A DNA stretch of 64,000 nt from Prochlorococcus marinus str. SB. GTDB lineage: Bacteria; Cyanobacteriota; Cyanobacteriia; PCC-6307; Cyanobiaceae. Both the position numbers and the translations under genes were made by a program. The stretch is from contig NZ_JNAS01000001.1 of assembly GCF_000760115.1 (NCBI RefSeq), positions 186,001 through 250,000 of the forward strand, given 5' to 3'. This document shows positions 1 through 64,000 of the stretch, in pieces. Numbering within the stretch: position 1 is the stretch's first letter; the number at the start of each line of letters is the position of its first letter. Below the pieces are notes generated by a model that saw nothing but the letters and a program-made list of their open reading frames with translations, made no database searches and was not told the origin of the DNA.

Positions 1-380
1 GGAAAATTTATAATATTTAAATTTATAAAATCAACTACAAAACCCTTATATATCCTATCTATGCCATTACCAATAGTTCCGCCAAGAATAAAGCTATAAG
101 AATAAAGATCAAATGAGTTTAAAGTATTCTTCCTAAATATCAAATAAATAAGTAATATAGAAAAAATAATACTTACTAAAGATAAAAATAATCTACTCCC
201 AGTAAATATGTTAAATGCTGCTCCGTAATTTTTTACAAAGTCTAATTTGAATAAAAGAAAATCTTTATTAATAAATAATTTTTTATTATAAAACATTAAA
301 TATTTCGTAAATTGATCTATTAGAACAATAAAAATACTTAAAAATACAAAAAATAATTTTGTTTTTATATTAATAATCAT
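1..380 (-). CDS. lspA: Lipoprotein signal peptidase II, partial (C-terminus beyond window edge)
   Basis: This gene runs off the left edge; 126 N-terminal codons are visible from an ATG at 380. The product is an inner-membrane aspartyl protease that cleaves signal peptides from lipidated prolipoproteins. Several hydrophobic helices are seen, together with the family box GNGIDRI followed by VVDFI; the Asp in GNxxDR is one of the two catalytic aspartates. The second (FNxAD box) would lie just past the edge. The ATG overlaps the bioY stop as TAATG, so the two genes are probably translationally coupled. Identification rests on these boxes and on membrane character. Confidence 0.85.
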   Translation of the reverse strand, partial: MIINIKTKLFFVFLSIFIVLIDQFTKYLMFYNKKLFINKDFLLFKLDFVKNYGAAFNIFTGSRLFLSLVSIIFSILLIYLIFRKNTLNSFDLYSYSFILGGTIGNGIDRIYKGFVVDFINLNIINF

Positions 381-949
381 TATTTGATACGTTTTAAACG
401 TTCTATAGGTTTAATAAGTAATAAAAGTGGAAAAAGCATTAAAAAATGATATCCAATCTTACCTAATGAGTATTTCCCTAAATTATATAAAAATAAATTA
501 AATTGACTGTAGAATATAACTTGTATGAAGTTGTAAAATATTCCAGTTAAATGCATAGCACCAATTGCTATAAATCCGTTTTTTAAAAAGTTTCCAACGT
601 TTAAATTATTTCTATTATTTAAGTTATCAATTATTTTGATTAATGGATATAAACCTAATAAATAACCAAAATTTGGAGTTAGCAAATAACCTAATGAACC
701 TCCTTGATGAAAGACAGGAAGTATAAATAACCCCAAAATTATATATATAGAAAATGCTCTGAAAACAACTTTTCTATGAAATATAAGTGTTAATAAAATT
801 ATGGTCGGAATTTGCCATGTGATAGGTAACTCAAAATTATTACTAGATTTATTGATAAAAGTTAGTGGAATATAAACAGGTAACATTGATGTTATTACTA
901 GTAATTGAAGACTCACTAGTATCTCAATTAATTTATAAAAATTGAGCAT
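380..949 (-). CDS. bioY: BioY-family biotin transporter substrate-binding subunit
   Basis: The 189-residue protein is almost entirely hydrophobic, with about six predicted membrane segments. It has a glycine-rich central stretch (QGGSLGYLLTPNFGYLLG) typical of BioY, the S-component of ECF biotin transporters. It would capture biotin at the inner membrane, alone or with an ECF energising module that is not in this window. The gene lies 15 bp downstream of the ABC permease gene and is coupled by TAATG to lspA, a neighbour pair I recall from picocyanobacteria. The family call is good; transport of biotin itself is inferred. Confidence 0.8.
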   Translation of the reverse strand: MLNFYKLIEILVSLQLLVITSMLPVYIPLTFINKSSNNFELPITWQIPTIILLTLIFHRKVVFRAFSIYIILGLFILPVFHQGGSLGYLLTPNFGYLLGLYPLIKIIDNLNNRNNLNVGNFLKNGFIAIGAMHLTGIFYNFIQVIFYSQFNLFLYNLGKYSLGKIGYHFLMLFPLLLLIKPIERLKRIK

Positions 950-964
950 TATTATAAATTCTAT

Positions 965-2197
965 TTATAAACTTCTCAATGCAACAATTGGATCTAATTT
1001 AGAAGCTCTTTTTGCAGGTAAAACGCCAAAGATTAAACCTATTGATCCTGAAATGATCATGGTGGAGAAAGTAGTTGTAATTCCTACTGATGCGGGAAGT
1101 GGTGTTATCAGGGATAAAAGAAAAACACCTGATAATCCTGTTGTTGTTCCAATTAATCCTCCAATTGTAGATAAAATCAATGCCTCAATCAAAAATTGAA
1201 TTAATATATCTGACTGTTTAGCTCCTATTGCTTTTCTAAGTCCAATTTCTTCAGTCCTTTCACTTACAGAAACAAGCATAATATTCATGATTCCTATGCC
1301 TCCAACCACCAAAGATACTGCCCCAATACCAGCCAATAAAAAAGTTAGCCCACTTGTTATATTGGTAACTATATTCAATGCATCTTCTTGTGATCTAACC
1401 GCAAAGTCATCATCTCTTATTATTTTATGTCTTTGCCTTAATAAGTTAGTAATCTGAAATTTGGCGGCACTAGTTGAATTTTTATTTATAGCTTCAACGC
1501 TAATAAAGCTTAAACTTACTCCATATGTTGGGTCCTTCCCTGTAATCCTGTTGACCATGGTGGTTAATGGAATATAAGCATTTTTGTCTTGATTACTTCC
1601 AAATACAGCACCTTTTGGTTTTAATATTCCAATAATTTCATAAGTATGATCTTTAATTCTGATTTTTTCCCCAAGTGATGAAGAATTATCTTTGAAAAAT
1701 TCGTCTTTAAGATCAGGACCTATTACTGCATAACTTCTTGCACTATTAATATCACTCTTAGATATAAATCTTCCCTTATCAACTTCAAAGCTTCTTACTT
1801 CAAGAAATTCAGGAGTAACTCCTGCAATTGATATATTTAGACTTTTAGAATTTGACTGCACTATTTCGTTAGCAGAAATTTGAGGCGCAACTTTTTTAAC
1901 TGTTGGTACTTGATTACTTATTGCAAGTGCATCTTCTAAAACAAGATTTTTAGGAAATGAAATACCTCTTCTTCTGGTGTCATTATTTCCAGGAACAATG
2001 AATAAAACATTTGCACCTAAATTACTTAATTGGTTTTTAGCTAATGTTTGAGCACCTCTTCCAAGCCCAACTAGTGTAATAACTGATGCATTTCCTATAA
2101 TTATCCCCAACATTGTTAACGAACTTCTCAATTTGTTCGAAACCAATGTTTTTGTGGCCATACCTAAGGCTTCCTTAATTGAGATATTCCTAGACAT
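965..2197 (-). CDS. MacB/FtsX-type ABC transporter permease
   Basis: The 410-residue membrane protein has MacB topology. A first transmembrane helix lies at about residues 22-45 (motif LRSSLTMLGIIIG), a long periplasmic MacB_PCD-like domain follows to about 270, and three C-terminal helices form the FtsX-type permease domain (about 280-400). SERTEEIGLRKAIGA is the usual cytoplasmic coupling motif. Such permeases work with a separate ATPase in mechanotransmission or efflux of peptides, macrolides or lipoproteins; no ATPase gene is adjacent. The start overlaps the end of pyk by 8 bp, so the two are probably cotranscribed. Substrate is unknown. Confidence 0.85.
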   Translation of the reverse strand: MSRNISIKEALGMATKTLVSNKLRSSLTMLGIIIGNASVITLVGLGRGAQTLAKNQLSNLGANVLFIVPGNNDTRRRGISFPKNLVLEDALAISNQVPTVKKVAPQISANEIVQSNSKSLNISIAGVTPEFLEVRSFEVDKGRFISKSDINSARSYAVIGPDLKDEFFKDNSSSLGEKIRIKDHTYEIIGILKPKGAVFGSNQDKNAYIPLTTMVNRITGKDPTYGVSLSFISVEAINKNSTSAAKFQITNLLRQRHKIIRDDDFAVRSQEDALNIVTNITSGLTFLLAGIGAVSLVVGGIGIMNIMLVSVSERTEEIGLRKAIGAKQSDILIQFLIEALILSTIGGLIGTTTGLSGVFLLSLITPLPASVGITTTFSTMIISGSIGLIFGVLPAKRASKLDPIVALRSL

Positions 2198-3980
2198 ATT
2201 TGTATTTATCTATTGCATCTTCATCTTCAATTTGCCCCATATAAATAACACCTTCATTAAGTTGCAGTGTGATAAGGTCGCCATTATTAATTTGATGATT
2301 ATCCATATTTTCTAAATTACAAATGGAAGAAATCTTTTTATTATTTTTGTTAAACAAAGTATAAACATCATTTACTTTTTGGTTAGTAACAATACCTGCA
2401 ATACTTTTACTCAGTGGAATATTATCCATTAATTCCTTGGGAACAAATAATATTTCTCCTGGACAAATTAAAGAAATATCAAGATTATTTTTTATTATTC
2501 TTGCTTTACCTGTAACACCGATTTCCCCTATTGATATTCCTCTTGATACAATCTTTCTTACTAAACCCACTTTTATTAAATCTGTAGATCCGCTAATACC
2601 AGTTAATGTACCTGCTGTTTGAATTACCAAATCTCCTTGATTGAGGATCCCCATCTCCTGGGCAATTTGCATAGCTAAACTAAAAGTCTTAGCAGTTCTT
2701 TCATCATTTTTAACTACTATCGGAGTGACTCCCCAAACAAGTTGCAATCTTCTCGCTACACTTCTCTCTGTAGTGGTTGCCAAGATAGGAGTTGGTGGTC
2801 TGAACTTACTTACATTTCTAGCGGTAGAACCTGATTTTGTTAAAGGAATTATAGCTCCTGCATCAAGTTGTCTAGCTATATTACTTACTGCTGCACTAAT
2901 AGCATTTGGAATTGTACTAGGTAAGTGGCTTTCAATAGCTTTAAGTGGATAATCCCTTTCAATTCTTCTGGCTATGGTTGCCATCGTTTCAACTGCCTCT
3001 ACAGGATAATCACCAACTGCAGTTTCGTTTGAAAGCATTACAGCATCTGTACCATCCAGAATTGCATTTGCAACATCACTAACTTCGGCTCTAGTTGGTC
3101 TTGGGTTAGAGGCCATAGAATCAAGCATTTGAGTCGCTGTAATTATTGGGATACCTAATGAATTGGCTTTTCTAATTAATTCTTTTTGTAAAAGAGGAAC
3201 TTCTTCAGCAGGCATTTCCACTCCCAAATCACCTCTCGCAACCATTACCCCATCACATAAGGGTAATACTGTATCAATCTGATCAATTGCTTCAAATTTT
3301 TCAATTTTTGCGACTACAGGAGTTGAATGCCCATGTTTGTTTATTAAATCTTTTATCTCATTAATATCGGATGGATTTCTTACGAAACTTAGTGCTATCC
3401 AATCAACTCCTTCAGATAAACCGAATTTTAAATCCTCCTTATCTTTTTCTGTTAATGCTTTTACTGATAATTGAACATCTGGGAAATTAACACCTTTATT
3501 GTTTGAAAGAACCCCTCCTACAGTAACCATGCACTCCAAATTATTAGCTTTTATATCAACTTTTTCTACAATCATTTCTATTTTTCCATCATCTAAAAGT
3601 ATTCTTTTCCCTTTGCTAACTTCTTGAGAAAGTTTGTTGTAGGTCACATTTGCAATAGTATTTGTACATTCCACTTCATTTGATGTAAGTGTAAATTTAT
3701 CACCTTTTTTAACTTTTACTGGCCCATCTTTAAAGCGCCCTAATCTTATTTTAGGACCTTGAAGATCTTGCAATATTCCAATATCTATATCTAACTTTTT
3801 TGATACTTCCCTTATGGTTTTTATTCTCTCAGCATGATCTTTATGATCTCCATGTGAGAAATTTAATCTGAATGTTGTTACTCCGGCTTTAATTAAATCT
3901 GTAATTATCTCTTCAGATTGAGTTGCAGGGCCAATAGTTGCTACTATTTTTGTTCTTCTTTTTAAATCAATATTCGACAT
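2190..3980 (-). CDS. pyk: Pyruvate kinase
   Basis: It catalyses phosphoenolpyruvate + ADP to pyruvate + ATP, the last glycolytic step, in the cytoplasm. Hallmarks are RTKIVATIGPAT at the N-terminus, MVARGDLGVEMP near residue 248, and the TQMLDSMASNPRPTRAEVSD segment of the active site. At 596 residues it is longer than the classic 470-residue enzyme. The extra C-terminal 110 residues (from about 485, including GEILFVPKEL) resemble the swivelling PEP-utiliser mobile domain found in cyanobacterial and Bacillus-type enzymes. ATG start; upstream is a divergent gap to the MazG-like gene. Confidence 0.97.
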   Translation of the reverse strand: MSNIDLKRRTKIVATIGPATQSEEIITDLIKAGVTTFRLNFSHGDHKDHAERIKTIREVSKKLDIDIGILQDLQGPKIRLGRFKDGPVKVKKGDKFTLTSNEVECTNTIANVTYNKLSQEVSKGKRILLDDGKIEMIVEKVDIKANNLECMVTVGGVLSNNKGVNFPDVQLSVKALTEKDKEDLKFGLSEGVDWIALSFVRNPSDINEIKDLINKHGHSTPVVAKIEKFEAIDQIDTVLPLCDGVMVARGDLGVEMPAEEVPLLQKELIRKANSLGIPIITATQMLDSMASNPRPTRAEVSDVANAILDGTDAVMLSNETAVGDYPVEAVETMATIARRIERDYPLKAIESHLPSTIPNAISAAVSNIARQLDAGAIIPLTKSGSTARNVSKFRPPTPILATTTERSVARRLQLVWGVTPIVVKNDERTAKTFSLAMQIAQEMGILNQGDLVIQTAGTLTGISGSTDLIKVGLVRKIVSRGISIGEIGVTGKARIIKNNLDISLICPGEILFVPKELMDNIPLSKSIAGIVTNQKVNDVYTLFNKNNKKISSICNLENMDNHQINNGDLITLQLNEGVIYMGQIEDEDAIDKYKYV

Positions 3981-4041
3981 ATATAGATAATATTGCTAGA
4001 TATAAATAAATTTACCATACCCAAAGTTAGTTATTTAAGTC

Positions 4042-4371
4042 ATGGATTTTAAAACTTATCAGAAAAAAGCTAGAGAAACAGCACAATATCCAGACTTAGG
4101 CTCAAATAATATTTATCCAACTCTTGGTTTAGTTGGAGAGGCTGGTGAGGTGGCTGAAAAAGTGAAAAAGGTTATAAGAGATAAAAATGGAATATTTGAC
4201 AAAGAATCAAAATTAGGTATTAAAAAAGAGTTAGGAGATGTTTTGTGGTACATATCAAATCTTTGTACAGAATTAAATTTCGATTTAGAGGATGTTGCAT
4301 TACAAAACCTTGAAAAATTAAAATTAAGAGCTGCTAATGGAAAGATAAGAGGTTCTGGAGATGATAGATAA
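4042..4371 (+). CDS. MazG-like nucleotide pyrophosphohydrolase
   Basis: This 109-residue protein matches the single-domain MazG/dUTPase-like all-alpha NTP pyrophosphatase fold. The metal-binding helices carry GEAGEVAEKVKKV (E-x-x-E) near residue 37 and KELGDVLWYISNL near residue 72 (E-x-x-D). It probably hydrolyses a (d)NTP to NMP and pyrophosphate, in a house-cleaning role; the exact substrate cannot be read from sequence. It is transcribed divergently from pyk and ends 2 bp from the convergent YggT gene. Confidence 0.85.
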   Translation: MDFKTYQKKARETAQYPDLGSNNIYPTLGLVGEAGEVAEKVKKVIRDKNGIFDKESKLGIKKELGDVLWYISNLCTELNFDLEDVALQNLEKLKLRAANGKIRGSGDDR

Positions 4372-4373
4372 GT

Positions 4374-4652
4374 TCAGCTATAACCTAAGCTTGCATACTG
4401 GAGATTTGTAATTAAATTTTGTATAACATTTAAAAGTAAAAAAGCTAATAAGGATGAAATATCAAATCCACCTATTGGAGGGATAATACCTCTAAAAATG
4501 TTTAAATAAGGATCTGTGATAGAAGTTAATGCAGATAGAACGCCGTTACTCCAATCAATACCTGGAAACCATGTAAGTAAAATTCTTATTATCAATATGA
4601 AAGAATAAATTGATAAAGTTTGGCCCAGAACTGCAAAAATCTCAGATAACAT
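4374..4652 (-). CDS. ycf19: YggT/Ycf19-family membrane protein
   Basis: A 92-residue protein with two hydrophobic segments (about 5-27 and 62-88) separated by a loop containing ILLTWFPGIDW and TDPYLNIFRGIIPPIGG. These are characteristic of the YggT family (Ycf19 in plastids, CCB3/YlmG-related). YlmG proteins have been linked to cytochrome b6 haem attachment and to nucleoid or thylakoid organisation; the precise role here is unknown. It is 38 bp downstream of scpB on the same strand, and YggT next to segregation or division genes is a recurring arrangement. Confidence 0.85.
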   Translation of the reverse strand: MLSEIFAVLGQTLSIYSFILIIRILLTWFPGIDWSNGVLSALTSITDPYLNIFRGIIPPIGGFDISSLLAFLLLNVIQNLITNLQYASLGYS

Positions 4653-4690
4653 TATCTTTTCGTAATTTAATATATCCTAACATTTACTTA

Positions 4691-5152
4691 TTATTGCTGC
4701 TTATTATTACTGCTTCCTATTTTTGAGAGATATTCATTACTTACAGCAAAAGTTTGAAAAAACTTTTCTGATAATGATAACCAATATGATCTACCATCTT
4801 TTTGCTTTCGTTTGACGATAAATTTCTTTTCTAATAATTGTTTAATATGATCGTAAGCACCCGAACCTCTTAGAAGTATAAGATCCGATTGAAGGATCTT
4901 TTTTTTGATCGCAATAGTAGCCAATGTCCTTAATTCTGATGTTTTCAAATCAGAAGGAAGTAAATCATCGACGAAATTATTAAGACTAGATTTTAGTTCA
5001 AGAGAAAAACTGTTATTAACTGCATTTAATTCAATAGCTGAGTTGGGGTCAGAGTATTTATTTTTTAGATCTTTAATTGCATCATTTATTGAGTTTATAT
5101 CAGAATTAGTAATTTCTGAAAGATCCTTTTTTGTTATTGGTCTGCCTTTCAA
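4691..5152 (-). CDS. scpB: Segregation and condensation protein B (start uncertain, probably further upstream)
   Basis: ScpB partners ScpA and SMC in chromosome condensation. The seen protein has a winged-helix pair; LRTLATIAIKKKILQSDLILLRGSGAYDHIKQLLEKKFI matches the conserved ScpB second helix-turn-helix region only in part, so the quote is abbreviated here to LRTLATIAI and RGSGAYDHIKQLL. The first usable standard start is TTG at 5152, but the frame stays open to a TAA at 5258-5260, and the upstream residues (VEAVLYL directly before KGRPITKKDL) look like the conserved start of the ScpB domain. No ATG, GTG or TTG exists upstream in frame. An ATT near 5242 or 5233 is the likely true start. 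Confidence 0.75.
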   Translation of the reverse strand: MKGRPITKKDLSEITNSDINSINDAIKDLKNKYSDPNSAIELNAVNNSFSLELKSSLNNFVDDLLPSDLKTSELRTLATIAIKKKILQSDLILLRGSGAYDHIKQLLEKKFIVKRKQKDGRSYWLSLSEKFFQTFAVSNEYLSKIGSSNNKQQ

Positions 5153-5263
5153 ATATAGAACAGCTTCAACTTTAGTAACTAGATCTATATCAGATATTGG
5201 TGTGGTATTTAGATCAGATTGATTGATTTTAATTACCGAAATCTTTCCTAATTTACCTTAAAT

Positions 5264-6805
5264 TTAATCTGATGCACCAAGGAATAATTTATATGTATCG
5301 TTTTGAGTTTCATCCCAATATTTATAGCCTAGGATTCTTACAAATTTATTCCACTCTAAAATCTCTTTTTTATCGATTAAAACTCCAATAACAATTTTCC
5401 CAACATCAGCTCCATAATTCCTATAGTGAAACACACTTATAGACCAATTAGATTTCATATTATTTAAGAAGTTTATTAATGCGCCAGGTCTTTCAGGAAA
5501 CTCAAATCTGTATAAAAGCTCAATAAAATTTCTATTATCCATTTCTTTAAAATTCTTTGGTAATCTTCCACCTACCATATGTCTCAGATGATTTTTAGAT
5601 AATTCATCATCACTTATGTCAATAAAGGAGTACTCCGAATTTCTAAATAAATTTAAAAGATTTTTTTTATCATTTAATCCATAAACTTGAACTCCTACAA
5701 AGATCTGGGCATTAATAGAATTTGACATCCTGTAGCTAAATTCAGTTAAATTTCTATTATCAAGTAACTTACAAAAATCAATTAAACTTCCAGGACGTTC
5801 AGGAATTTCAACAGCCATCATTACTTCTTTACACTCTCCAAGTTCTGCTCTTTCTGCGACAAATCTAAGCCGCTCAAAATTCATATTTGCACCACATGCA
5901 ATCGCAACCATTTTTCTATTTGAATGATTCGAATTTAAAATATCTTTTTTCATACCTGCAATTGATAATGCTCCTGCGGGCTCTAGTATTGATCTAGTAT
6001 CCTCAAAAACATCTTTTATAGCCGCACATATTTCATCAGTATTAACGGTAATCATCTTATCTATATATTTTCTTCCAATATCAAAAGTATTATTACCAAT
6101 TTTTTTAACCGCTACTCCATCTGCAAATTGACCAACAGAAGATAATTCCACAATTTTTGATTCTTCCAATGATTTTGTCATGGCGTCTGCATCTTCAGGC
6201 TCTACACCTATTATTTTTACTTCAGGCCATATTTTTTTTATATATAAAGAAATTCCTGATATTAACCCACCACCACCAACAGCAATATAAATTGCATAAG
6301 GTTGTTCCTTAAGCTGCTCTTCAAGTTCTATAGCTATAGTTCCTTGACCTGCTATTACTTCTGGATCGTCAAAAGGATGAATAAAACATAAATTTCTTTC
6401 TTGGCTAATTCTTATTGCCTCTTTGTATGTTTCATCATAATTATCACCAAATAATATAACTTTTGCTTTTAAATTTTTTACTGCATTAACTTTTACTAGA
6501 GGTGTGGTAATGGGCATTAATATGGTTGCTTGGCAATTTAACTTAAGGGCACTAAGTGCAACCCCTTGAGCATGATTACCAGCACTAGAAGTAATTACTC
6601 CCCGAGCAAGCTGAGAATTTGTAAGCTTACTCATTTTGTTATATGCACCTCTTATTTTGAATGAAAATACATCCTGAAGATCTTCTCTTTTTAGAAAAAC
6701 ATCATTATTAAGTGTATTACTTAAATTATGAGCTTTCTCTAGTGGTGTTTTTTTTGCAACTTCATAGACCTCAGCTTGAAGTATTTTTTCAAAATAATCA
6801 TTCAT
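5264..6805 (-). CDS. ilvA: Threonine ammonia-lyase, biosynthetic
   Basis: It deaminates L-threonine to 2-oxobutanoate, the committed step to isoleucine. The catalytic domain has the PLP lysine K50 in FSFKIRGAYNK and the phosphate-binding glycine loop VGGGGLISG. The 513-residue length fits the long biosynthetic form. Two ACT-like regulatory domains are seen at about 325-400 and 415-500, each starting with an ERPGSL/ERPGAL motif; they usually give isoleucine inhibition and valine activation. ATG start at 6805. It is divergent from dxs across a 116-bp gap. Confidence 0.97.
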   Translation of the reverse strand: MNDYFEKILQAEVYEVAKKTPLEKAHNLSNTLNNDVFLKREDLQDVFSFKIRGAYNKMSKLTNSQLARGVITSSAGNHAQGVALSALKLNCQATILMPITTPLVKVNAVKNLKAKVILFGDNYDETYKEAIRISQERNLCFIHPFDDPEVIAGQGTIAIELEEQLKEQPYAIYIAVGGGGLISGISLYIKKIWPEVKIIGVEPEDADAMTKSLEESKIVELSSVGQFADGVAVKKIGNNTFDIGRKYIDKMITVNTDEICAAIKDVFEDTRSILEPAGALSIAGMKKDILNSNHSNRKMVAIACGANMNFERLRFVAERAELGECKEVMMAVEIPERPGSLIDFCKLLDNRNLTEFSYRMSNSINAQIFVGVQVYGLNDKKNLLNLFRNSEYSFIDISDDELSKNHLRHMVGGRLPKNFKEMDNRNFIELLYRFEFPERPGALINFLNNMKSNWSISVFHYRNYGADVGKIVIGVLIDKKEILEWNKFVRILGYKYWDETQNDTYKLFLGASD

Positions 6806-6921
6806 ATATATATTTTTAGCATTAATTATTAATCTAATAAAACATTACATGATCTATTTCAAAAAAAATACTCATTTTGCACCTCGGCGTTTTAGATTAT
6901 ACAGATACCAATTTTTGTTAA

Positions 6922-8811
6922 ATGCTTTTAAGTGAGTTAAGTCATCCAAATCAACTTCATGGCTTAACAGTTTCACAATTAGAGGAAATTGCTTGTCAAA
7001 TTAGAGAAAGACATCTTCAGGTAGTATCTACTAGTGGAGGACATCTTGGCCCTGGATTGGGTGTAGTTGAGTTGACATTGGCTTTATATCAAACTCTTGA
7101 TCTTGATTTTGACAAAGTTGTTTGGGATGTAGGGCATCAAGGTTACCCTCATAAATTAATTACAGGACGTTTTAGTCAATTTGATTCTCTAAGGCAACAA
7201 AATGGAGTCGCGGGATATCTAAAAAGAAGTGAAAGTAAATTTGATCATTTTGGTGCTGGACATGCAAGCACTTCTATCTCCGCTGCTTTGGGAATGGCAA
7301 TAGCAAGAGATAGAAAAGGTGAAAATTATAAATGTGTCGCTGTTATTGGAGATGGAGCACTAACTGGAGGAATGGCATTAGAAGCTATAAATCATGCAGG
7401 TCACTTACCAAATACCCCTTTAGTTGTAGTATTGAACGATAATGACATGTCTATCTCACCTCCCGTTGGAGCCCTTTCATCTTACTTAAATAAAGTGAGA
7501 GTAAGTCCACCATTGCAATTTTTGTCTGATAGTGTCCAAGAAAGTGTAAAAAATATTCCCTTAATTGGTAAGGATATCCCAGAAGAACTCAAAAATATTA
7601 AAGGTAGCGTTAGAAGACTATCCGTGCCTAAAGTTGGAGCTGTTTTTGAAGAACTTGGATTTACATATATGGGTCCAATTGATGGTCATGATATTGGTAA
7701 CTTAGTTAAGACCTTTAACGCTGCCCATAAACTTAAAAGACCTGTACTTGTTCATGTTGTCACAACAAAAGGGAAGGGTTACCCATATGCTGAAGCCGAT
7801 CAGGTTGGATATCATGCACAGTCTGCATTTGATCTTACAACTGGGAAATCTATTCCATCAAAGAGACCTAAACCTGTTAGTTATAGCAAAATATTTGGTC
7901 AAACTTTATTAAAAATATGTGAGCAAGATAGCAAAGTCGTTGGTATTACAGCTGCAATGGCTACAGGTACCGGTTTAGATATATTGCAAAAAAATATCCC
8001 TGCTCAATACATCGATGTAGGAATAGCTGAACAACATGCAGTTACTCTTGCGGCAGGAATGTCTTGCGATGGTCTTAAACCTGTTGTGGCTATTTATAGT
8101 ACTTTTCTACAACGTGCTTTCGACCAATTAATTCATGATGTAGGGATACAAAATTTACCTGTATCATTTGTACTTGATAGAGCTGGTATAGTTGGAGCTG
8201 ACGGTCCTACTCACCAAGGTCAGTACGATATTAGTTACATGAGATCTATACCTAATTTTGTATTGATGGCTCCAAAGGATGAGTCTGAATTACAGAGAAT
8301 GTTAATAACTTCAATAAACCATAATGGTCCTACAGCTCTAAGAATACCCAGAGGCTCTGGATTAGGAGTGGCTGTAATGGATGAGGGTTGGGAACCTTTG
8401 AATATAGGCGAAGCTGAAATTCTTGAAGAAGGAGAGGATATTTTAATTATTGCTTATGGTTCAATGGTCGCATCAGCAATCGAAACAGCAAAGATCTTAA
8501 AAAATATAAACATTAATGCATGCATTGTTAATGCAAGATTTGTTAAACCTCTCGATAAAAATCTTATTATGCCTTTAGCAATTAGGATTCAAAAAGTTGT
8601 AACCATGGAAGAAGGAACCTTAATAGGTGGATTTGGTTCTGCAATAGTTGAATTATTTAACGATAATGAAATAAACATTCCTGTATACAGAATAGGTATA
8701 CCAGATGTTTTAGTTGATCATGCTTCACCTGATCAGAGTAAAGAAAAACTAGGACTTATGCCTGATCAGATGGCAGATAAAATTGTTAAGAAATTTAAGT
8801 TAGTTAATTAA
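6922..8811 (+). CDS. dxs: 1-deoxy-D-xylulose-5-phosphate synthase
   Basis: It condenses pyruvate and glyceraldehyde 3-phosphate to DXP, the entry step of the MEP isoprenoid pathway that feeds carotenoid and chlorophyll phytol synthesis. The thiamine-diphosphate motif begins GDGALTGGM and ends [20 protein letters not shown] is the substrate-binding histidine region, and [15 protein letters not shown] is the transketolase pyrimidine-binding segment. At 629 residues it is the family's usual size. It is convergent with psaK, with 19 bp between the stops. Confidence 0.97.
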
Positions 8812-8830
8812 AAATTTAATAAATAAATTT

Positions 8831-9091
8831 TTATAAAACACCACGTGAGGCTAATCCTAAGATTGCTCCAATTCCGAAAATATGACCTAGGCAATTAGCA
8901 CCTACAACTGATGCGTGACTTAAACCACCATAGAATTTTGAATTAGGTATTTCAAAACCTTCGTTAGGTTTTCTTATTGTTGCTCTAGCAATTGCATAAG
9001 CTAAAACATTACATGCAATCATTACGACGGCACACTTTGGAGACCAAGAAAAAGTTGCTGGATCTGCAGCTGCAAATAATGTAGTAAACAT
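8831..9091 (-). CDS. psaK: Photosystem I subunit PsaK (subunit X)
   Basis: An 86-residue thylakoid membrane protein with two helices (about 20-38 and 60-82) joined by a polar loop. The N-terminal SWSPKCAVVMIACNVLAYAI and C-terminal GLSHASVVGANCLGHIFG are diagnostic of PsaK, a peripheral photosystem I subunit that binds antenna chlorophyll. It is transcribed alone after a 66-bp leader region. This gene is one of the strongest signs of a cyanobacterial genome. Confidence 0.95.
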   Translation of the reverse strand: MFTTLFAAADPATFSWSPKCAVVMIACNVLAYAIARATIRKPNEGFEIPNSKFYGGLSHASVVGANCLGHIFGIGAILGLASRGVL

Positions 9092-9157
9092 AAAAGATCG
9101 TTATTTTTATATATTCTCTAATACTTTTACCTAAAAAACACAAAATTGTAAAAGGTC

Positions 9158-9493
9158 TTAAGAGTTTTTTACTTCTAAGTTATTTAACAACTTTATAAAA
9201 CCGAACAAAATAACAAAATCACTTAGAGTTAAGAAGGATTCTGCAAATCCATGTAGAAAGTCCACCTCAACAAGGGTTTTATCATAGTAATTTAGTGTGA
9301 AGATAGATACCAATATAGTTATGAATACGAATAAAACAGTTAAGGAAAATCCTGTTTTTACAAAAATATTAACGGATTTGATTTTATATAAGTAAAACAA
9401 AAAAATTGCATATGGAAATATAGATGATGCGAACAAAGCTGTATTGTCAATTGAGGCTAATTTTTCTATAAATTTAAAAAATAAATCATTCAT
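9158..9493 (-). CDS. DUF3593 membrane protein
   Basis: This 111-residue protein has three or four hydrophobic segments and matches the cyanobacterial/plastid DUF3593 family by its FYLYKIK segment and the C-terminal HGFAESFLTLSDFVILFGFI. No function is established. Its start overlaps the upstream DUF2499 stop by 8 bp, so the two membrane proteins are almost certainly made together; the pair is usual in cyanobacteria and may act as one complex (inference). Confidence 0.8.
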   Translation of the reverse strand: MNDLFFKFIEKLASIDNTALFASSIFPYAIFLFYLYKIKSVNIFVKTGFSLTVLFVFITILVSIFTLNYYDKTLVEVDFLHGFAESFLTLSDFVILFGFIKLLNNLEVKNS

Positions 9494-9788
9494 AAGTCTC
9501 TTCCTTTTTAAAAATAGTGAATGATGCGAGAGCTAATGTTGAATTACCAATGAATGTAAATATCCCTTGAAGCGTTACTAATCCATACAATACATCTTGA
9601 TTATCATAGATATGCCAAGTGATCGCACACATAGCACCTATTAAGTTTGGGACCATAGCGAGGCTTAACCAAAAAAATAAATTATATTTTTTATATTTAG
9701 AAATTTTTTTTATGACAAAAATGGCAACAATCCATTCTATTACTGATGAGATATGTATAAACCAAGTTCCAAATGAAAGTTCGTGCAA
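9486..9788 (-). CDS. DUF2499 membrane protein
   Basis: A 100-residue protein with three hydrophobic segments. The family signature is the N-terminal LSFGTWFIHISSVIEW plus WLSLAMVPNLIGAMCAITWH. Function is unknown. No ATG is available: TTG at 9788 is the first usable start, separated from the prxQ stop codon by one ATT codon and lying in the same frame. It must therefore be translated by reinitiation right after prxQ, or less likely by readthrough. It overlaps DUF3593 by 8 bp. Confidence 0.78.
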   Translation of the reverse strand: MHELSFGTWFIHISSVIEWIVAIFVIKKISKYKKYNLFFWLSLAMVPNLIGAMCAITWHIYDNQDVLYGLVTLQGIFTFIGNSTLALASFTIFKKEETYE

Positions 9789-9791
9789 AAT

Positions 9792-10325
9792 TTATATTTT
9801 TTTCTTTAGTACATTAAGTACTTCTTTGGCATGATTTATAGGTAAAACACTTATCCATCTATAAGAAATTTCACCTTTTGGAGAAATCAAAAAAGTATTT
9901 CTATCAGAAAATGGAGGAATCCAAGAACCGTATTTTTCGCTAATAATTCCTTCAGGATCGGATAATAAAGTGTAGTTTATAGATTTTTCGCTGCAGAAAC
10001 TTTCATGAGAATCTTGATTATCAGCACTAATACCAACAATTTCGGCATTATATTTTGAAAAATCTTTTTTTAATTCTGAAAAACCTTTAGCTTCAAGAGT
10101 GCAACCTGCTGTAAAGTCCTTTGGATAAAAATACATAACAAGCCACTTACCTTGATAATCATTTAATTCCCAAATATTTTTTGATTTTATATTTTTATTA
10201 AAACCTTCTAATTGAAAGTTTGGAGCAATATCTCCAACTTCAGGAGCAAAGTCAAAAGCGATTGCTGAATTACTATTAAATAAAAAAATAAAAGATATAA
10301 ATATACTTACAACTAAATTTCTCAT
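9792..10325 (-). CDS. PrxQ/Bcp-type peroxiredoxin, exported or membrane-anchored
   Basis: A thioredoxin-fold peroxidase reducing H2O2 and organic peroxides. The peroxidatic cysteine is C75 in PKDFTAGCTLEA. C111 (ESFCSEKS) is in a different place from the C+5 resolving cysteine of E. coli Bcp. An N-terminal hydrophobic segment (residues 4-24) looks like a signal peptide, giving a periplasmic or lumenal location, as for chloroplast PrxQ. ATG at 10325 is preferred over the TTG just upstream. It is 5 bp downstream of rpmB. Confidence 0.9.
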   Translation of the reverse strand: MRNLVVSIFISFIFLFNSNSAIAFDFAPEVGDIAPNFQLEGFNKNIKSKNIWELNDYQGKWLVMYFYPKDFTAGCTLEAKGFSELKKDFSKYNAEIVGISADNQDSHESFCSEKSINYTLLSDPEGIISEKYGSWIPPFSDRNTFLISPKGEISYRWISVLPINHAKEVLNVLKKKI

Positions 10326-10330
10326 CAAAT

Positions 10331-10567
10331 TTAGAATTTTTTTAAATCAACCCCATTTGATTTGGCAAATTTATCTAAACCTACTTTTTGTATAGACTTA
10401 AGTGATTTGGTGCTAATTTTAATATTCACCCATTTTTTGCCTTCTTCCCACCAAAGTCTCCTTTTTTGGAGATTAACTTGTTGCAATTTTTTTGTACGAA
10501 TATGTGAGTGACTCACTGCCATCCCGTTATTAGCTTTTGCACCTGTCAGTTCGCAAACTCTTGACAT
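10331..10567 (-). CDS. rpmB: 50S ribosomal protein L28
   Basis: A 78-residue basic ribosomal protein. [27 protein letters not shown] and the [14 protein letters not shown] region are the standard L28 signature (abbreviated: [23 protein letters not shown]). It lacks the extra zinc CxxC pairs, so it is the zinc-free form. It sits 39 bp after htpG on the same strand and precedes prxQ. Confidence 0.96.
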
Positions 10568-10606
10568 ATTTATTGAGTTATATCTTTAAAAATTCTAACA
10601 CATGAC

Positions 10607-12511
10607 TCAATTTGTTGAATTAAGTAATTCTGAAATTAATTCGGCATTATTATTTTGTAAATTAATTATCTGTTCTTGATCTAATCCACCAACGGAAAGC
10701 TTAGCCATATCGTAGACATGATTAGCAATTTTAGAAGCTAATGGATTCTCAATAGGATCTTTTTCATCAATAATTATTTTGTTGCCTGTGATTTTATTAA
10801 GACCAACAATAAGTGGATGTTCTTTGTTAATTAAGAGCACATGATATTCAGGTAAGCCAGGCATCTTTTGTTCCATGTAAGCACCCATATCATTAATTCT
10901 TCTCATTTGTTCTGGAAGCAAGATCATCGCTGGTGGAGCATCTTTACTTGAAAGTGACTGCACTTTAACTGTTACTTTCTCATTGTTAAGGGCCTTAACT
11001 ATCGTATCTCTAAGATTATCTGAATTTGATTTGCCATCCTTATCTACAATTTCTTTAGATTCTTTTTCTTCTAGTTCATTTATTTCTGAATCTACTCTTT
11101 GGAATTGATAATCTTCTTTTTTACTTTCCAGCCATGGAAGAATTTGTGAGTCAATTAAGGGATCAGATTTAATAACTTCTTTGTTATCAGATAAACAGAT
11201 ATTTAATGCACTAGATTGTGCAATCAAATCTGAACAATAAATTATTTTTTTAGAATCAGTTAATTTATTCCGCTCTTTGTAATTTGCGAGAGTTGTGAAA
11301 TATTTATCATTGGACTTGATGAGGGATTTATTTTCAATATCTTTAGTTACGTCTTTCTCTGAATTTAAAATTGTTTCGAAAATTATACTGTTATTAACTA
11401 AATCAGCAAATTTTTCATCTTCGATAGCACCAATTTTAATAAAAGCAGAGATTGAATCCCAAATTTCAGCATAAAATTCTGGAGAATTTTTTATCAAATC
11501 CTTCAGTTTATTAGCAATTTTTTTTGAGATAAATGATGATATAGACCTTACTTTTCTATCTGTTTGTAATGCACTTCTACTAACATTTAGAGGTATATCT
11601 GTAGAGTCAATAACTCCTCTTAGAGGTAAAAGGTATTTTGGAACTATCTCTTTAATTGAATCGCTTACGAATACTTGATTGCAAAATAGTTTTATTTCTC
11701 CCTTTTCCCAATCAGCTCTACCTGACAACTTTGGAAAATACAAAATTCCTTGTATGTCATATGGGTAATCTGTATTTAGATGAATCCATAAGAGTGGATC
11801 TCCCTGGAAAGGATAAAGGTATTTATATAACTCAATATAATCTTCATCTTTTAATTCACTAGGTTGTTTTCTCCAAGGAGGATTTTTCTTATTGAGTGTC
11901 TCTCCTTCTAATAAGACATCTATTGGCATAAAATCACAATATTTTTTTATTAGTGATTTAATCCTTTCAGGCTCGATAAACTCTTTTTCTTCTTCAAGTA
12001 GGTGAAGAATAACATCTGTACCAATTGTTTCTCTTTCAGATTCTTCTAACGTGAAATTTGGTGAACCATCACAAGACCATTTGAAAGCTTTTGATTCCCC
12101 AATTGCCGACTTAGTTAATATATCAACTCTATCTGCCACCATGAAACTTGAATAAAAACCTAGTCCAAAATGACCTATAAATTCATCATTATCTTTTTTG
12201 TATTTTGTTAGGAATTCTTCAGCACTAGAAAATGCAACTTGATTTATGTACTTCTTAATTTCTTCATCATTCATTCCAATTCCATTATCGGAAATTGTTA
12301 ATGTATTTTTCTCACGGTTAATTGTTATTTTTACTTGAGCCTCCTCAGTATTCTCGCAATCACCTGCCATAGAGGCCATTCTTCTTTTACTAATTGCGTC
12401 AACACCATTACTAACAAGTTCTCTTAAAAAGATTTCATGGTCAGAATATACTGCCTTCTTGATAATTGGGAAAATATTTTCGGTATTAATACGAATTTCG
12501 CCTTTTTCCAT
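10607..12511 (-). CDS. htpG: Chaperone protein HtpG (Hsp90)
   Basis: A cytoplasmic ATP-dependent chaperone. The GHKL ATPase boxes are all present: ELVSNGVDA (about 28-36), SDNGIGM (about 75-81) and GHFGLGFYSSFMVAD (about 112-126). The middle domain has the catalytic-loop arginine region VSRSALQTDRKVRSI. Length 634 agrees with bacterial HtpG. It is transcribed with rpmB downstream. A 117-bp gap separates it from hisZ, enough for its own promoter, consistent with stress control (inferred). Confidence 0.97.
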   Translation of the reverse strand: MEKGEIRINTENIFPIIKKAVYSDHEIFLRELVSNGVDAISKRRMASMAGDCENTEEAQVKITINREKNTLTISDNGIGMNDEEIKKYINQVAFSSAEEFLTKYKKDNDEFIGHFGLGFYSSFMVADRVDILTKSAIGESKAFKWSCDGSPNFTLEESERETIGTDVILHLLEEEKEFIEPERIKSLIKKYCDFMPIDVLLEGETLNKKNPPWRKQPSELKDEDYIELYKYLYPFQGDPLLWIHLNTDYPYDIQGILYFPKLSGRADWEKGEIKLFCNQVFVSDSIKEIVPKYLLPLRGVIDSTDIPLNVSRSALQTDRKVRSISSFISKKIANKLKDLIKNSPEFYAEIWDSISAFIKIGAIEDEKFADLVNNSIIFETILNSEKDVTKDIENKSLIKSNDKYFTTLANYKERNKLTDSKKIIYCSDLIAQSSALNICLSDNKEVIKSDPLIDSQILPWLESKKEDYQFQRVDSEINELEEKESKEIVDKDGKSNSDNLRDTIVKALNNEKVTVKVQSLSSKDAPPAMILLPEQMRRINDMGAYMEQKMPGLPEYHVLLINKEHPLIVGLNKITGNKIIIDEKDPIENPLASKIANHVYDMAKLSVGGLDQEQIINLQNNNAELISELLNSTN

Positions 12512-12628
12512 TTAAAAAATATCAAACATATTAAATACTATTTCTTAAAAACTTGTTAATCAAGTTTAATTAGGAGTATTGTCCGAACAATATTTGAATT
12601 TTAAAACTAAATAAACTTTTAAAAGGTT

Positions 12629-13780
12629 TTATTTAACCCACAAAATCTCACTACAATTGTTTTCTTTCATAATTTGATTGGCTTTAGCCAAGTCATCACA
12701 TGGATTTAAATGTAAGACGGCAATGTTTCCTTTTTTTTGTTGTTCTTTTTGTTCATTCATACCTTTTTCTAACAAATAAGAATCTTTAAACATCAATAAA
12801 ATCTTTTTTTTATCTGTCTTTTCTTCCTTAATTAAATTTCTTAAAATGTCTACTGAAATTGTAAATCCAATCCCATTAAATATTTTCTCATTAGGACTAA
12901 ATGATCTTACTAATTCATCATATCTTCCACCTTTTGCGATGACGCTTTTATTTTTACCATTATCCCCTATTAGTTGAAAAACTATTCCTTCATATAAATT
13001 CAAGTGAGGTTGAAAAGTGGGATCAAGTTGTAATTTAACACCATATTTATTTGATATTTTTGATAATGTTTCAAATAAAAAATTTAAGTCATCTAATGTT
13101 TTACTAGTACCATATATAGTTTTTAATTTTTTTAATATTGCAATTGGCTCTCCTCGTGTGAATAAAAGATCTTTAAGAATATATTTATCATCTTCATCTA
13201 TTCCTAATTTAGATAAATTATCTTGATCAAAATTAACCAGACTTTTCTTAATTTCTTCAAAATTATTATTCTTATATTTGTTCAGTATCAAGTCCATTAT
13301 TTTTGTGGTGCTTACTAGTAGAAATAAATTACAACCATCCTTCAAATTAATATTATCGATTGAATCAAACAAAATATTAATAACTTCAATCTCTGGGTAT
13401 TTTGTATCATATCCAATTAATTCAATTCCACTCTGCAATTTTTCTTGTAACTTAAATGAATTTTTATTATTTTGTTTTTTATCAAAAACCATTCCATTGG
13501 TGAATAATCTTATAGGTCTTTTCTTATTTATTAATCTAGTAGATGACAATTTAACAATAGATGTTGTCATTTCTGGCCTAAGACATAATGAATTATTACT
13601 TACTATTCCTACAACCTGATTTTCATCAATAACGCCACGGCCTTTTATGGTTTGTAAAGTATTTATAAATGAGGGTGAAACCTCTTCATATCCCCAAAGT
13701 TTATAAATACTATTTAAATTATTAATAATATTTGAATTATTTTTTACATCGACTAATTTAATTTCCTTTATATCTGACAT
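12629..13780 (-). CDS. hisZ: ATP phosphoribosyltransferase regulatory subunit
   Basis: HisZ is a catalytically inactive class II HisRS paralogue that activates short-form HisG at the first step of histidine synthesis. Motif-2-like LRPEMTTSIVKL and the C-terminal GGRYDELVRSF, with the family-typical shortened C-terminus without a tRNA anticodon domain (383 residues), separate it from histidyl-tRNA synthetase. It is 18 bp downstream of the IMPase-family gene; hisG is not in the window. Confidence 0.9.
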   Translation of the reverse strand: MSDIKEIKLVDVKNNSNIINNLNSIYKLWGYEEVSPSFINTLQTIKGRGVIDENQVVGIVSNNSLCLRPEMTTSIVKLSSTRLINKKRPIRLFTNGMVFDKKQNNKNSFKLQEKLQSGIELIGYDTKYPEIEVINILFDSIDNINLKDGCNLFLLVSTTKIMDLILNKYKNNNFEEIKKSLVNFDQDNLSKLGIDEDDKYILKDLLFTRGEPIAILKKLKTIYGTSKTLDDLNFLFETLSKISNKYGVKLQLDPTFQPHLNLYEGIVFQLIGDNGKNKSVIAKGGRYDELVRSFSPNEKIFNGIGFTISVDILRNLIKEEKTDKKKILLMFKDSYLLEKGMNEQKEQQKKGNIAVLHLNPCDDLAKANQIMKENNCSEILWVK

Positions 13781-13798
13781 TTTAATAGTTAACTAATT

Positions 13799-14647
13799 TT
13801 AGGTATAGAGATTTTTTTTAAATGGAGAAACTTTATCTAGTTCATTTTTTATTTCATTCTCAAGGCTGGGAGAACAAGCTAAAATTCTTCCTGAACTTAA
13901 ATTAAATTCGCCTGATGGATAATCAGAAATAATACCACCAGCCTCTTTAACAATAATAGCACCGGCCGCTAGGTCCCATGCCTCCAATCCTCTTTCCCAA
14001 TATCCATCTACCTTACCTGCCGCAACAAATGCTAGATCAACTGCTGCTGCACCTCCTCTTCTAACGCCTCTAGTTTTATGTGTTAAATAACAAAATTCAG
14101 CATAATTATTATCCTCTGTCTCAAATCTGTCATAAGAAAAACCAGTTACAAGTAGACTATCAGAAAGATTAGAAGGATTCGATACTTTAAGTTCACTATC
14201 ATTGCAGAATGAGCCTAAACCTATACACGCTGAATATAGTTCATTTAAATAAGGTACTGATATAGCGCCTATTATTGGCTTATTTTTATACACAAGACCA
14301 ATAGAAGTCCCAAAAAAAGGATATCCATGGGAATAATTTGTTGTACCGTCTAATGGGTCTATACACCACGTTAAATCCGAAGATTTGGTTAATTTACCCG
14401 ATTCCTCTGCATTTATAGATATGTTTGGTGTCTTTTCTAATAAATATTCTTTTATTTTATTTTCAACTTCCAAATCTACATTGGTAACTAGATCACCTTT
14501 TCTACCCTTTGATGATATTTTCTGAATTTTATTGTAATTAACTTTTAAAATTTCATTACCAATTTGAGCGGAATTCTTGGCTATTTCATACAAAATGGAT
14601 AAGTTTACTTGATTTGCAAGTTCCTCTATTTCACTTAATTCAAACAT
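13799..14647 (-). CDS. Inositol monophosphatase-family phosphatase (possible histidinol-phosphatase)
   Basis: A 282-residue Mg-dependent phosphatase. Metal-binding motifs are EE at 81-82, IDPLDGTTN at 96-104 and EAWDLAAG near 220-227. The family includes SuhB, inositol monophosphatase, and HisN-type histidinol-phosphate phosphatases (as in plants and actinobacteria). Its close pairing with hisZ (18 bp) makes a histidine role attractive, but sequence motifs alone cannot separate these activities. ATG start at 14647, 5 bp after the ferredoxin stop. Confidence 0.85.
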   Translation of the reverse strand: MFELSEIEELANQVNLSILYEIAKNSAQIGNEILKVNYNKIQKISSKGRKGDLVTNVDLEVENKIKEYLLEKTPNISINAEESGKLTKSSDLTWCIDPLDGTTNYSHGYPFFGTSIGLVYKNKPIIGAISVPYLNELYSACIGLGSFCNDSELKVSNPSNLSDSLLVTGFSYDRFETEDNNYAEFCYLTHKTRGVRRGGAAAVDLAFVAAGKVDGYWERGLEAWDLAAGAIIVKEAGGIISDYPSGEFNLSSGRILACSPSLENEIKNELDKVSPFKKNLYT

Positions 14648-14652
14648 GCTAG

Positions 14653-15027
14653 TTAATCTTCCTCAAATTCCCAAGGTGGCGCAACTCTTGTATTTCCCCT
14701 GCCAAAATATTGTCCAAATTGTAAATCGTAAACTTCATCTTCATATGTAGTTTCTACCTCAAGATCTGAAGTTGCTTTAGCTACACAAAGAAGTGCATAA
14801 CCATTGTCTTTTAATGCCTGAGATACACCCATGGCTTCAGGTTGATGCAAAGTACCAGATTTAATTTTAACTGCACAACTTGTACAGCAACCATTTCTAC
14901 ATGAAAATGCAAGTTTGAAACCTTTCTTTTCAAATTCCTTAAGTATGTAGTGGTCACTATTAACCTGCTCTTGATAGACCTTTCCGGTTTCTTTATTTTT
15001 AATCGTGACTGTGAAAGTCTTTTTCAA
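14653..15027 (-). CDS. 2Fe-2S plant-type ferredoxin
   Basis: A 124-residue electron carrier with the plant-type [2Fe-2S] ligand pattern C43-x4-C48-x2-C51 plus C81 (SCRNGCCTSCA and LLCVAKA). It is longer than photosynthetic PetF (about 97-99), having a C-terminal tail ending GRGNTRVAPPWEFEED, so it is probably a specialised ferredoxin and not the main one. Start is TTG at 15027; the codon before it is a stop, so no other start exists. It heads the minus-strand operon with the IMPase and hisZ. Confidence 0.9.
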   Translation of the reverse strand: MKKTFTVTIKNKETGKVYQEQVNSDHYILKEFEKKGFKLAFSCRNGCCTSCAVKIKSGTLHQPEAMGVSQALKDNGYALLCVAKATSDLEVETTYEDEVYDLQFGQYFGRGNTRVAPPWEFEED

Positions 15028-15076
15028 TTAACTTTCCTCTAGAATGGGATGATCAAGGGTTAAAATAGTTATCTTG

Positions 15077-15163
15077 GGAGAGGTGGCCGAGTGGTTGAAG
15101 GCGCAGCACTGGAAATGCTGTATAGGGGCAACTTTATCGAGGGTTCGAATCCCTCTCTCTCCG
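15077..15163 (+). tRNA. tRNA-Ser(GGA)
   Basis: An 87-nt class II tRNA. The acceptor stem GGAGAGG pairs with TCTCTCC (last pair G-U) with discriminator G. The anticodon stem CAGCA/TGCTG encloses loop CTGGAAA, giving anticodon GGA at 15111-15113. A long variable arm follows, and the T-arm is GGGTTCGAATCCC. CCA is not encoded. A TAAAAT hexamer at 15061-15066 could be its -10 box. Confidence 0.97.
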
Positions 15164-15377
15164 TTTTATATTAGTTTATTTTGGTTAAATACATCAACAC
15201 CTTTGTCTTTAAAATATCTTCTAAAATAAATAGGAATCTTATTAGCAAGTTATAAATAATCTTATTTATTTAAATTAAGTTGAAAATATTTAATTTTTAT
15301 TATTATATGTAAATATCCAAGATAAAAATTTACTTAAATTATTATTAAATTTTGCTTTAATTTAGCAATCTAAAATC

Positions 15378-17375
15378 ATGGGGCAAATAGTTGGAATTGA
15401 TTTAGGTACTACTAACTCTGTTGTAGGAGTGATAGATGCTGGACGTCCAATTGTTATTGCAAATTCTGAGGGTTCTAGAACTACACCTTCAATAGTTGGA
15501 TTTACAAAAGACAAGGAAATCGTAATAGGAGACCAAGCGAGGAGACAACTTGTTCTAAATCCTAAGAATACCTTTTATAACCTTAAACGATTTATTGGTA
15601 GTGACTGGGATGAATTAGATGAGAATAGTATTTCTGTTCCTTATAACGTTAAGGCAAATACCAATGGAAGCGTTAGGGTTCTTAGTCCAAATACAGAAAG
15701 AGAGTATGCACCGGAAGAATTAGTGAGCTCATTGATTAGAAAATTAATTAATGATGCTGAAACTTATCTTGGAGATACTGTTGATTCTGCAGTTATTACT
15801 GTCCCTGCTTATTTTAATGAATCTCAAAGGCAAGCTACAAAGGATTCTGCAATATTGGCTGGTATTAAAGTAGATAGAATTTTAAATGAACCTACTGCTG
15901 CTGCTCTAGCTTATGGCTTTGAAAAAAGTTCTTCTAATAATGTTTTGGTTTTTGATTTAGGAGGAGGAACATTTGATGTTTCATTATTGAAAATTTCAAA
16001 TGGTGTATTTGATGTTAAAGCCACTTGTGGTGATACCCAGCTAGGAGGAAACAATTTTGATTCAAAAATAGTTGATTGGCTTGCAGAAAAATTTCTAGTT
16101 AAACATGAAATTGATCTAAGAAGGGATAGACAAGCTTTACAGAGATTAACTGAGGCTGCTGAAAAAGCTAAATGTGAATTGTCAGGATTACAAAAAACAA
16201 AAATATCTTTACCATTTATCACAACAAGTAAAGAGGGACCGTTACATATTGAAGAAACCTTAGATAGAAAAATATTTGAATCTTTATCACAAGATTTACT
16301 TGATAGATTACTGGAGCCTGTGCAAATAGCTTTAGATGATTCTGGATGGAATGCAGAAGATATTGATGAGGTAGTTCTTGTAGGTGGCAGCACAAGAATC
16401 CCAATGGTTCAACAATTAGTAAAGACTCTTGTTCCAAATGATCCTTGTCAATCTGTTAATCCTGATGAAGTCGTAGCAGTTGGAGCTGCGATACAATCTG
16501 GAATTATTAGTGGTGATTTACAAGATTTACTATTAAATGACGTTACTCCCTTATCTTTAGGTTTAGAAACTATTGGTGGTCTTATGAAGGTACTCATTCC
16601 TCGTAATACGCCAATACCAGTTAGACAATCTGATGTTTTTAGTACTTCCGAAGCTAATCAATCATCAGTTGTTGTTCAAGTACGGCAGGGAGAAAGGCCT
16701 TTAGCCTCTGAAAATAAATCACTTGGAAAATTTAGACTATCAGGAATACCTCCAGCTCCAAGAGGAATACCGCAAGTCCAGGTAGCTTTTGATATTGATG
16801 CTAATGGTCTTTTAGAGGTAAGTGCAACTGATAGAACAACAGGAAGAAAGCAAACAGTTACAATCTCTGGAGGCTCTAATTTAAATGAACAAGAAATAAA
16901 TTCGATAATTGAAGAAGCCAAAATAAAAGCTAATGAAGATAGGAAGATAAGAACTGTAATTGATAGAAGAAATAGTGCTTTAACTCTTATTGCGCAAGCA
17001 GAGAGAAGACTTAGGGATGCTTCATTAGAATTTGGTCCTTATGGTGCAGAAAGGCAGCAACGAGCTGTTGAATTAGCCATTCAAGATGTTGAAGAGTATA
17101 TTGATGACGATGATCCTCAAGAATTAGAACTTTCAGTAAGTGCCCTACAAGAAGCATTATTCGGTTTAAACAGAAAATTTGCTGCTGAAAAGAAATCTGA
17201 TAATAATCCTCTACAGAGCATTAAAAATACATTTGGATCATTAAAGGATGAACTTTTTTCAGATGATTATTGGGATGATGATCCTTGGGATAATCAAATG
17301 AATAGAAATTATAGAAATTCGAGGTATGGTAATTCTAGGGACGATGATCCATGGGACAATGACTACTTCCTCTAA
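15378..17375 (+). CDS. dnaK: Hsp70 chaperone DnaK
   Basis: A 665-residue Hsp70. The ATPase domain (about 1-380) has IGIDLGTTNSVV-like start, FDLGGGTFDVS and VVLVGGSTRIP; the substrate-binding domain follows, with NDVTPLSLGLETIGG linker region. The helical lid is shorter than in E. coli DnaK, and the tail ends in two acidic/aromatic DDPWDN copies in place of a classical acidic EEVD-like end. The last 17 bp overlap the dnaJ-like gene, so the two are translationally linked. The cyanobacterial paralogue (DnaK1/2/3) is not assigned. Confidence 0.95.
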   Translation: MGQIVGIDLGTTNSVVGVIDAGRPIVIANSEGSRTTPSIVGFTKDKEIVIGDQARRQLVLNPKNTFYNLKRFIGSDWDELDENSISVPYNVKANTNGSVRVLSPNTEREYAPEELVSSLIRKLINDAETYLGDTVDSAVITVPAYFNESQRQATKDSAILAGIKVDRILNEPTAAALAYGFEKSSSNNVLVFDLGGGTFDVSLLKISNGVFDVKATCGDTQLGGNNFDSKIVDWLAEKFLVKHEIDLRRDRQALQRLTEAAEKAKCELSGLQKTKISLPFITTSKEGPLHIEETLDRKIFESLSQDLLDRLLEPVQIALDDSGWNAEDIDEVVLVGGSTRIPMVQQLVKTLVPNDPCQSVNPDEVVAVGAAIQSGIISGDLQDLLLNDVTPLSLGLETIGGLMKVLIPRNTPIPVRQSDVFSTSEANQSSVVVQVRQGERPLASENKSLGKFRLSGIPPAPRGIPQVQVAFDIDANGLLEVSATDRTTGRKQTVTISGGSNLNEQEINSIIEEAKIKANEDRKIRTVIDRRNSALTLIAQAERRLRDASLEFGPYGAERQQRAVELAIQDVEEYIDDDDPQELELSVSALQEALFGLNRKFAAEKKSDNNPLQSIKNTFGSLKDELFSDDYWDDDPWDNQMNRNYRNSRYGNSRDDDPWDNDYFL

Positions 17376-18285
17376 AAAAGACTATTTGTCGATTTTGGGT
17401 TTATCCCCTGATTTTGATGATAAAGAACTTAAAAAGGCTTTTAGAAGAGAAGCAAGAAAATGGCATCCCGATTTAAATAAAAATGATCTTAATGCAGAAG
17501 AAAGATTTAAATTAATTAACCAAGCATACGAATATCTTCGTGATCCGAATATAAGAAAAAATAGTTCGGATGAAAAAAATATCAAGGATGATTACGAAAA
17601 TAATTTCAAGACAGGTTTTCCTGATTTTCAAGATTATCTTGATTCATTATTTGGATATGAATACTCTCCAAAGAACTATGAGGAATATGATGATGAACGA
17701 TTTGAGGATGAATTCAGAAATACAGATAATGATGAATTTAACAATTTTCAATACCCAACAACTTCTCCAGAAGAGCCGCCTCCAGTAAAACTCCACCAAG
17801 ATATTGAAACAGTTATTGAACTAACTCCTGATGAGGCCTTAATTGGAGCTTCAATTTTAATTGAGCTTGAAGATGAAACTGTAGTAGAAGTTGATACACC
17901 ACCTTTTGCTGGAGATGGATGGAGATTAAGACTTGAAAATATTGCAAGAGGAGGTAAGGATCATTATCTACAGTTAAAAGTTCAAACGGAAAGTGGTCTA
18001 AGAATTGACGGTTTAAGAGTTCTTTATAAATTAGAGTTATTTCCTCATGATGCTCTTCTTGGTTGTGCAGTACAGGTTCCTACCCTTGATGGAAATGTCA
18101 CACTTCAAGTCCCACCAAAATCATCTACGGGCAGAATGTTACGTTTGAAAGGGAGAGGTTTAACTTTTGAAGATAATGTAGGTGATCAATATGTTGAAAT
18201 CATGGTAGTGATACCTGCTGACATTAATGATGAAGAAATTGCTTTATATACAAGATTACAAGAATTATCACTTTCTGATTCTTAA
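17359..18285 (+). CDS. DnaJ-like co-chaperone (J-domain plus C-terminal substrate-binding domains)
   Basis: A 308-residue Hsp40. The J domain (residues 1-65) has the HPD tripeptide in RKWHPDLNKND that stimulates DnaK ATPase. An acidic, Tyr/Asn-rich linker follows (about 65-140), then a DnaJ_C beta-domain region with IELTPDEALIGASI, ALLGCAVQVPTLDG and RLKGRGL. No CxxCxGxG zinc finger is present, so it is type II (CbpA-like). ATG at 17359 is chosen because the preceding in-frame codons lie in dnaK coding sequence. It overlaps dnaK by 17 bp and should be its dedicated partner. Confidence 0.9.
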   Translation: MTTSSKKDYLSILGLSPDFDDKELKKAFRREARKWHPDLNKNDLNAEERFKLINQAYEYLRDPNIRKNSSDEKNIKDDYENNFKTGFPDFQDYLDSLFGYEYSPKNYEEYDDERFEDEFRNTDNDEFNNFQYPTTSPEEPPPVKLHQDIETVIELTPDEALIGASILIELEDETVVEVDTPPFAGDGWRLRLENIARGGKDHYLQLKVQTESGLRIDGLRVLYKLELFPHDALLGCAVQVPTLDGNVTLQVPPKSSTGRMLRLKGRGLTFEDNVGDQYVEIMVVIPADINDEEIALYTRLQELSLSDS

Positions 18286-18318
18286 TCAAATATTATAAAA
18301 TTAGAAAAATAGATACTT

Positions 18319-18702
18319 ATGGACATATTTGTTCTTTTATATAATTCAGGAACAGGCAAGGAAGGAATTCATTCAATCGAACTAAAGGGAAGGACAATTG
18401 TTCTCATGTTTGAAGAACAGGATGATGCAACAAGATATTGTGGTCTACTAGAAGCTCAAGATTTTCCTTTGCCAACAGTTGAAATGATCAACATAGAGGA
18501 AATTAAAGATTTTTGTATTAAATTAGATTATGAATACAAATTAGTACAAAAGAATTTTGTACCTAAAACACCAGAAGATAGGTTATTAATTTCACCACCC
18601 CAGAAAAACCTAGAAATTGAAAATTGGGAGGAAGACAAAAATAGCAAAAATGATAATATTGATATAAATACCATTAAGGAAAACCTTGAAAAGTTGCTTT
18701 AG
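18319..18702 (+). CDS. DUF3110 protein
   Basis: A 127-residue soluble protein matching the cyanobacterial/plant DUF3110 family: IFVLLYNSGTGKEGIHSI at the N-terminus and FEEQDDATRYCGLLEAQDFP in the middle. The function is unknown. The C-terminal 40 residues are charged and probably disordered. It lies 33 bp after the dnaJ-like gene and 36 bp before a cyclophilin, so it may belong to the same protein-folding transcription unit. Confidence 0.8.
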   Translation: MDIFVLLYNSGTGKEGIHSIELKGRTIVLMFEEQDDATRYCGLLEAQDFPLPTVEMINIEEIKDFCIKLDYEYKLVQKNFVPKTPEDRLLISPPQKNLEIENWEEDKNSKNDNIDINTIKENLEKLL

Positions 18703-18738
18703 CTATTAAAATATCATTGAATTATTAAACAAATAAAT

Positions 18739-19176
18739 ATGACAACTGCATTATTTGAGACAGAAGTTGGAAGCATTAATGTTGAATTTTTCCCTGACGA
18801 CGCACCAAATACAGTTAAAAACTTCACGAAGTTGATTAGTGATGGTTTTTATGATGGTTTAGCATTTCACAGGGTTATTCCTGGATTTATGGCTCAGGGT
18901 GGATGTCCAAATACTCGTGATGGAGCATCTGGTATGCCAGGAACTGGAGGACCTGGATATAATATTAAATGTGAAATCAATTCCAATAAACATCTAAAAG
19001 GTTCACTTTCAATGGCTCATGCAGGAAAAGATACAGGAGGTAGTCAGTTTTTTATAGTTTATGAACCACAGCCTCATCTTGATGGAGTTCATACTGTTTT
19101 TGGTAAGACAGATGATATGGATGTAGTGCTAAAACTCACTAATGGGTCAAAAATTCTAAAAGCAACTTTAAAATAG
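18739..19176 (+). CDS. Cyclophilin-type peptidyl-prolyl cis-trans isomerase
   Basis: A 145-residue cytoplasmic PPIase with no signal peptide. Core motifs are [13 protein letters not shown] (catalytic Arg and Phe/Met), [19 protein letters not shown] and [10 protein letters not shown]. It catalyses proline isomerisation during folding, in line with the upstream dnaK/dnaJ genes. Convergent with ribBA (4 bp between stops). Confidence 0.95.
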
Positions 19177-19180
19177 AATT

Positions 19181-20905
19181 TTAGCCTTCAAAAACAACAC
19201 TAAATGTCTCTTTATCCAGATTAAATTTTCTTGTAGATGAATATAATAATTCATTATTAATAGTAAATTTAGTATGGATTAATTTTATGTTATTTTTTGG
19301 GTGTAATGCCTGTTCAATATTTCTAGAAACAATAATTCCAATCTTTGTACTATTTTGATAATTGGATAAAAACTGAATAAATAATTCTATATTTTTTATT
19401 TCTTCATCAGTAATGTTGGAATTGATTCTATTCTGATCATGCAAAATTCGCCATACTAATTTTGGTCGATTCCAAAAAGCCAATAATCTTGGTGTACTCT
19501 CTAGTTTAATATTGATGTTATTTTCATTACAGAATTTAATAACATTATTTTTTATTGGAACTAGATCAATAGATTTATATTCTCCGTCAAGAAAAATTGA
19601 AATAAATGGATCAATATTACTGGAATTTGGATTATCTTCATCAATCATGTGGCCTAATTTCGTTTTTTTTACACTTAAATATTCTGCATTATTATCGTTT
19701 GGACAAATTACTAATGGAACTCTCTCAATAACCTCTATTCCATAACCACCTAATCCAGCAATCTTTCTAGGATTGTTTGTAAGTAATTTTAATTTTTTTA
19801 TCCCTAGGTCGGTTAATATCTGTGCTCCAACTCCATAATTTCTAAGATCAGCTGGAAAACCTAATTTTTCATTAGCTTCAACAGTGTCTAATCCACCATC
19901 TTGTAAACTATATGCTTTTAATTTATTTATTAGACCAATACCTCTACCTTCTTGTCTCAAGTAAACAACAACCCCCTCTTCCTCCTTTTCTATCCTTGAT
20001 AAAGCCGCCTCTAACTGGGGTCTGCAATCACAACGCAATGATCCAAAAGCATCGCCAGTTAAGCACTCTGAATGCATTCTTACAAGTACAGGTTCACTTA
20101 ATTTCGAAGATTTTTGTTTAACTAATGCAACGTGCTCTGAACCATCTAGATCATTAACATATCCATAAGCTTTGAAATTACCAAAAATACTTGGAAGAAC
20201 AGCATCAGATTTTCTAAATACAAATCTCTCAGTTTGAAACCGATAACTTATTAGATCAGCTATTGATATTAATTTCATTCCCCACTGTTTTGCATACTCT
20301 TTTAGTTGAGGGAGTCTTGACATAGAACCGTCAGGATTTTGTATTTCACAAATAACTCCAGCGGGATAAAGACCTGACATTGCAGCAATATCTACTGCCG
20401 CTTCGGTATGACCTGCCCTTTTTAATACTCCACCTTTTTTTGCTCTTAATGGAAATATATGTCCTGGCCTCCTTAAATCATCAGGTTTTGTATTTGGATT
20501 TATAGCAACTTGTATTGTCTTTGCCCTGTCTTCAGCGGAAATTCCTGTAGTAACATTATGTTCAGGTCCAGCATCAATTGAAACTGTAAAAGCTGTTTGA
20601 TTTTCATCAGTATTTCTATCTACCATTAATGGTAAATCTAATGAATCAAGTTTTTCACCTTGCATCGCTAGGCATATAAGACCACGGCCCTCAGTAGCCA
20701 TAAAATTAATTTGCTGTGGAGTTGCAAACTGAGCCGCACATATTAAATCTCCTTCATTTTCTCTTCTTTCATCATCTACAACAATTATGCATTCACCATT
20801 TCTTATAGCAGCCAACGCATCGCTGATAGGATCAAATTCAATTTTAAAAGATTCATTTATATCCAAAATTGTTCCATTATTTGATTTGGGACTTGTTTCT
20901 TTCAT
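19181..20905 (-). CDS. ribBA: Bifunctional 3,4-dihydroxy-2-butanone-4-phosphate synthase / GTP cyclohydrolase II
   Basis: It makes both precursors of riboflavin. The N-terminal RibB domain (about 25-220) has [12 protein letters not shown] and [15 protein letters not shown] with AGHTEAAVD. The RibA domain follows with zinc ligands in [19 protein letters not shown] and the catalytic RQEGRGIGL. About 130 residues beyond the usual RibA end form an extension with no domain I recognise. ATG at 20905 is preferred over TTG at 20917; AGGA lies just ahead of it. 574 residues. Confidence 0.95.
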
Positions 20906-20993
20906 TATTCCTATCAATATAGAAAAATAGTGTTTTAGTTACCTTAAATTCAACACTTTATAATCCTATCTCAAAGTCTGCCAATTCAAAGAA

Positions 20994-22049
20994 ATGAATG
21001 TTGCAATAGTAGGTGCTACAGGTTACGGCGGTATTCAAGCGGTAAATCTTTTAAAGAAAAATAAAAAATACAAAATTTCATTTTTAGGAGGTAATAAAAC
21101 ATCTGGATCTAAATGGAATGATAATTTCCCTTTTATTTGTCTAGATAATGATCCTTATATAGAAGAAATATCCGTAGATAATATTTCAAAAAATGCAGAT
21201 GTTGCTTTGCTTTGTTTACCAAATGGCTTATCTTCAACATTGACAAGGAAATTATTAGATAGAGGACTTAAAGTTATTGATTTATCTGCTGATTATAGAT
21301 ACAAGTCTTTAGATGAATGGAAAAAAGTATATTCCAAAGAAGCTGCTATTTATAAAAGGAATGATGATGATTTATGTAAAGAGGCAGTTTACGGTCTTCC
21401 TGAAATAAATAAGGAAGCCATTTCAAAAGGAAGATTAATTGCCTGTCCAGGATGTTATCCAACATCTGCTCTTATTCCATTAGCTCCTTATCTCTCTCAA
21501 GGAATTATTGAAAATGAAGGTATAGTTATTGACTCTAAAAGCGGAACCTCTGGAGGTGGTCGAGAACCAAACCAAAAGCTACTCTTATCAGAATGTGGAG
21601 AAGGTCTATCAGCATATGGATTAATAAACCATAGACATACCTCAGAGATCGAGCAAGTGGCATCTTTAATTTCTGGAAATAAAATTGAACTACTTTTTAC
21701 ACCTCATTTGGTTCCAATTTCAAGGGGAATGCATTCGACAATATATGGAAGATTAAGAGATCCAGGATTAACTTCTGATGACTGCAGAATTCTTTTGGAT
21801 AATTATTATAGAAATTTCAAAAATATTAAAGTCTTACCTGTAGGTACATTCCCATCAACAAAATGGGTTAAAAATACAAACCAAATTTTTCTTTCTGTCA
21901 AGGTTGATATTCGAAACGGAAGGATTATTATTTTATCTGCAATTGATAATTTATTAAAAGGTCAGACTGGGCAAGCAATTCAAAATTTAAATATTATGAG
22001 TGGATTTTCAATGGATGAAGGTCTTGATTTAACTAATAATTTTCCATAA
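20994..22049 (+). CDS. argC: N-acetyl-gamma-glutamyl-phosphate reductase
   Basis: It reduces N-acetylglutamyl phosphate to the semialdehyde in arginine synthesis. The NADP-binding loop is VGATGYGGIQAV at the N-terminus; the catalytic cysteine is in ACPGCYPTSALIPLAP near residue 153, and HRHTSEIEQ plus TPHLVPISRGMHST complete the signature. 351 residues is the normal size. Its 3' end overlaps the convergent purN gene by 17 bp. Confidence 0.96.
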   Translation: MNVAIVGATGYGGIQAVNLLKKNKKYKISFLGGNKTSGSKWNDNFPFICLDNDPYIEEISVDNISKNADVALLCLPNGLSSTLTRKLLDRGLKVIDLSADYRYKSLDEWKKVYSKEAAIYKRNDDDLCKEAVYGLPEINKEAISKGRLIACPGCYPTSALIPLAPYLSQGIIENEGIVIDSKSGTSGGGREPNQKLLLSECGEGLSAYGLINHRHTSEIEQVASLISGNKIELLFTPHLVPISRGMHSTIYGRLRDPGLTSDDCRILLDNYYRNFKNIKVLPVGTFPSTKWVKNTNQIFLSVKVDIRNGRIIILSAIDNLLKGQTGQAIQNLNIMSGFSMDEGLDLTNNFP

Positions 22050-22689
22050 AATTACTTCTTATCAAAAACCCAGCTTGAGAAATTGAGTGAGGTAAAATTT
22101 TATGCTCAAGCATTTGTATCCTTTTGGAAAGTGATTCAATATCATCATCATCTCTTATTGACAATGCAGCTTGCATTATCAATGCTCCACTATCAACCTC
22201 TTCTTCTACAAAATGTACTGAACAACCAGTTATTTTTGAACCATTTAATATAGAGTCCTTTATCGCAGAACCGCCTTTATATGCTGGAAGTAATGAAGGG
22301 TGAATATTTATTATCTTATTCTTAAATTTATTAATAAAAAATGGAGTAACAATTTTCATCCAGCCTGCCATAACCACAAGTTCAACATCGTAATGAATTA
22401 AATTATTTACAATTTCTAATTCAAAAGCTTCTTTTTGCAGAAAGTCTTTGCCTCTTATAATTTTGTGTGGTACTTTTTTACTTTCAGCTCTTTTTATACA
22501 ACCAGCTTCTTCATTGTTAGTAATTAGAACTTTTATATCTATATCTAATTCTCCTTTTTCTGAGAGATTAATTAATTCCTGAAAGTTTGTTCCTTTCCCA
22601 GAAGCAAGTACACCTATTTTTAATTTAGGGGAAAATCTTCTAAATTCAGATATCTCAGGCGAAATTATGTAATTAAATGATCTATCCAA
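22033..22689 (-). CDS. purN: Phosphoribosylglycinamide formyltransferase
   Basis: It transfers a formyl group from 10-formyl-THF to GAR in purine synthesis. Motifs are GVLASGKGTNFQELI near the N-terminus, VMAGWMKIVTPFFI, and NIHPSLLPAYKG with the catalytic His, then GCSVHFVEEEVDSGALIMQ. The N-terminus carries about 24 residues beyond E. coli PurN; the start used is TTG at 22689, so a shorter form is possible. Tail-to-tail overlap with argC is 17 bp. Confidence 0.93.
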   Translation of the reverse strand: MDRSFNYIISPEISEFRRFSPKLKIGVLASGKGTNFQELINLSEKGELDIDIKVLITNNEEAGCIKRAESKKVPHKIIRGKDFLQKEAFELEIVNNLIHYDVELVVMAGWMKIVTPFFINKFKNKIINIHPSLLPAYKGGSAIKDSILNGSKITGCSVHFVEEEVDSGALIMQAALSIRDDDDIESLSKRIQMLEHKILPHSISQAGFLIRSNFMENY

Positions 22690-22834
22690 AATTTTTTTAT
22701 TTTATCTAATGATAAATTCATATGAAATAAAAAAAACCCTCAAGTTTAATTGTTTATATTCAAAAACATATTTATTTGAAGATAATAATTTAAACAAATT
22801 TAAATGATTCAAATCTATGTACTATTCGTTTAGA

Positions 22835-22840
22835 TATAAT
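22835..22840 (+). promoter_or_regulatory. Putative -10 box for pgi
   Basis: A perfect TATAAT hexamer lies 32 bp ahead of the pgi ATG in the 183-bp gap between divergent purN and pgi. No convincing -35 hexamer is seen, which is common in this kind of genome. In such AT-rich DNA chance matches are frequent. Confidence 0.4.
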
Positions 22841-22872
22841 TGAATAATAAATAAAAGAAACAAATATATAAA

Positions 22873-24456
22873 ATGAATGGAGATTTAAACTCTTGGGATA
22901 AATTTTGTAATTATCTTTGGTTTGATAAAAAATTAAATATTTGGTTAGACATAAGTAAAATTAATTTCACAAGTAAAGAGATAAAAAATTTAGAAGATAA
23001 ATTTAAAGATGTTTTTTCCTCAATAAAAGAATTAGAAAATGGTGCAATCTCAAACATTGATGAAAATAGACAAGTTGGACATTATTGGCTTAGAAATCCA
23101 TCAATTTCACCCTCTTCAAAAATAGGAGAAGAAATTAGAGCAGATATTAATTCAATCTCTGAATTTGGAAAAAAAATTTTAAATGGGGATATTAAGAATA
23201 AGAATAATCAGCTGTATACTGATGTTCTATGGATAGGAATTGGTGGAAGTGGTTTAGGACCATTACTTATTACAGAGTCACTGCAGAAGTGTTCTAAAGG
23301 CTTAAATTTTTCTTATATCGATAATGTTGATCCTTTTTTAATTAGCGAAAAGTTAGAAGAGTTATCTCAAAAATTATCAACAACATTATTTGTAGTAGTA
23401 AGCAAATCAGGTGGTACGCCTGAACCTAGAATTGCTATGGAAATTATTAAAAGTCACTGCGAAAACAATTCTCTTGAATGGAATTCTAATGCTATAGCTA
23501 TAACTATGAAAGGTAGTAAGTTATTTAAAAAAGCTACTTTTGAAAATTGGTTAAAAATATTTAATTTGCAAGATTGGGTTGGTGGAAGAACTAGTATTAC
23601 AAGCTCTGTGGGATTACTTCCATTAGCTCTTATTAATGAAAATATCTCTGAATTTATCAGAGGTGCATCATTAATGGATGAAGCCACACGTATAAGTGAT
23701 TTTAAAAATAATCCAGCAGCACTATTATCATCCGCATGGTATTTAACTGGTGATGGTATTGGAAAGAGAGATATGGTCGTATTACCTTATAGAGATAGGT
23801 TACAGGTTTTTAGTAAATATCTTCAGCAATTAGTAATGGAATCATTAGGAAAGAAATTTAATAGGAATGGTCAAGTAGTTAATCAAGGTATTTCCGTTTT
23901 TGGTAATAAAGGATCTACAGATCAGCATGCTTATGTTCAGCAACTTAGAGATGGTATTGATAATTTCTTTTGTATTTTTATTGAATTATTAGATTCTCCA
24001 TCTACTAATATATTTGATGAAAAAGAGAATCCTAAAGAATATCTTTCTGGTTTTTTGCAAGGAACCAGATCAGCACTCTCTAGTGAAAACAGACAAAGTA
24101 TCACTATTACTCTAGAAAAGTTAAATTGTTTTTCACTAGGTGCCTTAATCGCTTTATTTGAGAGGGCTGTATCCTTCTACGCTGAATTGGTAAATATAAA
24201 TGCATATGATCAACCTGGAGTTGAAGCTGGAAAGAAAGCAGCTGCAAATATTATTGAGTATCAACAAAAAGTAAGTAATTTATTAGATGAAGGTGGAGAA
24301 TATTCTATAAATGACATAACATCTTTATTTGATAATTCAGTTAGTGAACCTATATTTTTTATACTCCGTGAAATGTGTTTCGGTAATGATAATTATTTAG
24401 TTAAGGGCGATTGGTCAAATCCAAATTCATTAGTTATTCAAAAAATAAATTCTTAA
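22873..24456 (+). CDS. pgi: Glucose-6-phosphate isomerase
   Basis: It interconverts glucose-6-phosphate and fructose-6-phosphate. Seen are [13 protein letters not shown] (sugar-phosphate loop), [28 protein letters not shown] and the [18 protein letters not shown] segment with the catalytic His. At 527 residues it belongs to the cyanobacterial form. ATG start. Its stop overlaps the convergent leuS stop by 4 bp. Confidence 0.96.
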
Positions 24457-27023
24457 ACAACAATATTCATTATTTTTCCTTTAACAATAATTATTTTTCT
24501 TATTTCCTTATGTTGAGTCCATTTTAATATGTTAGGTCTTTTAAGAGTCAATTCTTTAATTTGATCTTCACTCATATCATTATTAATATTTACTTTGTCT
24601 CTAACTTTTCCATTCACTTGTATTACTAGTTCATATGAATCTTCCTTTAGTGCCTCGGCATTAAAGGAAGGCCAGTGCTCTAAATGTACAGATTTTTTAA
24701 ATCCTATAAGATGCCATATTTCTTCTGCAATATGAGGTGCAAATGGAGCCAACAAAATACAAAATGTTTTTAAAGCATCAATTTTTAAATTATTGTTTAT
24801 GTCATTAATGGAATTTGATAATGAATTATAAAACTTCATTAGTTCTGAAATCGCAGTATTAAATTGGTTATTTAATATGTCATTTGAAATTTCTTTTATA
24901 GCAATATTCATTGACTTTATTAAACTTTTTTCTTTATCTGGATAGGAATTAGATTTACTATTTATATCTTTTGCACAATTTACATAAAGCTTCCAAATCC
25001 TACTTAAAAATCTAAATTGTCCTTCAACATCTGTATCTCCCCATTCCAAATCTTTTTCTGGTGGTGCTTTAAATAATATAAACATTCTTGCTGTATCTGC
25101 TCCATATTTTTTAATTACTGATTCAGGGTCTATTCCATTATATTTAGACTTAGACATCTTCTCGAACAGAACTTCGAGTTTAGAATTGTCAATTGGATCT
25201 GTAGGATTTGATAAGTCAGTAATATCGGAAGGAGAAACATATTTACCAGTTTTATTGTTTTTATATGCTGCGGCCTGAACCATTCCTTGCGTTAATAGTT
25301 TTTTGAAAGGTTCATCAATATCAAATAATTCATTATCTCGCAAAGCTTTAGTGAAAAATCTTGCATATAACAAATGCAATATTGCATGCTCTACTCCTCC
25401 AACATATTGATCTACAGGTAACCACTTATTAATTTGATTCTTTTCAAATGGCTTAGTTGAACATTTTGAAGATGGGTATCTTAAAAAATACCAAGATGAA
25501 CACATGAAAGTGTCCATTGTATCAGTTTCTTTTCTTGCCGCTATTCCACATTTTGGACATGTTGTATTTATCCAATTATTATTATTACCTAAAGCATTAA
25601 TCTTGTTAGCGGAGATTTCTATATCTTTTGGTAATGAAACAGGCAAATCAGATTGCTTTAAAGGAACAGCTCCACATTTTTTGCAATTAACGATGGGTAT
25701 CGGACATCCCCAATATCTTTGTCTAGATATTAACCAATCTCTTAAACGATATTGAATTTTATTTTCGGCCCATCCATTATTTACTCCCTCCTCTGCAATT
25801 TTTAATTTAGCAATAGTATTTGCTATACCATTGTATTGATTTGAATTAATTAGATATCCATTTTCTACATAAGCATTATCAAGCTGATTACTTTGTTCAC
25901 TTTTATTCTTTACTATTACCTGTTTAATATCTATATTGTTTTTCTTAGCAAACTCAAAATCCCTTAAATCATGAGCAGGCACACCCATAACAGCGCCGGT
26001 ACCGTATTCATCAAGAACATAACTAGCCACCCAAATAGGTATAGGTTCAGAATTAACTGGATTTATAGCTATTAAGCTAGTTTTTATTCCAATTTTTTCA
26101 AGTTCATTATTTTTATTATTTTTCAAATATTGTTTAAGATTTTCTATATTTTGTATGGTTTCTTGATCAGTAATTTTTTTAATTAATGAATGATTTACAG
26201 AAATTGCTAAATAAGTAACTCCAAATAAAGTATCTGGCCTTGTTGTAAATACAGTTATTTTCTTTTCCGGATTGGTATTGATATTGAAATTAATATTTGC
26301 ACCAATTGACTTTCCAATCCAATTATCTTGCATTATTTTTACTCTTTCTGGCCAGTTATCTAATTTTTCTAAATCCTTCAATAACTCATCTGCATAATTA
26401 GTAATTCTTAAAAACCATTGCTTTAATAATTTTTTTTCAACTACTGCCCCAGATCTCCAAGATTTACCCTCTGAGTCAACTTGTTCATTCGCTAGGACTG
26501 TATTATCTATAGGATCCCAATTAACTTCTGATTCCTTTTGATATACAAGACCTGACTTGTATAACTCTAAAAATAGATATTGGGTCCAAATATAATAATT
26601 TTCATCACATGTTGAAAATTCCCTATCCCAATCAACAGATAGTCCCAAAAGCTTTAATTGTGACTTCATATGAGAAATATTTTTTTTAGTCCAGACACTT
26701 GGACTAATTCCTCTTTCAATAGCAGCATTTTCAGCAGGCAAACCAAATGCGTCCCAACCCATTGGATGTAAGACAGATTTACCCTTAAACCTTTGGAATC
26801 GAGCTATTAAGTCTGTAATAACATAATTCCTAACATGTCCCATATGAAGATTACCTGAAGGGTAGGGAAACATTGATAAGGCATAAAACTTATCGCTATT
26901 CTCAGTTAATTCATAGGTTTTGTATAAATTGTTTTCTGTCCATATTGACTGCCATTTTTTTTCTATTTCAGATGGATTATATAAATTGGTATCAGCCTCA
27001 TATTGTTTATCGGGAGAAATCAC
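24453..27023 (-). CDS. leuS: Leucyl-tRNA synthetase
   Basis: A class I aaRS of 856 residues. The HIGH motif is HMGH at 60-63 in [15 protein letters not shown], and KMSKS is in [11 protein letters not shown] near 620. The CP1 editing domain (about 225-420) has the threonine-rich [12 protein letters not shown] and [12 protein letters not shown]_x_RD regions, so post-transfer editing of mischarged tRNA is expected. Zinc-ribbon cysteines CKKCG and CPKCG follow. Start is GTG at 27023. Confidence 0.97.
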
Positions 27024-27130
27024 TTAATTTTTATTTGTTAAATTATTATTTTAATATCCATTGTATAAAATAGAAATAGATTGTTAAAAGGAATAATTTA
27101 TAATTAAAATTTAAGATATATGATTTACAA

Positions 27131-27991
27131 ATGAAAAATATAAGTTTTGAAAAATATCAAGGTAACGGAAATGATTTCGTAATAATAGATTCTAGAGGAA
27201 ATGAATTATATAAAAATTACAAGACAAATAAAATATTTGATATAAAAAAGATTTGCAACAGGCAATTTGGTGTTGGAGCAGATGGTGTGATTTTTATAGA
27301 AGAACCTAATAATGATAATTATGCAAAAATGATAATTTTTAATTCTGATGGTTCTGAAGCACAAATGTGTGGAAACGGAATTAGGTGTTTAGTTGAGTAT
27401 CTCCACGTAAATGATTCAATGAATAATAAAAATATAGAATATAAAATTGAAACTAAAGCAGGTTTAAAAATTGCAAAATATATAAATGATGAAATTGCAG
27501 TAAAAATGGGAGTTCCAATTTTAGAATGTCAAAATATTCCAACAACAATTGAAAAAAAAATAAATTCAATTCCTTCACACGAATTTATTGAGAATGATTT
27601 TAATAATATGGGTTATGCCGTAGGAATGGGAAATCCTCATTTAATATTCTTTGTAAAAGATATAGAGTCAATTGTTCTTTCCAGACTAGGACCTATATTT
27701 GAAAAAAATGAATTATTTCCTGAAAAAACTAATGTGCATTTTTGTCAAATTTTAAATAGAGATAATATCAAAGTAAAAGTATGGGAAAGGGGTGCAGGAC
27801 CAACCTTAGCTTGTGGAACAGGTGCCTGTGCTATCCATGTGGCAGCTTATAAATTAGGCCTTTGTAATTCACAAACCATAGTAACCTTACCAGGAGGTAA
27901 TCTTAAAATTGATTGGTCAAAAGACGATTGTGAAGTAATGATGACCGGTAATGCTAAAAAGGTTTTCTCAGGATCAATGTTAGTAAATTAA
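27131..27991 (+). CDS. dapF: Diaminopimelate epimerase
   Basis: It converts LL- to meso-diaminopimelate for lysine and peptidoglycan. The two catalytic cysteines are C80 (EAQMCGNGIRC) and C228 (LACGTGACAIH), both intact. YQGNGNDFVIID is the N-terminal signature. 286 residues. The stop overlaps the next gene's ATG as TAATG, forming a tight operon with the cysteine desulfurase, DUF1995 and dacB genes. Confidence 0.96.
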   Translation: MKNISFEKYQGNGNDFVIIDSRGNELYKNYKTNKIFDIKKICNRQFGVGADGVIFIEEPNNDNYAKMIIFNSDGSEAQMCGNGIRCLVEYLHVNDSMNNKNIEYKIETKAGLKIAKYINDEIAVKMGVPILECQNIPTTIEKKINSIPSHEFIENDFNNMGYAVGMGNPHLIFFVKDIESIVLSRLGPIFEKNELFPEKTNVHFCQILNRDNIKVKVWERGAGPTLACGTGACAIHVAAYKLGLCNSQTIVTLPGGNLKIDWSKDDCEVMMTGNAKKVFSGSMLVN

Positions 27992-29163
27992 TGGAAAATA
28001 ATTTTATCTATTTAGATAATGCATCCACAACTCCATTATCTGAGAATGTTTTAAATATAATTAATTCAACTTATAGGAATTATTGGCATAACCCTTCATC
28101 TACATATGAGCTAGGGATAAAATGCTCTACATATCTTGAAAAAATTAGATCTAAAATTGCTTATATATTTGAAGCAGATCCAGAGGATATAATTTTTACA
28201 TCTGGTTCTTCGGAATCGACAAATATTGTATTTAATAATATTTATGAGAAATTTAAAAATGGTAGGGTTGTTATTTCAAATGTTGAACATCAAGCAACAA
28301 CTATTTGTGCTAATAAATTAAGAAAACAAAATTGGGATATTTACGAATGGACTGTAAATAATAATGGAATTTTAAATATTTCTAATATCGAAAATTTTTT
28401 AAACAATGATACTAAGCTTGTATCAATTATTTGGGGACAAAGCGAAATTGGGACAATACAACCTGTCCAATTTATTGGTTCTAAATGTGAAGAATTAAAT
28501 ATAATGTTTCATTTAGATGGAACCCAAATATTAAGTAATGGAATATTCAGTTGGAAAGATCTTAAATGTGATTTTCTAAGTTTATCCGCTCATAAATTTG
28601 GAGGTCCAAAAGGGATCGGTATTCTTTTAACAAAAGAAAAGTCTAGAAAAATTTTAAAAAATAATGACATATCACTTACTCAGGAATTTTCAATTAGACA
28701 AGGTACACAAGCTTTGCCATTAATAGCTGGAATGTATGAATCACTAAAGAATATTGAAGGAAAAATAAAATTATATGATTATATAACTGAATTTCCTTCT
28801 AATGATATTAATAAACTTAAAAATTATTTTTTTCAAAAAATTAAGGATAATAATCATATAAAGATTACGGGTAGTATTAACCATAGACTCCCCAATCATA
28901 TTTCGTTTTTACTATTAAATAAACTATTTGAGCCTATAAGGGCCTATAAGATTGTTAATTTCATGTCAGAAAATAAAATAGCCATAAGTAGTGGAAGTGC
29001 TTGTTCAAGCTCATCTGGTAAACCTAGTTCAACACTTAAAAATATTGGTTTAAAAGATGATGAACTATATTCAAATATTCGTGTTACTTTAGGTTCAATA
29101 AATAATAAGTCAGAAATAGATAAATTTTTAGAACTTATTCAAATATGTATTGAAAAATTTTAA
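27991..29163 (+). CDS. Cysteine desulfurase (NifS/IscS-like)
   Basis: A PLP enzyme of 390 residues that takes sulfur from cysteine for Fe-S clusters or tRNA thiolation. YLDNASTTPLS opens the fold, the PLP lysine is in SLSAHKFGGPKGIGIL near residue 202, and the sulfur-carrying cysteine is in SSGSACSSSSGKPS near 336. The loop form is group I (IscS/NifS), not SufS. No Fe-S scaffold gene is adjacent; neighbours are dapF (TAATG overlap) and DUF1995 (TAATG overlap). Confidence 0.92.
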   Translation: MENNFIYLDNASTTPLSENVLNIINSTYRNYWHNPSSTYELGIKCSTYLEKIRSKIAYIFEADPEDIIFTSGSSESTNIVFNNIYEKFKNGRVVISNVEHQATTICANKLRKQNWDIYEWTVNNNGILNISNIENFLNNDTKLVSIIWGQSEIGTIQPVQFIGSKCEELNIMFHLDGTQILSNGIFSWKDLKCDFLSLSAHKFGGPKGIGILLTKEKSRKILKNNDISLTQEFSIRQGTQALPLIAGMYESLKNIEGKIKLYDYITEFPSNDINKLKNYFFQKIKDNNHIKITGSINHRLPNHISFLLLNKLFEPIRAYKIVNFMSENKIAISSGSACSSSSGKPSSTLKNIGLKDDELYSNIRVTLGSINNKSEIDKFLELIQICIEKF

Positions 29164-29789
29164 TGGAAACCAATTACAAACTACCTAAAGATTTAAATGA
29201 ATCTCTTAAGAATATGGAGGATGCAATTATTCCAAGTTTATTAGATTCAAATAAAAGATTTACTATAGAATTTAATTTTGAAGGGTTGAAGTTTAACAGA
29301 ATTGGAATAACTATCTACAAGATATTGTCTAAAAATAATAATGTATTCATAACATTTGCTGATCAAGGTTCTGTGGCTTTGGCTCAAAGAGACTATCCTG
29401 ATATCAAAGATAAAATCTTTACTTTTAAATCATTTAATGAATCAAATAATATAAATAATATTGATAGTGTAATGATATCGATACTACCTCAGCCATATGA
29501 TTTCGATTCATTTGAACCAATGTCTGATAATTATCAAGGCACGCATTATTCATTAAATCCAAAATTTGAAGATGCCAATATTGGTATAGGAAGTGTTATT
29601 AGAGAGCGACGTAAAAACTTTGTCAAAACATGGAAAAATATTTATTTTCTGCAGCCTTTAAATAAAGCTGCTCTTATGCATATTTATCCAAATAACTGGT
29701 TGCTTTTCAAAGAAGAAAATAAAAGGTATTTTTTTAAAAAAGAATTTGAAATTAAACCCGACAATGAATCTATTTTTGTAAATTTATAG
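29163..29789 (+). CDS. DUF1995 protein
   Basis: A 208-residue soluble protein of the DUF1995 family (cyanobacteria and plastids). Seen are LPKDLNESLKNMEDAI at the start, RFTIEFNFEGLKFN, and an FADQGSVALAQRDY segment. Plant members have been associated with plastid proteins of adenylate-kinase or LPA3-type context, but no activity is established here. It is TAATG-coupled to the cysteine desulfurase gene. Confidence 0.8.
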   Translation: METNYKLPKDLNESLKNMEDAIIPSLLDSNKRFTIEFNFEGLKFNRIGITIYKILSKNNNVFITFADQGSVALAQRDYPDIKDKIFTFKSFNESNNINNIDSVMISILPQPYDFDSFEPMSDNYQGTHYSLNPKFEDANIGIGSVIRERRKNFVKTWKNIYFLQPLNKAALMHIYPNNWLLFKEENKRYFFKKEFEIKPDNESIFVNL

Positions 29790-29790
29790 A

Positions 29791-31014
29791 TTGAATGTGA
29801 TAAAAAAAATATATTCATTTTTCTTTATTGTTCTTATATTAGTAACATCTCCTTTCTTAATAAGATATTTACTAACAAAACAGAAAATAACTATTTTAAA
29901 TAGTATTTATTTTAATTTCCCGGGAATAATTAATAAAAACAAAATATGTCCTTCTTATGATGCTTTATTGAATCAAACGCTTGATGAATCTTTTAGTGTA
30001 TCAATTATTAATAATAAAGGGGAAATAATAAGTTCCTACAATGAGGATGTTCCAAGGTTGCCAGCATCTAACCAAAAATTATTCTCATCAGCTTATGTTT
30101 TAAGTAAATATAAATTAAATAATAATTTAAAAACTTCCTTATATAAAAATAAAAGCGATTATTATTTACACGGTCAAGGTGATCCAGATCTTAATTATGA
30201 ACATATAATCGAACTAATTTCAAATGTTAAAGAAAATAAAATTATTAACTTTAATATTGTAGAAATTGATTCAAAATTATATTGGCCTAATGGTTGGACA
30301 AATACTGATAAACTTTACGAATATGGATCTCCAATTACATCTCTTGCAATAGAAAGTAATCACAATAAATATTATGATATTTATGCATTAAAAAATTTTA
30401 TTAAAAATTATTTAAAAAATAAATTTCCAAATTCAAAAATAAATATAGATTTTTTTGATTCAGAGAAAACTTTTTATTTAAAAAATATTAAAGAGATAAA
30501 TAAAGTATATTCAACTCCAATTCTTTCATTATTAACTCTAACAAATTCTGAAAGCCATAATTTTACGGCTGAATCTCTTTTTAAAAATGCCTCAAATACA
30601 TGGAACGATAATAACTATATAAAATTGAAAAGATGGCTTGAAAATAAAGGCCTCCCAGCAACTAATGCATACTTTGCAGATGCTAGTGGATTGTCTCGAA
30701 AAAATAAAATTACATCAAAGTTAGTTGTATTGTTTTTAGATAAAATGAGATATTCTAATGATTTTAATGCTTATCAATCTACACTTTCAATTACGGGAGT
30801 GAGAGGAACGTTAGCTAAAAGATTTGTAAATAGTGAATTGTCTGGAAAGTTTTTTGGCAAAACTGGGACTCTTTCGAATGTCTTTGCATTATCTGGCTAT
30901 TTATATAAAAATGATAAGCCAATAATTATAAGCATTATCCAAAATTCTGATAAAATTGATAAAGAAAAAGCTTTTAATTTATTACGTGATCTTTATTACT
31001 TGAGATCCTGTTAA
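29791..31014 (+). CDS. dacB: D-alanyl-D-alanine carboxypeptidase/endopeptidase (PBP4, peptidase S13)
   Basis: A periplasmic peptidoglycan hydrolase. An N-terminal hydrophobic anchor or signal (about 8-27) precedes the catalytic fold. All three penicillin-binding motifs are there: SxxK as S93NQK96, SxN in TNSESHNFTAE, and KTG in FFGKTGTLSN. The 407-residue length is a bit short for PBP4, with a reduced inserted domain. The start is TTG at 29791 (GTG at 29797 is the alternative), 1 bp after the DUF1995 stop. Confidence 0.88.
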   Translation: MNVIKKIYSFFFIVLILVTSPFLIRYLLTKQKITILNSIYFNFPGIINKNKICPSYDALLNQTLDESFSVSIINNKGEIISSYNEDVPRLPASNQKLFSSAYVLSKYKLNNNLKTSLYKNKSDYYLHGQGDPDLNYEHIIELISNVKENKIINFNIVEIDSKLYWPNGWTNTDKLYEYGSPITSLAIESNHNKYYDIYALKNFIKNYLKNKFPNSKINIDFFDSEKTFYLKNIKEINKVYSTPILSLLTLTNSESHNFTAESLFKNASNTWNDNNYIKLKRWLENKGLPATNAYFADASGLSRKNKITSKLVVLFLDKMRYSNDFNAYQSTLSITGVRGTLAKRFVNSELSGKFFGKTGTLSNVFALSGYLYKNDKPIIISIIQNSDKIDKEKAFNLLRDLYYLRSC

Positions 31015-31021
31015 AAAAATA

Positions 31022-31495
31022 TTATTTAAAATAATCTTTTAAATCCTTCTCAACAGAGGGGGGTACCATGTGATTAATTTCACCACCAAATTTTGCAACT
31101 TCTTTTACTAAAGAACTACTAAGAAAACTATAATTTGTATTTGTCGATAAAAATATAGTTTCAATATCATTATTAAGTGATTTATTTGTATGAGCAATTT
31201 GTAGTTCATACTCAAAATCACTCATTGCTCTTAAGCCTCTAAGAATAAGATTAGCTTTTAGATCATTTGCACAATCAACAGTTAGACCAGAATAAGAAAT
31301 AACTTCAATATTAGGTAAATGAGAAAGAGAATTTTTTATTTGTATTATTCTTCTTTCAAGATTAAATGTTGGTGTTTTAGAGGTATTTTCTAAAACAGCA
31401 ACTACTAGATTGCCAAATATTTTTTCAGCCCTTTCTATTAAATCAAGATGCCCATTTGTTAAGGGATCAAATGTACCTGGATAAAGAATTTTCAT
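31022..31495 (-). CDS. coaD: Phosphopantetheine adenylyltransferase
   Basis: It adenylates 4'-phosphopantetheine in CoA synthesis. The nucleotidyltransferase motif is [19 protein letters not shown] with the T/HxGH-type site NGH, and [17 protein letters not shown] is the C-terminal ISSTxVRE equivalent. 157 residues, standard for the family. Convergent with dacB (7 bp between stops) across an A+T stem-like spacer. Confidence 0.96.
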
Positions 31496-31554
31496 GAATT
31501 TATTATGATCGAATAAGAAATTTAGTTAAAATAATATTATTAGTTAAATCAATT

Positions 31555-32043
31555 ATGACATTAAATCTAGAAGCAAAAAAAATCCTATTAAGAAAAATAC
31601 CTCACGGATTATTTATTTGTGGCGTTAGAGACGAGGATAAAAATGAAGTGAATGGATTTACTGCAAGTTGGGTGACTCAAGGTTCTTTCACCCCACCATT
31701 AGTTGTAATGGCTGTTAGAGCAGAGGGTTCTAGTCATGAAATTATAAAGTCAACCAATAAGTTCTCATTAAATGTGCTCAAAAGTGATCAAAAGGATCTA
31801 GCGGCTGTTTTCTTTAAACCTCAAAAAGCATTAGGAGGTAGATTTGAATCTGTTGAATTTAATTTAGGTGAGCTTGGATTGCCTATTTTAGTTGATAGTG
31901 TTGGTGGTGTTGAATGTAATGTTGTTGGAAGTGTTATGCATGGAGACCATACCGTTTTTGTAGGAGAGGTGCAATCTGCTTATCTAAATAATGATGTTGA
32001 CTCACTAAATTTATCTTCAACTGGCTGGAATTATGGAGGTTAA
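31555..32043 (+). CDS. Flavin reductase-like domain protein
   Basis: A 162-residue protein with the split-barrel flavin reductase fold: PHGLFICGVR at the N-terminus, NGFTASWVTQGSFTPPLVVMAV (abbreviated here: GFTASWVTQ, PPLVVMAV) as the FMN-binding strand, and HGDHTVFVGEV near the end. It probably binds FMN and reduces flavin or a partner protein. In cyanobacteria this domain also forms the C-terminus of flavodiiron proteins, but here it stands alone. It is 9 bp upstream of uvrC. Confidence 0.85.
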   Translation: MTLNLEAKKILLRKIPHGLFICGVRDEDKNEVNGFTASWVTQGSFTPPLVVMAVRAEGSSHEIIKSTNKFSLNVLKSDQKDLAAVFFKPQKALGGRFESVEFNLGELGLPILVDSVGGVECNVVGSVMHGDHTVFVGEVQSAYLNNDVDSLNLSSTGWNYGG

Positions 32044-32052
32044 CCACTATAA

Positions 32053-34011
32053 ATGAGTAATTCCTCTATCGAAAAAATAAATAACAAATATAATTTTAAA
32101 ATTGAATATAAATTAATTAATAATAAGGAGTTATTAAAATCAAGATTATCCGAAATTCCAAAATCATCTGGTTGTTATCTTTTTAAAGATATTGATAATA
32201 ACTTACTTTATATCGGTAAATCTAAAAAACTACGCAGTAGAGTAAGTAGTTATTTCAATAATTATTCAGATTTAACTCCCCGATTAAGTTTGATGGTTCG
32301 TCAAATAACTGAAATAGAAATAATAGTGACAGATAGCGAATATGAAGCATTAAATTTAGAGTCAAATTTAATTAAAACAAACAAACCATATTTTAATATT
32401 CTTTTAAAGGATGATAAGAAATATCCATATCTTTGTATAACTTGGAGTGAAAAATATCCTCGAATATTTATAACAAGAAGAAGAAGAAATAGAAATAATT
32501 TAGATAGATATTATGGACCTTATGTTGATGTCGGATTATTAAGGAGAACATTATTTACGATAAAAAAAATATTTCCACTTAGACAAAGACCAAGGCCAGT
32601 CTATAAAGATAGAACTTGTTTGAATTATTCAATAGGAAGATGTCCAGGTGTTTGCCAAGAAGTTATATCATCTGACGATTATAAAAAAATAATGAAACAA
32701 GTATCTATGATATTTCAGGGAAGAAATGATGACTTAGAAATATTTTTACAAAAAAAAATGCTGCAATTTTCAAATGATTTAGATTATGAGAATGCAGCAA
32801 AAATAAGAGACCAAATTTCAGGTTTAAAATTATTAACTGAATCACAAAAAATATCAATACCAGATTCTTCAATTAATAGAGATATCTTTGGAATAGTTTC
32901 AGAAAAAAATGTAGCTAGTATACAAATTTTCCAAATGAGATCAGGTAAGCTCATTGGGAGAATTGGCTATAGTCAAAAATTAAATAATGAAGATGAAAGT
33001 CTTATTTTACAAAAGATATTTGAAGAGCATTATATGAATGTTGAACCTGTAGAAATACCATCAGAAATTCTTATTCAATATAACCTTCCAAAACAAGCAA
33101 CCATAGAGGATTGGTTAACGGAGCTAAGAAAAAAGAAAGTAAAAATCCTAATCCCAAAAAGAAATAAAAAACATGAAACTGTAGAAATGGTTTTAAAAAA
33201 TGCGAAATTAGAATTAGATAGAATATTAAATGGGATACAAGATAATGAATCATCAATTGAGGATCTTGCCCAAATACTTGAATTAAGCGAACAACCTAAA
33301 AGAATTGAAGGCTATGATATAAGCCATATTCAAGGTAGTGACCCTGTAGCATCACAAGTCGTTTTTATTGATGGGGTTCCTTCTAAACAGCATTATAGGA
33401 AATATAAAATTAAAGATCCAAACGTTTTTATAGGACATAGTGATGATTTTGCTTCGATATATGAAGTAATACTAAGAAGGTTTAAAAAATGGTCAAGATT
33501 TAAAGAAAGCGGAGGGGATTTTTCAATATTAAATGATAAAACGAACAGTAAATTAGACAATGAACTTCTATCAGATTGGCCTGATTTAATAATGATTGAT
33601 GGAGGAAAAGGACAGTTAAATGCAGCTATTAAAGCATTAAAAGAATTAAATCTTGAGGAAGAAGTAACTATATGTTCATTGGCAAAAAAAAATGAAGAAA
33701 TATTTATTCCAGGATTTACTAAGTCTCTTGATACTGATGAAAATCAAAAAGGAGTTCTTCTACTAAGAAGGGTAAGAGATGAAGCACATAGATTTGCATT
33801 ATCTTTTCATAGAGACAAAAGATCTAAAAGAATGAATAGATCTCAATTGTCCCAAATCAGTGGATTAGGACCATCAAGAATAAGAGAATTGCTTGAGCAT
33901 TTCAAATCAATAGACGCGATAAGAATAGCTAGTAAGGAGGATTTATCAAAAGTTAAAGGACTTGGAAAAAATTCAGTTAATGATATATATGAATATTTTA
34001 ACGAGTTATAA
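32053..34011 (+). CDS. uvrC: Excinuclease ABC subunit C
   Basis: The dual-incision nuclease of nucleotide excision repair. Domains in order: GIY-YIG nuclease (about 35-115; GCYLFKDIDNNLLYIGKS), the UVR UvrB-binding motif (about 230-265; DLDYENAAKIRDQI), the RNase H-like endonuclease domain with EGYDISHIQGSDPVAS and MIDGGKGQLNAA, and tandem HhH (ISGLGPSRIRELLEHF; KVKGLGKNSVNDI). 652 residues, full length. Confidence 0.97.
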   Translation: MSNSSIEKINNKYNFKIEYKLINNKELLKSRLSEIPKSSGCYLFKDIDNNLLYIGKSKKLRSRVSSYFNNYSDLTPRLSLMVRQITEIEIIVTDSEYEALNLESNLIKTNKPYFNILLKDDKKYPYLCITWSEKYPRIFITRRRRNRNNLDRYYGPYVDVGLLRRTLFTIKKIFPLRQRPRPVYKDRTCLNYSIGRCPGVCQEVISSDDYKKIMKQVSMIFQGRNDDLEIFLQKKMLQFSNDLDYENAAKIRDQISGLKLLTESQKISIPDSSINRDIFGIVSEKNVASIQIFQMRSGKLIGRIGYSQKLNNEDESLILQKIFEEHYMNVEPVEIPSEILIQYNLPKQATIEDWLTELRKKKVKILIPKRNKKHETVEMVLKNAKLELDRILNGIQDNESSIEDLAQILELSEQPKRIEGYDISHIQGSDPVASQVVFIDGVPSKQHYRKYKIKDPNVFIGHSDDFASIYEVILRRFKKWSRFKESGGDFSILNDKTNSKLDNELLSDWPDLIMIDGGKGQLNAAIKALKELNLEEEVTICSLAKKNEEIFIPGFTKSLDTDENQKGVLLLRRVRDEAHRFALSFHRDKRSKRMNRSQLSQISGLGPSRIRELLEHFKSIDAIRIASKEDLSKVKGLGKNSVNDIYEYFNEL

Positions 34012-34099
34012 ATATTAATTAAATTTTGAAAAATAGATTTCTTGATATTGTTAAATATAACTATATTAAAAACATATATTTTTAAATTAATCTAGTAAT

Positions 34100-34666
34100 T
34101 TGGCAGCTGAAGCATATCTCTGGTTTAAATCACTTCACATTATTGGTGTAATCGTTTGGTTTGCGGGACTCTTTTATTTAGTAAGACTTTTTATATATCA
34201 TGAAGAATCTAAAAATATGGATAATGAATTAAAAATTGCCTTTAATAAACAATACACCTTGATGGAAAAAAGGCTGGCGAATATAATCACAACACCCGGG
34301 ATGATATTAGCTTTAAGTATGGCTATATGCATGGTTATTATGCAACCAAGTTGGTTAAGTGAGAAGTGGTTGCAAATTAAAATTTCTTTTGTTTTGGGAT
34401 TAGTAATTTATCATTCTTATTGTTATAAAATAATGTATTCATTACAAAATGGTACTTCAACCATTTCAGCAAAAAACCTTAGATTATTAAATGAATTGCC
34501 TACTTTATTATTATTTATAATTGTACTTTTAGTTATTTTTAAAAATAATTTTCCAACTAGTATTGCTACATGGAGCGTAGTTGGACTAATTATTTTCATG
34601 TTGGCTTCAATTCAATTATATGCAAAGATTAGAAAGAAAAATGAGAATTCATTAAGTAATGAATAG
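34100..34666 (+). CDS. hemJ: Protoporphyrinogen IX oxidase HemJ
   Basis: The 188-residue membrane protein has four or five helices. It shows the HemJ signature YLWFKSLHIIGVIVWFAGLFYLVRLF (abbreviated: LHIIGVIVWFAG; RLFIYHEES) and a second conserved region around RLANIITTPGMI. It oxidises protoporphyrinogen IX for haem and chlorophyll. Start is TTG at 34100. Its last codons overlap the PHP-domain gene by 8 bp. Confidence 0.9.
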   Translation: MAAEAYLWFKSLHIIGVIVWFAGLFYLVRLFIYHEESKNMDNELKIAFNKQYTLMEKRLANIITTPGMILALSMAICMVIMQPSWLSEKWLQIKISFVLGLVIYHSYCYKIMYSLQNGTSTISAKNLRLLNELPTLLLFIIVLLVIFKNNFPTSIATWSVVGLIIFMLASIQLYAKIRKKNENSLSNE

Positions 34667-35306
34667 GGAAGACTTAGTAAAATTAACTTCCAATATTAAT
34701 AAAAATAGTTGTCCTAATAATATTAATTTTCACTGTCATACAAAATTTAGTGATGGAAGTTTAGAACCATATGAACTTTTAGATCAAGCTTATAAAAATA
34801 ACTTGAAATTTTTATCAATAACCGATCATCATACAATTAAAGCTCATGAATATATAAAAAAAAATAATATACTCAAAAATTATCCTAAAGATTCCTTTAC
34901 ATTAATTTCGGGAATAGAAATTAATTGTTTGATTTTAGGATGTTTAGTACATGTAATTGGATTGGGAATAGATATAAAAAGTAAATACCTAAATCCCTAC
35001 ATCCTTGGAGAGTCTCCAATAGGTAATGATTTAAATATTAAATCAGTTATAAAAGCAATAAATTTAGCTGGTGGTTTATCATTTCTTGCACATCCAGCGA
35101 GATACAGGATTCCCTTTTATAAATTAATTCCAGAGGCAAAAATACAAGGTATTGATGGAATAGAGGTTTGGTACGATTATGAACTTAATGAAGTATGGAA
35201 TCCTAGTTTATTTGTATGTTCAGAAATAGATAAATTAGCAGATAAATATTCAATGCTAAAAACATGCGGAACAGATAGTCATGGACTTTCTCTATTAGGT
35301 AGATAA
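34659..35306 (+). CDS. PHP-domain metal-dependent phosphoesterase
   Basis: A 215-residue PHP protein. Metal ligands are in NFHCHTKFSDGSLEP, SITDHHTIKAHEY, GIEINC, LAHPARYR and CGTDSHGLS, the complete five-motif set. Closest in look to the YciV/RnaAM type (3',5'-nucleotide phosphatase or 5'-3' RNase), although shorter than the approx. 280-residue enterobacterial proteins. Some PHP enzymes are histidinol phosphatases, which is a less likely option. Its ATG overlaps hemJ. Confidence 0.87.
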   Translation: MNREDLVKLTSNINKNSCPNNINFHCHTKFSDGSLEPYELLDQAYKNNLKFLSITDHHTIKAHEYIKKNNILKNYPKDSFTLISGIEINCLILGCLVHVIGLGIDIKSKYLNPYILGESPIGNDLNIKSVIKAINLAGGLSFLAHPARYRIPFYKLIPEAKIQGIDGIEVWYDYELNEVWNPSLFVCSEIDKLADKYSMLKTCGTDSHGLSLLGR

Positions 35307-35307
35307 T

Positions 35308-38300
35308 TTAGAATTCATTTTTTTCAATTATTGAATCAGTATTAATAATTATGTTCTTTAAATTTTCAATGACATCTGATGAACAATTATTCCACATTTT
35401 TCTATTTACAATTTCAAGAAATCTTTGTGCAATATCTCTTAAAGCCCATGGATTATTCTCTAGAAAGAAATTCCTAAGATCCAGATCACATAACCATGAT
35501 TTATAAACTTCCTCATAACACCAATCTGAGACTACTTCAGTAGAAGCATCAAAAGCATATAAGTAATCTAGTGTAGCTGAAAATTCAAACGCTCCTTTAT
35601 AACCATTATCCTTCATTCCATTTATCCATTTAGGGTTAAGTATTCTTGATATAACAACTTTATTAATTTCATCTTGTAATTTTGAAATTTTGGATAATCC
35701 AAATTTTGATAAATCACCATGATACATTTCAGGAAATTTACCGCTCAATTTTTTTACTGCTGAAGATAAGCCACCCTGAAACTGATAATAATCATCAGAA
35801 TCTAAAATATCATGTTCCTTATTATCTTGGTTATGAACAACTAACTGAACATTTTTAAGAGCATTTTCTAATGATTTTTTATCATCTATAGGTTCAAGAT
35901 TATCACTGTAAATCCACTTACTCCAATTAAGAAAAGATTCTCCAAAATCATCAATATTTTCCCAATTAGAATTAGAAATTAGTTCTTGTAGTCCAGCTCC
36001 ATATGAACCTGGCGCTGAACCAAATATACGATTAATTGAATCACCATCCCTTGATGCCCCAGCAAGAGGGTTAAATTTATCATCCTCATTAAGATTAGAA
36101 ACAAGATTTATTGCTTTAGAAGTTAATTTAACTAACTGTGGAAATGCATCTCTAAACATTCCTGAAATCCTTAAAGTAACATCAACCCTTGGTCTTTCGA
36201 TAACAGATAAAGGAATGATTTCTAGATCTACTACTCTTCTTGAGGGCCCATCCCAAATAGGCTGTACTCCTAATAAATATAGTATTTGACAAATGTCTTC
36301 ACCACCATTTCTCATTGTGGATGTTGCCCATACAGATATTGCTATATTTTTTAAATCTTCTCCATTATCTTGTTTGTATAAATCAAGTATTTGTGAGGCG
36401 GATTGACAACCAACACTCCATGCTGATTCAGTTGGCAGTCCTCTCGAATCAACTGAAAAGAAATTTTTACCAGTGGGTAAAGCTTCAGTTTTACCTCTCG
36501 TAGGGGCTCCAGATGGACCACTTTTTACATATTGTCCATTTAACGAATTAATAAATGATAATTTCTCATTATATGAAGAATTAATGATTGGATATAGAAT
36601 CTCTTTTTTTAATAATAAAAAATACTTATTATGTTTTTTTTCATTAAAGAAATAGTCTATTATTTTCTGATTTTTATATTTCTCAAGATTTTTTATATTG
36701 GTATTCTTTTTGTAAAAAAACAAATATATTAAATACTTTGCTTGTTGTTCCAAAAAATCAATAGCCATCCTAAAGTTTAAAATGTTTTTGTTGGAAAAAG
36801 TCAATAATATTTTTTTATCCTTTTCACTTAACTTTTGATCATATATATTTGTCCAAGGATCCAAATCTAGTTTTAAATGTTTTGCTATATATTGAACAAT
36901 CCCAATTCTATTGGCATTTGGCACTCTAGCGACACACAAGAATAAATTTATTTCATTAATGTCATTCTGCCTATTACCAAAAATATGCAAACCTGTCCTA
37001 ATTTGAGATTCTTTAATTTTGCAAAGAAAAGAATCAATCTCTGCAATTTGATTATTTTTATTATTTAAAGTGATTTCGTTAAAATCTTTTTTAATTAATT
37101 CAAAAATGGATTTTTCTATAATTTCAATTCGATTAGAATTTAATAATTTTGCTTCAAAATATTCGTCTAAATAATTTTCTAATATTGAATATTTTCCATA
37201 TAATTCTGACCTATCCAAAGGAGGGGTTAAATGATCAATAATTGTTGCAGCAGTTCTTCTTTTAGCTTGGGATCCTTCCCCAGGATCATTTACGATAAAA
37301 GGATATATGTTTGGTATTGCTGGACAAATAATATTTGGAAAACATTTATTACTGAGACCTATAGATTTGCCAGGTAACCATTCAACAGTCCCATGTTTAC
37401 CAATATGGCAAATAGCATTTGCGTTAAAAACTTTTTCAATCCAAAAATATTGTGCTAAATATCTATGGGGAGGTGGAAGATCGGGAGAATGAATATCTCT
37501 ATCAGTGAAAGAGTCATAACCTCGTTGAGGTTGAATCAATAATGTTATTTTTCCAAATCTAATACCATTTATTGAGAAGCCTTCATTATCAAGATCGATC
37601 GCTTCTGATGGTTTGCCCCAACGGTTAACAATAATATTTTTTGGTTCAAGTTCTAAATAATTCCAATATTTTAAATATTCACTAAGTGGTAAGTAATCTA
37701 ATGGTTTATTATTTTGAGATTCAATATCATTAGTTCTAGTTTTTATAAGTATTGACATTAATTCCGAAGAATCTTGAGGATAATTACAAGATCCAAGATC
37801 ATAACCTTCTTCTTTTAACCAGTTAAGAATATTTATTATCGAAGATGGTGTATTAAGACCAACACCATTACCGATTCTTCCGTTCTTTACTGGATAATTA
37901 CTTATTATTAAACAAATTTTTTTTTCAAAATTATTAAGTTGTTGAAGTTTCACATAATTTGTTGCGAATTTTGATATCCATTTAATACCTACTTGATCAG
38001 CTTTGTAACTGGTTATTTCACTGTAGAGCGTATTTTTTTTTGAAATTATTTCTTTAAATGCTGAAGGACAGGTAGTAATCCTTCCATCAAATTCAGGAAT
38101 AATTATTTGCATCAATAAATCAGATGAATTCATTCCAATGGATGAATTTAACCAATTTTTTCTTGATCTATTTGAAGAGAGAAGCTGTAAAATTGGAATT
38201 TTAAGAGAAGTAAAAATATTTGTAGAATTTTCAATTAATTCGTTATTTTTGATTTGAGATGAAGAAAATGAAGTTGTGGTAATTATTAATTTAATATCTT

Positions 38301-39045
38301 CCTTTTTAAAAATTTCTATTAATTTCTTTTGAATAATATGATCTTTTAGTGTTGAAATAAATAACGTTTTAGGCGATAGTCCGCATCTTCGTAACTGCAA
38401 GTTAAGTTTTTCGTTTACTTCAATTTCATTAGCCAAAAAAAGTGATTTATAGGATATTATTCCAATCTTTTCTCCTTTTTCAATTTTCCAATCATATAAA
38501 TAAGGATCTGGATAAAAACTAATATTCAAAAACTCATCAGGAATTAATGTTTCATTTACCTTTAGATAATTTAAACAATTAAGAAATTTTCTATAATTCT
38601 CCATTCCTCCCGATCTTAGTAATCTAGAAATATTTAATGCAATATTTTTATCTATACTACTTATTTCACTTAAGGACACTTCCTGATCAACGGTACCTGA
38701 TAGGATTACTAACTTCCTTTTTTTATTGACTGCTTGCCAATTTAAAAGTTGTTCAATTCCATAGTTCCATGTACCTTTATCGCCAAAAATTCTTAGTATG
38801 ACAACTTTTGCATAATTAATTGTTTTTAATAAATAATTATCTATTTGAGCTGAGGAATTTAAATTAGAAATTTCTAAAGCTCTTATATTATTTTTTAATG
38901 AAGCAAATTCTTTTTCTAACAATAATTTTGATATGAGATTTAAATCAGCTTTTACACTTGTTATAAAAATAAAATCTGCCGCTGGTTGCTCAATTAAATC
39001 ATCATTATTCTTTTCATTTCCTGCTACATTTAATATCCTGTGCAT
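35308..39045 (-). CDS. cobN: Cobaltochelatase subunit CobN
   Basis: The 1245-residue large subunit inserts Co into hydrogenobyrinate diamide (aerobic-type route) or is used in a cyanobacterial B12 pathway. It belongs to the CobN/ChlH/BchH family: ICHIGKHGTVEWLPGKS and GEGSQAKRRTAATIIDHLTPP are seen in the middle, and NGGEDICQILYLLG with ISGMFRDAFPQLV near the C-terminus. ChlH is similar, but the sequence diverges in the way CobN does. ATG start at 39045. No other cobalamin gene is directly adjacent. Confidence 0.92.
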   Translation of the reverse strand: MHRILNVAGNEKNNDDLIEQPAADFIFITSVKADLNLISKLLLEKEFASLKNNIRALEISNLNSSAQIDNYLLKTINYAKVVILRIFGDKGTWNYGIEQLLNWQAVNKKRKLVILSGTVDQEVSLSEISSIDKNIALNISRLLRSGGMENYRKFLNCLNYLKVNETLIPDEFLNISFYPDPYLYDWKIEKGEKIGIISYKSLFLANEIEVNEKLNLQLRRCGLSPKTLFISTLKDHIIQKKLIEIFKKEDIKLIITTTSFSSSQIKNNELIENSTNIFTSLKIPILQLLSSNRSRKNWLNSSIGMNSSDLLMQIIIPEFDGRITTCPSAFKEIISKKNTLYSEITSYKADQVGIKWISKFATNYVKLQQLNNFEKKICLIISNYPVKNGRIGNGVGLNTPSSIINILNWLKEEGYDLGSCNYPQDSSELMSILIKTRTNDIESQNNKPLDYLPLSEYLKYWNYLELEPKNIIVNRWGKPSEAIDLDNEGFSINGIRFGKITLLIQPQRGYDSFTDRDIHSPDLPPPHRYLAQYFWIEKVFNANAICHIGKHGTVEWLPGKSIGLSNKCFPNIICPAIPNIYPFIVNDPGEGSQAKRRTAATIIDHLTPPLDRSELYGKYSILENYLDEYFEAKLLNSNRIEIIEKSIFELIKKDFNEITLNNKNNQIAEIDSFLCKIKESQIRTGLHIFGNRQNDINEINLFLCVARVPNANRIGIVQYIAKHLKLDLDPWTNIYDQKLSEKDKKILLTFSNKNILNFRMAIDFLEQQAKYLIYLFFYKKNTNIKNLEKYKNQKIIDYFFNEKKHNKYFLLLKKEILYPIINSSYNEKLSFINSLNGQYVKSGPSGAPTRGKTEALPTGKNFFSVDSRGLPTESAWSVGCQSASQILDLYKQDNGEDLKNIAISVWATSTMRNGGEDICQILYLLGVQPIWDGPSRRVVDLEIIPLSVIERPRVDVTLRISGMFRDAFPQLVKLTSKAINLVSNLNEDDKFNPLAGASRDGDSINRIFGSAPGSYGAGLQELISNSNWENIDDFGESFLNWSKWIYSDNLEPIDDKKSLENALKNVQLVVHNQDNKEHDILDSDDYYQFQGGLSSAVKKLSGKFPEMYHGDLSKFGLSKISKLQDEINKVVISRILNPKWINGMKDNGYKGAFEFSATLDYLYAFDASTEVVSDWCYEEVYKSWLCDLDLRNFFLENNPWALRDIAQRFLEIVNRKMWNNCSSDVIENLKNIIINTDSIIEKNEF

Positions 39046-39117
39046 TTTTATATATAAATAAGGTTTAGAATACGTAAGTAGGATAAAACAAGTTTACCTT
39101 AATTAAATAAATTGAAT

Positions 39118-40032
39118 ATGCATGAATTTCTTCCATACGCCTGGTTCGAAGGTAAATGTATTCCATTTAAAGAAGCAAAAATATCAATAGCTACTCATGC
39201 ACTACATTACGGTACTGCTGCATTTGGAGGAATGCGAGCGATACCTAACCCTACAAATAAAGAAGAATTCCTTTTATTTAGAACTGATAAACACATAAAA
39301 AGATTATCTCAAAGTGCAAAATTACTCTTAACTGATATATCTGAAGAATATATTTTTAAAGCCTTAGAGGAAGTTATAAAAAGAAATAAGCCACAAAAAC
39401 CTATTTATATTAGACCATTCGTATATACAAGCGATTTAGGTATAGCTCCAAGGTTACACAGTATTGAAACAGATTTCTTTATGTATTGTATTGAACTAGG
39501 AGATTATCTATCCCCAGATGGGGTTTCATGTAGAATGAGTAGTTGGACTAGACAAGAAGATAGATCTCTCCCATTGAGAGGAAAAATAAGTGGAGCTTAT
39601 ATTACTAGTTCATTAGCTAAAACAGAAGCTAGTTTATCGGGTTTTGATGAAGCCCTGCTATTAAATTCAAGTGGTAAGGTAAGCGAAGCTAGTGGTATGA
39701 ATTTATTTATTGTAAGGAATGGAGACTTAATCACTCCTGGTGTTGATCAAGATATCCTTGAGGGTATTACTAGAGCTAGTGTAATTGAATTAGCAAAATC
39801 ATTTGGAATAAATGTAATTGAAAGGCCTGTTGATAAAACAGAATTATTAATAGCAGATGAAGTTTTTCTAACTGGTACAGCAGCAAAAATTACACCAGTT
39901 AAAAAAATTGAATCAAGTGAATTAAATGGTGAAAGACCAATAATGAATAAATTAAAAAGTAAGCTTATAGAAATAACAGAAGGTCGTTCTCAAGACTATG
40001 ATAATTGGGTAACAAGAATTTCTATAAAATAA
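39118..40032 (+). CDS. ilvE: Branched-chain amino acid aminotransferase
   Basis: A fold-type IV PLP transaminase for Val, Leu and Ile. PYAWFEGKCIPF opens the domain, ALHYGTAAFGGMRA is the substrate loop, the PLP-lysine segment is PLRGKISGAYITSS, and EASGMNLFIV plus GITRASVIELA complete the signature. ATG at 39118 is preferred over the TTG six bases upstream. 304 residues. It is 13 bp upstream of metH. Confidence 0.95.
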   Translation: MHEFLPYAWFEGKCIPFKEAKISIATHALHYGTAAFGGMRAIPNPTNKEEFLLFRTDKHIKRLSQSAKLLLTDISEEYIFKALEEVIKRNKPQKPIYIRPFVYTSDLGIAPRLHSIETDFFMYCIELGDYLSPDGVSCRMSSWTRQEDRSLPLRGKISGAYITSSLAKTEASLSGFDEALLLNSSGKVSEASGMNLFIVRNGDLITPGVDQDILEGITRASVIELAKSFGINVIERPVDKTELLIADEVFLTGTAAKITPVKKIESSELNGERPIMNKLKSKLIEITEGRSQDYDNWVTRISIK

Positions 40033-40045
40033 TTTTCACCTAAAA

Positions 40046-43000
40046 ATGGAATCTTTCAGAACCTATCTAAATAGAGATGAAAAGCCATTAATAATTTTTG
40101 ACGGAGGTACTGGAACATCATTTCAGAACTTAAATCTTACAGCAGACGACTTTGGAGGAAAAGAATTAGAGGGTTGTAATGAAAACCTTGTTTTATCCTC
40201 ACCAAAGATAGTTGAAAAGGTCCATAATTCATTCTTAGAAGCAGGTTGTCATGTTATAGAAACTAATACTTTTGGTGCCTCATCAATAGTTCTTGATGAA
40301 TATGATATTAAGAATAAGGCATATGAGATAAATAAAAATGCTGCTCTAATAGCAAAAAAAGCTGCTGCAAAATATGCATCAGTTGATAAGCCAAGGTTTG
40401 TTGCTGGTTCAATTGGACCAACCACTAAATTACCCACATTAGGACATATAAATTTTGATGAATTAAAGGAATCATATAAAGAACAGATATATGGTCTTAC
40501 GGATGGAGGAGTTGATCTACTTTTAATTGAAACTTGTCAAGATGTATTGCAAATAAAATCTGCCTTATTAGCTTCTAAAGAAGTACTTGATAGTAAAAAT
40601 ATAGATATACCTATAATGGTATCTATAACAATGGAAACAACAGGTACTATGCTTGTTGGATCTGACATTGCCTCTGCATTAACAATATTAGAGCCGTTTA
40701 ATATAGATATCCTTGGACTAAATTGTGCTACTGGTCCAGAACAAATGAAAGAACATATTAAATATTTGTCTGAAAATTCTCCCTTCGCTATAAGCTGTAT
40801 TCCCAACGCAGGACTTCCTGAAAATATTGGCGGTGTTGCTCACTACAGATTAAAGCCAATAGAATTAAAGATGCAGTTAATGAATTTTATATATGACTTT
40901 AATGTTCAATTAATAGGTGGATGTTGTGGGACAACACCCGAACATATTAAATATCTTTCTTCAATAATCGATGAAATTATTGATAACGAAATGCCAAATA
41001 AAAATGGTAAGAACAATTTAAGTGGCTATATTCCTTCTGCATCATCAATATATAATTCTGTACCGTACAAACAAGATAATTCTATTCTGATTGTAGGCGA
41101 AAGATTAAATGCAAGTGGATCTAAAAAGGTAAGGGAGTTGTTAAATAACGATGATTGGGATGGACTAGTATCAATTGCCAAGCAACAACAAAAAGAAAAT
41201 GCACACGTTCTTGATGTGAATGTTGATTATGTAGGGAGAGACGGAGTGAAAGATATGAAAGAAATAACATCAAGACTTGTTACCAATATAAATTTGCCAT
41301 TAATGATTGACTCTACAGATGCTGACAAAATGGAAAGTGGATTAAAGTCAGCTGGTGGTAAATGTATTATAAATTCAACCAATTACGAAGACGGTAATGA
41401 AAGATTTGATCAAGTTCTAAATTTAGCCTTGGGGTATGGTTCAGGTCTTGTTGTAGGAACTATTGATGAAGATGGAATGGCAAGGAATGCAGATAAAAAA
41501 TATGACATTGCTAAACGAGCAATTAATAGAACCAGGGAATGCGGTTTGTCTGATTATGAGCTCTTTTTTGATCCATTAGCTCTTCCAATATCTACTGGGA
41601 TAGAAGAAGATAGATTAAATGCTAAAGAAACAATTACTGCTATATCAAAAATTCGTGAAAATTTTCCTGAGATTCACATCATACTTGGTATATCAAACAT
41701 TAGTTTTGGTCTTTCACCATTATCCAGAATTAATCTAAATTCAATATTTTTAGATGAATGCATTAAAGCAGGATTGGATTCTGCTATCATCGCACCAAAT
41801 AAAATTTTGCCATTATCAAAAATTTCTGAAGAAACCAAAAAGCTTTGCTTAGATTTGATATATGACAAAAGAAAATTTGAAGATGATATTTGTATTTATG
41901 ATCCATTAGTAGAATTAACAAAAGCTTTTCAAGATTTATCTATTCAAGATTTCAAAAAAGCATCTTTAGAAAATAAAAATCTAACTCTGGAAGAAAGCCT
42001 AAAAAATCATATTATTGATGGAGAAAAAATAGGTTTAGAGGATCAACTAAATAAAGCTTTAAAAAAATATAAACCTCTAGAAATAATTAATACCTTTCTA
42101 CTAGATGGGATGAAAGTTGTAGGTGATTTATTTGGCTCAGGTCAAATGCAATTGCCATTTGTACTCCAATCCGCCGAAACAATGAAATTTGCCGTTTCAA
42201 TTTTAGAACCACATATGGAAACTGTGGAAGAAAACATATCAAATGGAAAACTCTTAATTGCAACAGTCAAAGGCGATGTTCATGATATAGGAAAAAATTT
42301 GGTTGACATAATACTTACAAATAATGGTTATGACGTAATAAATCTTGGAATAAAGCAAGATGTTTCAGCAATTATAGATGCACAAAAAAAGCACAATGCA
42401 GATTGCATCGCTATGAGCGGATTACTTGTTAAATCAACTGCTTTTATGAAAGATAATTTAGAAGCTTTTAACAATGAAGATATTAGTGTACCAGTAATAT
42501 TAGGAGGTGCAGCCTTAACCCCAAAATTTGTAAATGAGGACTGCAGCAAAATATATAAAGGGAAAATTTTATACGGAAAAGATGCGTTCACTGATCTTAA
42601 ATTCATGAATGAATATATGGACAATAAAAAAAAGGGTAATTGGTCAAATACAGAGGGATTCATCAACAATGAGGGAATAGATATTAATTTAGCCTCATCA
42701 AAGTCCAACTCTCAAGCAGTTAAAAAATCAATATCTATAGATATAGAGACTTCTAAATTAAATTTAAAAGAAAATTTTATAAGATCTAAATTTATAAATG
42801 AAGAAGAACCAATTCAAGCTCCTTTCTTGGGAACGAAAGTCTTGAACGAGATTGATATAGATTTAAATAAGTTAATTTTTTATTTAGATACAAAAGCTCT
42901 ATTTAGCGGACAATGGCAAATAAAAAAAGGAAAAAACCAAAGCGTAGATGAATATAATAACTATTTGGATTCATATGCTAAACCATTGCTAGATAGATGG

Positions 43001-43612
43001 TTAGAGACAATTGTAGAAAAAAAACTTATTTCACCCAAAGCAGTTTATGGATATTTCAGATGCGGTAGAAAAGATAATAGTATTTTCTTATTTGATGATA
43101 AATCATTAAATAAAATTTCCGAATTTAATTTCCCAAGACAAAAATCTGGGAATAATTTATGCATAGCTGATTTTTATTGTGATTTGAAAAAGGATAAACC
43201 GATAGATATATTTCCTATGCAGGCAGTAACGATGGGCGATATTGCCAGTGAATATTCTCAAAAATTATTTAAAGAAGATAAATATAGCGATTATTTATTA
43301 TTCCATGGACTTACAGTGCAATTAGCAGAAGCTCTAGCTGAGTATGTCCATGCATTAATTCGTATTGAATGTGGTTTTAGGACTGAAGAACCAGACAAAA
43401 ATAGAGAAATACTAGCTCAAAAATATAGAGGAGCTAGATATTCATTTGGTTATCCTGCATGTCCAAAAGTATCTGATTCAAACATACAATTATCATTGTT
43501 GGATGCAAAAAGAATAAGCTTGACCATGGATGAATCTGAACAACTTCATCCAGAACAAAGTACTACAGCTATCATTTCACTGCACTCAAAAGCTAAATAT
43601 TTCAGCGCTTAA
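40046..43612 (+). CDS. metH: Methionine synthase, B12-dependent
   Basis: It transfers the methyl group of 5-methyl-THF to homocysteine through methylcobalamin. Domains: homocysteine-binding (about 1-310, zinc cysteines in GLNCATGPEQM and IGGCCGTTPEH), pterin-binding (about 345-620), B12-binding (about 650-880, with the cobalt-ligating His in KGDVHDIGKNLVDI), and AdoMet reactivation domain (about 920-1188, RIECGFRTEEP and YRGARYSFGYPACP). 1188 residues, complete. Confidence 0.97.
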   Translation: MESFRTYLNRDEKPLIIFDGGTGTSFQNLNLTADDFGGKELEGCNENLVLSSPKIVEKVHNSFLEAGCHVIETNTFGASSIVLDEYDIKNKAYEINKNAALIAKKAAAKYASVDKPRFVAGSIGPTTKLPTLGHINFDELKESYKEQIYGLTDGGVDLLLIETCQDVLQIKSALLASKEVLDSKNIDIPIMVSITMETTGTMLVGSDIASALTILEPFNIDILGLNCATGPEQMKEHIKYLSENSPFAISCIPNAGLPENIGGVAHYRLKPIELKMQLMNFIYDFNVQLIGGCCGTTPEHIKYLSSIIDEIIDNEMPNKNGKNNLSGYIPSASSIYNSVPYKQDNSILIVGERLNASGSKKVRELLNNDDWDGLVSIAKQQQKENAHVLDVNVDYVGRDGVKDMKEITSRLVTNINLPLMIDSTDADKMESGLKSAGGKCIINSTNYEDGNERFDQVLNLALGYGSGLVVGTIDEDGMARNADKKYDIAKRAINRTRECGLSDYELFFDPLALPISTGIEEDRLNAKETITAISKIRENFPEIHIILGISNISFGLSPLSRINLNSIFLDECIKAGLDSAIIAPNKILPLSKISEETKKLCLDLIYDKRKFEDDICIYDPLVELTKAFQDLSIQDFKKASLENKNLTLEESLKNHIIDGEKIGLEDQLNKALKKYKPLEIINTFLLDGMKVVGDLFGSGQMQLPFVLQSAETMKFAVSILEPHMETVEENISNGKLLIATVKGDVHDIGKNLVDIILTNNGYDVINLGIKQDVSAIIDAQKKHNADCIAMSGLLVKSTAFMKDNLEAFNNEDISVPVILGGAALTPKFVNEDCSKIYKGKILYGKDAFTDLKFMNEYMDNKKKGNWSNTEGFINNEGIDINLASSKSNSQAVKKSISIDIETSKLNLKENFIRSKFINEEEPIQAPFLGTKVLNEIDIDLNKLIFYLDTKALFSGQWQIKKGKNQSVDEYNNYLDSYAKPLLDRWLETIVEKKLISPKAVYGYFRCGRKDNSIFLFDDKSLNKISEFNFPRQKSGNNLCIADFYCDLKKDKPIDIFPMQAVTMGDIASEYSQKLFKEDKYSDYLLFHGLTVQLAEALAEYVHALIRIECGFRTEEPDKNREILAQKYRGARYSFGYPACPKVSDSNIQLSLLDAKRISLTMDESEQLHPEQSTTAIISLHSKAKYFSA

Positions 43613-43621
43613 TCTAAATCT

Positions 43622-43840
43622 TTAGTTGTTTTCTAAATATTCAATAATTTCTTCTTGAAGTTCTTCCATCGTTTCATTATCACCTAAATCAAGTCCCTCA
43701 CCCGCCGCGTCCTGTGTTAACTCAAGATAATATGAAGCGCCATCACTAGATAAAAATTCTAATGCGGAAGTTTCATCACTATCTTTAAAAGCTTCATAAA
43801 GAGCTTTAAATGCTATGTTTTCAGTAAAGTCCCAATCCAT
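43622..43840 (-). CDS. Small acidic conserved hypothetical protein
   Basis: A 72-residue strongly acidic protein (LDLGDNETMEELQEEIIEYLENN at the end, abbreviated: MEELQEEIIEYL) with predicted helices and no membrane segment. I do not recognise a family; its close packing against metH (9 bp between stops) and good codon pattern support a real gene. Upstream on its strand lies an unusual G-rich tract (43869-43882). Confidence 0.7.
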   Translation of the reverse strand: MDWDFTENIAFKALYEAFKDSDETSALEFLSSDGASYYLELTQDAAGEGLDLGDNETMEELQEEIIEYLENN

Positions 43841-43868
43841 AATGAAAAAAACCTTATTAGAATTATTA

Positions 43869-43893
43869 CCTCCTTACCCCCCATACTCGTCAA
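43869..43893 (-). promoter_or_regulatory. G-rich tract with TTGACG hexamer upstream of the acidic-protein gene
   Basis: On the minus strand a TTGACG hexamer (43888-43893) is followed by GGGGGGTAAGGAGG (43869-43882) and then A+T-rich DNA with TAATAA-type hexamers. The tract lies 29-53 bases upstream of the start at 43840, too far for GGAGG to act as its ribosome-binding site, so it could be promoter spacer or leader RNA. The plus-strand gene at 43940 diverges from the same gap. Confidence 0.35.
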
Positions 43894-43939
43894 CCTTTTT
43901 TAAAGAAATGTTGGTGTTTTATTATTATTAAAAAAATCT

Positions 43940-44323
43940 ATGAACATAAATAATCAAAATCAATTAAATGTCCTTGGAGAAAAAATTGAGATTTGTAGTT
44001 GCGCACCTATGACAGGGTGGTTCAGGGATGGATTTTGCAACTATGACAAGAATGATGGAGGGAATCATTCCATATGTTGTGTGATGGATGATAATTTCCT
44101 GAAATATAGTAAATCACAAGGTAATGATTTAATTACTCCTATGCCTATTTATTCCTTCCCAGGACTAAAGGATGGTGATCATTGGTGTATTTGTCTTGAT
44201 AGGTGGAAGCAAGCATTATTAGACGGTCTTGCACCAAAAGTCATATTAGAATCAACTAATATTGTAGTCTTAGAATCAGTACCTCTAGAAAAATTGAAAG
44301 AATATCAATTTAATAAAAAGTAA
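43940..44323 (+). CDS. DUF2237 protein
   Basis: A 127-residue protein rich in Cys and Trp. The DUF2237 signature is seen as VLGEKIEICSCAPMTGWFRDGFC (abbreviated: CSCAPMTGWFRDGFC), then CCVMDDNFLKYSKSQGNDL and DGDHWCICLDRWKQAL. The family is widespread and its function is not established; conserved cysteines suggest a metal or redox site. It is divergent from the acidic protein gene. Confidence 0.88.
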   Translation: MNINNQNQLNVLGEKIEICSCAPMTGWFRDGFCNYDKNDGGNHSICCVMDDNFLKYSKSQGNDLITPMPIYSFPGLKDGDHWCICLDRWKQALLDGLAPKVILESTNIVVLESVPLEKLKEYQFNKK

Positions 44324-44371
44324 CTACAAGTTTATTTTTTTTTTTAAAATGGTTATGATAATTTTTTTTTA

Positions 44372-45202
44372 ATGAGTTTAGAAATATATTGGAAAAAAGC
44401 ATTAGAACAAACTCGATTATCAATTGATGATGAATCTTTATATCCTCTCAAAACTGATATTATTACAAGAGATTTATATGAAAAAGACGACTTCATAATT
44501 AGGAAACTCGATACTTCAAAATTTATTAAAAAAAAAATTTATGGTCCTAAGCAAAATCCGTTTTGTCCTTGGGAAAAGATACTAGAAATTGATAAAATTG
44601 GTGATAATCATCAACTAATATTAAATAAGTACCCTGTACAAAAAGGTCATATTTTACTTATTACAAATAAATGGAAACCTCAAAATGGATGGTTAGATAT
44701 TAAAGATTGGAGAGCGATCCAACAAGTTAATAATGATACTAGTGGATTATGGTTTTTCAATAGTTCTCCAATTGCGGGAGCAAGTCAACCTCACAGGCAT
44801 TTTCAACTTCTGCGTAGATCTAAAGGTGAGATATCATGCCCTAGAGAAAAGTGGTTTTTAGAGATGAACTCATATCAAGATCTAGATAGTAAGCTTAAAA
44901 AAAATATTATTGTATCCAAATTTGATTTTTTAGAAAATCCATCATGTCTTTTTGAGTTTTACTTAGAATTATGCAAGAAATTGGGACTTGGGGATCCTAT
45001 TAGTGATAAGAAACCGATATGTCCCTACAATATTTTAATAACTAATAAATGGATCGCTATTATAAAAAGAAAAAATGATCATATTCATGGTTTCAGTATT
45101 AACGGTTTAGGATTTGCAGGATATCTACTAGTAACTGAAAATTCAAATATTAATTATTTAAAGAAATTTGGCCCTGAAAAACTTCTAGAAAGTTTTGTTT
45201 GA
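44372..45202 (+). CDS. ATP adenylyltransferase / Ap4A phosphorylase
   Basis: A 276-residue HIT-superfamily protein of the Apa1/Apa2 branch, which phosphorolyses diadenosine tetraphosphate to ATP and ADP. The catalytic HxHxQ element is PHRHFQLLRR near residue 144. YPVQKGHILLITNKWKPQNGW and NSSPIAGASQPHRH agree with the family (NPxVxGASxPHxHxQ type). ATG start. Downstream is a small opposite-strand gene with 3 bp between stops. Confidence 0.87.
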   Translation: MSLEIYWKKALEQTRLSIDDESLYPLKTDIITRDLYEKDDFIIRKLDTSKFIKKKIYGPKQNPFCPWEKILEIDKIGDNHQLILNKYPVQKGHILLITNKWKPQNGWLDIKDWRAIQQVNNDTSGLWFFNSSPIAGASQPHRHFQLLRRSKGEISCPREKWFLEMNSYQDLDSKLKKNIIVSKFDFLENPSCLFEFYLELCKKLGLGDPISDKKPICPYNILITNKWIAIIKRKNDHIHGFSINGLGFAGYLLVTENSNINYLKKFGPEKLLESFV

Positions 45203-45205
45203 ATA

Positions 45206-45385
45206 CTAATTAGTTACCTCAACTTTCTTATCCCTGCTTATTTGGCTTTCTAGAACTTCTATAGATGCTGTTACTGATGCAATTTTACGTTCAAGTGAAT
45301 CCTTAATATAGTTGAGCATTTCTAATTTCTTGTGTTGATAAAAACTCTTTTTTTCTTTAGATGACTTGGAATAACAATTAAACAT
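45206..45385 (-). CDS. Small coiled-coil-like protein, 59 residues
   Basis: ATG at 45385 to TAG at 45206. The translation begins MFNCYSKSSKEKKSF and continues with a charged amphipathic stretch (MLNYIKDSLERKIASVTASI) that could form one long helix. Composition and codon pattern look genuine, and it fills a gap between the Ap4A phosphorylase gene and the next promoter region. I do not recognise the family. Confidence 0.55.
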   Translation of the reverse strand: MFNCYSKSSKEKKSFYQHKKLEMLNYIKDSLERKIASVTASIEVLESQISRDKKVEVTN

Positions 45386-45533
45386 TTTTTTTTTTTTTTA
45401 TTATAAAAAGATACTTAATTGACTTGTGACAGAAAAAATAAATTGGTTTTAATTTAAAAACAATATTCCTTATGGACTTTCAATATTTTTTGAATAAAAT
45501 TAAATAAATTCCATACTCTTCAAGAAAATATTA

Positions 45534-46544
45534 TTGAATAGTCCTGAAAATTCAAATACAAAAAGAATTTCAATTGATTTACCTGAGGAACTAATTTCCA
45601 GGTTTGATCAATTACGAAAAGAGTGGGGATTTAGAGCAAGAGGACCTGTAATAGAAAAGATACTTAAAGAACTTCTTCAAGAAGATGATTTACTACCTAA
45701 AAACCAACAGCAAGAAATAGACTTTAACGATAAGAATACTAATGAAAATTTAAATATTGATGAAGATACTGCATTGGTATTAATTAAATCAGACGTAAAA
45801 AAAGAAGTTAATGAGATATCTCTAAATAAAAGATCTACAAATAACAATCAATATAAAGAAACAGCCAACTCAAATATAAGCCTTCCCAATTTCGTTGAAA
45901 AAAAAGTAAAGAATCTAAGAAGAAGTATTAATAGTGAAAAATTAAAGGAGAATATTAATGATATTCAAATTAATACAATCAAAGAAACTGAATTAATAAA
46001 ATGTCGAATTGAGTTAATTAGTCATTGGAAAACACTATATGGATCAGTTCCTAATGACCATGTAGTAGAAGCTTCAATGGATTGGTTTGAAAGGGATATA
46101 TGGCCAAATCTTGATGGGACTGAAAATCTACCCTTTACTTGGAGTGCAGCCAATAAATTAATGTCAGAATTATGCCCATTTTGGATAAAGAAAAATCCAT
46201 CACTTGAAATTGTTTTATTAATGATTGGCGTTTTAGAAGACCCTTTTGCAACATCAGATCTGATAAATAGAATACCAACACTTATGAGAAGGTTTGTAAG
46301 TAGATTTAAGCGAAATAATAGATCAAATTCATTTGAAACATTGGACTCAACAATGACAGTACATGGAGCACTTAAATTATTGAATTTATCAACATCAGCT
46401 GGATCAGCTCATACATTCCGCAAAATTAGGGAGGCCTATAAATCAATAGCTTTAGAGACACATCCAGATGCTGGAGGATCAACAGATCAAATGAGAAAAT
46501 TAAATGAAGCGTATCAATTGCTAAAAAATCTATATAGAGACTAG
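45534..46544 (+). CDS. Ribbon-helix-helix / J-domain fusion protein
   Basis: A 336-residue protein. Residues 8-50 look like a ribbon-helix-helix DNA-binding domain (RISIDLPEELISRFDQL). A charged linker spans about 50-155. A middle domain (about 158-265) contains two Trp-rich helices (ISHWKTLYGSVPNDHV). The last 50 residues resemble a J domain, with HPD at 310-312 in ALETHPDAGGS and a helix-IV-like KLNEAYQLLKNL. Start is TTG at 45534. It may link transcription or nucleoid binding to DnaK; this is inference. Confidence 0.75.
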   Translation: MNSPENSNTKRISIDLPEELISRFDQLRKEWGFRARGPVIEKILKELLQEDDLLPKNQQQEIDFNDKNTNENLNIDEDTALVLIKSDVKKEVNEISLNKRSTNNNQYKETANSNISLPNFVEKKVKNLRRSINSEKLKENINDIQINTIKETELIKCRIELISHWKTLYGSVPNDHVVEASMDWFERDIWPNLDGTENLPFTWSAANKLMSELCPFWIKKNPSLEIVLLMIGVLEDPFATSDLINRIPTLMRRFVSRFKRNNRSNSFETLDSTMTVHGALKLLNLSTSAGSAHTFRKIREAYKSIALETHPDAGGSTDQMRKLNEAYQLLKNLYRD

Positions 46545-46592
46545 TATAGTAATTCCCATATAAGACCAATAACAAGTCTAATTAATAGTCTC
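46545..46592 (+). repeat. 48-bp repeat, copy A
   Basis: Begins TATAGTAATTCCCATATAAG right after the RHH/J-domain gene and ends ATAGTCTC. It aligns without gaps to copy B (38 of 48 identical). An AGACC...AGTCT hairpin (7-nt loop, one mismatched pair) lies in the centre. Confidence 0.75.
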
Positions 46593-46965
46593 ACATAAGA
46601 TAGCTGTCAAGCAAATAATTTCAAATTTTAATCAATTATTTTTATTCAAATTTATGTAAACAAAAAATATATATTAATGAAATTAAGACAAAATTTGCTT
46701 TTAAAAAATAAAAATTTCTTTGTATAGTAATTCTCATATAAGACTTATTATTAGTCTATGATATAGTCTCAAAATAGATAAGTAAGATAAATAAATTAAT
46801 CGATTTGAATGAATCATGCCCAAACTGCTTAATGCCTGGGAAAAAATAAAAATTGAATAATAAATCAATAAATTATGTCCTTTAAATGTCCAAGAAATTA
46901 ATAAAGGCTAGAAAGCATTGCTATAAGGGCTTTTTATGTGCCTCCGTACTGCCTTAAAGACAGTA
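46593..46965. other. Intergenic region between the RHH/J-domain gene and the small secreted-protein gene
   Basis: Contains repeat copy B (46723-46770). Otherwise A+T-rich with no ORF over 16 codons. A 14-codon ORF at 46816-46860 (MPKLLNAWEKIKIE) is too short to support. GC content rises near 46910-46965, where a hairpin at the end of the secreted-protein gene begins. Confidence 0.6.
46723..46770 (+). repeat. 48-bp repeat, copy B
   Basis: Begins TATAGTAATTCTCATATAAG and ends ATAGTCTC, in the same direction as copy A. Central hairpin AGACT-TATTATT-AGTCT. The 22 bases at the left end differ from copy A at one position only. Confidence 0.75.
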
Positions 46966-46966
46966 C
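46946..46966 (-). terminator. Hairpin overlapping the stop codon of the secreted-protein gene
   Basis: On the minus strand GTACTGTC and GGCAGTAC form an 8-bp stem (one G-U) around a TTTAA loop. The stem starts at the stop codon of the gene at 46966. No U-run follows, so it may protect the mRNA 3' end or pause polymerase instead of acting as a classic terminator. Confidence 0.45.
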
Positions 46967-47226
46967 TACTTAGATTGAAGCTTCTCAATGGCAGTTTGCC
47001 TATCAATACTAGGAACATCACTTAATCCATTAGCATCGAACCAAGGGGCGCTAGCCCAATCAAAACCTTCGCCAAAAGTATTATCTGGTGCAGTTATGTA
47101 CCAGTGACATGATGCATCTGGTATGTCAACAGCACATTTTGACCAATCATCTGACCACTGAGGGACTTGAACCCACAGCACTGAAGATAGAAGTAGAGAA
47201 AGTAGACTAATCATGACCTTTATCAT
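46966..47226 (-). CDS. Small secreted Trp/Asp-rich hypothetical protein
   Basis: An 86-residue protein with a clear signal peptide (MIKVMISLLSLLLSSVLWVQ). The mature part is rich in Trp, Asp and Ser and carries two cysteines (SKCAVDIPDASCHWYI) that could form a disulphide. Likely exported to the periplasm or outside; no known family recognised. Base composition is more GC-rich than its surroundings. It is bracketed by repeats A and B on its 3' side and inverted copy C on its 5' side. Confidence 0.7.
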   Translation of the reverse strand: MIKVMISLLSLLLSSVLWVQVPQWSDDWSKCAVDIPDASCHWYITAPDNTFGEGFDWASAPWFDANGLSDVPSIDRQTAIEKLQSK

Positions 47227-47268
47227 ACAACATTAATTACTTTTATAGGATTATTATTTATCTTATAT

Positions 47269-47316
47269 AAGATTCATATATAGACTTATTTATAGTCTTA
47301 TATGAGAATAGCAATA
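47269..47316 (-). repeat. 48-bp repeat, copy C (inverted)
   Basis: Read on the minus strand it begins TATTGCTATTCTCATATAAG and has the same hairpin core, AGACT-ATAAATA-AGTCT. It aligns to copies A and B over the whole length, with the best match in ATTCTCATATAAGACT. It lies 3 bp from the pheT stop codon and 42 bp upstream of the secreted-protein gene. Confidence 0.7.
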
Positions 47317-47319
47317 CGT

Positions 47320-49764
47320 TTAATTCCTCAATTTAGTGTTAAAACATTTTTCAACATTAGAAATGATATTTGAATGTATTGATGTAATGTCAGAGTCCAG
47401 TAATGTTTTATCTTTATCTCTATAAGATAATCTAAATGTATAACTTATATGATCATCTCCAAATTTAGTATCTTCAAAAACATCAAGTAAATTTACATCC
47501 TCTAAGAGATTTTTTCCTGTTTTTCTTATTTGTGATGTTATTTCGCTAATTAAAAATTTCTTACTGAAAACAAAATTTATATCCCTTTCCATTTTCGGAA
47601 CAATGGGGTATTGCTTATATATTGGAATCCATTTATTTTTTCTTGTACTAGCTCCCAAAAGGTTAGAAACATTTATGTTAAATAAATAAACTTTTTTTAA
47701 TGACTTCTTTTCTAATATTAGTTTGGGATGTATTTCACCAAAATAACCTGCATCTTTCCCTTCAATAACTAATTTTGCAGTTCTTCCTGGATGAAGAAAA
47801 TCAATTGAATCAGTAGGTTTATCATCAATTTTTATGTTCAAAGATGATAAAGCCTCCTTTAACTTTCCTCTGGCCTGGAAATAATTAAGATCATTATCTT
47901 TACCAGAATTTATCCATTTTCCAAATTTTTTATTTCCAAAAATCGCACCATTCAGAACTTCTTCTTGAATGAACTCAGTTTTCTTTTGAAAAACATTTCC
48001 AATTTCAAATATATAACAACTTGCTTGTCCAGCTTTTATATTACGGTTTACTATCTCCAAATGTTCTTTCCAGATATTATCTCTAAGACAGCTTGTTTCT
48101 AATAACAAAGGATTAGAAATCTTTATAAGTTTTTCATCGTCTTCAGGAACAAGAGAATAGCTTAGTACCTCGTTAAAACCATTTTCTATAAAACCATTTT
48201 TTAATTTTCTCAATGCCAACTGTTCTGATGACAATTTTCCAGGCTTAATTGGATTAGGAAGTTTTAAGTCGAATCTGTCATACCCTATTAATCTTGCTAT
48301 TTCTTCTATTAAATCTATTTCTCTTGTTAAATCATGAGATCTATTTGGAATTACTGCTACATCCCAGCCATATTCTTTATTCTTTAAAGTACAACCTATG
48401 AGTGTTAATTTATCAACTATTTCATTATCAGATAAATTTCTTTTTTCAAATTGATCGTTAATAATTAATGGACCAAGAATTTTATGAATTCGATTTCTCC
48501 GTAGTTTAATAAAAATATCCTCATTACTTATTAAATTTGAAGTATTGATGATTGGTGAATTAATAGAAAAATATTCTTCTAAAAGATTAAATGCCCTTGT
48601 TACTGCACTTATTGTATTTTTTGATGAAATCCCTTTTTCATACCTGCTGCTAGATTCTGTTCTTATGCCAGCCGCCTTGGAAGATTTTCTTATAGTAACT
48701 GGATTAAAAACAGCGCCTTCAAGGTAAATAGATGAGGTAGTATTACTTACAGAAGTCTCTAAACCTCCTATAACCCCTGCAATAGCTACAGGTTTATCAC
48801 AACAAGTAATAACTGTAATATTGTCATTTAAGTCATATTCTTTACCATCTAAGCAAATAAGGCTTTCGTTATCCTTGCCTTTTCTTACAGAGAAATCTTC
48901 TGGAGAAACTTCCTTACCAATTAAGTTTGACAATTTATCTTTATCAAACGCATGCAAAGGTTGACCTTGTTCTAATAGAATATAATTTGTCAAATCAACT
49001 AGAAGATTAATAGATTTTATACCTGATTTTTCTATACGGTCTTTAAGCCAATTTGGCGATAATTTCTCTCCATTTACTCCATCAATGCAGCTTATTGTAT
49101 AAATGCAATTAGATTCTATAGCCTCTGGACAAAGTTTAATTCCCTTAAGTAAATGAATATTGTATTTATGGTTTAATTCTGGAAAATTTAAGGTGGATTC
49201 TAAAAGAGCAGAAATTTCACGGGCTATACCCATTACAGACATTCCATCAGGTCTATTAGCTGTAATGGCTAAATCATATATAAAATCATTTAATTGAAGC
49301 AATTCAGACCCTGGAGTCCCCAATTCATGTTTTAGGGCCAAACCTTCATCAATGATCTCTATCCCTTCGCTAGAGTCCTCTAAACCCAGTTCCTGCAGTG
49401 AACATATCATTCCTTCACTAATGACACCTCTAATTTCACTTCTTTTAATAGTTAAATCAACTGCATTTAATTTCGCGCCGACAGTAGCAACATAAACATA
49501 AATATTTGATTTAATATTGCGCGCACCACAGATAATTTGTAAATTCTTTGAATTACCAATATCGACTTGGCAAATTGAAAGTTTGTCAGATCCTTCGTGT
49601 TTTAAAACAGATAATACCTTTCCTAAAACAACACCATTTACATTTTTTGAACAATCTTCTAATGATTCAACCTCGAATCCACCAATAGATAATTTCTCAG
49701 AGAGATCTTCAGGAGTAGAAGTAATTTCTACTAAATTTTTCAACCAATTTTGAGAAACTTTCAT
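47320..49764 (-). CDS. pheT: Phenylalanyl-tRNA synthetase beta subunit
   Basis: The 814-residue large subunit of the alpha2-beta2 class II synthetase. Domains in order: EMAP/tRNA-binding domain (about 39-150; VLKHEGSDKLSICQVD), B3/B4 editing domain (about 215-380; QPLHAFDKDKLS and GVIGGLETSV), B5 domain, catalytic-like core (NRSHDLTREIDLIEEIARLIGYD is abbreviated: LTREIDLIEEIARL), and C-terminal FDX-ACB anticodon-binding domain ending near 814. pheS is not nearby. ATG start. Confidence 0.97.
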   Translation of the reverse strand: MKVSQNWLKNLVEITSTPEDLSEKLSIGGFEVESLEDCSKNVNGVVLGKVLSVLKHEGSDKLSICQVDIGNSKNLQIICGARNIKSNIYVYVATVGAKLNAVDLTIKRSEIRGVISEGMICSLQELGLEDSSEGIEIIDEGLALKHELGTPGSELLQLNDFIYDLAITANRPDGMSVMGIAREISALLESTLNFPELNHKYNIHLLKGIKLCPEAIESNCIYTISCIDGVNGEKLSPNWLKDRIEKSGIKSINLLVDLTNYILLEQGQPLHAFDKDKLSNLIGKEVSPEDFSVRKGKDNESLICLDGKEYDLNDNITVITCCDKPVAIAGVIGGLETSVSNTTSSIYLEGAVFNPVTIRKSSKAAGIRTESSSRYEKGISSKNTISAVTRAFNLLEEYFSINSPIINTSNLISNEDIFIKLRRNRIHKILGPLIINDQFEKRNLSDNEIVDKLTLIGCTLKNKEYGWDVAVIPNRSHDLTREIDLIEEIARLIGYDRFDLKLPNPIKPGKLSSEQLALRKLKNGFIENGFNEVLSYSLVPEDDEKLIKISNPLLLETSCLRDNIWKEHLEIVNRNIKAGQASCYIFEIGNVFQKKTEFIQEEVLNGAIFGNKKFGKWINSGKDNDLNYFQARGKLKEALSSLNIKIDDKPTDSIDFLHPGRTAKLVIEGKDAGYFGEIHPKLILEKKSLKKVYLFNINVSNLLGASTRKNKWIPIYKQYPIVPKMERDINFVFSKKFLISEITSQIRKTGKNLLEDVNLLDVFEDTKFGDDHISYTFRLSYRDKDKTLLDSDITSIHSNIISNVEKCFNTKLRN

Positions 49765-49865
49765 ATATATTTTTTAATCAATGATGGTAAAAGAAACAAG
49801 TATATCTTCAAAAAAGTTTGTTGAAGATGTACAATAGAAAATTATACAATAAAGTATTAATTAAA

Positions 49866-50060
49866 ATGGCCAAAAAAGGGACAAGAGTTGTAGTGACCCT
49901 GGAATGTACTGAAGCTAGGACAAGCACAGATCCTAAGAGATCTAATGGTGTCTCAAGATATACTACTGAAAAGAATCGCAGAAATACAACAGAAAGATTA
50001 GAACTAAAAAAGTTTAATCCTCATTTAAACAGAATGACCATTCACAAAGAAATTAAGTAA
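49866..50060 (+). CDS. rpmG: 50S ribosomal protein L33
   Basis: A 64-residue basic protein, [17 protein letters not shown] at the N-terminus and [20 protein letters not shown] at the end, the standard L33 pattern of the zinc-lacking type. The ATG at 49866 is chosen over an in-frame ATG 48 bp upstream because MAKKGTR is the conserved family start. It precedes rpsR by 17 bp, a common cyanobacterial and plastid gene pair. Confidence 0.96.
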
Positions 50061-50077
50061 TCAAATCAAATTAAATC

Positions 50078-50299
50078 ATGCCTAATTCAATTTTCAAAAA
50101 ACAATTATCACCTATCAAACCAGGCGATCCTATTGACTATAAGGATGTAGAACTACTAAAAAAATTTATAACTGAGAGGGGCAAAATCCTACCAAGAAGA
50201 ATGACAGGTTTAACCTCTAAGCAACAAAGAGATCTCACATTAGCTGTAAAAAGAGCCAGAATTGTAGCTCTTTTACCCTTTGTAAATCCTGAAGGATAA
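50078..50299 (+). CDS. rpsR: 30S ribosomal protein S18
   Basis: A 73-residue basic protein. The conserved S18 stretch is seen as [26 protein letters not shown] (abbreviated: [20 protein letters not shown]), and the end is [15 protein letters not shown]. Cotranscribed with rpmG and followed 45 bp later by the RNase II-like gene. Confidence 0.96.
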
Positions 50300-50344
50300 T
50301 TTCTTATTGAATATAGTTGGCACTATAATTAAAATCTCAAATAT

Positions 50345-51529
50345 TTGAAAGATTTAACTGATTTAAAAACATATATTATTGACTCTGATGATCCACATGA
50401 GGTTGATGACGCTATTTCATTAGAAATAAAAGAAGGAAATAAAAAAAATTTATGGATACATATTAGTAATCCATGCAAACTCTTTTTGCATGATTCTAAT
50501 GTTGATTTAAATGCAAGGAAGAGAAATAGCAGTTTATATTTAATTGATCAATATGTCCCAATGCTTCCTAAAAATATTCTTGAAAAGGCAAATCTAGCTC
50601 AAAATAAAGTTTCAGAAACTATTAGTGCAGCAATAGAATTCAATGACGATGGATCAATAAATAAATATGAAATAACTGAAGCAATAATAAAACCAAAATA
50701 TCAATTAACATATGAAGATGCAAATGAAATATTAGAAATAGAACCCAAAGAAGAAATAGAATTAATTGAGATTAAAAAATTATTAGATAAAAGTATTAAA
50801 TTTAGAAAGAAACAAGGAGCAATTATTTTTGAAAGTCCAAATAATAAAATTAAATTATATGAAGATAAGATTATACTAACTAAATTAGAGAAAACAATAT
50901 CACAAATTATAATTGAAGAATCAATGATATTAATGGGTTATGTAACAAGTTTATTTATAGATAAATATGATTTAGCGGCTGCATATAGGATTCAAAAAAT
51001 AAACTGTAATCCATCTGAAATACTCGATAGATATAATGATAGTCATATTAAATTTATAATATTAAAACAATATATGGGAAGAAGTTATATAACAACTAAG
51101 CCAGGAAACCACGAATCATTAGGCCTTAAAATGTATGTACAATGCACATCACCACTACGTAGATATCTTGATTTGATTATACAAAGACAAGTATATAATA
51201 AAATTAATAATTACGAAGTTCTTAGTATAGATTCAGTATCTAAGATTATTGATTATTCAAAAAATAGACAATCAGAAAATAATAATATATTTAAAAATGA
51301 TAAATATAAGTATTTAAAATTATTTTTTAAGAATGAAGAAAAAGCTTTTTATAAAATTATATTCGTTAAGTGGATTAATCAAAAAAAAAATATTGCTTTG
51401 GTTTATTTTCCAGATTATTCACTAGAAATACTTATTACTCTTTTTGTATCAATAGAAATATATAGTAATAAAATATATAAAGTTAAATATATTATAAATG
51501 ATAGTAATCTTTTAGAATTTATTTATTAA
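50345..51529 (+). CDS. RNase II/R-family exoribonuclease, short form
   Basis: A 394-residue protein made of the RNB catalytic domain almost alone; the N-terminal cold-shock domains and most of the C-terminal S1 domain of typical RNase II or R (over 640 residues) are missing. Catalytic acidic motif is IDSDDPHEVDDAIS; relative to the E. coli D201/D207/D209/D210 series the second position is Glu. CTSPLRRYLDLIIQR is the conserved second motif. Start is TTG at 50345. Very AT-rich and Asn/Ile/Lys-rich in its last third. It may degrade RNA 3' to 5'. Confidence 0.85.
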   Translation: MKDLTDLKTYIIDSDDPHEVDDAISLEIKEGNKKNLWIHISNPCKLFLHDSNVDLNARKRNSSLYLIDQYVPMLPKNILEKANLAQNKVSETISAAIEFNDDGSINKYEITEAIIKPKYQLTYEDANEILEIEPKEEIELIEIKKLLDKSIKFRKKQGAIIFESPNNKIKLYEDKIILTKLEKTISQIIIEESMILMGYVTSLFIDKYDLAAAYRIQKINCNPSEILDRYNDSHIKFIILKQYMGRSYITTKPGNHESLGLKMYVQCTSPLRRYLDLIIQRQVYNKINNYEVLSIDSVSKIIDYSKNRQSENNNIFKNDKYKYLKLFFKNEEKAFYKIIFVKWINQKKNIALVYFPDYSLEILITLFVSIEIYSNKIYKVKYIINDSNLLEFIY

Positions 51530-51597
51530 TAAGATAATCAATATAATGGGTTGTTATTAGTTTAAAAAATATCTGTTAGTATAAATAAAAAAGCTTT

Positions 51598-53142
51598 ATG
51601 ACTTTTGTCATTACTACACCTTTATATTATGTTAATGATAAACCACATTTAGGAAGTGTATATACAACAATAATTTGTGACTCAATAGCTAGGTACAAAA
51701 GGCTTGCAGGTGAAGAAGTTATTTTCATCACTGGTGTTGATGAACATGGTTTAAAAATACAAAGAACAGCTAATGAAAAGGGTATTGCTCCAAAATCACA
51801 TTGTGATGAAATCTCAGAGGTCTTTAAAAATAATTGGAAAGATTGGAATATATCCTATGACAAATTTATAAGAACAAGCTCAAAAAATCATGAATTTGTT
51901 GTTAATGAATTTTATGAAAGAGTAAAAGCATCAGATGATATCTATATGGGAGTTCAAAAAGGTTGGTATTGTGTCGGTTGCGAAGAATTTAAAGATAATC
52001 CAGAAAATTCATCAACATACAAATGTCCAATACATCAAAAAAATCTAGAATGGAAAAATGAAGAGAATCTCTTTTTTAGGCTTTCAAAATATCAAAAAGA
52101 AATCGAGAAAATAATCAACGAACCTTCTTTTATAGAGCCAATAGAAAGAAAGAATGAAATTATAAATTTTGTTTCTAGAGGTTTAAAGGATTTTTCAATT
52201 TCAAGAACAAATGTTTCATGGGGAATTCCTGTCCCTGATTACGATAACCATACCTTTTATGTGTGGTTTGATGCTTTACTTGGATATGTAAGTGCCATTA
52301 GTTCTGATGCGACAGAACATTCATTGGAAAAGTCAATTAATGGAGGATGGCCAGCTGATGTTCATTTAATTGGTAAGGATATTCTGAGATTCCATGCTGT
52401 ATATTGGCCTGCAATGCTCATTTCTGCCAAAATGAAAGTTCCTAAGAAGGTTTTTGGGCACGGATTTCTTACAAGAGAGGGGCAAAAAATGGGTAAAAGC
52501 TTAGGAAATGTACTCGACCCTGATTTATTGCTTACAAAATATGGAAATGATCCTGTAAGATGGTACCTCATTAAAGACATATCATTAGGAAATGATGGAG
52601 ATTTTCAAGATAAAAGATTTGTTGACATCATCAATAATGACTTAGCTAATACAATTGGTAATTTATTAAATAGAACATTATCTATGTCTAGAAAATGGTT
52701 TGATAATAAAGTGCCAAATAATAAAAAAATTTTAAGTGAAAATAAATTAGAAAATTATGCCAAAATTGCAGTTGAAAACTATATTTATAACTTTGATAAC
52801 TACAAATTAGATTTAGCAGCTAATGAAGTACTTAGCCTAGCAATTAATACAAATTTGTATTTGAATGATAATCAGCCATGGGTGCTAATAAAAGAGAAAG
52901 ATAATCTACCTCTAGTTAAAGAAATTATTTATAACGTTTTAGAAAGTACCAGAATAATAGGATTATTATTACTACCTTTATTACCCGAATTATCTATAAA
53001 AATTAATGAACAACTTGGCTCTATATACAGAAAGGAAATTTCTTGGAAAAAACAATTAATTTGGGGATTATTAGTTAGCAACTCAAGTCTTCCTAAACCC
53101 ACTCCAATCATAAATAAACTTGAGTATGAGCAAAAATTATAG
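51598..53142 (+). CDS. metG: Methionyl-tRNA synthetase
   Basis: A class I aaRS of 514 residues. HIGH-type motif HLGS in NDKPHLGSVYTT and KMSKS-type motif GQKMGKSLGNVLDPD. CVGCEEF and KCPIH look like the single-knuckle zinc site. No C-terminal tRNA-binding (EMAP) extension, as in the short bacterial form. Its last 17 bp overlap the lptC-like gene. Confidence 0.96.
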   Translation: MTFVITTPLYYVNDKPHLGSVYTTIICDSIARYKRLAGEEVIFITGVDEHGLKIQRTANEKGIAPKSHCDEISEVFKNNWKDWNISYDKFIRTSSKNHEFVVNEFYERVKASDDIYMGVQKGWYCVGCEEFKDNPENSSTYKCPIHQKNLEWKNEENLFFRLSKYQKEIEKIINEPSFIEPIERKNEIINFVSRGLKDFSISRTNVSWGIPVPDYDNHTFYVWFDALLGYVSAISSDATEHSLEKSINGGWPADVHLIGKDILRFHAVYWPAMLISAKMKVPKKVFGHGFLTREGQKMGKSLGNVLDPDLLLTKYGNDPVRWYLIKDISLGNDGDFQDKRFVDIINNDLANTIGNLLNRTLSMSRKWFDNKVPNNKKILSENKLENYAKIAVENYIYNFDNYKLDLAANEVLSLAINTNLYLNDNQPWVLIKEKDNLPLVKEIIYNVLESTRIIGLLLLPLLPELSIKINEQLGSIYRKEISWKKQLIWGLLVSNSSLPKPTPIINKLEYEQKL

Positions 53143-53749
53143 ATTAATAATTTTCCTTACATTATTTATGCTTGGTTGCGCTCCCAGTGTAATTGATGAA
53201 AATAAAGTTATCCAAAAAATAGACAGTTTAGATATGACTATATTCTCTAAAAGTGGAGATAAAATATATTCTATTACCAGTCCAAATTCAAGTTATGACA
53301 ATATCGAATTAAAATTCGAATTAAAAAAACCTATTATTAATATTCTTAATGGGAAAGAAACTAAATATATTATTAGTTCAGAAGAATCTACATTATCAGA
53401 CAATAATAAACTCTTGAAATTGAAAGGGAATGTTAAATTAAAAACTTTAAAAAATAATGAGGATATTTTAAATGCTGATAATTTTATTTGGAATATAGAA
53501 AATACTAACTATCTATTAGAGGGAAATATAAGATTTGAAAATCAAAATATCATCTTAAATTCAGGAAAAGCCATATTGGGTTCAGATGACATAATTGAAT
53601 TTTTCAATCCAGTAAAATATATAATTAAAGAAGAAAATAACGAAAATAAATATGAAATAAACTCAGAAAATGCTTTCTATAATTTAAATACTGAATCAGT
53701 AAGCTTTGAAGCAAAAGATAAAAGAGTTAAATCAATAATATATTTTTAA
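53126..53749 (+). CDS. lptC: LptC-like LPS export lipoprotein
   Basis: The 207-residue protein has a lipoprotein signal ending in the lipobox MLGC near residue 16. Two repeated beta-rich segments follow; the phrases LKLKGNVKLKTL and LLEGNIRFENQNIILNSGKAIL are typical of LptC/OstA beta-jellyroll proteins that pass LPS across the periplasm. ATG at 53126 is preferred over TTG at 53120. It overlaps metG by 17 bp and the convergent CCB gene by 4 bp. Confidence 0.78.
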   Translation: MSKNYRLIIFLTLFMLGCAPSVIDENKVIQKIDSLDMTIFSKSGDKIYSITSPNSSYDNIELKFELKKPIINILNGKETKYIISSEESTLSDNNKLLKLKGNVKLKTLKNNEDILNADNFIWNIENTNYLLEGNIRFENQNIILNSGKAILGSDDIIEFFNPVKYIIKEENNENKYEINSENAFYNLNTESVSFEAKDKRVKSIIYF

Positions 53750-54372
53750 ATTTTATTTTTTGAGAAAATATTATTAATTTTTTTGGACCAGTTATTAATC
53801 CATTTTTCATCAGATTTCGTAAAACACTTAGCACTCCAGCCTCCTATCAATATGAAAGCCTTATTATTTATAGGTACAACTAAAATAGATGGAATTTCAG
53901 CGCAAAAATTATAAAATTCATCTCTTCCAGGATAAAATTTAGTGTTTGCCAATGATATTAATTTCATATCTTTAATAGATCTCAGACAAGTTTCCCCAGG
54001 TTTAAAATCATTACTTGAAGTGATACCCCTCCTCAATATATTAACGCCATCATTGTGGATTAATATTGCTGCTGCTGCTGTAGAAGTTAATATCGCTTCA
54101 GAACCCCATGCAAGTTCATCAATAACTTCATCCGGCATGTTTTTATCGAAGAGAAACATATTTTCTCCTTTTAAAAGAGCTTTCTCACCAGCTATGGGTT
54201 GGAATTGTTTAAATAAAAAACCTATCAAAATAATAATTAACGAAGCTATTGCAGCTAACACTTGTGCTCTTTCAAGCTCAGGAGTGATTGTTTCTATTGA
54301 AATGAAATTTGCTATCTGAAAAATAAATAGTATTACACCAACTGATATTAATGATTTCCCATTGAATCCCAT
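53746..54372 (-). CDS. CCB2/CCB4-type cytochrome b6 cofactor assembly protein (complex C subunit B)
   Basis: A 208-residue protein with two N-terminal membrane helices (about 8-26 and 38-54) and a soluble C-terminal domain. Seen are GFLFKQFQPIAGEKA and SEAILTSTAAAAILIHNDGVNILRRG (abbreviated: ILTSTAAAAILIHNDG), as in the cyanobacterial/plastid CCB2/CCB4 family. These help attach haem ci covalently to cytochrome b6. The assignment is by family recall; the gene stands alone. Confidence 0.78.
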   Translation of the reverse strand: MGFNGKSLISVGVILFIFQIANFISIETITPELERAQVLAAIASLIIILIGFLFKQFQPIAGEKALLKGENMFLFDKNMPDEVIDELAWGSEAILTSTAAAAILIHNDGVNILRRGITSSNDFKPGETCLRSIKDMKLISLANTKFYPGRDEFYNFCAEIPSILVVPINNKAFILIGGWSAKCFTKSDEKWINNWSKKINNIFSKNKI

Positions 54373-54483
54373 ATTTTAAATATGTTATTTCTAATTAAAT
54401 TATGCAAATATTATATTGTTTAGTAGATTTAAAATTACTCAAACATATGGTTTTTAATATATAATTAACCAAAACCTCTCAAA

Positions 54484-54795
54484 ATGAAACTAAACATCAA
54501 TAAATATATACTTTCCCTTATCTTTACTGGCTTTATTTTTATTCTTATTCCTTCGACTACTTACGCAAATGAAATTAATACTATAAATAAATATTTTGGT
54601 ATTACTCAACAGAAGGCTGTTATAAATTACGAAAAAAGTCAGCCCTCATCTATCGACAACCCTGTAGTGGATCCAAATTTTAACACTATGAGATCAAAAG
54701 ATACTGAGAGTTCAACTGCTACTTATATAGTTATAGGTTTGTTAATTGCTGCCACGATTATTCCTCTAGCAACATGGTGGTATTTCTCTAAATAA
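54484..54795 (+). CDS. Conserved hypothetical protein with signal peptide and C-terminal membrane helix
   Basis: A 103-residue protein. An N-terminal signal peptide (about 1-29, ending TTYANE) and a C-terminal helix (about 80-100, TYIVIGLLIAATIIPLATWW) suggest an exported protein anchored in the thylakoid or plasma membrane by its tail. I do not recognise the family. It is 11 bp upstream of cobU but no functional link is apparent. Confidence 0.7.
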   Translation: MKLNINKYILSLIFTGFIFILIPSTTYANEINTINKYFGITQQKAVINYEKSQPSSIDNPVVDPNFNTMRSKDTESSTATYIVIGLLIAATIIPLATWWYFSK

Positions 54796-54806
54796 ATAGA
54801 GAATTT

Positions 54807-55367
54807 ATGAATGCCAAGGTTTTAAATATTAGTGAATATTCATCTCATATAGTTTTAATTACAGGGGGGACAAAGAGTGGGAAAAGTGAATTCGCGGAGC
54901 ATCTTGCAAAGGAGGTAAAAAAATTATCATATGTTGCCTTATCTGAAAACAATTTGGATGATAAAGAATGGCAAGATAAAATTAATTTACATAGAAAAAG
55001 AAGACCAAAAGATTGGAAATTAATAGAAACGACAGATCTATTAAATACATTAAGGAATGAAGAAGGTCCATTATTAATAGACTCTATTGGGGGATTCGTG
55101 ATGAAAAGTATTGGCAAGGAACAAAATGAATGGTCAACAAAAATGAATTCACTTATAAGTCTTTTAATGAAAAGAAAAAGCATAACAATTATTGTTGGAG
55201 AACAAGTAGGTTGGAGTTTGGTCTCTGAATATAAAATTGGTAATACATATATTGAGAGAATCGGCGAACTTCAAAAGAGAATAACCAAAATATCAAAAGA
55301 TAATTGGCTGGCCATAAACGGCAGAGCAATCAAAATAGATGAAATAAGTATTGAAATACCTACTTAA
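54807..55367 (+). CDS. cobU: Adenosylcobinamide kinase / guanylyltransferase
   Basis: It phosphorylates and then guanylylates adenosylcobinamide in the late B12 pathway. The P-loop is G20-GTKSGKS in VLITGGTKSGKSEFAEHLA, LIDSIGGFVM is the Walker B-like DxxGG segment, and EQVGWSLVSEY equals the EVGxGLV/P motif. The 186-residue length is standard. ATG start. Cotranscribed with the membrane protein upstream and trmL downstream (2-bp gap). Confidence 0.9.
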   Translation: MNAKVLNISEYSSHIVLITGGTKSGKSEFAEHLAKEVKKLSYVALSENNLDDKEWQDKINLHRKRRPKDWKLIETTDLLNTLRNEEGPLLIDSIGGFVMKSIGKEQNEWSTKMNSLISLLMKRKSITIIVGEQVGWSLVSEYKIGNTYIERIGELQKRITKISKDNWLAINGRAIKIDEISIEIPT

Positions 55368-55369
55368 AA

Positions 55370-55852
55370 TTGGAAGTCGCTCTTTTTGAACCAAGAATCC
55401 CACAAAATACTGGTAATATTGCCAGATCATGTGCTGCGTTTAATTTACCTTTAAATCTTATAGAGCCCTTGGGTTTTAAGCTAGAAGATAAATATTTAAA
55501 AAGAGCAGGATTAGACTATTGGCCTCTAGTTACTGTTAATCAGTATGAGAATTTTGAAAAATTTTTAGCCTCAAAATCAACAAAAAGAATAATTTCTTTT
55601 AGTAAAAAAAATGGATTATATTTGAATGATTTTAAATTTAAGCAAGATGATATTTTGCTATTTGGGAGAGAAGATTCAGGATTACCCGATTCCATAATTG
55701 ATAAAAGCGACTTTTTAATTTCAATATTTATGCCGAATATACAGAATGGAAACAATGATCAAAAAGGTGTTAGAAGTCTAAACCTTTCTGTAGCATGCGG
55801 AATTGCTATATATGAGGCCCACAAACAAATAAATTTTCAAAATGGTAATTAA
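55370..55852 (+). CDS. trmL: tRNA (cytidine(34)-2'-O)-methyltransferase
   Basis: A 160-residue SPOUT methyltransferase for the wobble base of tRNA-Leu. Knot motifs: EPRIPQNTGNIARSCAAF, LLFGREDSGLP, and the C-terminal GVRSLNLSVACGIAIYE (MxxxRSLNLSxAxxI). Start is TTG at 55370. It directly precedes tRNA-Met(CAT). Confidence 0.93.
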   Translation: MEVALFEPRIPQNTGNIARSCAAFNLPLNLIEPLGFKLEDKYLKRAGLDYWPLVTVNQYENFEKFLASKSTKRIISFSKKNGLYLNDFKFKQDDILLFGREDSGLPDSIIDKSDFLISIFMPNIQNGNNDQKGVRSLNLSVACGIAIYEAHKQINFQNGN

Positions 55853-55881
55853 GTACAACCAATGCCTTACAATATTCCCAT

Positions 55882-55955
<74 letters not shown>

Positions 55956-56017
55956 TTTGCAATACTTTTCAATTAAAAAAGTGAAATTTTAATTTAATTA
56001 AACTATTAAAGACAATA

Positions 56018-56305
56018 ATGTTTAATTCACTTAGCACAGTCCTAGATCCAAAAAAATCTAAAGCAAAATATCCAGAAGCAAGAGTTATAGTTCTTGATGA
56101 CAATTTTAATACTTTTCAGCATGTCGCAAATTGTCTTCTAACAATTATTCCAAGCATGAGTAAACAAAGAGCATGGGATCTAACAATCAAAGTTGATAAA
56201 ACAGGATCTGCAGAGGTATGGAGAGGTAATTTTGAACAGGCAGAGTTATATCATGAGCAACTAATCAGCAAAGGATTAACAATGGCTCCAATTGAGAAAA
56301 CATAA
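56018..56305 (+). CDS. clpS: ATP-dependent Clp protease adapter ClpS
   Basis: A 95-residue adapter that hands N-degron substrates to ClpAP/ClpC. The disordered N-terminus is followed by VIVLDDNFNTFQHVANCLLTIIP (abbreviated: DDNFNTFQHVANCL), which corresponds to the DDxxTPxxFVxxxL N-end-rule pocket; the His of the classic HxAxxxH motif region is altered. C-terminus QAELYHEQLISKGLTMAPIEK is typical. 11 bp before the DUF1651 gene. Confidence 0.9.
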   Translation: MFNSLSTVLDPKKSKAKYPEARVIVLDDNFNTFQHVANCLLTIIPSMSKQRAWDLTIKVDKTGSAEVWRGNFEQAELYHEQLISKGLTMAPIEKT

Positions 56306-56316
56306 AATAAGTAAGA

Positions 56317-56568
56317 TTGACAGAAAATTTTTGGCTTATAAATTCGAATCGTTCAAGGGTTAAAAGGTTTTCAAAGAATAATCGAAATGAAGATAAATTT
56401 TTTGAATATATGTTTATTGACTCTGGAAGAATACTTGGTGTTTTAGGAAAAGAACCACCTCTTATGACAACCAGAGAAGAACTTAAAGTTGATAAAGCTA
56501 GAGATGAATGGAGAAAGTTAATCGCTCAAGGTTGGAGGAGAACCAAACCAGTTTGGGAAAACTATTAG
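56317..56568 (+). CDS. DUF1651 protein
   Basis: An 83-residue protein with the family pattern: start ENFWLINSN, then EYMFIDSGRILGVLG, then KARDEWRKLIAQGWRRTKPVW. DUF1651 is mostly found in marine Synechococcus and Prochlorococcus, of unknown function. Start is TTG at 56317. It closes the block of housekeeping genes before the small-protein region. Confidence 0.85.
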   Translation: MTENFWLINSNRSRVKRFSKNNRNEDKFFEYMFIDSGRILGVLGKEPPLMTTREELKVDKARDEWRKLIAQGWRRTKPVWENY

Positions 56569-56917
56569 TATCCAATATTGTTACTGGGATTAGTTATATA
56601 AATTATTAGATTTAGGACGTAGTTTGCGGGTAAATTTAATGGCTTCAAAAGTAACAAAGCCATTCCTTGAGTCACATTAAATTCCTTATTTTTCATAAAA
56701 AAATAAAAGTCTCATTTTAATTATAAAAAGACTGTCAAATACAAACTAAAAATACTAAAAAAAGATATATAAGCATTTATTGATTAAAGATTTTCAAGAT
56801 ATATAATATCTAAAACTTATTTTAGAAAATCATAGATTTAGGGATACTTGTTATTTTTTTTTTTAAATTCCACGTCATAATTTAATAATAACTTTGATTT
56901 TAGGTTATAAATACCCA
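56569..56917. other. Gap with one hairpin, no gene
   Basis: 349 bp without a credible ORF. The only structure is a perfect 8-bp hairpin, AATGGCTT (56638-56645) with AAGCCATT (56657-56664) and an 11-nt loop. It is not followed by a U-run, so it is not a classic terminator. Confidence 0.6.
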
Positions 56918-57025
56918 ATGAAGTATCTCATCTTAAGCAAAAAATCAAGAGCTTTATTTGGTATTGGAATAGTTGCTATAAGTATTGGATTAATATCAAA
57001 GAAAATAATTAACTATCCAGCTTGA
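56918..57025 (+). CDS. Predicted 35-residue membrane peptide
   Basis: ATG at 56918 to TGA. The translation MKYLILSKKSRALFGIG continues with a hydrophobic stretch IVAISIGLIS and a basic end. One predicted helix. Too short to judge coding potential firmly; it lies in a region full of similar small genes. Confidence 0.4.
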   Translation: MKYLILSKKSRALFGIGIVAISIGLISKKIINYPA

Positions 57026-57090
57026 GGATGTATGAAAGGTATTCAAGAAATAACCCTTAATATCTAGCCATTAATCATCTTACATTTTCC

Positions 57091-57480
57091 TTAATTATTA
57101 AATCCAGTCAATTTTGATAATTCTTTTAGTGAAAGTACACCCAAAATTAGTTTTTTATTTATTTCCCATGTGGGAAAGCCTTTAATTTTTTTATCAATGC
57201 ATAATTGAGTTTGACTGTTTATGCCATCTCTTGCACATTCAACTACATTAAGTTCTCTATAAGCTTGCTTTCCAAATAATTCACTTTGTTTAAGGCAATT
57301 AGGACACCAATATGCTGAATATTTAACTACACCATTATCTTTAAGGTATTTAGCCAACTCGATAGATTCCCTAGTGCTTTCTGAGGTGACTATAAGTTCT
57401 TTCTGATTATTTAAGTGAGTGCTACGTACAACACTTGGTAAAGTTAGCAAAACTATTAGTGGTAATAATAGGCGGTTCAT
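57091..57480 (-). CDS. Exported thioredoxin-like protein with CPNC motif
   Basis: A 129-residue protein with a signal peptide (MNRLLLPLIVLLTLPSVVRS) and a thioredoxin-fold core. The active site is C59-PN-C62 in YSAYWCPNCLKQ, the cis-proline is in GFPTWEI (near 103), and extra cysteines are C82 and C94. It resembles the thioredoxin domain fused to VKOR in cyanobacteria, but here stands alone. It is probably a periplasmic or lumenal disulphide oxidoreductase partner. Confidence 0.8.
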   Translation of the reverse strand: MNRLLLPLIVLLTLPSVVRSTHLNNQKELIVTSESTRESIELAKYLKDNGVVKYSAYWCPNCLKQSELFGKQAYRELNVVECARDGINSQTQLCIDKKIKGFPTWEINKKLILGVLSLKELSKLTGFNN

Positions 57481-57511
57481 TTATTTACTACTTTTCCTCC
57501 ATATTTTCTAA

Positions 57512-57628
57512 CTATCTTATCAAGAAAATTCGTATATCTTTATTTTTAAGTTTCTCTATTTGCTGAAGATTTTCAAGAAGATCACATATTTGATCTTGTA
57601 TATCTTCATTTAATTCACTTACTGCCAT
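57512..57628 (-). CDS. Predicted 38-residue helical peptide
   Basis: ATG at 57628 to TAG at 57512. MAVSELNEDIQDQICDLLEN is acidic and amphipathic, then LQQIEKLKNKDIRIF. Looks like one helix. Function is unknown; its reality is uncertain. Confidence 0.4.
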   Translation of the reverse strand: MAVSELNEDIQDQICDLLENLQQIEKLKNKDIRIFLIR

Positions 57629-57718
57629 TTATATTTAGAGTTTTTATAATCCAATTTTAAATCAAAAGTAAATTTACATACTTATTGTATTTATATTTAT
57701 TTATTGCTATTTTTTTAA

Positions 57719-57759
57719 AGCGGGCTAAGGTTCATATCTCCACGAGGATTTAGTCCGCT
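57719..57759. ncRNA. Strong hairpin, possible small RNA or terminator
   Basis: AGCGGGCTAA (57719-57728) pairs with TTAGTCCGCT (57750-57759) in a 10-bp stem with one G-U pair, around a 21-nt loop containing CTCCACGAG. The plus strand is followed by GAATTTTTAAA, the minus strand by a longer U-rich stretch (CTTTAAAAAAATAG reads as A on plus). G+C is far above the surroundings. Confidence 0.45.
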
Positions 57760-57880
57760 GAATTTTTAAAGATTCAATTTTTTTTGGATTCCTATTTAAA
57801 AAGTTGATTAGAAATATTTAAACATATTTATCTTTTCTTAATTTCTAAATTCCATTGAAAAGCATTCTCATATAAACATT

Positions 57881-57897
57881 AATAGTGTGACACTATT
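57881..57897. promoter_or_regulatory. 17-bp perfect palindrome, third RHH-operator-like site
   Basis: AATAGTGT-G-ACACTATT is a perfect odd palindrome. Its core AGTGTGACACT (57884-57894) is identical, over 11 bases, to the reverse complement of the site at 58278-58288 in the promoter of the adjacent RHH gene. It touches the RHH gene's stop codon. Confidence 0.55.
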
Positions 57898-58262
57898 TAT
57901 TCAATAATGTTGTTATTTCGCTTCATAACTTTCTTAAAATACTTAAACTCAATAAATTCATGCATCATTTTGATATTTTCAGATAATACTTTTTTATTAA
58001 CTGCATATTCATCCACATTTAGTGGAGATTTATTATTTTCAGAAAATGTTTCGTGATCAAAAGAAATGTTTATAAAATCATCTTTATCATTTCGATTTTG
58101 ACTAAAAGTTTCATTTAACACACCTCGAGACCTCAACGCTTCCTCAACCAATAAACCTGTGACCTTTGACTGACTAAACTCATTAGCTGTGCACAATTTT
58201 TCAATAATTTCATGCACTTCTTCACTTGGCAAAAAACCAATTCTTTTCCTCGGAGAGGGCAT
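57897..58262 (-). CDS. Ribbon-helix-helix (CopG/MetJ-like) regulator
   Basis: A 121-residue protein from the ATG at 58262 (an upstream in-frame ATG at 58295 would start inside the putative promoter). The first 48 residues fit the RHH fold: RKRIGFLPSEEVHEIIEKL (strand and helix A) and FSQSKVTGLLVEEALRSRG (helix B). The rest is acidic and unrecognised. Probably a dimeric repressor that binds the AGTGT-N-ACACT sites around its gene (inferred). Confidence 0.7.
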   Translation of the reverse strand: MPSPRKRIGFLPSEEVHEIIEKLCTANEFSQSKVTGLLVEEALRSRGVLNETFSQNRNDKDDFINISFDHETFSENNKSPLNVDEYAVNKKVLSENIKMMHEFIEFKYFKKVMKRNNNIIE

Positions 58263-58277
58263 AATTAAAAAAAAATT

Positions 58278-58310
58278 AGTGTCACACTTGCACATTATAA
58301 GTGTTGCACT
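58278..58310. promoter_or_regulatory. Two-site operator overlapping divergent promoters
   Basis: Two 11-bp half-palindromic sites, AGTGTCACACT (58278-58288) and AGTGTTGCACT (58300-58310), lie 22 bp apart centre to centre. Between them on the minus strand is a TATAAT box (58294-58299) for the RHH gene. A plus-strand TATATT (58310-58315) abuts the second site ahead of the gene at 58340. This is the layout expected of an autorepressed divergent promoter. Confidence 0.6.
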
Positions 58311-58339
58311 ATATTTAATTTAAGTCAACTATTTTTGCT

Positions 58340-58492
58340 ATGCATATTTTATTATTTCCTGTCGGATTTATTCTTTGGTATCTAGCTTATGAAGCAAAAC
58401 CTATCATTAATGATGAAGTAACGCTGAATTGGGAAGAAACAAATACAATTAAAAGAAATAAACTTTTAAAATTAATCAACGAAAGCTTTTAA
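58340..58492 (+). CDS. Small membrane-associated protein, 50 residues
   Basis: ATG at 58340 to TAA. MHILLFPVGFILWYLAYEAK is a hydrophobic helix, followed by an acidic then basic tail (VTLNWEETNTIKRNKLLKLI). Its promoter region is shared with the RHH gene. Not a recognised family. Confidence 0.55.
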   Translation: MHILLFPVGFILWYLAYEAKPIINDEVTLNWEETNTIKRNKLLKLINESF

Positions 58493-58494
58493 AA

Positions 58495-58668
58495 TTAACT
58501 GTTAATCGATTTTGACCATTCCTTGTGTTTATTATCTAGATCTGAGATTAACTGTTTTTGATAAGTAAATTTGAGTTGATTTTCGTTAAGTGATTTTTTT
58601 GTGATAATCATCTCTTTAGAGAAAAAATTGGGAGTGTTAGAACTACTAATTTTTTTTTTGACTTCCAT
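58495..58668 (-). CDS. Small basic protein, 57 residues
   Basis: ATG at 58668 to TAA at 58495. The translation starts MEVKKKISSSNTPNFFSKEM and is Lys/Ser/Asn-rich with a predicted helix (LNENQLKFTYQKQLISDLDN). No family recognised. It is convergent with the gene at 58340 (2 bp between stops), a layout like that of real genes in this window. Confidence 0.5.
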   Translation of the reverse strand: MEVKKKISSSNTPNFFSKEMIITKKSLNENQLKFTYQKQLISDLDNKHKEWSKSINS

Positions 58669-58830
58669 ATAATAAATTCATCTATTTTTTTTATATGACT
58701 TATAAGGTTATAGTCTCAATATTTTTATATTCTTTTTACATTTCCTTCATATGTGTTTTTAGCACGTTTGTAAAAAATATTAGTTTATTAAATAATAAAG
58801 GCTATATTTAAACAAAATATATTTTTTATC

Positions 58831-59004
58831 ATGAATCTAAAGGAGAGAGGGATTACTGTTGGAGATTTACTAATAATACTAATAATAATAATTACTTCTA
58901 CACTATTAATTAAATCATTTAGCAAAGATAAGAAAACAACACTTAATTATAGTAATCAAGAGCAAGTTTCTTATAAGAAAAATTACTGTCAAAAATTTAT
59001 TTGA
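58831..59004 (+). CDS. Small single-helix membrane protein, 57 residues
   Basis: ATG at 58831 to TGA. MNLKERGITVGDLLIILIII continues ITSTLLIKSF as a single membrane helix, then a polar tail with one Cys. Preceded by a 162-bp gap with A+T-rich DNA. Resembles the small conserved membrane proteins typical of high-light Prochlorococcus (from recall). Function unknown. Confidence 0.6.
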   Translation: MNLKERGITVGDLLIILIIIITSTLLIKSFSKDKKTTLNYSNQEQVSYKKNYCQKFI

Positions 59005-59113
59005 ATAGCTTATATAAATTATTTATAAACTCTTAATTAATACAATTAACTATTAAGTTTCTCTAATATCAATTTAAAGAATTAATAATTATCAAAAAAA
59101 GAGCTTATATAAT

Positions 59114-59290
59114 TTAAATATTTTGATGAAATGATTTAGAACCTTCCCATTTCAAATTTTCCTTTAAATCATTGAAATCATTTGATATTGACACTAAATT
59201 CACCATTTGTAGAATTTGAGTTTTATTTAGCCTATTAATAGCAATAAGTTTATTAAGCATTTCTAAAACAGATTTATCATTGATATTCAT
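59114..59290 (-). CDS. Small helical protein, 58 residues
   Basis: ATG at 59290 to TAA at 59114. MNINDKSVLEMLNKLIAINR then LNKTQILQMVNLVSISNDF, likely two or three helices, soluble. No recognised family. Independent gene on the minus strand within the small-protein region. Confidence 0.5.
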   Translation of the reverse strand: MNINDKSVLEMLNKLIAINRLNKTQILQMVNLVSISNDFNDLKENLKWEGSKSFHQNI

Positions 59291-59475
59291 TGTTTGTATA
59301 AAAAACTATGATCCTTTAATTTAAATACTTTATCTTATAATTTTAAAAGTTTCTCTTAAAATTTCATTATATATTTTATGCTAAATATATTATGATCAAA
59401 AAATAAAACTTCTACTGATAAGTAAAAATCTTTAGCTCACTTTCTTATAAATTCGTTTATTGTAAAAAGAAAAAA

Positions 59476-59646
59476 ATGAAAAAAAACTCTAAGAAAGATT
59501 ACCTTAATAGAGATGAAGTTAATGAAATGATTGAATCCGCTTTAAGGAGACACAATAGAAGATCTACAATAATATCAAGTGTACTTGGGTGGATTCTAAT
59601 AGGAGGTTATTCGTTTGGACTTTTTCAAGCGGTTCAAAATGTCTAA
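59476..59646 (+). CDS. Small membrane protein with charged N-terminus, 56 residues
   Basis: ATG at 59476 to TAA. A basic N-terminal half (MKKNSKKDYLNRDEVNEMIE) is followed by one hydrophobic helix (SSVLGWILIGGYSFGLF). Likely an inner-membrane peptide with a cytoplasmic head. Function unknown. No hli signature (ExxNGRxAM) present. Confidence 0.55.
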   Translation: MKKNSKKDYLNRDEVNEMIESALRRHNRRSTIISSVLGWILIGGYSFGLFQAVQNV

Positions 59647-59709
59647 TTAATCTTTTCTTTAAAGCAGAACTTGCTAGATGATAAATTAATATAAGACTAA
59701 ATATTTATT

Positions 59710-59931
59710 ATGACGGAATATATTGAGGCAAATCTTAAAGCGATAAGAAAATATTTAAAAAAACGAAAACTATATACATCAAAATTAAATAATGCTTCGA
59801 TAATGGAAGAATTCAAAGAATGGAGCAAAGATCCATTACCTGAGACAGAATCAATTTGGACTTTACCTGACTTAACGAGGAATGAAAGACTAAAAAATTT
59901 TTGTCGCTCAATTAAGAAGGAAATAAGATAA
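59710..59931 (+). CDS. Hypothetical protein, 73 residues
   Basis: ATG at 59710. MTEYIEANLKAIRKYLKKRK then TESIWTLPDLTRNERLKNF; soluble and basic, mostly helical. No family recognised. Ends 4 bp before the convergent small membrane protein gene. Confidence 0.6.
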   Translation: MTEYIEANLKAIRKYLKKRKLYTSKLNNASIMEEFKEWSKDPLPETESIWTLPDLTRNERLKNFCRSIKKEIR

Positions 59932-59935
59932 GTTT

Positions 59936-60094
59936 TTAACTACCTAGTTGTATATGATTTACCTTTAAGTAAAAATAACCCGCAAATCCAACTATATTCA
60001 AAATTACAACGAAAATCCAAGCTCCAATTGGCTGGTTAGAATCAAATTTTTTTATTTTAACTTTTTCCTTTAGTCTTTCAATATATTTAGCCAT
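59936..60094 (-). CDS. Small membrane protein, 52 residues
   Basis: ATG at 60094 to TAA at 59936. Basic N-terminus (MAKYIERLKEKVKIKKF), then one helix (IGAWIFVVILNIVGFAGYFYL). No hli-type chlorophyll-binding motif. Function unknown. Convergent with the 73-residue gene. Confidence 0.55.
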   Translation of the reverse strand: MAKYIERLKEKVKIKKFDSNQPIGAWIFVVILNIVGFAGYFYLKVNHIQLGS

Positions 60095-60397
60095 AATTAA
60101 AAATATTAAAAAGAATATTTACAATTATAGAGTGTTAAATTTTAAGGAATCTTAAATAAAATAAAATTTCTTTTAATTCGAATTTTTATTGTCAAACCTG
60201 TTAATGGGATATTTAATTAACTCCTTTTTAAGATTTTTTAAAAGTTTATTGTGATTCAAAATTGTAAATTTCTTAGTAAAGGAATAGTGCCATTTCATTG
60301 AATTAAAAAAAAACTTGCTAATTCATTATTAAAAAAATTATAATACTAATTACGGTCATTAAGACCATACATAATTTAAATAAGGACAAATTTTTTC
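60095..60397. other. Upstream region of the peroxiredoxin gene
   Basis: 303 bp without a credible ORF. The right end holds the peroxiredoxin promoter (see separate entry). The rest is A+T-rich with no notable repeat or hairpin that I can see. Confidence 0.6.
60315..60344 (+). promoter_or_regulatory. Putative sigma-70 promoter of the 2-Cys peroxiredoxin gene
   Basis: TTGCTA (60315-60320), 18-bp spacer, TATAAT (60339-60344). A short GGTC-ATTAA-GACC inverted repeat (60354-60366) lies in the expected leader, before the ATG at 60398. Confidence 0.5.
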
Positions 60398-60982
60398 ATG
60401 AGCTTAAGAGTTGGCCAAGAAGCACCAGATTTTAGTGCTACAGCAGTATATGATCAAGAGTTTAAAGAGATTACACTTTCAGGTCTAAGAGGTAAATGGG
60501 TTGTTCTATTCTTTTACCCACTAGATTTTACATTTGTATGTCCAACTGAAATCACTGCATTTAGTGATAGATACCAAGATTTCTCGGCACTTAATACGGA
60601 AATACTTGGGGTATCAGTTGATAGCAAACACTGTCATTTGGCTTGGATACAAACCCCAAGAAATGAAGGTGGTATAGGTGATATTAACTATCCTTTAGTT
60701 TCTGACTTAAAAAGAGAAATTTGCCAGGCTTACAATGTTCTAAATGATGATGGGGAAGCTGATAGAGGTTTATTTCTTATCAATCCAGAAGGAGTAGTTA
60801 TGCATACGACCGTTAACAAGGCTCCTGTAGGTAGAAATGTTGATGAAACGCTAAGGATTCTTCAAGGTTATCAATACGTAGCGGCAAACCCCGATGAAGT
60901 ATGTCCAGCAAATTGGACCCCTGGGGAGAAAACAATGTTAGAGGACCCCAAAGGTAGTAAGGAATATTTTTCTGCGCTATAG
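60398..60982 (+). CDS. 2-Cys peroxiredoxin (AhpC/Prx1 type)
   Basis: A 194-residue cytosolic thiol peroxidase. Peroxidatic cysteine C48 in [12 protein letters not shown] and resolving cysteine C169 in [13 protein letters not shown] (in [10 protein letters not shown]) and a C-terminal YF (KEYFSAL) match the motifs linked to inactivation-prone, eukaryote-like 2-Cys peroxiredoxins, as in plastid 2-Cys Prx. It acts as an H2O2 scavenger of photosynthetic cells. It has a visible promoter. Confidence 0.95.
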
Positions 60983-60997
60983 AAGGATTAGAAACAT

Positions 60998-61750
60998 TTA
61001 AGTAAGTATTGAGTAGTAAATAATTATAAAAAAATAAAAAATAAATATATTCAAAAAGGGGGCAATATCCTCCCTTTGAGGTTTGGGCACTATCCAATCG
61101 CTTAAATTAGTTTTATATGATATGAAGGACCACGTATAAAAAGAAATTTCTATGGTGACTAGGATAAAAAGATTAATTAAATTTAAGTCATTTAAACCAA
61201 AATATCTATAAATATGAAATTGATCATCAACACTAATATTATCAATTTGAAGATGCCAAAGACAGAGTGAAATCAAAATAAAATTTATCAATATTATTTT
61301 TTTTAACAGAAACCTAGATCTCTTAAAAATTAATAAGATAGAAATTAAAAATATGAAAAAACTTAACTGTTGAATATCCGGTTTTGGTACATTAATTCCT
61401 TCAAGAAATAAATTTAATATAAGATCAAAATTTATATATATATAATCAGCTATTAAGTAAGAAAGAAATATTAAATTTATTGCTACCAAGAATAATAGTC
61501 TTTTGCCTTTAATTACTTTTATACTATCAATTTTATCCTTATTAAATTTATAGTATGTATAGTTTTTTAAAGAGTTTAAACACACTAAAGATGGACATAT
61601 TGCACCGCTCAAATAGTAAAGGATTGAATAAAAGGAAATATCATTAATATTAAGTGAATACAAATTAAACCATTGTTTTTGTACAAATGGAAGAATAAGT
61701 AAAAATGAAAGTGTAACTATTAACTTCGATGTATTGTTTTTAATTATCAA
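60998..61750 (-). CDS. Conserved hypothetical multispanning membrane protein
   Basis: A 250-residue protein with about five or six hydrophobic segments (VTLSFLLILPFV, YYLSGAICPSLV, LLFLVAINLIFLSYLI and others). C-terminal SDWIVPKPQREDIAPFLN is polar. No family recognised. Start is TTG at 61750. It lies 33 bp downstream of the FtsH-like gene and is likely cotranscribed, so a functional link is possible but not shown. Confidence 0.75.
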   Translation of the reverse strand: MIIKNNTSKLIVTLSFLLILPFVQKQWFNLYSLNINDISFYSILYYLSGAICPSLVCLNSLKNYTYYKFNKDKIDSIKVIKGKRLLFLVAINLIFLSYLIADYIYINFDLILNLFLEGINVPKPDIQQLSFFIFLISILLIFKRSRFLLKKIILINFILISLCLWHLQIDNISVDDQFHIYRYFGLNDLNLINLFILVTIEISFYTWSFISYKTNLSDWIVPKPQREDIAPFLNIFIFYFFIIIYYSILT

Positions 61751-61783
61751 GAAAATATTTTTTTTTAATTTAAAACAATTAAA

Positions 61784-63538
61784 TCAAACTTTCAATAATT
61801 TAGAAGTTGTTAATTTAAAAACTTTTTTATCTATAGTTTCTTGATTTAAAAGTATATCAACTAATTTATCTAGTAAGACTCTGTTTTTTTTCAATATTTT
61901 TATTGAATTATTTAATGAAATTTTTGAAATATTTATGATTTCATTATCTATTCTAGAACTGGTATTTTCTGCTATGAGAGGCTTTCTTCTGAATAATCCA
62001 TCTCCTAAATACATTTCATTATTATCAGAATCCATTGAAATTGGACCAATAATTGAAAATCCATATTTTGTAACCATTTCCCTTACGATATTTGTCGCAT
62101 AAGAGATATCATTCATGGAGCATTGAGTAATTTCACCTTCACCAAAAACTATGGTTTCTGCTGCTCTTCCAGCTAAAGCAACTTCAATTTTTGAAAATAA
62201 TAATTTTTTTGAAATCAATCCACTAGAAATTACATCTTCGTCAGGACATATTTTTGTATATCCTCCTATAAATCCAGATCTAGGTAAAATCGTAATTTTA
62301 TCAACTGATTCAATTCCATTTCTCACAGCAGATACAATTGCTCTACCTACTTCGTTATAAGCAATAATTTTTTTCATATTAGGAGAAGTTATTAATGAGC
62401 TTCTCAGGCCAATAGTAATTTTATCAAGAGCATTTTCTATATGAAGATCACTGATTAATTTAGATTCGTCTCTTGCACAGTGAATAGCACTCTCGTTCAT
62501 CAAGTTTGCAAGATCTGCTCCCGAAAATCCAACTGTTCTAGAAGCCCAATATCCTAAGTCAACTTCGCTTGAAAGTGGTTTTGAAAGTGAGTGAACTGAA
62601 AGAATTTTTTTTCTTCCATCTAAATCTGGAAGCATTACTTCAATTTTCCTATCAAATCTACCTGGTCTTAATAATGCTGCATCCAAAATATCTGGTCTAT
62701 TAGTTGCTGCTAAAACAATAATCCCAGAATTATCAGCAAAACCATCTAATTCAGTTAGAAGCTGATTAAGGGTTTGTTCTCTTTCATCATTTCCACCGCC
62801 GATCCCAGACCCTCTTTGCCTACCAATGGAATCAATTTCATCAATGAAAATTATACAAGGAGATTTTTCCTTAGCCTTGGAGAACAGATCACGAACTCGG
62901 CTAGCTCCAACACCAACAAAAAGTTCTACAAACTCTGATGCCGATATTGAGAGAAAAGGCACTCCTGATTCACCAGCAATTGCTTTAGCTAATAATGTTT
63001 TACCTGTTCCTGGTGGGCCTATTAGAAGAACTCCCTTAGGAACTTTTGCTCCAAGATCTTCAAATTTCTTTGGTTCTTTCAAAAATGTTATTACCTCTTT
63101 TAATTCCTCAGCGGCTTCAGGGACACCAGCTACATCATCGAATCTCGTTTCTACATCATCAATAGTTACAAATTTAGCTTGATTTTTGGTAAAACCAAAA
63201 GCTCTTGAAGCCAATTTTGATGTACTCCTCAAGATTAAGACTATAGCTAATATGAAAATCAGGAAAAGACTTATTGAAGCAAATGAATTAGCAGCTGAGG
63301 CTTCTTTTCTACTGTTGTTAATAGTTAGATCTACCTTATTTTCAGTAGCCTTTTCAAGGATTAATTGATCGTTGTAGAGGATAGGTATTTTAAATTTATC
63401 GCCATTTTTATACAAAACATCAATTTCTCTCTGTCTTGGATAGAAAAATATTGATTCTATTTTCCCCGTCTCTATATCTTCTAAAAGATCAGAATAACTT
63501 GATTTAGAATCTGAATATGAGAATTTTGATCTAAACAC
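61784..63538 (-). CDS. FtsH-like AAA+ protein, protease site lost (FtsHi-type)
   Basis: A 584-residue FtsH homologue. Single membrane helix at about 89-104, where active FtsH proteins have two. AAA+ module complete: Walker A GPPGTGKT (174-181), pore loop FVG (207-209), Walker B IIFIDEID (229-236), [23 protein letters not shown] (278-297). The protease helix reads AYNEVGRAI (393-401) in place of AYHEAGHAL: both zinc histidines are gone (N395, R399). Third-ligand Asp D477 in [11 protein letters not shown] is kept. Start GTG at 63538. Probably a chaperone or a partner in mixed FtsH hexamers. Confidence 0.92.
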
Positions 63539-63560
63539 TAATCTTTATAAGTGATTAATA

Positions 63561-63574
63561 AAGCATATATGCTT
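63561..63574. promoter_or_regulatory. Palindrome in the divergent ftsH-like/rpmF gap
   Basis: AAGCATATATGCTT is a perfect 14-bp palindrome 23-36 bp upstream of the FtsH-like GTG. It may be an operator or part of the leader RNA; by chance such a site is unlikely but not impossible in AT-rich DNA. Confidence 0.3.
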
Positions 63575-63617
63575 ATTTAAAAAATTGACGTATATAAACA
63601 AAATATACTCAAAAGTT

Positions 63618-63645
63618 TTGGAGATAACCAGTTAAAGGTTATATT
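63618..63645 (+). promoter_or_regulatory. Putative promoter of rpmF
   Basis: TTGGAG (63618-63623), 16-bp spacer, TATATT (63640-63645), ahead of the rpmF ATG at 63670. Plausible but weak. Confidence 0.35.
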
Positions 63646-63669
63646 ATTATATGGAAATAAAGAAACAGA

Positions 63670-63840
63670 ATGGCTGTACCAAAGAAGAAAAAATCAAAGA
63701 GCAAAAGGAACCAAAGGCATGCTGTTTGGAAAGGTAAAGCAGCAATAGCAGCTCAAAAAGCTATATCTTTAGGTAAATCAGTTTTAACTGGGAAAGCTCA
63801 AGGATTTGTTTATCCTATTGAAGAAGAAGAAGAAGAGTAG
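63670..63840 (+). CDS. rpmF: 50S ribosomal protein L32
   Basis: A 56-residue basic protein ending in an acidic run of six Glu. [20 protein letters not shown] is the conserved L32 start. It lacks the zinc-binding CxxC pair of other L32 proteins, as is usual in cyanobacteria. ATG at 63670; convergent with the ycf20-like gene (3 bp between stops). Confidence 0.95.
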
Positions 63841-63843
63841 CTT

Positions 63844-64000
63844 TTAAGATCCTAATTTAAATGCTTCAAGTATAACAGCATAAATTGCACCAATTCTTAA
63901 TTTATCAACTACGGTCCATAGATAATAAAATTTTGAACTTGCTGCAGGTTTAATTCTTATAATGATTTCAATAAAAATTATAATTATAGGGACCATTATC
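63844..64000 (-). CDS. Ycf20/DUF565-like membrane protein, partial
   Basis: The gene enters from the right edge; the last 51 codons are visible. A hydrophobic segment (IMVPIIIIFIEIII) is followed by FYYLWTVVDKLRIGAIYAVI and the end LEAFKLGS, which fits the C-terminal KIGxxYGLFxDAFKLGS pattern I recall for Ycf20/DUF565 proteins, linked in algae to photoprotection. The N-terminus is outside the window. Confidence 0.7.
   Translation of the reverse strand, partial: IMVPIIIIFIEIIIRIKPAASSKFYYLWTVVDKLRIGAIYAVILEAFKLGS

Follow-up and report, generated by a model that had tools for sequence, protein, structure and literature searches.

A Prochlorococcus FtsH1-type protein with an intact AAA+ motor and a substituted zinc site

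FtsHi proteins, that is, FtsH homologues in which a substituted HEXXH motif accompanies intact Walker motifs, are known from plants and algae, including those of the Ycf2–FtsHi motor: the AAA+ module is kept and HEXXH has given way, in the examples taken from PMC11266112, to TEVGV, NEAAM, REAAV or WAAGR. The Prochlorococcus protein described here shares both properties, but belongs to another host and would have other partners. Closer to it, the relevant passages of Mishra et al. (2019; PMC6460958) and of a review (PMC8197885) already report a single FtsHi from P. marinus SS120, with none among the chlorophyll a cyanobacteria examined; the novelty implied by the initial annotation of the present locus, which had proposed a cyanobacterial analogue of the chloroplast proteins, was thus pre-empted. 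Like the gene studied here, that of SS120 is the one FtsH gene of its genome whose product lacks HEXXH, and the two are almost certainly the same orthologue. However, as far as those passages go, it was counted in a single strain, without sequence, orthology, clade distribution or origin, and among the open-licence literature we found no title on the clade distribution, origin or identity of the Prochlorococcus FtsHi. What is new here is the fixation of the broken site across the clade, its apparently single origin, the FtsH1-type identity of the protein and the probable reduction of a neighbouring UPF0182 gene.

According to the sections concerned in PMC11287208 and PMC9020784, FtsH1 and FtsH2 of Synechocystis belong to type B and each associate with FtsH3 in hetero-oligomers (FtsH1/3 and FtsH2/3), of which FtsH1/3 is essential and iron-regulating. 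The Prochlorococcus gene falls into the same paralogue group as Synechocystis FtsH1 (slr1390), judged from the tree as described in PMC6300248 and from the split reported below, but its product is zinc-dead, and the Cyanobiaceae copies lack a hydrophobic segment before the first domain. Picocyanobacterial FtsH4 was equated with Synechocystis FtsH1 by Bonisteel (2018), where the passage in question calls the relation 'less obvious' than the others (PMC6300248); Prochlorococcus FtsH4 is likewise tabulated as a homologue of Synechocystis FtsH1 in PMC11262661, with a presumably parallel function ('cell viability') and, in that table's context, no mention of zinc or inactivity. A further parallel is provided by the type-B FtsH2 (VAR2) of Arabidopsis, which is described as functional with an engineered dead protease site in the parts of PMC9020784 and PMC6019477 devoted to it; that protein is a laboratory mutant of FtsH2 type, whereas the comparable state in Prochlorococcus is natural, fixed and found in an FtsH1 type.

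The ftsHi gene and its product

The window, by which we mean the whole stretch of 64,000 nucleotides analysed (P. marinus str. SB, contig NZ_JNAS01000001.1, positions 186,001 to 250,000), carries the features collected in Table 1. The initial annotation had read NEVGR in ftsHi where HExxH is expected and had taken the motor motifs to be intact. Codons and alignment agree with both statements: residues N395 to R399 align to H-E-[IV]-G-H in relatives, and the Walker A and Walker B motifs, the FVG pore loop and the arginines of the SRH are all in place. Asp477 is also present in this copy, as had been claimed, but the claim does not extend to the clade, in which the residue is variable (see below).

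Table 1. Features of the window at and around ftsHi
Feature	Position	Strand	Basis and remarks
ftsHi, FtsH1-type AAA+/M41 protein with dead zinc site, 584 aa, GTG start	61784..63538	-	ORF; Pfam AAA and Peptidase_M41; NCBIfam TIGR01241, 648 bits; tree
NEVGR (residues 395-399) replacing HExGH	62342..62356	-	window sequence (codons aac gaa gta ggt aga, read from 62356 to 62342) and alignment to relatives
D477 codon, aligned with third zinc ligand	62108..62110	-	alignment; position counted by hand from ORF start
Walker A, GPPGTGKT (residues 174-181)	62996..63019	-	residues from alignment; position by hand
Pore loop, FVGVG (residues 207-211)	62906..62920	-	residues from alignment; position by hand
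Walker B, IIFIDE (residues 229-234)	62837..62854	-	residues from alignment; position by hand
SRH with arginine fingers (residues 279-297)	62648..62704	-	residues from alignment; position by hand
Sole transmembrane helix (about residues 86-108)	63215..63283	-	hydropathy; AlphaFold2 helix 77-113; exact ends estimated
Membrane protein, 250 aa, directly downstream; probable remnant of UPF0182 N-terminal membrane part	60998..61750	-	position; profile homology weak for g1, stronger for g9, g25 and g4
Peroxiredoxin (2-Cys type by eye), convergent neighbour	60398..60982	+	ORF translation; context only
rpmF-like (ribosomal protein L32) ORF, divergent, upstream	63670..63840	+	read by eye; MAVPK signature; context only

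The product has the domain order of the FtsH family, with FtsH_ext, AAA, AAA lid and Peptidase_M41 recognized by Pfam (PF00004, 158.5 bits; PF01434, 152.8 bits; both above cut-off) and a TIGR01241 score above the cut-off of 600. It does not have the zinc site of that family, HExxH with a distal Asp: the second His occurs in none of the 73 members of the clade defined below. To judge by these residues, it is an FtsH homologue but not an FtsH metalloprotease, and the substituted HEXXH motif combined with intact Walker motifs places it among the FtsHi proteins.

A hydrophobic segment, the expected N-terminal membrane anchor, precedes the AAA domain in all 73 broken copies. A second such segment upstream of the anchor was found in 0/14 broken and 1/79 intact Cyanobiaceae copies with enough upstream sequence (81 of the 84 intact rows were parsed), whereas in the 19 FtsHs scored from other cyanobacteria the N-terminal segment is more hydrophobic (best 19-residue mean 1.4–2.7, against a median near 0). 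The Cyanobiaceae FtsH1-type proteins (that of L105 and those of other loci) thus seem to be one-helix proteins. A frameshift concealing a first transmembrane helix in the window copy was considered and rejected, as an in-frame stop lies just 5' of the GTG and the open frame spans 586 residues. The AlphaFold2 model (mean pLDDT 79, pTM 0.61) served for fold and secondary structure only; its top PDB matches, all of the same fold, comprise FtsH structures, Ycf2–FtsHi motor chains and the human m-AAA protease.

The host genome (1,669,823 bases) encodes four M41 proteins, and by alignment the remaining three have HEAGH, HEVGH and HEVGH, each with the distal Asp. Likewise, all 18 other FtsHs of six further genomes with a broken copy are intact. 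In a tree of 53 FtsH rows, a split with 100/100 support separates the Cyanobiaceae orthologues, together with nine FtsH1-like copies from elsewhere in the cyanobacteria, from the FtsH2-, FtsH3- and FtsH4-like groups, group names that we take from PMC6300248 and partly assume; one FtsH1-like outgroup copy (L182) falls on the opposite side. Synechocystis FtsH1 itself is not among the rows of the tree, the assignment being made through the FtsH1-like copies of other cyanobacteria and the published tree as described. On this phylogenetic evidence, the window gene represents in Prochlorococcus the FtsH1-type ('type B') orthologue group of cyanobacteria.

Distribution, origin and constraint of the substituted site

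An orthologue with at least 75% identity is present in 77 of the 101 genomes of the genus, many of which are incomplete. In a search of 151 Cyanobiaceae genomes, the orthologues form a distinct top class in nearly all genomes (at least 542 bits, against at most 538 for paralogues). The motif count covers 157 orthologues: 58 from g1, the genus of the window, four from g9, two from g25, nine from g35 and 84 from other genera. The 99 outside g1 derive from 140 such genomes in the family search; the copy of G103 was read separately, and L001–L004, L141 (a paralogue), L163 and L164 (duplicates) and the fragments of G137 and G224 were left out. The zinc site is broken in all 73 orthologues of the four Prochlorococcus genera (g1, g9, g25 and g35) and intact (HE[IV]GH with Asp) in all 84 of the other Cyanobiaceae genera, g18 (including G147) among them. 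The initial annotation had raised the question of whether NEVGR is fixed: the loss of the site is, but the exact motif is not, since NEVGR, NEAGR and NEGGR occur in g1; NEAGK (G108), NEIGR, HEIGK and YEIGR in g9; NEVGK and HEAGR in g25; and QIIGK and QIIGR in g35. As N395 and R399 stand in every one of the 58 g1 copies read, far beyond chance, the site is no peculiarity of a single strain, and its recurrence in relatives excludes a sequencing error that hides an HEXXH.

The second His is replaced by Arg or Lys in 73/73 broken copies (against one of the four plant motifs quoted from PMC11266112), and G103 has Lys there. Since the first His is still present in two of the 73, the second was probably lost earlier. 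Fixation of a basic residue at this dead position suggests that it may have been reused structurally, for example in a salt bridge. Glu396 is kept in 64 of the 73 and is Ile in all nine g35 copies, and residue 477 is Asp in 60, Asn in six, Glu in five, His in one and Gln in one. Across the same 73 copies, the Walker A Lys and Thr, the Walker B Asp-Glu, the FVG motif and the SRH arginines are invariant; elsewhere in Walker A, a single row shows GA instead of GP. The frames, of ~578–615 residues, are open wherever a contig end does not cut them; stops flagged within some g35 and g25 matches were judged not to be real breaks, the matches overrunning the ends of frames that are themselves whole.

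A fifth genus is added by G103, the only g4 genome, whose FtsH1 orthologue (L285:2428-4149, plus strand) has RNASK for HExxH. This copy is extremely divergent (branch 1.95 in the tree without M41) and has also lost the catalytic Glu, but it keeps Walker A (GSPGTGKT) and Walker B. No FtsH1 orthologue was found in G110, G117, G149, G175, G197 and G231 (85–99% complete; two in broken genera). These genomes have two or three M41 proteins each and are mostly drafts, so that gene loss is unproven.

In the 53-row tree, the 12 broken rows form one clade (support 100/99) nested within the intact Cyanobiaceae orthologues. When the M41 columns are removed and G103 is added (13 broken rows), one change between intact and broken suffices (89/90; 90% of bootstrap trees), with g20 and g33 as the nearest intact rows. 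On these trees, the zinc site thus seems to have been lost a single time, in an ancestor shared by the core Prochlorococcus genera; as some rows are long-branched or of odd composition, that single origin is more certain than the exact branch on which it falls.

Selection was gauged by pairwise Nei–Gojobori counting for the AAA and M41 domains apart. The dN/dS values (AAA/M41) are 0.046/0.125 (19 sequences) and 0.048/0.126 (10) for the broken g1 sets and 0.050/0.103 (eight) for broken g35. Those of intact proteins are 0.003/0.021 (eight sequences) and 0.006/0.035 (three) for the FtsH2-type and 0.010/0.023 (10) for the FtsH3-type of g1, 0.014/0.084 for FtsH1 of g22 (10 sequences, eight usable pairs) and 0.008/0.034 for FtsH1 of g5 (five sequences, six pairs). 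The broken protein evolves faster overall, its AAA values of 0.046–0.050 comparing with 0.003–0.014 in intact FtsHs, and some relaxation is real. Its peptidase domain is nonetheless still constrained, because dN/dS is low and the M41/AAA ratio (2.1–2.7; 2.6–2.7 in g1) is no higher than in intact FtsHs (2.3–6.1), which is at odds with the proposal in the initial annotation that selection maintains ATPase but not protease function. Where intact orthologues are conserved at 97% or more, the broken clade departs from them at 22 of 154 columns in AAA and 26 of 65 in M41 (Fisher p 6e-5); the M41 changes include the two His, the Asp and, in the ligand loop, a Gly-Ala pair. We read M41 in this clade as a domain retained as a scaffold around a catalytic centre that is dead.

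The neighbouring gene, a probable UPF0182 remnant

The membrane protein encoded directly downstream of ftsHi is matched by neither Pfam nor NCBIfam at E 0.001. In twelve genera, the gene next to the intact FtsH1 is UPF0182-like (g2, g3, g5, g10, g13, g16, g18, g20, g22, g32, g33 and g36); it encodes 906–955 residues in 21 loci that extend far enough to include its end, runs off the locus in 11, and was confirmed as PF03699 in one case. The corresponding product in g1 almost always has 249–257 residues, two shorter calls being of 221 and 23 (artefact near contig end), and it has 265 in g4, 273–277 in g9, and 263 and 268 in g25; beside ftsHi of g35 there is no such gene in any of nine loci. Compared by hhalign with the N-terminal part of UPF0182, the short proteins give E values of 4e-9 (g9), 3e-6 (g25) and 5e-6 (g4), against 0.3–0.7 for a reversed decoy, which supports the view that they are remnants of the N-terminal membrane part. 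The g1 protein gives a weak match (E 1e-3, probability 19%, 50 columns) and none to that of g9 (E 0.2); it is probably also a truncated UPF0182, an assignment that for g1 rests on position.

A recognizable UPF0182 was found in 0/12 chosen genomes of broken genera and 10/10 chosen intact ones. Family-wide, it is present in 111 of 151 genomes, and the 40 without it, obtained by difference, comprise 29 of broken genera (all those sampled), eight of g7 and three others. The link to FtsH1 within the family is suggestive and not strict, because all eight g7 genomes lack UPF0182 (again by difference, and apparently through an independent loss) with FtsH1 intact in the four read (G106, G140, G195 and G214), and because many intact genera have UPF0182 not next to FtsH1 but further off (e.g. 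G107, G127 and G114) or unlinked (G139). A class-wide comparison of the two occurrences was dropped, FtsH1-type scores being not clearly bimodal and the genes lying far apart outside the family (G263 and G275). One might imagine that core Prochlorococcus dismantled a two-gene module jointly, FtsH1 losing its cutting site and UPF0182, full-length beside FtsH1 in marine relatives, shrinking to a membrane remnant of 250–277 residues or vanishing; UPF0182 would then have been a substrate or regulator of FtsH1/3, and FtsHi a pure motor handling the remnant or feeding FtsH3. We regard this scenario as unlikely.

Possible roles of FtsHi in Prochlorococcus

The pseudo-protease with an intact AAA+ motor that the initial annotation proposed is thus borne out by sequence and fixed throughout the clade. 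As to its role, we consider it rather probable, by analogy with the type-B subunits, that the protein joins intact FtsH3 in hexamers, serving there as a motor subunit that does not cut. A single loss in an ancestor of core Prochlorococcus would have removed two zinc ligands, and with them very probably proteolysis, but left in place the residues that bind and hydrolyse ATP, the pore loop and, as a constrained scaffold, the peptidase domain. The FtsHi subunit would burn ATP and pull substrate without cutting; its partner FtsH3 (type A), presumably paired with it in Prochlorococcus as well, would cut via its own intact zinc sites; and an alternating FtsHi/FtsH3 ring would hold three active sites, not six. 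In the account of type-B subunits given in PMC9020784, inactivation of their protease leaves photosystem II repair uncompromised, whereas inactivation of their ATPase compromises it; the dispensability was demonstrated there for the FtsH2-type partner, not FtsH1, and concerns photosystem II repair rather than FtsH1/3. The dead zinc site and intact motor of the Prochlorococcus FtsH1 would fit this pattern. In the MED4 transcript pool at growth light, the passage in PMC6300248 describes isoforms 1, 2 and 3 as balanced; isoform 4 goes unnamed there, and ftsHi is therefore probably weakly expressed in that strain.

Alternatively, FtsHi might form a ring of its own, a homohexameric unfoldase or translocase that pulls membrane proteins uncut, as is supposed for the chloroplast Ycf2–FtsHi import motor. 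Retention of the motor residues in 73/73 copies accords with this, as do the Ycf2–FtsHi chains (8xqw and 8xku) among the top structural matches, but the latter resemblance is unspecific, the fold being common to all FtsHs and chains from E. coli, Thermotoga and human ranking alongside. The constraint on M41 does not discriminate, since it is compatible with a homohexamer and a mixed ring alike, whereas the hetero-oligomers reported for Synechocystis FtsH1 with FtsH3 (in the relevant part of PMC11287208) speak for a mixed ring; we hold a homohexamer to be possible but somewhat unlikely. The same motor residues, invariant throughout, count against slow decay, in which protease activity would have been lost through relaxed selection during genome streamlining and the remainder would follow. 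Such a course would account for the AAA dN/dS of ~3–6 times that of intact FtsH1, the 26 altered M41 columns, the six genomes of 85–99% completeness without an orthologue (two of them from broken genera), the divergent g4 copy and the reduction of the linked UPF0182 gene; however, dN/dS is far below 1 in both domains, the frames stay open unless a contig end cuts them, and the gene is found in about three-quarters of the genomes of its genus, many of them incomplete, so that we think it quite unlikely.

Asparagine can ligate metal weakly, and retention of Glu396 in 64/73 copies might be taken to mean that the protein still cuts, through another metal geometry (Asn, Glu and Asp) or another nucleophile. 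With Arg or Lys at the second His position in every broken copy, Glu396 itself replaced in g35, residue 477 variable and no conserved replacement ligand noticed on informal inspection, this is most improbable, and the non-cutting partner of FtsH3 is the reading that we prefer.

Overall, we conclude that the Prochlorococcus FtsHi is a better-defined member of the known FtsHi pseudo-proteases. A pipeline that annotates by TIGR01241 would list it as an active zinc protease. Judging from its residues, one of the two subunit types of FtsH1/3 is very probably unable to cut in core Prochlorococcus. The broken FtsH1 resembles a natural, fixed counterpart of the laboratory experiment with a protease-dead type-B subunit, and the reason why phototrophs keep two types of FtsH becomes testable.
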